Positions 1-23,094 of a stretch of DNA of 23,094 nucleotides are shown in pieces. The notes under the pieces are model-generated. The model saw only the letters and a program-made list of their open reading frames with translations. It made no database searches and was not told the origin of the DNA. The DNA lies in NCBI GenBank assembly GCA_015039465.1, contig MU130546.1, forward strand, positions 64,097 to 87,190, given 5' to 3'. A program made the translations under genes and the position numbers. The DNA comes from Phlegmacium glaucopus (lineage: Eukaryota; Basidiomycota; Agaricomycetes; Agaricales; Cortinariaceae). How positions within the stretch are numbered: the first letter of the stretch is position 1; each line of letters starts with the position of its first letter.

Positions 1-720
1 GCTCCTCCTAAATCTCCTTCTCCTCAACCTAGTAGGGTGGTCGGTTTTATGTATAGACCGTCCGTTACAACCATGGCGAGGTGGGAGCCGCGACGGCCCA
101 TGGATGTAGTCTTAACACGTGAGTTTGCCGGAAGTAGTGTAACGGTACTAGTCGACGGTTACGGTCCCGCTACTGCACAATGGTAACCTAGACAAACGGC
201 GGGCTAACGACGGCCGATCGAAATTTGCTTAGTTTTGACACAAATGTCGTCTCCATGAACTGAACATAGCAAACACGTTGAACCTTGACTTCCGAAGCCG
301 TATAGTTAAAATAGTTGACAATGCGGCCGACTGAGACGGCTACCGTGGTCGTCTCCAGTAATTGGACATGTCTCTCAAAGCCGCTTACTGGCCCATACCG
401 CGACCTACTTCTTCAACTTCACCCGGACCCTGACTGTTCTTCCGCTTAGTTCACCCTCGGCCGCTGGACGTTAAATGACGGGCCGTACGGGTGTTGGGCC
501 GTAATTATAGGGCCTACTAACCTTCCTACTAGGACGTGCCGTGCACTTTAGTTAGTACGGATACTGAGGAACTTGAATGGTTACCGTGGTCTACCCACAT
601 ATTTGTTAAAAACACCGGCTACCATTAAAGTTTCGTCTAGTGCAAGCCGTCTTCTGAGGCCGTCCACTGCACACCGAGAGACTCCCTTCACCATACTACG
701 GTGCGTTACGACTTATTTAG
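1..720. pseudogene. KDZ transposase middle segment, stored as a mirror-image (reversed, not complemented) block
   Basis: No long reading frame exists in the six normal frames. Complementing the bases while still reading left to right gives a KDZ transposase: YIRIVHSNGLHHIA (about 104-145), LCNLELKASAYQFYQLLRRL (about 272-331), CPACPQP (478-498) and VADGNFKADHVRQK (613-654). If the block is simply reversed in place it continues the minus-strand gene at 721: the frame runs FCFTTNN from the normal strand straight into EEDLEEEELDHP. In that reading there is a one-base frame break near 400, a probable intron at 544-591, another one-base break in the T-run near 610, and a stop after MMPRNAE near 717, so the copy also looks decayed. 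The family match is from memory of conserved KDZ strings. The polarity is directly visible and is not compatible with an ordinary inversion. Confidence 0.8.
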
Positions 721-1954
721 TTGTTAGTAGTAAAACAGAAGAGTGTTGATGGTGCTGTTGGTCCTGCTATTTCCTGCTGTTCTGCCCACCGCTGCTGCTG
801 GTTGCTGCTGTTACTCGTTGTTGTTGTTGCTCCTCCCCATTGTTGCTCCTCTCCATTGCTGCTGCTCCCCATTGCTGCTGCTGCTGCTTCCATTGCTGCT
901 GTTGTTGTTGTTCCCTTACTGTTGCTGTTGTTGTTCCCGTTGTTGTTGTTGTTGTTGTTGTTGTTCCCGTTGCTGCTGCTGCTGCTGTTGGTGGTGTTGG
1001 TGGTGGTGGCTACTGGTGTTGTTGTTGTTGTTGGTACCGGTGTTGCCGGCGTTGCTGCTGCTGCTGCTGCTGGGGGGGAGTGAACCCCCCCCCAACAAAA
1101 ATAAAATAACTATATAATGCTGCTACTATCGTGTGCCTGCTTAATCCTCCTCTCCACCGATATCAAGCACTTCTTCCATATTCCAATCATCATCCTGATC
1201 GCAGTAGGGTGCCGGTGCCGGTACTGGTGCCCCCGGACAACTCATTGCCTCACGAAGTTGATCTTGTTCGGCATTGTCCTTGCTTTCTTCGGCATGCTCC
1301 AGGAACTCAGTCCAACGTTTCAGGGTCTCGCAGACAGCTTCACCCACATGATGCTGGACAAGTAGGTAGGTGCCGACCTCCCATTGTTTGGCAGGGCGAA
1401 AGTAGCCTCCATTCCATTTTTCAATGCGATGGAATGGATTTTCCCTATGGCCTATCCGCATGCAAGCCCGGCACCTTGGAGTAGGTAACATACAATCTCT
1501 ACACCGCCATATGGCAAAGACATCTTTCTCACAGTGCCGGCACATGCCGGTTCCCGCCGGCATTGCCTCTCGGCTGAGACAGGCGTCCAACAAATCGTCT
1601 ATACGGTCGACGTATTGCTCCAGGTAATCCCTTTGTTTCTGTGAATGTAAATACATGAATACGGGATGCTTGATTCAGGTATATGCATACTCGATATGAA
1701 TGTGTTCCTTCGGTAGGAGGTGGGGATATATGTGCCAGCTCATAATCCATTGTGGGGACTTCCACCTCTTTCTCAACGGTAGTTACCTTGTCAGTTGGTG
1801 CATCTATCGATACCCACACCCGCCTCTGAACTGTAGTGCCATCACTACGTGTTTCTGAAATTGTTTGACGTGTAACTGCCTGAGCCAAGTCGGGATCCCC
1901 CTCGATCATGGGATTCTTCCCCCGTTTGCGTTTATGGCCTTTATGTGAACTCAT
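721..1954 (-). CDS. KDZ transposon protein, N-terminal part with CxC2 cysteine cluster
   Basis: The start is ATG at 1954 (MSSHKGHKRKRGKNP, a basic and probably nuclear-targeting N terminus). Exon 1 is 1954-1691. A 52-nt intron, 1690-1639 (GTATGC...CACAG), joins in phase 0 to AAACAAAGGGAT. Exon 2 carries a CxC2-type zinc cluster (CRHC, CRDC, CRAC, then RIGH) followed by PFHRIEKWNGGYF, a hallmark of KDZ transposases of Agaricomycetes, and then a PAPAPA stretch and an acidic end. A stop lies near 1141; beyond it a Gln-rich frame (RWAEQQEIAGPTAPSTLFC) runs to 721. The link across about 1080-1140, which holds runs of C, is unresolved: a missed intron or a slippage error. The transposase core lies in the mirror block 1-720. 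The gene diverges from the one starting at 2142. It is probably no longer functional. Confidence 0.8.
797..1076 (-). repeat. GTT/GCT trinucleotide tract coding poly-glutamine
   Basis: The plus strand is a run of GCT and GTT triplets. On the minus strand this is CAG/CAA, giving blocks of Gln interrupted by Arg-Glu, with some Asn and His. It sits between the cysteine cluster and the transposase core of the KDZ gene. The Leu/Val-rich plus-strand frames over the same bases are shadows. Confidence 0.85.
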
Positions 1955-2141
1955 GATGGCAGACATTAAAAGAACAAAATGTAAAGAACACAAGGTCCAC
2001 CGATGGATGAGATAATCGGCAACACATGTCGGACACATGTTGGCAGACACATGTTTACCATGTGGCACACACCAGCATCACGGGTCTTTTCTTAACTTCC
2101 CTTGTCATCTTCCCTTCTCTTCTTGTTGTGCTGGAATTCTG
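1955..2141. promoter_or_regulatory. Shared promoter region between two divergent genes
   Basis: There are 187 bp between the start codons at 1954 (minus) and 2142 (plus). The octamer ACACATGT, with palindromic core ACATGT, occurs three times at 2022-2029, 2033-2040 and 2047-2054. This could serve both genes. No clear TATA box was seen. Confidence 0.5.
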
Positions 2142-3690
2142 ATGGATGCCATTTTTACTCGCACTATATCTGGTCATCCATCTGGTCGGCTGACCCAGAT
2201 CTATAATGCACAAGAGCGTGCTGCCATCGATGTATTCAAGAATCAATACCTTGAGGCAACTTCACCAGCCGCTCAAAAAACTATTGCACAGGCCCACATA
2301 TTTCCGGCGCTTTTCAACTATTGGATCAGTGTTGGAAAAGTTATAGACAATAAAGAAATGAATTTACGAACGGTGGTAGGTTGGACATTGTCATGGAACT
2401 AAGTGTCAACATTCATCGTTGTGTGAATCTAGGAACTCATCAGCTGGCTCCGCAATGTATGGCATCCACAAAAAAAGATCCCAATGACACAAGGCAGCCG
2501 TTACCGGCTTACTGATGTCCTTTGGTGGACAAGGCAAGGTGAGGTGTTTAAGGAGATTGCATTGATGATGGACCTGGCGTCGGTGGATACGAACACACCG
2601 GGATGGTTCCAGCATCGCACGAGAGCTGCCAGGAATCTTCTTGACAAAATGACAGAGGGGGAGAGAGTTAAGCTCAGAAGTGAGGCTGATAGAATGTCCC
2701 GCGAGGGATTACCAGAGGAGATTCAACGAAAGTGAGTGTGCTGGTGCCGGTGCCGGTGCCAGTGCCAGTGTGCTAACAGGCCTCCAACGCATTTGTTCCA
2801 GATTTGCAGAAGAAAAATGGTACTCGCGGTTCACGAAGAGTTTGAGGGGATCGTACAATGAAATGGGCCTGGTTTCATTCTCGGTTGTCGTGTACACCCA
2901 TAAGAGTGGGCAGTTAGCCATTGATATGTAAGTGCCGGCTTGGTCTTTGCCAGCGCTCCTTACTGAAGGTATTCAGTCATGACGAAATTGCCAATATTCT
3001 CGGTGTCCCTGCAAAGGCGTTTGAGGATACATATCCTGAGAGTGCCATGGAGATTAAACGAACAATCTTCGAGTACGTCAAGACTCTCCATGCACAGAAA
3101 TCAAGATGTGCCGGCACCGGTGCCGGGCCTACCAGCCAAGATATCCTCGCAGTAAACATAGATGCTGAAGGATTCCCAGTTGCGCCGTCCCCGGTGTCCT
3201 GGGAAAAGATAAGCAAGGATGATCTGGAGCAAATGTATCGCACATACATGACCCTCCATTATCGTATGTTTGAATGCACATGCCACATTCAGAATGTTGA
3301 CTCCTGATAGGGCTAGCCTCCAGAGACCCGGAGCGTCAGACACCGTTTACGAGGATCTCGGCAAAACAATCGGACTTCATACAAGCAAAATATATCCCAC
3401 GTGGTATCACACTGAACGACCCCCGAGCAATGAAGCGTGAAGCAATGATACAATTCTTTCAACATGTTGCAGCAAGACAGGAATCGCACGGCAATCAGGA
3501 CGCATTCCGATTCAAGGCAATACTATCCAGCCGTAAAAAAGGTACCCTGTGTGATGCAAAGTATTGTGATGCCGATGCCGGTCTTGATCAGCCAGCACCG
3601 GCACCGGCACCTCGTAGGAAGAAAAAGGCTCCAAAAGCAACACATGACACTGTGATTGCCGATTTGAATTGTCAAGAAATGGCACAACGA
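2142..3690 (+). CDS. Uncharacterised Agaricomycete protein, five exons, C terminus lost into mirror block
   Basis: ATG at 2142 (MDAIFTRTISGHP). Exons: 2142-2375, 2433-2731, 2802-2927, 2977-3263 and 3311 to about 3690. The introns of 57, 70, 49 and 47 nt all have GT-AG ends, and every join keeps frame: RTV/ELISW, QR/K/FAEEK, AID/I/HDEIA, HY/R/LASRD. Visible segments include TDVLWWTRQGEVFKEIAL, NTPGWFQHRT, WEKISKDDLEQMYRTYMTLH, FFQHVAARQ and a late PAPAPAPRRKKKAPK basic stretch. I do not recognise a catalytic motif; proteins of this general look are common, unannotated, in mushroom genomes. The intron at 2732-2801 and exons 4 and 5 carry copies of a GGTGCC hexamer. The gene runs out where polarity flips; a fitting C terminus is readable backwards from 4967 to 4452. 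Confidence 0.65.
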
Positions 3691-3700
3691 CCGACGACTA

Positions 3701-4249
3701 TACGGCCGAGGACCGTGAGACCGTGAGGACGGTCGAGGACTTCGCCGAGGACTTCGTTACGGCCGAGGAGTTCTCTACGGCTGAGGACGTCTTTACGGCC
3801 GAGGACTTCTCTACGGCCGAGGACTGCTTTACGGCCCCGGATGGTTACAACGCTTGCGAGTTCGTTACGGGGGTAGTAATCTTGGTCGAGGTCTCCAGGA
3901 GGGTCGAGGGGGGAGAAGGTGGCACAACGGAGGTGGGGAGTAGGGGAGATGGGGCCGGTGTCACCTGTACGGTTCACAGGTCGACGAAGGAGGGTGTGGG
4001 TCGTGTAGAGTTCTCCGGCGGTTGATGTGCCGTTGGTGGGAGGATGTCCACGGCCAAGAGGGGAGTTACCGGCTATAAGGGGCGGGAGGCCGGAGAGGTA
4101 GATGATGCCGGTGGTCCAGAGCAAGAGTTAGGGGACGGTAACTGTCCAGTCTGGAGGCGGCCAGAGGTGTAGATTGTGGCTGGAGCTTGTTTGCGCAACC
4201 ACTACTGAGAGATGGTCTCGGCCGATGGTTCTTTGTTTCCGTCCCCACT
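3701..4249. other. Pro/Ser-rich protein readable only in the left-to-right complement
   Basis: The complement, read left to right, is open for 182 codons from ATG at 3701 to TGA at 4247-4249. It opens with PAPEE/MPAPQE-type repeats, continues Pro/Ser/Thr-rich, contains RSRSQSPAIDRSDLRRSPHL and ends SLPEPATKKQRQG, a plausible nuclear-targeting tail. Strand is given as '.' because no normal strand encodes it. If the block is restored by plain reversal, this becomes a minus-strand gene converging on the gene below. The family is not recognised. Confidence 0.6.
3735..3846. repeat. 18-bp tandem minisatellite
   Basis: About six degenerate 18-bp units (ACGGCCGAGGACTTCTCT-like). Read in normal polarity they give TAEDFS/TAEDVF hexapeptides; in flipped polarity they give MPAPEE hexapeptides. 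Because the period is a multiple of three, both frames stay open, so openness here alone proves nothing. Confidence 0.75.
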
Positions 4250-4451
4250 ACCCGGGAGAAAAAAAACAGCGACGATGTACCCTATTAAAAAAACACGTAA
4301 GAAAGGTGCATGTATCTAAAAACACAAGAAAGTAACAACCCATTGCGGGTATTATATATATCGTTACTTTTAAACAAAAAACTAGTCAACGTCCAGCTGT
4401 AATGTCCGACGGCCCAATTGGTCTGATTTATTTAGTGACCACGGCCTACTG

Positions 4452-4967
4452 AATTGCGGCTGCAAACGGCCAACGGGGTATAAAGACTCGGAGGAGAGCA
4501 CGATTACAAAGCCGTAAGAAAGGAAATGCGGAACCACTGTGTCGACCCACCTGACCCTCGTCTAAGTGGTAAACCCAACATAAATGACGGCGACCACGGC
4601 CACGGCCACGTTTATGATCACCAAGACAACACTAGTGACGGCCCTGGGTACCTCTATGACCCAGATTAACACAACAAAGACTATCCCTGACACCCAACTA
4701 ACGGCTCGTACGGCCACGGCCATAGGTTGGAACCGTCTCAAGACTCAACTTACGGCCACGGCTTCGCTCTGGACAGCTACTATCTGAGAGGTACTTATCT
4801 GGACCTGTGTCACTTCCCAGGTCCCTACCTAGCTCCAGTTTACCCACCAGTTTCAACATACGGCCCAGATTTTACTCTGAGCCGTCACGGACACCAACCA
4901 GGTACTACTGACCCAACAGACTCTTGCAGTAGTAACCTAGCAACAGTCACTGCCTTATGACTTATAG
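4452..4967. other. Protein C terminus readable only by reading the plus strand backwards
   Basis: Reading the printed bases from 4967 down to 4452, without complementing, gives 171 sense codons and then TAA. Segments include DIQYSVTDNDPMMTF, DPAYNFDHPFDLDPSLDPS, FAPAPAPAAVN and a final RRKGKNAETLAREEAQKYG followed by a GKRRR tail. The APAPAPA block and basic end suit the missing C terminus of the gene starting at 2142, which would continue directly if the block were reversed in place. Confidence 0.6.
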
Positions 4968-4992
4968 AAAAAAAAAAAAAAAAAAAAAAAAA
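4968..4992. repeat. Run of 25 A
   Basis: An uninterrupted A homopolymer at the right edge of the mirror block. It may mark the junction or a low-quality join. Confidence 0.9.
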
Positions 4993-6047
4993 GAAAGCAC
5001 TGCCCCACATGATGGCCCTGGCAGTAGTTAAAGTATAAATTAGACATTGCATTGTTTGTACCCAATAGCTAGTCTATGTGATTCAATCGTGGACAGTGCC
5101 GGTTGATAAATGCCGGTTGATATAAATATTGCTGGCATACACAATGAGGATTGACACACCAATGCCGTCTAGTCTGGGTTGATTCTTGCAATGCTAGTTA
5201 GTCTGACGTGCCGGTTCATATTGTGCCAGTTGGCAGTGCTCGGATATATTCCCGGCTTACACGAAACATAGATACTGGCAATTTTGATTAATCCTTTTAA
5301 TGCCAGGCTCTCTTGATTGCTGCTTCATATTAATGTACTATTCCCAGCTTATATCAACAGCACCGCCTATTGATACTACAATCTGGACTGCCCGTTTATC
5401 ACAGCTCTGTGGGTCATAGCCGGTTCATATATGTAATGCCGGCTCATCCACACCTGCCGGTCGAGTGTGCCGGTTCAGACAATCTGCCGGGTCAGACAAT
5501 CTGCCGGTTCAGACTGCCGGTTCAGACTGTCCCGGTTGAGACATTCCTGCTAGTCACTGGCAGTGCTAATTAATGCCGGGCTGTCTTGAGTCCTTAACAT
5601 CAGTCTATATCACTGGCCATAGCCAGGTCATGAGTATTACCGTCTGATATCTATTTAATGTACTATTCCCAGCTTATACCAGCAGTAGTACCCCCAGTCT
5701 GGACTGCCCGTTTATCATCGGCTCTGTGGGTCAGCCGGTTCATATATGTAATGCCGGCCCATCCATAGAGGTGCCGGCCTGTTCAGATACCGGCATTGCC
5801 ATTTCATACCCTGCATTCCTGATCCTGGAGTGCCGGTTCATACCTACTGCCTCTATCCCAGGACTACAAGTCCCTGTTCATCCCAGCAACAGCTGGTTGA
5901 TCTGAGCATCACCCGGTCATAGATGGCCAACTATCACCAGTTGAAAACACTCCTGCCGGCTCATACACCCTACCAAAACACATCGGTTGACAGCACCCGG
6001 CCATGCTGATAGACCTGCCCAGCATCGTCTAGTGCCGTAGGTATTCC
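4993..6047. repeat. Intergenic field of degenerate TGCCGGTTCA repeats
   Basis: No gene is visible. Dozens of TGCCGGTT, GCCGGTTCATA and GCCGGTTCAGAC motifs occur, with a tight cluster at 5469-5545. The hexamer core is the same as in the PAPAPA coding tracts and in the intron at 2732-2801. Polarity here is normal. Confidence 0.7.
5331..5778. repeat. Direct duplication, copies 5331-5460 and 5656-5778
   Basis: Both copies run TAATGTACTATTCCCAGCTT, then TCTGGACTGCCCGTTTATC, GCTCTGTGGGTCA, GCCGGTTCATATATGTAATG and a final CATCCA. They differ by scattered substitutions and small indels. Confidence 0.8.
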
Positions 6048-6048
6048 G

Positions 6049-6190
6049 TGAATCCGTATCTTTCAACACAGTGTGTAGATCCAAATATAGAATACCGTAT
6101 TCCCAGATTCACGGGGCCCCGTGAATCCGTATCTTTCGACACAGTGTGTCCGTTCCGGGAATCGTACCCTTCGATACACTGTAGTGTGCC
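6049..6190. repeat. Three imperfect copies of a GTGAATCCGTATCTTTC unit
   Basis: GTGAATCCGTATCTTTCAAC starts at 6048, GTGAATCCGTATCTTTCGAC at 6120, and a weaker GGAATCGTACCCTTCGATAC near 6158. Each is followed by ACA(G/C)TGT. They precede the acidic ORF and could be its leader. Confidence 0.6.
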
Positions 6191-6191
6191 T

Positions 6192-6617
6192 ATGTGCGAC
6201 TACAAATATTTCCCCGTGTCGATAGAAACACTGATTGAGGAAGATCTGGAGAAGTTAGAGTCTGAAAAACAGAAAGGTGTCAAGGAAGACGAAGATTCGA
6301 ACGAGGAGGCGGAAGAGGAGGAAGAGGAGGAGGAAAATCCCGACGAGCCAAAGAAGACAGAGGGCGATCCAGAGAAGGCAGAGGGTGATCCGGAGAAGAC
6401 AGAAGGTGATCCAGAAACAGGAGGACTGGACCTGCCTGAGTTTCTAGGTCTTGGTCCTGGCACCCATCACGAAGATTTAGATTGTCTTATTTTGGGCATG
6501 CGAATTTATACCAAAGGAGGAGTGGTAGTTTCGGTAACTGGTCAAGTGTTCGGCGAGGAAATAGATGATGAAGAGGAAGATGAGGAGGCAGAAGCTGAGG
6601 ACAAGGAAGACGAATAA
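6192..6617 (+). CDS. Small acidic hypothetical protein
   Basis: The first in-frame ATG is 6192, giving 141 residues; the frame is open from 6048 without an ATG. It starts MCDYKYFPVSIETLIEEDLE. A Glu-rich stretch and three to four EGDPEKT repeats follow (residues about 55-75), then an ordered-looking segment LGPGTHHEDLDCLILGMRIY-TKGGVVVSVTGQ, and a Glu/Asp-rich tail. The ordered segment is flanked by disordered acid on both sides. No known domain was recognised and no intron is needed. It could be a complete small nuclear or histone-binding-like acidic protein, but that is guesswork from composition only. Confidence 0.5.
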   Translation: MCDYKYFPVSIETLIEEDLEKLESEKQKGVKEDEDSNEEAEEEEEEEENPDEPKKTEGDPEKAEGDPEKTEGDPETGGLDLPEFLGLGPGTHHEDLDCLILGMRIYTKGGVVVSVTGQVFGEEIDDEEEDEEAEAEDKEDE

Positions 6618-7105
6618 ATGACAGTTATATATATCTAGGGTTCTCACCTTCGAACTGTGCAGCTATACCAAAGAATTTTGATTCTCCATGATCAAGTGTG
6701 CGAGGACATTGATGAGGAAGAGTAGGATGAAAACATCAAGGATTCTCACCTTCGAATTGTGTACAAATTGTGTATCAAATTTTGGTCCCAAGTACATGAA
6801 ATCCAATGCTTCTTTACAAGGCTTGGCGTGATATACCCTTCTTCATAGAAATTACGCCAACTACTTTACTAGCAAAATCCAGAACCCCCTACTACATGAC
6901 CAAATCAGGCATGATATGGGACTTGTCCACTTCTGGTCGTGACATTCGGTGTATCAACAATATTGCGAGAAATCTTCTGATACTTTCAAGTCCAGAGAAA
7001 ATTCCTGCGGGATTTTTGTCCTCTACAGCTTACCGGGTGGGGCTATAATATAGGTAAGTAAGAAGCTTGGACTTTCTTGACCACCGTAATCAAACCGTAA
7101 TGGTG
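6618..7105. other. Intergenic, no convincing gene
   Basis: TTCTCACCTTCGAA(C/T)TGTG occurs twice (6641-6659, 6743-6761). An 80-codon open stretch at 6806-7048 shows no recognisable motif and no gene context, so it is not called. Confidence 0.5.
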
Positions 7106-7114
7106 GTAATGGTC

Positions 7115-8274
7115 GAGGTCTTTACACTCCCCCACGTCTTCCTGGAGGATTCCTGCCATTCCTGGTAGGAATACCAGGATTCCAGGAGGAATTTGCTACC
7201 AGCCAATTTCCTCTGATTTCCCCTGAAATTGACAATTCCTTGCTCTTCCTAATCCAGGTATAAATTTCCTTGAGTACCAGGAATCCACCAGGAATCTGGG
7301 AATTCCTAGGAACTAATCCACCAGGAATCCACCAGGAATCCTTGGAATTCCTGGTACTACCATTAAATAGTATTTATTATTAATATTTAAAGGTATAATA
7401 TAAATACATAAGTTAGTTGTAATTCATACATATATAGGTTAACATATATTAAAGGTGGCAATGCCTTGCTGCCATTTGAGTTTTGAATTTTGTTCAGGCT
7501 GCGAGGTTTGATCATGTGACCACATGTGACCACATGTGACACATCAGAATCCTGGAGGAATCCAGGAGGAATCCAGGAATTCCTGACAAATGAGATTATT
7601 CCTGGTGGATTTCTAGTAAATTCTGGGTGGATTCCTAGTATTCCTGGTGATTACTGGTGGATTCCTGGTTGGTGACAGTTGTGGTTGTAAAGAAAGTGCT
7701 GTTGAGATGTGTCACACCTCACAGCTTGAACAAAGTTCAACATTCAAATGGCAGTAAGGCATTGCCACCTTTAATAGATGTTAACCTATATATGTATGGA
7801 TCACAATTAACTTATGTATTGCTATTTTACCTTTAAATAATATTTAATGGTAGTACAGGAATACTAGGAATCCACCAAGAATTTACTAGGAATCCACCAG
7901 GAATAATCTCATTTATCAGGAATTCCTGGATTCCTGCAGGAAGATATGGGGGAGTGTAAAGTTCAGGATTAAACAATGTATAAGTAATTATAAATGATAA
8001 TAGCTACCCCTCACTAAGGGGTATAGTTGTTAGTATTAAATTAAAGAAATTAATATGTGTATGACAAAAAAAACTAAGAAAATTTGATTGAAATGATGGT
8101 GTAGAAATAATAGTCCTGGGAATTCACCTGGAATTCATCTGGAATCCACCAGGAATTAACCAGGAATTAACCAGGAATCCCAGGAATTTACTAGGAATCC
8201 ACCAGGAATCCTCCAGGAATATTCTCATTAACCAGGAATTCCTGGAGGAAGACGTGGGGGAGTGTAAAGTTCAG
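7115..8274. mobile_element. Foldback TIR element (MITE 1) with target duplication
   Basis: The left end GAGGTCTTTACACTCCCCCAC pairs with the right end GTGGGGGAGTGTAAAGTTCAG. Flanks are GTAATGGTC at 7106-7114 and 8275-8283, a target duplication. The interior from 7115 to about 7967 is a long inverted repeat: the arm around 7453-7510 (AAGGTGGCAATGCC...) is repeated inverted at about 7713-7772. Both arms are full of CCAGGAATCC words. A second right end at about 7936-7967 shows that the right terminus is duplicated, 7968-8274 being an extra right-end copy. No transposase is encoded, so the element is non-autonomous. The roughly 8-bp duplication class fits hAT- or KDZ-type transposases. Confidence 0.85.
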
Positions 8275-8283
8275 GTAATGGTC

Positions 8284-8490
8284 GGTCACCCTCTAATGTT
8301 CTCCACCGTTCAATGGACCGGTTCAATGACCTTATTCCGTAGTAAATAGGATTATAATAATGCTACTTAGTTTCCACAGAATGCATATGGATTTCAGTTC
8401 CCGTTCCTTGCTTTTTCAAGTTATATTATTGGTGACAGTCACACCTTGACCGCGTGTACCTTATCATTCACATCTACGAGAGTGCCTTTC
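8284..8490 (+). promoter_or_regulatory. Upstream region of the GTPase-like gene
   Basis: 207 bp between the TIR element and the ATG at 8491. There is no clear TATA box and no repeat. The element insertion lies directly upstream and may displace older promoter sequence. Confidence 0.35.
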
Positions 8491-11400
8491 ATGTCTACTT
8501 CATCGAAACACCAACTCACTCCTGAGCAGATTCAGGAACTGCAAGCAAAGTTTACTCGATTCCGTATCCTCGTGATAGGGCGAGCCAACGCAGGCAAGAC
8601 AACAATCCTGCGAAGACTTTGCAACGCTACAGGAGAACCTATGATCTTCAGTCCAGATGGTAGAAAGGTGAAATACGCGGTGGAAGTTCATACCAGATAT
8701 TAACATCCATGCCCATGATCCCAGATCGAGTCATCCACCCTTGATCCATCCGTGAATGTAAGTGGTTCATGTCTTAATATTGGGTTATGTTCGACCAATA
8801 TCCTCACGCTGTAGCGTGGAGAGCATGACATTGAGAATCAAATGATATTTGAGAGTAATCCTGGTTTTATCTTTCACGATTCCCATGGTTTTGAAGCTGG
8901 CGGCGCTCAGGAGTTGAAACTGGTACAGGAATTCATTAAGGAGTGTTCGAGGGCAAAAAATGTGAAGGAGCAACTTCATGCGATTTGGTGCGTTAGTACG
9001 CGTCTTTAAAGAACTACTTTCTTCACAGAGAAATAGGTACTGCATTCCAACGAGTGATGACCAACCAATCACTGCAGCAGAAAAGAAGTTTTTCAATGAA
9101 TGTGGGACAGGGCTTGGTATGTGTTGCCTTATCAATATTTCACCATGAAAGCTGACTCTGAGAAGTACCGGTGATTGTCTTGTGGACCAAGACTGATTCT
9201 CTTGACGTTGCTAAAATCAAACAACTCATGAAGGAAGGTAACAGTTGGGCTGAGGCGATGAAACAAGCCCCCCAGAAAGCTTGGACTGATTTTGAACAGA
9301 GTATTCATCAACGGTTTGAAGAGTTTAAATATCCACCCAAAGCATATGTTGTATTTCGAAGTAAGTGTTATCCTTGTTAATAACTATTTGGCTAATTATC
9401 TGGTGCAGAGATGCATGAGCCTGGAGCTGATTGTAAAGACCTGATTAAGAAAACAACAGCTGCACTCTCCAGTGAAGAGTTACAACAGCTCCTTATTTCA
9501 ACACAGCAAAACAATGTTGAGTTATGTGTTGCATATGGAGTTAGAAGGTGGGGAACTATCATTTTTAAAATTTACCACATTAATATGATTCCTAGAATTG
9601 TACATAAGACAACATCCAGTCTGTTGAAGAATGAAAGAGATGGGGTTGATGTTATGGCAAATGTGCTGAGATATTTTCCACAAATTGTAGTATGTATTTG
9701 GTCAGATCAAAATAAGCCATTGACAACTGATTGAGTTGTTGTCTAGAGTGTTATCTTGAGCATTTAATAGTCAAAATTAAACTAACATATAATTTTTGGC
9801 AGTATGTATGTAGGAAAAGAGTTTTATCTGGCTGGTTACCTCACTTTTTCTCTGACAGGTTGTGAGTCTAAGACAATCTTGATCTGCCTTGACTCTAGCT
9901 TACTCTTTTAACAGCCAGTAAGTGCAAGATGACCCTTGATCTGCCTTGACTCTAGCTTACTCTTTTGATAGCTGGTAAGTGCAAGGCCATCTTGATCTGC
10001 CTTGTCTCCAGCTTACCCTGTTGACAGTTTGTAAGTGCAAGACCATATTGATCAGCCTTTACTCCAGTTTTCTCTTTTGACAGGCAGTAAGTCCAGGACC
10101 ATATTGGCCTGCCTTGACTATAGTTTACTACTTTTACAGGATGTAAGTGTGGGACCATCTTGATCTATGTTGACCTCTAGTTTACTCTTCTGACAGGATG
10201 TAAGTGGAAGACCATCTTTATTTACTTTGACTCTACTTTACTCTTCTGACAGGATGTAAGTGCAAGACCATCTTCATCTGCCTTAGCTCTAGTTTACTCT
10301 TCCAACAGTTGGTAAGTGCATGACTATCTTCATCTGCCTTTACTCTAGCTAACTCTTGACAGGGAGTAAGGTGCAAGACTGATCTGCCTTGACTCTAGCT
10401 TACTCTTTTGACAGTGGGTAAGTACAAGACCATCTGCCTTGACTGTAGCTTACTCTTTTGACAGGCTGTAAGTGAAAGACCATCTTTATATGCCTTGGCT
10501 TTTGCTTATTCTTTTGACAGGCTGTAAGTGCAAGACTACCTTGATCTGTCTTAACTTGAACTTACTACTTTGATAGGATGTAAGTGCAAGACCATCTTAA
10601 TCTGCCTTGACTCCAGCTTACTCTTTGACAGTGGGTAAGTGCAAGGCTATCTTAATCTGCCTTGACTCTAGCTTACTCTTTTAGCAGTTTGTAAGTGCAA
10701 GACTACCTTGATCTGTTTTGACTCTAGCTTACTGTTTTTGACAGGGAGTAAGCACAAGACCATTTTGATCTGCCTTGACCTTAGCTTACTCTTATAACAG
10801 TTTGTAAGTGCAAGACCATCTGGATCTGTCTTGACTCTAGCTTACTACTTTTGACAGGATGTAAGTGCAAGGCCAATCTGCCTTCACTTTTGCTTACTCT
10901 TTTGACAGTTTGTAAGGACAAGACCATCTCAATCTGCCTTGAATTTAGCTTACTCTTTTGACAGGATGTAAGTGCAAGACCATTTTATCTGTCTTGATTC
11001 TAACTTACTCTTTTAACAGATGGTAAATGCAAGATGATCTTGATCTACCTTGATTTGAGCTTACTCTTTTGACAGTGGGTAAGTGCAAGACCATATTGAT
11101 CTGCCTTGACTTGAGCTTACTCTTTGGACAGGGAGTAAGTACAAGACTATATTGATCTGCCTTTACCTGAGCTTACTCCTTTGACAGGGAGTAAGTACAA
11201 TACAATATTGATCTACCTTGATTCTGGCTTACTCTGTTGACAGTTTGTAAGTGGAAGACCATCTTTATTCACCTTGACTCTTGCTTACTCTGTTGGCAGA
11301 TGGTAAGTGCAAGACCATGTGCATCTGCCTTGATTCTAGATTACTCTTTTTGACAGGATGTAAGTGCAAGACCATCTTGATCTGCCTTGACCTTTAGTTT

Positions 11401-13781
11401 ACTCTTTTGACAGTTGGTAAGGTTGAAATCCCATCTTGATATGCCTAGACTCTAGCTTACTCTTTTGACAGATGGTAAGTGCAAGACCATCTTGATTTGT
11501 CTTGCCTCTAGCTTACGCTCTTTGATAGTTTGTAAGTGCAAGACTATCTTGATGTGCCTTGACTTACTCTCTTCACAGGATGTAAGTGCAAGACCATATT
11601 GATCTGTCTTAACTCTAGCTTGCTCTTTTAACAGATGGTAAGTGCAAGATGATCTTGATCTGCCTTGGCTCTAGCTTACTCTTTTGACAGTTTGTAAGTG
11701 CAAGACCATCTTGATCTGCCTTGAACTCCAGCTTAGTATTTTGACAGGGAGTAAGCACAAGACCATTTTTGGTCTGCCTTGACTCTAGCTTACTCTTTTA
11801 ACAGGATGTAAGTGCAGGGCCATCTTGATCTGCCATGACTCTAACTTACTCCTTTGACAGGATGTAAGTGAAAGACCATCTTCATCTGCCTTAGCTGTAG
11901 TTCACTCTTTGTACAGGATGTAAGTGCACAACCATCTTGATCTGCCTTGACTCTATCTTTTTCTTTTGATAGTTTGTAAGTGCAACACCACTTTGATCTG
12001 TCTTAGCTCTAGCTTAATCTTTCACAGTTTGTGAGTGCAACACCATCTTGATCTGCCTTGACTTAGCTTCCTAGACTGCAAGTACAAGATCATCTTGATC
12101 TGCCTTGCCTCTTTCTTACTCTTTCAACAGGAGGTAAGTGCAAGACCATCCTTATCTGCATTGCCTCTAGCTTACTCTTTTGGCAGTTGGTAAGTGCAAA
12201 ATGCTGAGCTTCTTTGCCTCTGGCTTATTTTTTTAACAGGATGTAAGTGGAGGACCATCTTGATCTGCCTTGACTCTAGCTTACTCTTTGATATATTAGG
12301 ATGTAAGTGCAAGACCATCTTGATCTGCCTTGACTTTAGCTTACCCTTTTGACAGTTGGTAAGTAAAATACCATCTTGATCTGCCTAGCTTCCAGCTTAC
12401 TCTTTTGACAGTTGGTAAGTACAATGCCATCTTAATCTCCTTTACTCTTGCTTACTCTTTTGACAGGGAGTAAGTACAAGACCACCTTAATCTGCCTTGA
12501 CTTGAGCTTCCTCTTTTGACAGATGGCAAGTGCAAAGCCATCTTAATCTGCACTGACTCTAGCTTACTCTTTTGACAGAATGTAAGTGCAAGGCCATCTT
12601 GAATCTTAATCTGCCTTAACCTGAGCTTACTCTTTTAACAGTTGGTAAGTGCAAGGTGATCTTGATCTGCCTTGACTCTAGCTTACTCTTTTGATAGGAT
12701 GTAAGTGCAAGGTGATCTTTATCTGCCTTGACTTGACCTTACTCTTTTGACAGTTGGTAAGCACAAGGCCATCTTAATATGCATTGGCTGTAGCTTACTT
12801 TTTTGACAGAGAGTAAGTGCAAGCATAGAGAAGTCTTTATCATTCTGTTATCTTCCTTTATTGATGTCTGCTTTCTTGCTATCCCTTTGATGACAGGAAG
12901 TATGTGCAACAGAGCTATCATTACCATTCTTTTACTGATGTTACAATATATTTGGACAGAATGTAAGTGCACTGATCATATTATTGTTGTTACTAACTCA
13001 ATTGCCATATTCTTTGGGCAGCATGTATGTTGAACATGTTATTTCATTTACTGTCTACTCTATGACATACATTTGTTGACAGACTGTATGTTCAAATAGT
13101 TTGTGATCTGCCTTTTATCTGCTTACTTATGGAACACCATTATTTACAGAAGGCGAGTATTACAATTACTCTTAATATTGCCTCTAGTGTCTGCAATAAC
13201 ATTTGGTGATTTTTTTTACATATGTTTCTTCTCTATACTCACCTTTTTTAATCAGCTTTCATAAATTTCAATGTACAGGATTCCATCTCCAAAATCATGG
13301 GATCCATTGTGAGTATTTGCTCTTTAAGAATACCAATGAATAACAAATTTGGATTTCAAAATTTCAAGCTTACTGGCCTACCTACCAACATCAACTTGGA
13401 AGAAACTACATATTGTGCAATTGGCATGCATCTGATTCAACCTCTTTTCTATACTCTCTATATTGACTCTTTCTATTAGTTGCAGCAATTCTTGGCCACT
13501 TATCTTTCTTTCTTCACAAAGAATCACCAAATGAAACTGACTCTTTGGAAAGAGCTGTCCAAATTTACCAGCAATCAACTTGTGACACCTCTGTCAAACA
13601 AGCAGTTGAAAAGATTTTTGAACTTGAAGATCTTTCTGATGGCTATGCATTCTCAAATATTTTCAAAGCCTCTAACATCAATCATGCAACACTAGCTGAA
13701 GATGCTGTACAGATTGCATTGAATAATCTCATATGTATGGATTTTACAATTCACTTCTTTTTATTTGTTGACAAGTACTAA
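8491..13781 (+). CDS. GTPase-like P-loop protein whose middle is built from 60 single-codon exons
   Basis: ATG at 8491 (MSTSSKHQL). Exons 8491-8667, 8725-8757, 8815-8987, 9037-9116, 9166-9360, 9409-9547 and 9596-9689 sum to 297 codons ending in phase 0. Motifs: Walker A GRANAGKT (residues 30-37), switch DSHGFE, and WTKTD as the guanine-specificity motif, so it is a TRAFAC-type G protein of the kind abundant in Agaricomycetes. Sixty 3-nt exons follow (9803-13152), then 13279-13308 (DSISKIMGSI), probably 13369-13414, and 13480 onward (AAILGHLSFFLHKE...FSNIFKASNINHATL) to TAA at 13779-13781. The 13309-13368 stretch may be an intron ending AAG or retained in-frame sequence. A 3' end using a GTATGG splice site near 13733 is an alternative. 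Predicted length is about 480-500 residues. Biochemical role unknown. Confidence 0.75.
9803..10311 (+). other. Microexons 1-10
   Basis: First base and residue of each 3-nt exon: 9803 Y (TAT), 9859 V (GTT), 9915 P (CCA), 9972 L (CTG), 10028 F (TTT), 10084 A (GCA), 10140 D, 10197 D, 10253 D (all GAT), 10309 L (TTG). The preceding exon ends CAAATTGTA at 9689 in phase 0. The intron after exon 1 (9806-9858) is not a close copy of the repeat; the array proper starts with the intron at 9862. Confidence 0.8.
10363..10860 (+). other. Microexons 11-20
   Basis: 10363 G (GGA), 10415 W (TGG), 10465 A, 10521 A (both GCT), 10577 D (GAT), 10632 W (TGG), 10688 F (TTT), 10745 G (GGA), 10801 F (TTT), 10858 D (GAT). 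Introns between them vary from 47 to 54 nt. The one ending 10464 has lost several internal bases, yet both splice sites and the 3-nt exon are intact. Confidence 0.8.
10909..11416 (+). other. Microexons 21-30
   Basis: 10909 F (TTT), 10965 D (GAT), 11020 M (ATG), 11076 W (TGG), 11132 G, 11188 G (both GGA), 11244 F (TTT), 11300 M (ATG), 11357 D (GAT), 11414 L (TTG). The intron after exon 23 starts GTAAAT and the one after exon 30 GTAAGG; the others keep GTAAGT. Confidence 0.8.
11472..11975 (+). other. Microexons 31-40
   Basis: 11472 M (ATG), 11529 F (TTT), 11579 D (GAT), 11635 M (ATG), 11691 F (TTT), 11748 G (GGA), 11805 D, 11861 D, 11917 D (GAT), 11973 F (TTT). The intron 11532-11578 is only 47 nt, with a shortened branch region that still reads GACTTACTC. 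Confidence 0.8.
12028..12525 (+). other. Microexons 41-50
   Basis: 12028 F (TTT), 12075 T (ACT), 12131 E (GAG), 12187 L (TTG), 12240 D, 12300 D (GAT), 12356 L, 12412 L (TTG), 12467 G (GGA), 12523 M (ATG). The shortest intron of the array (12031-12074, 44 nt) and the longest unit-like one in this stretch (12243-12299, 57 nt) are both here. Introns after exons 42 and 50 begin GCAAGT. Confidence 0.78.
12579..13152 (+). other. Microexons 51-60
   Basis: 12579 N (AAT), 12642 L (TTG), 12698 D (GAT), 12754 L (TTG), 12810 R (AGA), 12897 E (GAA), 12960 N (AAT), 13022 H (CAT), 13083 T (ACT), 13150 K (AAG). From exon 55 on the introns are longer (58-84 nt) and unrelated to the repeat. The one at 12963 has a perfect TACTAAC branch site. 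The last intron starts GCGAGT. Composition shifts from Asp/Phe/Gly/Leu/Met to polar residues. Confidence 0.75.
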
Positions 13782-13828
13782 TTGGGAACTAAAGCAAGCA
13801 AATAGGCTAATGCTCAACTCAAATCATC

Positions 13829-14209
13829 TGTTACAAACTCTTTTTCTTTTTCTTAACTCTTCCAATACATGCCTCTTTCATCTCCATATACATGCATTAG
13901 TTGCTCACCTTTCATAGTTTCACTTACATGCATATGACTCATTGCATGACTCACCCTTTTCTTGTTTCATGACTCACCTTATACATGCCTTATGACTCAT
14001 ACATTTTACTATAAAACCCCTACTTACCTATCCATGTACACTAGCTAGTTCTTGAGATTCTTAAGCTATAAAGAAACTCTTTTACTCTCTCAAACTCTTA
14101 AGACAATACTAGAGTGATTCTAGCATTCTTTGGAGCTAATCATAAATATGAACTCTGAATGACTGTCTAGAGTAAGACATATCAGTCTAAACTCTTTGAA
14201 GTTGTAACA
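13829..14209 (+). mobile_element. Solo LTR A (381 bp)
   Basis: Begins TGTTACAA and ends TTGTAACA, an 8-bp perfect terminal inverted repeat of TG...CA type. It is flanked by TCATC on both sides (13824-13828, 14210-14214), the 5-bp duplication expected of LTR-retrotransposon integration. A TATAAAAC box is at 14010. No internal coding sequence adjoins, so this is a solo LTR. It sits about 50 bp downstream of the GTPase-like gene's stop, in the same orientation. Confidence 0.85.
13935..14017 (+). promoter_or_regulatory. Four TGACTCA sites followed by a TATA box inside solo LTR A
   Basis: TGACTCA at 13935-13941, 13947-13953, 13970-13976 and 13993-13999; TATAAAAC at 14010-14017. TGACTCA is the known Gcn4/AP-1 bZIP target. 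The arrangement looks like an upstream activating cluster of an LTR promoter. Confidence 0.6.
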
Positions 14210-14214
14210 TCATC

Positions 14215-14866
14215 ACACCCCTCTATCTCAAGAACCAAAAGCAGAAAAAAAAACAATCATGTGGGCAATGGGCATGGAGAAGAGCCCAGAATGGAATTAT
14301 AGAACACTGGTGATATTGTTAGGGGATACATACTGTATCCACCTCTATGATAAGCTTAGTATGTATGGTCTTCACCTTCTCTATGATCACTATACCTTTA
14401 TCCTGCATGCACCCTTATCCCCTCATTGGTAGTAGTAGTTATCCCTCCACTGATGATGATGTCTCTGACTGCAGTCACACATCAATTCTATGCTTGTTAT
14501 CATTGATATACCCATGCCTTCTATTTTGTACTAGCCACATATATGTTAGGGGACACTGACTCCAAACAAAATCCCAACCTCAGACCTATACATCCCACCT
14601 CATTGACAGACTTAACATTCTGTTCACTCCATCTGCTCCAACACTCTGTCTGCTCCAACACTCTGACTTTGACCCTGACTCCAGTCAGACCTTATTTTTA
14701 TTTTTCACATCATGCCATTTTTATTTAATTAATAATTATTATCATATCATTTATTTAATTTTTATATCTCTGTTATGTCCATATCAGTACTTAGATACCC
14801 CTTAGCCTTGCAGGGATCCCCATCATTTCCTCTTTGGATCCCCTGCTAGTCTGACTAAGTCAGTAC
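14215..14866. other. AT-rich intergenic DNA with two LTR-like starts
   Basis: TGTTAGGGGA occurs at about 14317 and 14544, each resembling the start of an LTR (compare TGTTAGGGAA at the edge of solo LTR B read on the minus strand). No matching end or target duplication was found. A short CTGCTCCAACACTCTG duplication lies near 14632-14663. No gene seen. Confidence 0.4.
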
Positions 14867-14874
14867 CACAGCTG

Positions 14875-15224
14875 GAGGTCTTTACTCTCCCCCACACATT
14901 CCGAGCAGGTCCAAGCAGGTCTGAGCAAATTCTGAGCAGAATCCAACCAGAATCCAAGTGGATCCAACCATATTCTGACCAATTTTATATTAAATTCATT
15001 ATAACTACCTAGGATCAATATACTGCCCTAACCTCTTAAATAAACCTTAATCCTAACCCTAAATAGACTCTAACCAAACCTTAACCTAACCCTAAATGAC
15101 ATCAGAACTTGGTTGGAATTTGGTTGGATTGCTTGGAATTTGGTTGGAATTTACTCAGAATTTGCTCAGATTACTTGGACCTGCTCGAACCTGCTTGGAA
15201 TGTGTGGGGGAGGGTAAAGTACTG
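14875..15224. mobile_element. TIR element MITE 2 (350 bp)
   Basis: The left end GAGGTCTTTACTCTCCCCCAC pairs with the right end GTGGGGGAGGGTAAAGTACTG. Flanks are CACAGCTG (14867-14874) and CACAGTTG (15225-15232), an 8-bp duplication with one mismatch. The interior carries GAGCAGGTCC and GGTTGGAATTTG words in inverted arms around a CTAACCCTAA-like centre (about 15045-15097). Non-coding. Confidence 0.8.
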
Positions 15225-15232
15225 CACAGTTG

Positions 15233-15640
15233 CCCCAACAATATAGTAATATTAGTTCACATGCATGTAGTATATAATATAGGTGCAAGGTGCTTATCAA
15301 AGATAAACACCTTGGAATTCAACTTGATTCCCATGTTCTACTGTGCTCTAACAGATATTGTTGCTTGTAATTGTGGAATGAATGATAGTGAAATTTTAAC
15401 TTGAAGAATATTTGCCTAAGTACTTGTCCCAGATGAACTTTGTTAAAGTGTAATCCAAGGCTAACACACCCCTAGCTACATCTTTTAGGGGAGGATGAAA
15501 CACATCAGGAAAAGCCTAATTACACCATTATGCACCATGGATTGTAAATCGGTCTGAACATAGCATAATGGTGTATTCATGGACATATTTTTACATAGTA
15601 AATATAATATACCAAATTGTGGTTAATGGACTGAATAAAA
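15233..15640. other. Intergenic, nothing recognised
   Basis: AT-rich, CpG-poor DNA with only short open stretches and no motif. Confidence 0.5.
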
Positions 15641-15647
15641 CATTAGT

Positions 15648-15815
15648 ACTAGGGATGCCAAAGTTCAGTTTGGTTTGGTTCAGGACCCATGTTCTCAGAA
15701 CCAGAATCAGAACCAGAACCAGAACCAGAACCAGAACTGAACCAACAGAACCGGTTCTCTTGGCTTGGTTCTGGTTCAGAACCAGGTTGAACCATAAGAA
15801 CCAGTTAAAAATAGA
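15648..15815. repeat. GAACCA hexamer tract with foldback potential
   Basis: Starts CTAGGGATGCCAAAGTTC. It contains about six GAACCA units (15698-15735) and complementary GGTTCTGGTT/TTGGTTCAG words on both sides, so the stretch can fold back. A TAGGGATG start followed by GGTT-rich repeats resembles some hAT-derived short elements, but no target duplication was found. Confidence 0.5.
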
Positions 15816-15825
15816 CTTTTGTTAG

Positions 15826-16149
15826 GATATCACCAATTAGACAAGACATTCTCATTTTAAATTTTATTTTCTAAAATTACATCTTATTTCTTAGAAATAA
15901 ATATATCTTGAAATTTGAGGCCAGAAGTTTGTAGTATTGGTGTTATAACTATGACATCACTAAAAGTAAACATGAAAAGAAAAAAATACCACTAAATCAT
16001 TTTGCCAACTAGTGACAACTTTGAATTGGATTCTTGCAATAGGAGTATATTAATATTAATATAACCTGAAGTTATAAAGTAAATGAGACATATTATTGAT
16101 TATGTCCTATGCCAGACCAAAAAATGATGTACTTCTGATTGGAAATATA
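15826..16149. other. AT-rich intergenic
   Basis: No gene, repeat or site recognised. Confidence 0.5.
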
Positions 16150-16533
16150 TGTTGGAATTTGAGGTTATGTCATTTGTTTGTGGCTGTTGTCACTCGCTGT
16201 ACATAGTCTACATGCACACTCTCGCTTGTATTTAGTTTCTTTTCTCCCTCCTGTTAAGGCAACCTACATATAAGAGGAGATGAGACTCTAAAGAGAGTAA
16301 GCAGTCTATAAAGACTTAGATAACAGCAGCAACAAGCTAGCAAGTAGGGGTTTCCAGTTAATAATGAGATAAGGACAGTAATTACTGACTACTACTTGAA
16401 ATAAGGTGGTAGCCAAACAATAGTAAACAAGTATGTAAGCAAGTTGAAATAAGGATAAAATATAAGAAGTGAATATGGTATATACCTCAGGGTTATCCCC
16501 TGACAAATACACTCATTTTCCCAGTTCTGAACA
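16150..16533 (+). mobile_element. Candidate 5' LTR of a Copia-like element
   Basis: Begins TGTTGGAATT and ends TTCTGAACA (TGTT...AACA). It is followed at once by GGTTATAGGCCCTGG, which resembles a tRNA-primer binding site, and 160 bp further by the gag start. It is intact only as a single copy here; no matching 3' LTR was found in the window, so the call depends on this arrangement. Confidence 0.5.
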
Positions 16534-16548
16534 GGTTATAGGCCCTGG
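16534..16548 (+). other. Possible primer-binding site
   Basis: GGTTATAGGCCCTGG directly abuts the AACA end of the candidate LTR, the normal place for a minus-strand primer site in LTR retrotransposons. Confidence 0.4.
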
Positions 16549-16694
16549 ACTCTAACCACTCCACAAAATCCAGTACCTTGCTCTTTCTTGCCTTGATCTT
16601 TGTCTTGCTGACTCTTGTCGCCTTTTCTTGTCAACTTTGGTCACCTTTGTCTCACAACATTCTTGCATGTTTTCATGCCCATACTCTACCTCCA

Positions 16695-17540
16695 ATGTCT
16701 GATTCCTTGACTATCCCTAAACTCAAACACATCCCTCTTCTTGAAGGTACCACCAATGCCCTAGAATGGTTCCGATCCATGACACAAACCCTCAAGGCTG
16801 AAGGTGTATAGGGACATGTTGAAGGGGTGGAGAATGACCTTGCAGCTGTCTGGCAGGCCTGTCAGGGGATCTCCCTTTGATCCTACCCTACGCCTCCCAG
16901 TCTACACATAACACCACCCATCACCTCAATCCTCACCCATTGTATGACAACCCTATGTTATCGCCTAGGCCTATGGCACTACCCAACACCCTCTGTCACC
17001 ATGTGACATCCCATCATGAGCTTACTACCCTAGCACCTACCCTTACCCATCTCCCGGACCTAGACTCATAGTCTTAGTCATTACACCTTAGTCATGAGGC
17101 CAGTTAGCTATCTGCTTAGTAGTTTAGTATTACATGACTGATCCTCATCACTATACAAACAAGTACATACATGTGCACAGACCATGTACTTAGTATAAAT
17201 AGTTAAGGTGTAGATGCAGGTTCTGCACCTTGGTCAATAACAACGCTTACAGGGTTCTCCACTAGTGTGACTGATTGAGTGGCTGGCTTGGTTTAACCTT
17301 GGCAGTTGTTCCCTAACAAGGCCTCGTATCCTCCTCCCCTCACTGCCTTATCTACCAATGCCCAATGACAAGCTGCCAGCACATGGTGGATCAAGGACTC
17401 TCATGCGCTAAGCATCATCGATCATTGTCTTAATCCTGTCACTCAGAGCCTCATGCCTGTTGGTGATGACATTACCTCTTGCATAGTCTGGAACAAGCTC
17501 AAATCCATGTACAGTCATGTTGATGTTCATGCCCAATTTG
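16695..17540 (+). pseudogene. Copia-type gag remnant, interrupted by a solo LTR
   Basis: ATG at 16695 (MSDSLTIPKLKHIPLLEGTT, then NALEWFRSMTQTLKAEG), the N-terminal pattern of fungal Ty1/Copia gag. Downstream of the inserted LTR (16860-17318) the same frame resumes with WWIKDSHALSIIDHCLN, DDITSCIVWNKLKSMYSHVD and VHAQFDL, the usual gag helical core. Two in-frame stops break it: TAG at about 16809 and TGA at about 17367. Beyond 17540 it merges into the inverted-duplication arm. The gene is dead. Confidence 0.65.
16860..17318 (+). mobile_element. Solo LTR B (459 bp) nested in gag
   Basis: Begins TGTCAGGGGA and ends TTCCCTAACA, with AGGCC duplicated on both sides (16855-16859, 17319-17323). A TATAAATAG box near 17196 gives plus orientation. 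Removing it and one duplication copy restores gag continuity (VWQA then SYPPPLT). Confidence 0.85.
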
Positions 17541-18662
17541 ATCTGTGCTATCGTGCACCAATACTGATTGGTAGCATGGGTAAAAAGCTTAAAAGTTGCC
17601 ATCATGAAAATAAGCAGACTTTGAATTCACTTGCCTGTTTTGGAAGTGGCCCTGAATTGTGTTCCTGGTCAACAAATCATCTACGGTCTAGTGTTGCTGA
17701 TGGCTCAAGCTGCTTTTTTTCTATCTTGTTAAATAAATTTTGTAAAATCACCAAAATATTTGAGTAGCTAGATTGCTTCAGGAGCCAGGGGGTCTTTTGC
17801 CAACATTAAGCGATAGGAACCAAATTTCCCATGCTATTTGATTATTTTGGTGATTTTACAAAATTTATTTAACAAGATAGAAAAAAAGCAGCTTGAGCCA
17901 TCAGCAACACTACATCTACCATCCTTTTGTTCCTTGGCTAGCTGTTCAACAAAGTGATCAATCCACTATTCACATTGGTCATCAGCTTGCATTTGATTGT
18001 ATCTTTGGCCCATCATTTCAAGAATGGCCTGTTTATGGACACATCAGCTACATCCCCCATTATGTAAAAGGCTTTGTCATTATTGTTGTGGCTATGGACC
18101 CACAAGTCTTCCCCTCAGCTATCTACCTTGCCATACCTCGCTCCTGGATCACACTCAGTCCCCTATCCTCAATTATCTACCTCTTATCTTATCATTCACT
18201 GCCAAAACCATCATTCACATGGTACCTGACACCTTCCCACCCTCTTTATGACACTTTAGGAAGTCCAGGAGGATCACAACTAAGCAGGAGTTGCAGATGA
18301 ATCAGCAGCAGAGGATTATTCTTGCAGTGTGTCAAGTGTTATCAAAGCTGCACGACATGGGATCATGGGCAAGTAGTATTTTCTCAGGAACAAGGCTGCA
18401 CCTTTCAAGTGTTGACTCAGTACCTTTCATATTTTGACATGACCACACAGCTATGGAGTTGATATATTTTTGCTATTGGACTGTGTACACTGCCTTCTCT
18501 TCTTTTCTCTTGCACTTTGACACTTTACAGATTTTTTTATTGTTCCTTCTTCTTTTCCATTGTTCTTTTCTTCTTGCAGCTGTCCTCTCTTTATCTTTCT
18601 TCCTTTGACAGCACATACTTCTTTCCTTTTTATTGTTCTACATAGCCTTATCCTTAGGGTAT
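17528..18662 (+). repeat. Left arm of a large inverted duplication
   Basis: Matches 19691-20690 in inverted orientation, by eye roughly 85-90% identical outside the inserted TIR element. It includes a 135-codon open frame (17893-18300, HIGHQLAFDCIFGPSFQEW...) whose counterpart on the right arm is also open; I do not recognise the product. Compared with the right arm, CpG is almost always TpG or CpA here. The left boundary lies within or just after the gag remnant, so the duplicated unit may be part of the same retroelement. Confidence 0.75.
17691..17910. mobile_element. 220-bp element with 67-bp perfect terminal inverted repeats at TA
   Basis: GTGTTGCTGATGGCTCAAGC at the left end is repeated, inverted, at the right end. 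The two arms match without a mismatch for about 67 bp (17691-17757, 17844-17910) around an 86-bp centre. TA lies on both outer sides, as with Tc1/mariner-type insertions. The other copy of the surrounding duplication lacks it. Confidence 0.75.
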
Positions 18663-18671
18663 AATGTTGAA

Positions 18672-18927
18672 GAGGTCTTTACTCTCCCCCACCTAATCCA
18701 CACAGAGTCCATGCGGAGTCCGAGCTGTCCACACAAAATTTAAAACTTTTGTAATATATATACATACCTATCCTAATTCTAACCCTAACCTTAACACTAA
18801 CTTTAACCCAACCCTAACCAATTCCTAACAAATCCATGCAGAATGCTAAGAGTCCACGCAGACAGCTCGGACAGCTTGGACTCTGCACAGACTCTGCAGG
18901 GAGTAGGTGGGGGAGTGTAAAGTACAG
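18672..18927. mobile_element. TIR element MITE 3 (256 bp)
   Basis: The left end GAGGTCTTTACTCTCCCCCAC pairs with the right end GTGGGGGAGTGTAAAGTACAG. It has a perfect 8-bp target duplication ATGTTGAA (18664-18671, 18928-18935). The arms carry CCACACAGAGTCC/GGACTCTGC-type words, and the centre is CTAACCCTAACC-like (18776-18822). It inserted at the end of the left duplication arm. Confidence 0.9.
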
Positions 18928-18935
18928 ATGTTGAA

Positions 18936-19690
18936 TAACAAACTGTATTCGCTTCTACAGCGAAGCGAGGTACAAGCGAAGAGATAGAATAAGGTCTTTG
19001 AGAAGACGAGAAGTGCATCACGTGCATCTTCTCTCTCTCTCTTCACCCTCGCTGGCGTAGAAGAGCTCGACAATAATTCTAGGTCGAGCACCCACTGCAT
19101 TACTCCTTTCCTTTTCACCCACCCTCCTCTCCCTAACTTCGGCATGTCACTAGTGACAGTGCCTTTTCCTGATCCAAAAAGACCCCAACGATGTTTTCAC
19201 ATGTGGCCAGTAAAAACCCTAATCATCATGCCGAAGCGTGGCCCACCCGCTATAAATCGTTGTTTGTGTTGTTATAAAACACCAACCAGAGAGCAATGGA
19301 CTAGTCTTTAAGTCAAAAGCCTCCCTGTTGTTCGTTTAGGGAAGGTGTAACCTTCACTTGTATCACACAGAGGTAGGGAGCAAGAGTAGAGGTGAGGAGG
19401 ATGAGGATGAATGAGGAAGAGTCTTCAGTAAGACTATAGCAGTTGACAGTGGGTTGACAGTAAAGGACTGAAAAAGCGAACTCAGAGGGGTTAAGGAAGA
19501 GGATGAGGAAGAATAAGAGGGAGTCTTCAGCAAGACTATAGTAATTGACAGTGGGGATAGATTGACAGTTAAAGGACTGAAAAAGCGAACTTGAGGGAGG
19601 AATTCACTGGAATTCCACTGAGATGATGAAAGTGGGGGGGTAAGAATGAATTTAACTGAACTACCTATCCTGGTACAAAAGAGCAGTATT
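18936..19690. other. Spacer between the duplication arms
   Basis: No clear gene. It has a CT-rich stretch near 19030, CTTCGGCATG at about 19137 matched inverted by CATGCCGAAG at about 19228, two TATAAA boxes (about 19250 and 19273) and a tandem repeat. CpG is much commoner here than in the left arm. Confidence 0.45.
19397..19597. repeat. Two tandem ~100-bp units
   Basis: Units at about 19397-19489 and 19499-19597. Each holds GAGTCTTCAG(T/C)AAGACTATAG, TTGACAGTGGG, and AAAGGACTGAAAAAGCGAAC in order. Confidence 0.8.
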
Positions 19691-20690
19691 TATACCTAAG
19701 GATGAGGCTATGTAAAACAATAAAAAGAAACAAAGTACGCGCTGTCAAAGGAAGAAAGATAAAGAGAGGACAGCTGCGAGAAGAAAAGAACAATGGAAAA
19801 GAAAAGGAACAGTAAAATAATCTGTAAAGTGTCAAAGTGCGAGAGAAAAGAAAGGAAGGCAGTGTACATAGTCCAATAGCAAAAATATATCAACTCCATA
19901 GGCGTGTGGTCATGTCAAAATATGAAAGGTCCTGAGTCAACACTTGAAAGGCGCAGCCTTGTTCCCGAGAAAACACTACTTGCCCATGGTCCCATGTCGC
20001 GCAGCCTTGATAACACTTGACACACTGCGAGAATAATCCTCTGCTGCTGATTCATCTGCAATTCCTGCTTAGTTGTGATCCTCCTGGACTTCCTAAATTG
20101 TCATAAAGAGGGTGGGAAGGCTTCAGGTACCGCGTGAATGATGGTTTTGGCAGTGAATGATAAGATAAGAGGTAGATGAGTGAGGATAGGGGACTGAGTG
20201 AGATCCAGGAGTGAGGTATGGCAAGATAGATAGCTGAAGCGAAGACTTGTGGGTCCATAGCCACAACAACGATGACAAAGCCTTTGACATAATGGGAGAT
20301 GTGGCTGATGCGTCCATAAACGGGCCGTTCTTGAAATGATGGACCAAAGATACGATCAAACGCAAGCCGATGACCGATGCGAATAGTAGATTGATCGCTT
20401 TGTTGTATCACTAGCCAAGGGACAAATGGATGGTAGATGTTAAGGAGCATGTCGATAGTGTAAATGATAGACAACATAGTGGAAGACATTGAGGATATGA
20501 TGAGCGATGAGGATGTTATCGTTGAATGAATGATTTTGTTGACCAGGAATGTGATTCAGGGCTGCTTCCAAAATAGGTAAGTGAATTCAAAGTCCGCTTA
20601 TTTTCATGATGGCAACTTTTAAGCTTTGTTCTCACGCTACCAATCAGTATTGGTGCACGACACCGGGTAGATCATTACCATGAATGTGTG
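19691..20690 (-). repeat. Right arm of the large inverted duplication
   Basis: Inverted match of 17528-18662. On the minus strand it has a 145-codon open frame (20489-20052, HIGHRLAFDRIFGPSFQER...) ending at the same stop as the left-arm frame (SQLSRNCR against SQLSRSCR). It keeps about 100 bp near 20430-20550 that the left arm lacks, where the left arm has the TA-flanked TIR element. Product not recognised. Confidence 0.75.
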
Positions 20691-20940
20691 CTCTATTTCT
20701 ATTTACTTACTTATACAATTGCTATCAGGGCTTAGGGTAGTTACTCAGGTCCTTTTGTATATATAGGTAGCAGGTGTTGTCTTAGAATGACACCTTGTTA
20801 TAAACTTGGTTATTGGCAACCACCTTCTCCTAAGTCTTTAGTATTGCTTGTCAATAAAGAAGACATTCCCTAACAGTTTGTTGTACATATTATTTATATT
20901 ATTTTTGTAGTAAAGTCAAGTGATTCATTTGCTGATATAA
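20691..20940. other. Intergenic, AT-rich
   Basis: ATTCCCTAACA at 20865-20875 resembles the end of solo LTR B, and AATAAA lies just before it, so this may be the end of another LTR. The other end was not found. Nothing else seen. Confidence 0.35.
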
Positions 20941-21040
20941 CTTAATTCTGCTCAGGAATTGGTCAGATTCTGCTCAGAAATTGGTTATATTTGGATCTAG
21001 TCAGATCAGATCAGATCCGGTGGATCACAGCAAAGACCTC
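20941..21040 (-). mobile_element. Truncated relative of the TIR element family
   Basis: The minus strand begins GAGGTCTTTG at 21040, then GGATCC/GATCTGATC words and TCTGAGCAGAATCTGACCAA, closely like the interior of MITE 2. There is no opposite terminus and no target duplication. Confidence 0.5.
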
Positions 21041-21416
21041 AATACTCCATCTGAGATTTTACATGCTTAACAACACTTGTATGTGTACATTTGTGCCAAG
21101 TAAATTAAAAAATGTGATATGTCTGGAATCACCTTTTCAATCTGATATATCCTTTTTTGGAGAATGAGTCTGAAATGAATATTCCGACTCACCAACTCAT
21201 GTGATGGACTCCGACTCTCTGGCACACATAAAATGTTAAATTCTTCAGGATATACATATAGCTGTATGTATACCTTAATATATATGTTAACGACCTGAAA
21301 TGAAGCAAATGGTGGCAAGGAATGCAAACATTGAAAGAGGGATGGGTAGAAGCCGGACCGGCGCCATAGGTGCATAGCATCTTATGCTCATCCACTTCCA
21401 ATACATACATCATACA
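21041..21416. other. Intergenic, nothing recognised
   Basis: AT-rich, with TATATA runs and only short open stretches. Confidence 0.4.
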
Positions 21417-21780
21417 ATGCAAGAATTATTGAAGGCCATAAGCCAGCAAGGGCTAGAACAACCCAAACAACTTCTTTCATTCATTCTCTATGCATCAAAG
21501 CTCAAGAATGAAATCTTACTCACCCAATCGTTGGCCCATGATCCTCAAGATGCACCTCTTGATCTTCCTGATTCTATTGAAAGTTTTTTGGCAGCTATAT
21601 GTAATATGCTTCCAGAGGATGTGCCAGGCTGCTGGAGTGCGGTTTGAAAACTAGTCTGGAATATGGAGATGCTCAATGATAAGGCTGTATCAATTGAATT
21701 TCAGCAACACAGCATTGACCTGGGTCTCCGTTGATGTAACTGCACAGAGGTTGTTGAGAAAAGGTGTATTTTCAAGATTA
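21417..21780 (+). pseudogene. Fragment resembling CxC5/CxC6 KDZ-associated proteins
   Basis: ATG at 21417 (MQELLKAISQQGL). The frame contains LLSFILYASKLKNEILL, PLDLPDSIESFLAAICNM and EDVPGCWSAV, then TGA at 21645, after which the same frame continues KLVWNMEML and FQQHSIDLGL before a further TGA. The pattern of a helical N terminus with CW...VW matches what I recall of the cysteine-cluster proteins that accompany KDZ transposases in Agaricomycetes. The cysteine cluster itself is not present. With stops inside the conserved stretch, this is a broken copy. The similarity is from memory only. Confidence 0.45.
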
Positions 21781-21834
21781 TAAAAATCTCTACTCAAAAC
21801 AATAACTCAATCAATACTTTATACAATCTTAATA

Positions 21835-22281
21835 ATGCAAGTTGGGTTTTCTAGAAAGTATAACCTTTCCAAGACTTTGAAATTCACTTCAACTAATACA
21901 CACAACAACAACAATAATTTGGATCAATTGAAGGATGATCAAACTTTTAAGTGGTTTTGCAATTTATGGCTTGCACCAACAATCAGTCAAAGAATTCCTA
22001 AGACTTTACTGATTGATTTACAATTTGTGTACACAAAAGTCCAAGACTTTGTTACAACTTCAACACAATTGCATACACAAGAAGACTCAAACTTCTGCTA
22101 TGACTTTAACACAATTGCATACACAAGAAGCCCTCTTGCTTCTGCTATGACTTTAACACAACAACAACTTTTACAACAATTCAACAATTATTGCAACAAG
22201 TCAAACAACTCTGAGAAACTGATTTATTTTCAAGTCCACTACTCAAAGACAAGTGTTCTTGCTCAATGTCTAAGACAGTGA
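21835..22281 (+). CDS. Asn/Gln/Thr-rich open frame, doubtful
   Basis: 148 codons from ATG (MQVGFSRKYNLSKTLKFTST). It includes an Asn run and a Gln run. The middle is made of the tandem repeat at 22041-22164. There is no recognised domain and no introns. Composition follows the repeat and the AT-rich context, so it may be an open stretch by chance or a retroelement remnant. Confidence 0.2.
   Translation: MQVGFSRKYNLSKTLKFTSTNTHNNNNNLDQLKDDQTFKWFCNLWLAPTISQRIPKTLLIDLQFVYTKVQDFVTTSTQLHTQEDSNFCYDFNTIAYTRSPLASAMTLTQQQLLQQFNNYCNKSNNSEKLIYFQVHYSKTSVLAQCLRQ
22041..22164. repeat. ~54-bp tandem repeat, about two and a half copies
   Basis: The unit contains GACTTTAACACAATTGCATA and CACAAGAAG, then CTTCTGCTAT. 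Copies start at about 22045, 22099 and 22147; the last is cut short. Confidence 0.7.
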
Positions 22282-23094
22282 GCTGTACTAGGTTGCAATT
22301 GAGGGGGGGAAAGAAAGAATCCAATTTTCTGACTATTTACAAACCCTGGGAGGTATTTTATACATTTGAGATACTTAAAAATAGATAATGTCCAAAAATA
22401 GATATACTGGTTCCTGGTACCCTTACTTTGGTTCTGGCACCATGTGCACTCATTGTTCCTGGAAACATAGGGGTTGTTCTATTTTTAGCCCCATGTTCCT
22501 AATTTTAGGTAGTTTCCACCCCTCTTGGTGGGAACTGTGCCTATTGTGCCTGGAAACAATCTTTATGATTGTTCAGCACTCCCCCTATCCTTAATCATCA
22601 TGATTCCCACACAATCACATGGTTCCACTATCTTGGTTATTCTGCTTCCACTGTTGCTAGGGCACCAACTTCCCCTGAATATTTATTAATAATATTCTGT
22701 TGCTCCACAATCACACCCCATGACATTTGCTAACCCAATATTGTTTATTTAACTTTTCCCGTGCCAAGTCTATAAGGATATTCATGGATTTATTGGTTTT
22801 AATCCAGACATGCAATTTGTAGTGTAACAAATGATAGTCTATTGACCACACTTATTAACTATATGCATTTAAGTCACACAGTAATAGGTCTAATCAGCAG
22901 TTGTAGGGTAGACAACTCTAATTCCCTTATTTAATCATCAGCTGTATTAACAAGTTATTGGTGCATTAATTAATATTTATGCTGAAATAATAGATAAAAA
23001 TTGCAAAAACCATGCTTATGCAGATTTAAATCATATCACCAGCAACCCAAAACTCATAACAAGATCTCTATCCCAATTGTCACTGACAATTTGC
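22282..23094. other. AT-rich terminal region without a gene
   Basis: GGTTCCTGGTACC/GGTTCTGGCACC and two GTTCCTGGAAAC/TGCCTGGAAAC words occur at 22408-22560. The rest is AT-rich. No gene, LTR end or repeat family was recognised. Confidence 0.5.

Follow-up and report, generated by a model that had tools for sequence, protein, structure and literature searches.

The window, meaning the whole stretch of 23,094 nucleotides that was analysed, contains a gene in which two ordinary coding parts enclose a chain of 60 exons of a single codon each (Table 1). The seven upstream exons encode 295 amino acids of a P-loop GTPase, including the sequence GRANAGKTT, and end in phase 0. An earlier note on this DNA had given the same phase after 297 codons; the phase was correct, whereas the open-frame exon model has 295 codons. 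The window GTPase reached 25.2 bits with Pfam MMR_HSR1, above the cut-off of 21.9, and a Pfam search with the GTPase fragment alone returned nothing useful. On the other side of the chain, GATTCCATC at 13279 continues in frame as had been proposed, and the frame stays open through all three C-terminal exons. The array accounts for 60 of the at least 468 codons of the gene.

Table 1. Features of the gene with the one-codon exons, and mirror-image array units; positions without a prefix refer to the window.
Feature	Position	Strand	Basis or remark
Seven ordinary coding exons, GTPase part	8491-8667, 8725-8751, 8815-8987, 9037-9116, 9166-9360, 9409-9547, 9596-9689	+	Open frame, GT..AG introns, homologues
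First array intron, 113 nt, GTATGT..GCAG	9690-9802	+	Questionable AGT triplet at 9747
Chain of 60 one-codon exons	9803-13152	+	TAT 9803-9805 first, AAG 13150-13152 last
Starts of one-codon exons 1-15	9803, 9859, 9915, 9972, 10028, 10084, 10140, 10197, 10253, 10309, 10363, 10415, 10465, 10521, 10577	+	
Starts of one-codon exons 16-30	10632, 10688, 10745, 10801, 10858, 10909, 10965, 11020, 11076, 11132, 11188, 11244, 11300, 11357, 11414	+	
Starts of one-codon exons 31-45	11472, 11529, 11579, 11635, 11691, 11748, 11805, 11861, 11917, 11973, 12028, 12075, 12131, 12187, 12240	+	
Starts of one-codon exons 46-60	12300, 12356, 12412, 12467, 12523, 12579, 12642, 12698, 12754, 12810, 12897, 12960, 13022, 13083, 13150	+	
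Tandem array of 56-nt unit (53-nt intron and 3-nt exon), about 53 copies, 76% matches	9853-12823	+	TRF
Unit with lost usual acceptor (GATAT 12290-12294), substitute ATTAG five bases on	12290-12302	+	
Last array intron, 126 nt, GC donor	13153-13278	+	Exon model
C-terminal exons	13279-13308, 13369-13423, 13480-13733	+	Open frame, GT/GC..AG; last end provisional
Mirror-image array units	C203:153374-155046 (L035), C249:9241-11141, C220:121582-121672, C237:858840-860044		Inside or beside normal arrays

The claim of 60 consecutive triplets with splice borders held on recounting. The 60 exons of 3 nucleotides read YVPLFADDDLGWAADWFGFDFDMWGGFMDLMFDMFGDDDFFTELDDLLGMNLDLRENHTK, and all 61 introns within 9690-13278 run from GT or GC to AG, with GC donors at 12078, 12526 and 13153. 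The intron lengths of 44-60 nucleotides first reported were too narrow, as the actual range is 44-126 nucleotides and the first intron already measures 113 nucleotides in the exon model. The motif [CT]AG-NNN-G[TC][AG][AT]G has 59 occurrences on the plus strand of this region and none on the minus strand, whereas 500 dinucleotide shuffles of the same region average 0.67 and do not exceed 4. In the unit that has lost its usual acceptor, the substitute ATTAG keeps the exon (GAT at 12300) at 3 nucleotides. The AGT triplet in the first array intron (9747-9749) fits the same rule and is probably not a further exon; it was rejected because its donor, which is weak and differs in L012, L016 and L020, is not kept in all paralogues. 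The units of the window array are about 21% different from each other, and between 9807 and 13086 a single CpG is present versus 132 expected, as in methylated repeats.

The genome of Phlegmacium (Cortinarius) glaucopus (60.5 Mb) was searched for further copies of this intron family, called family A. A unit pattern free of the codon gave 139 matches, with 8 for the reversed control, and a dimer of the unit gave at least 744; by hand count of the rows listed, pattern and dimer matches fall into about 40 places. Chains of three-nucleotide exons were found in all 20 further loci that were fetched, and in each of them at least one flank belongs to the same GTPase gene family. In 16 loci the flanks match the two parts of the gene, in two loci the GTPase part alone and in two the C-terminal part alone. 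Over the whole genome, the GTPase exon has 56 matches and the C-terminal domain has 50, of which 43 are strong. Two of the loci, L025 and L026, are adjacent and carry opposite gene halves, and they possibly represent a single gene whose parts lie about 8 kb away from each other. Some arrays of this family are less regular. In L012 (about 4143-5216, plus array strand) and in L024 (about 5081-5812) the one-codon array is interrupted by about 1.1 kb and about 0.7 kb of other sequence, respectively, and then resumes. In L022, units 18, 23 and 26 of an otherwise one-codon array are exons of 9 nucleotides (CAAAAGAAA, AAATGGAAA and CAACAGAAA), a length of whole codons even where introns are missing.

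A second intron, family B, is 73 nucleotides long and unrelated to family A in sequence, and it builds one-codon chains in all eight loci fetched for it (L029-L036), which are more distant paralogues of the window gene. Both gene halves were detected by tblastn in L029, the flanks of L030-L033 are 82-96% identical to those of L029, and L034-L036 carry one or both halves according to the genome matches of the C-terminal domain and the GTPase exon. The family B intron pattern has 102 exact matches in the genome. The chain in the window is not unique: at least 28 related GTPase genes contain chains of one-codon exons, with up to about 70 exons, where 28 and not 29 genes are counted because L025 and L026 may be one.

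Exon lengths were counted for family A in 21 loci, the window included. Slots in which a flanking intron matched the consensus by less than 60% or a gap exceeded 30 nucleotides were excluded before counting (54 of 785); the corresponding exclusion in family B removed 31 of 224 slots, most of them in the mirror stretch of L035. The raw exon length is 3 nucleotides in 704 of 731 slots in family A and in 191 of 193 in family B. By eye, the 27 exceptions in family A resolve into 16 exons of 3 nucleotides with a shifted splice site, three of 6 nucleotides, three of 9 nucleotides, one of 4 nucleotides, one case in which acceptor and exon were lost together, and three that are unclear; the two exceptions in family B are one exon of 3 nucleotides with a small insertion and one of 2 nucleotides. 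Indels in the introns amount to 0.0174 per site, and an equal rate would give 36.7 indels in the exons of family A. Stop triplets are nearly absent, with 2 of 704 in family A (59.7 expected, P 1.7e-24) and 1 of 191 in family B (16.8 expected, P 4.4e-7), two being TAG and one TGA. These expectations assume independent positions and units, and the P values are too small because the units of an array are not independent, although the direction is still plain. Among the intron columns of family A, the donor GT and the acceptor AG are the most conserved (0.976-0.989, the others 0.733-0.958). No codon of family A ends in C (NNC 0 of 704, versus 44 of 295 in the GTPase exons of the window), which CpG loss may explain. 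A constraint of splicing against C preceding GT was rejected as the only cause, since the CpG deficit of the array offers the simpler explanation.

The splice sites, stops and exon lengths bear on the possibility that 9690-13278 (3589 nucleotides) is one long intron with an intron-derived satellite, in which the triplets would be noncoding and the splice sites kept by descent. That the array is a tandem repeat according to TRF would agree with this, as would the available gene models. In model P0006 the two halves are connected directly and the array is missing. The P. glaucopus models P0001 and P0004 read on beyond FP..IV and end within the first array intron. The same holds for P0003, a contig of 1117 bp from which the ordinary introns are gone and which is probably a cDNA of a relative. 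However, a satellite would not be expected to have almost no stops, to hold the 3-nucleotide length while its introns vary, to conserve splice sites above the other columns in family A, to restrict synonymous differences (see below) or to compensate a lost acceptor as at 12290-12299, and the same anatomy recurs with the unrelated intron of family B. A single long intron thus appears unlikely, and a simple satellite within it was dismissed on the stops and the exon lengths. At the DNA level, the original suggestion of single-codon exons that are each followed by an intron remains the best-supported reading. It is based on the exact 3-nucleotide lengths, the conservation of the splice sites, the few stops and the amino-acid constraint, and an additional 28 loci that carry two unrelated intron families show the same. 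At the RNA level, the splicing of the 60 codons is a prediction from the genomic sequence, and no transcript containing them was found.

Within the arrays, codons vary strongly and introns vary little. Codon positions 1 and 2 differ in 67-68% of the comparisons within an array, versus 7% for introns in family B and 17% in family A. Pairwise intron differences are as low as 0.9% in L029, 1.0% in L030 and 1.6% in L033, where 65%, 60% and 68% of the exon sites differ pairwise, respectively; older family B arrays reach intron differences of 16% (L031), 6% (L032), 11% (L035) and 19% (L036). Measured as the difference from the array majority, exons exceed introns 119-fold in L029, 89-fold in L030, 62-fold in L033 and 46-fold in L034. 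Even among 416 pairs of family B units from five loci with both flanking introns at most 2% different, 91% have different codons. Where two units share the same two-fold amino acid, their codons seldom differ: 6 of 134 pairs do so in family B, all six of them in L032, and 50 of 616 in family A. The third bases of the family B codons are A in 103, T in 83, G in 3 and C in 2 cases.

As codons for two-fold amino acids rarely differ, the changes take place at the level of the amino acid. This fits diversifying selection, and a shuffled fixed set of old units would give the same result. Selection alone can barely account for codon divergence this strong when the introns show no comparable rise. Mutation directed at the exons was considered as the source of codon diversity in place of selection, in line with the 46- to 119-fold ratios of four family B arrays. 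A blind process of this kind should also produce silent changes, so that their rarity at two-fold codons argues against it, together with the skewed third bases of family B, even if reuse of a repertoire of old units could produce a similar rarity. Exon-targeted mutation was rejected as the sole cause because silent changes are rare, and we regard it as highly improbable.

The introns of L029, L030 and L033 are equally alike between and within loci (0.9-1.3%) despite flanks that are 90-94% identical, which indicates that they were homogenised or have recently spread. If mobile, introner-like introns had entered an older, uninterrupted coding stretch between its codons, similar introns next to differing codons would be explained. 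Introns that differ by 1-1.6% within and between these three loci, while the flanks of the five compared loci are 82-96% identical, and the hundreds of similar introns in the genome are consistent with such insertions. On the other hand, insertion would need to have hit every codon boundary and no other. Moreover, by eye the first array intron of L029 and L035 follows the consensus at its 3' end only and the last one at its 5' end only, and such chimeric introns are the expected product of a tandem duplication of an exon together with its flanking half-introns.

Duplicated neighbour units in family A also fit tandem duplication. Adjacent codons are identical in 88 of 683 cases, compared with 60.1 after shuffling, a value reached in none of 2000 shuffles, and introns are also more alike between units with the same codon, both inside an array (0 of 300 permutations) and from array to array (2 of 300). 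In family B, no excess of adjacent identical codons was seen (17 of 183 versus 17.2), and between arrays of this family codon similarity was not linked to intron similarity. The lack of NNC codons in family A, as opposed to their presence in the GTPase exons, is a further point against an older continuous stretch, with the restriction that CpG loss could account for it. Insertion of introns between old codons was rejected on account of the chimeric end introns, and introner-like insertion has little probability as the origin of the arrays.

We consider it probable, judging from the features of the sequence, that the 60 three-nucleotide exons between the two halves of the GTPase gene are predicted constitutive exons of a fast-changing inter-domain segment, in which units duplicate and codons diverge by selection. 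Constitutive splicing would then yield a segment of 60 residues with one codon from each exon. Arrays may lengthen and shorten by tandem duplication and unequal crossing-over of the unit of codon plus intron, introns could be kept alike by turnover of units and exchange between loci, and strong diversifying selection on the amino acid would drive the codons apart. Since all introns are in phase 0 and each exon is one codon, about 95% of crossovers (53/56 nucleotides) would fall into introns and whole codons would be gained or lost. Unequal exchange that moves whole codons would thus edit the segment without frameshifts, one amino acid at a time. A likely use is a fast-changing recognition surface on the GTPase; the recognition role itself is a guess from the hypervariability and the expansion of the family. 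The chances are about even that the arrays represent a codon-level diversification cassette, in which recombination between near-identical introns would write, delete and shuffle single amino acids with frame and splicing intact. Such a cassette would have evolved with two unrelated introns within a single GTPase family, and exon skipping could generate very many isoforms from it.

Among the gene models, C-terminal halves are present as separate short models, and the best 120 of 1079 homologue matches listed included no full-length protein of the subfamily with array-like codons. Long low-complexity linkers occupy the position of the array in P0025 and P0030, and a homologue search with the linker of P0025 found only P0025 itself. 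The label of probable cDNA for P0003, P0025, P0030 and P0040 was inferred from the size of the record in relation to the length of the protein. The AlphaFold structure of the full-length homologue P0025 (mean pLDDT 72.8) is confident for the GTPase domain and poor for the linker and the C-terminus. Foldseek matches of P0025 were weak, the best being the bacterial dynamin-like protein BDLP and the immunity-related GTPase IIGP1 (E 1.4e-5 to 1e-4, TM 0.28-0.36), and a search of the PDB by sequence gave no match.

Assembly quality was also taken into account, as units that are reversed and not complemented were found at four places, and runs of N are present in L019, L023 and L034. When the codons of these mirror stretches are read backwards, they resemble real ones. 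We know of no natural process that reverses DNA without complementing it, and the mirror stretches are probably a fault of assembly or gap filling. If all arrays were assembly artefacts, these places would be a sign of it. However, mirror units occur in one of the 28 fetched loci and are absent from the window, the difference of about 21% between the window units is unlike errors of collapse or duplication, and frames and codons are orderly. It is thus extremely unlikely that the arrays as such are artefacts.

Very short exons and families of similar introns have been described in other organisms. In schistosome MEGs, symmetric exons of 6-36 bp are reported to make up about 80% of the coding region and variants to arise by alternative splicing; the products are mostly secreted or membrane-anchored, and the fast-changing repertoire is thought to come partly from micro-exon duplication and shuffling (PMC5825161). 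The arrays share with MEGs, as outlined there, numerous short, frame-preserving symmetric exons and the fast-changing repertoire, whereas the exons here are single codons, the introns are tandem repeats and the array comprises only a minor part of the coding region (PMC5825161). Most of the coding region of the window gene does not lie in exons of 6-36 bp, and its product begins with a P-loop GTPase domain. Aphid bicycle genes have about 17 exons on average, the internal ones nearly all in phase 2, and are putative effectors (PMC9168663). They resemble the present genes in being a large family with many small exons and, probably, in strong positive selection; by this account they differ in phase, since the array exons here are in phase 0, one codon long and in tandem (PMC9168663).

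Fungal introner-like elements are described as hundreds of near-identical spliceosomal introns in unrelated genes (PMC4457414). Hundreds of near-identical copies are also found here, whereas in all 20 fetched family A loci they are arranged in tandem at a single site within one gene family, unlike the elements in that description (PMC4457414). Duplication across an exon-intron boundary can create a new intron with inherited splice signals; the reported case is one event in one gene, as opposed to dozens of iterated units here (PMC4974935). A 1-nucleotide exon in Arabidopsis APC11 can be spliced (PMC4674806), and a 3-bp exon is known from Drosophila homothorax (PMC7392893); both are isolated in these reports, whereas the exons here form chains. 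The nearest known kinds are schistosome MEGs and aphid bicycle genes, neither of which is presented with one-codon arrays in the accounts cited. In the open-access literature searched, no description of a chain of one-codon exons was found.

Spliced as predicted, the chains would attain the density limit of one intron per codon over about 70 consecutive codons at most, in dozens of genes of one organism. The handling of serial 3-nucleotide exons by the spliceosome would become testable, and likewise the evolution of a protein surface by whole-codon edits. That introns are kept for the sake of recombination is an old idea on why genes are split, and this could be tested as well. Standard annotation would split such genes in two, as seemingly happened here.

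Other elements were noted in the rest of the window. Upstream of the GTPase gene, at 7276-8220, TRF detected an 11-bp minisatellite that occurs in clusters and is related to GGAATTCACCA. Two overlapping open reading frames without a Pfam match lie on the minus strand at 1141-2068 and resemble proteins that we take to be linked to KDZ transposons. Pfam searches with eight window open reading frames other than the GTPase gave no match. A large inverted repeat occupies 17551-20660, with main arms of 644 nucleotides at 17912-18555 and 19797-20440 that are 92% complementary, and with further arms outside and inside them. Both main arms hold a similar open reading frame without a Pfam match, and TAACCC-like repeats are located between the arms at 18773-18819 (TRF).
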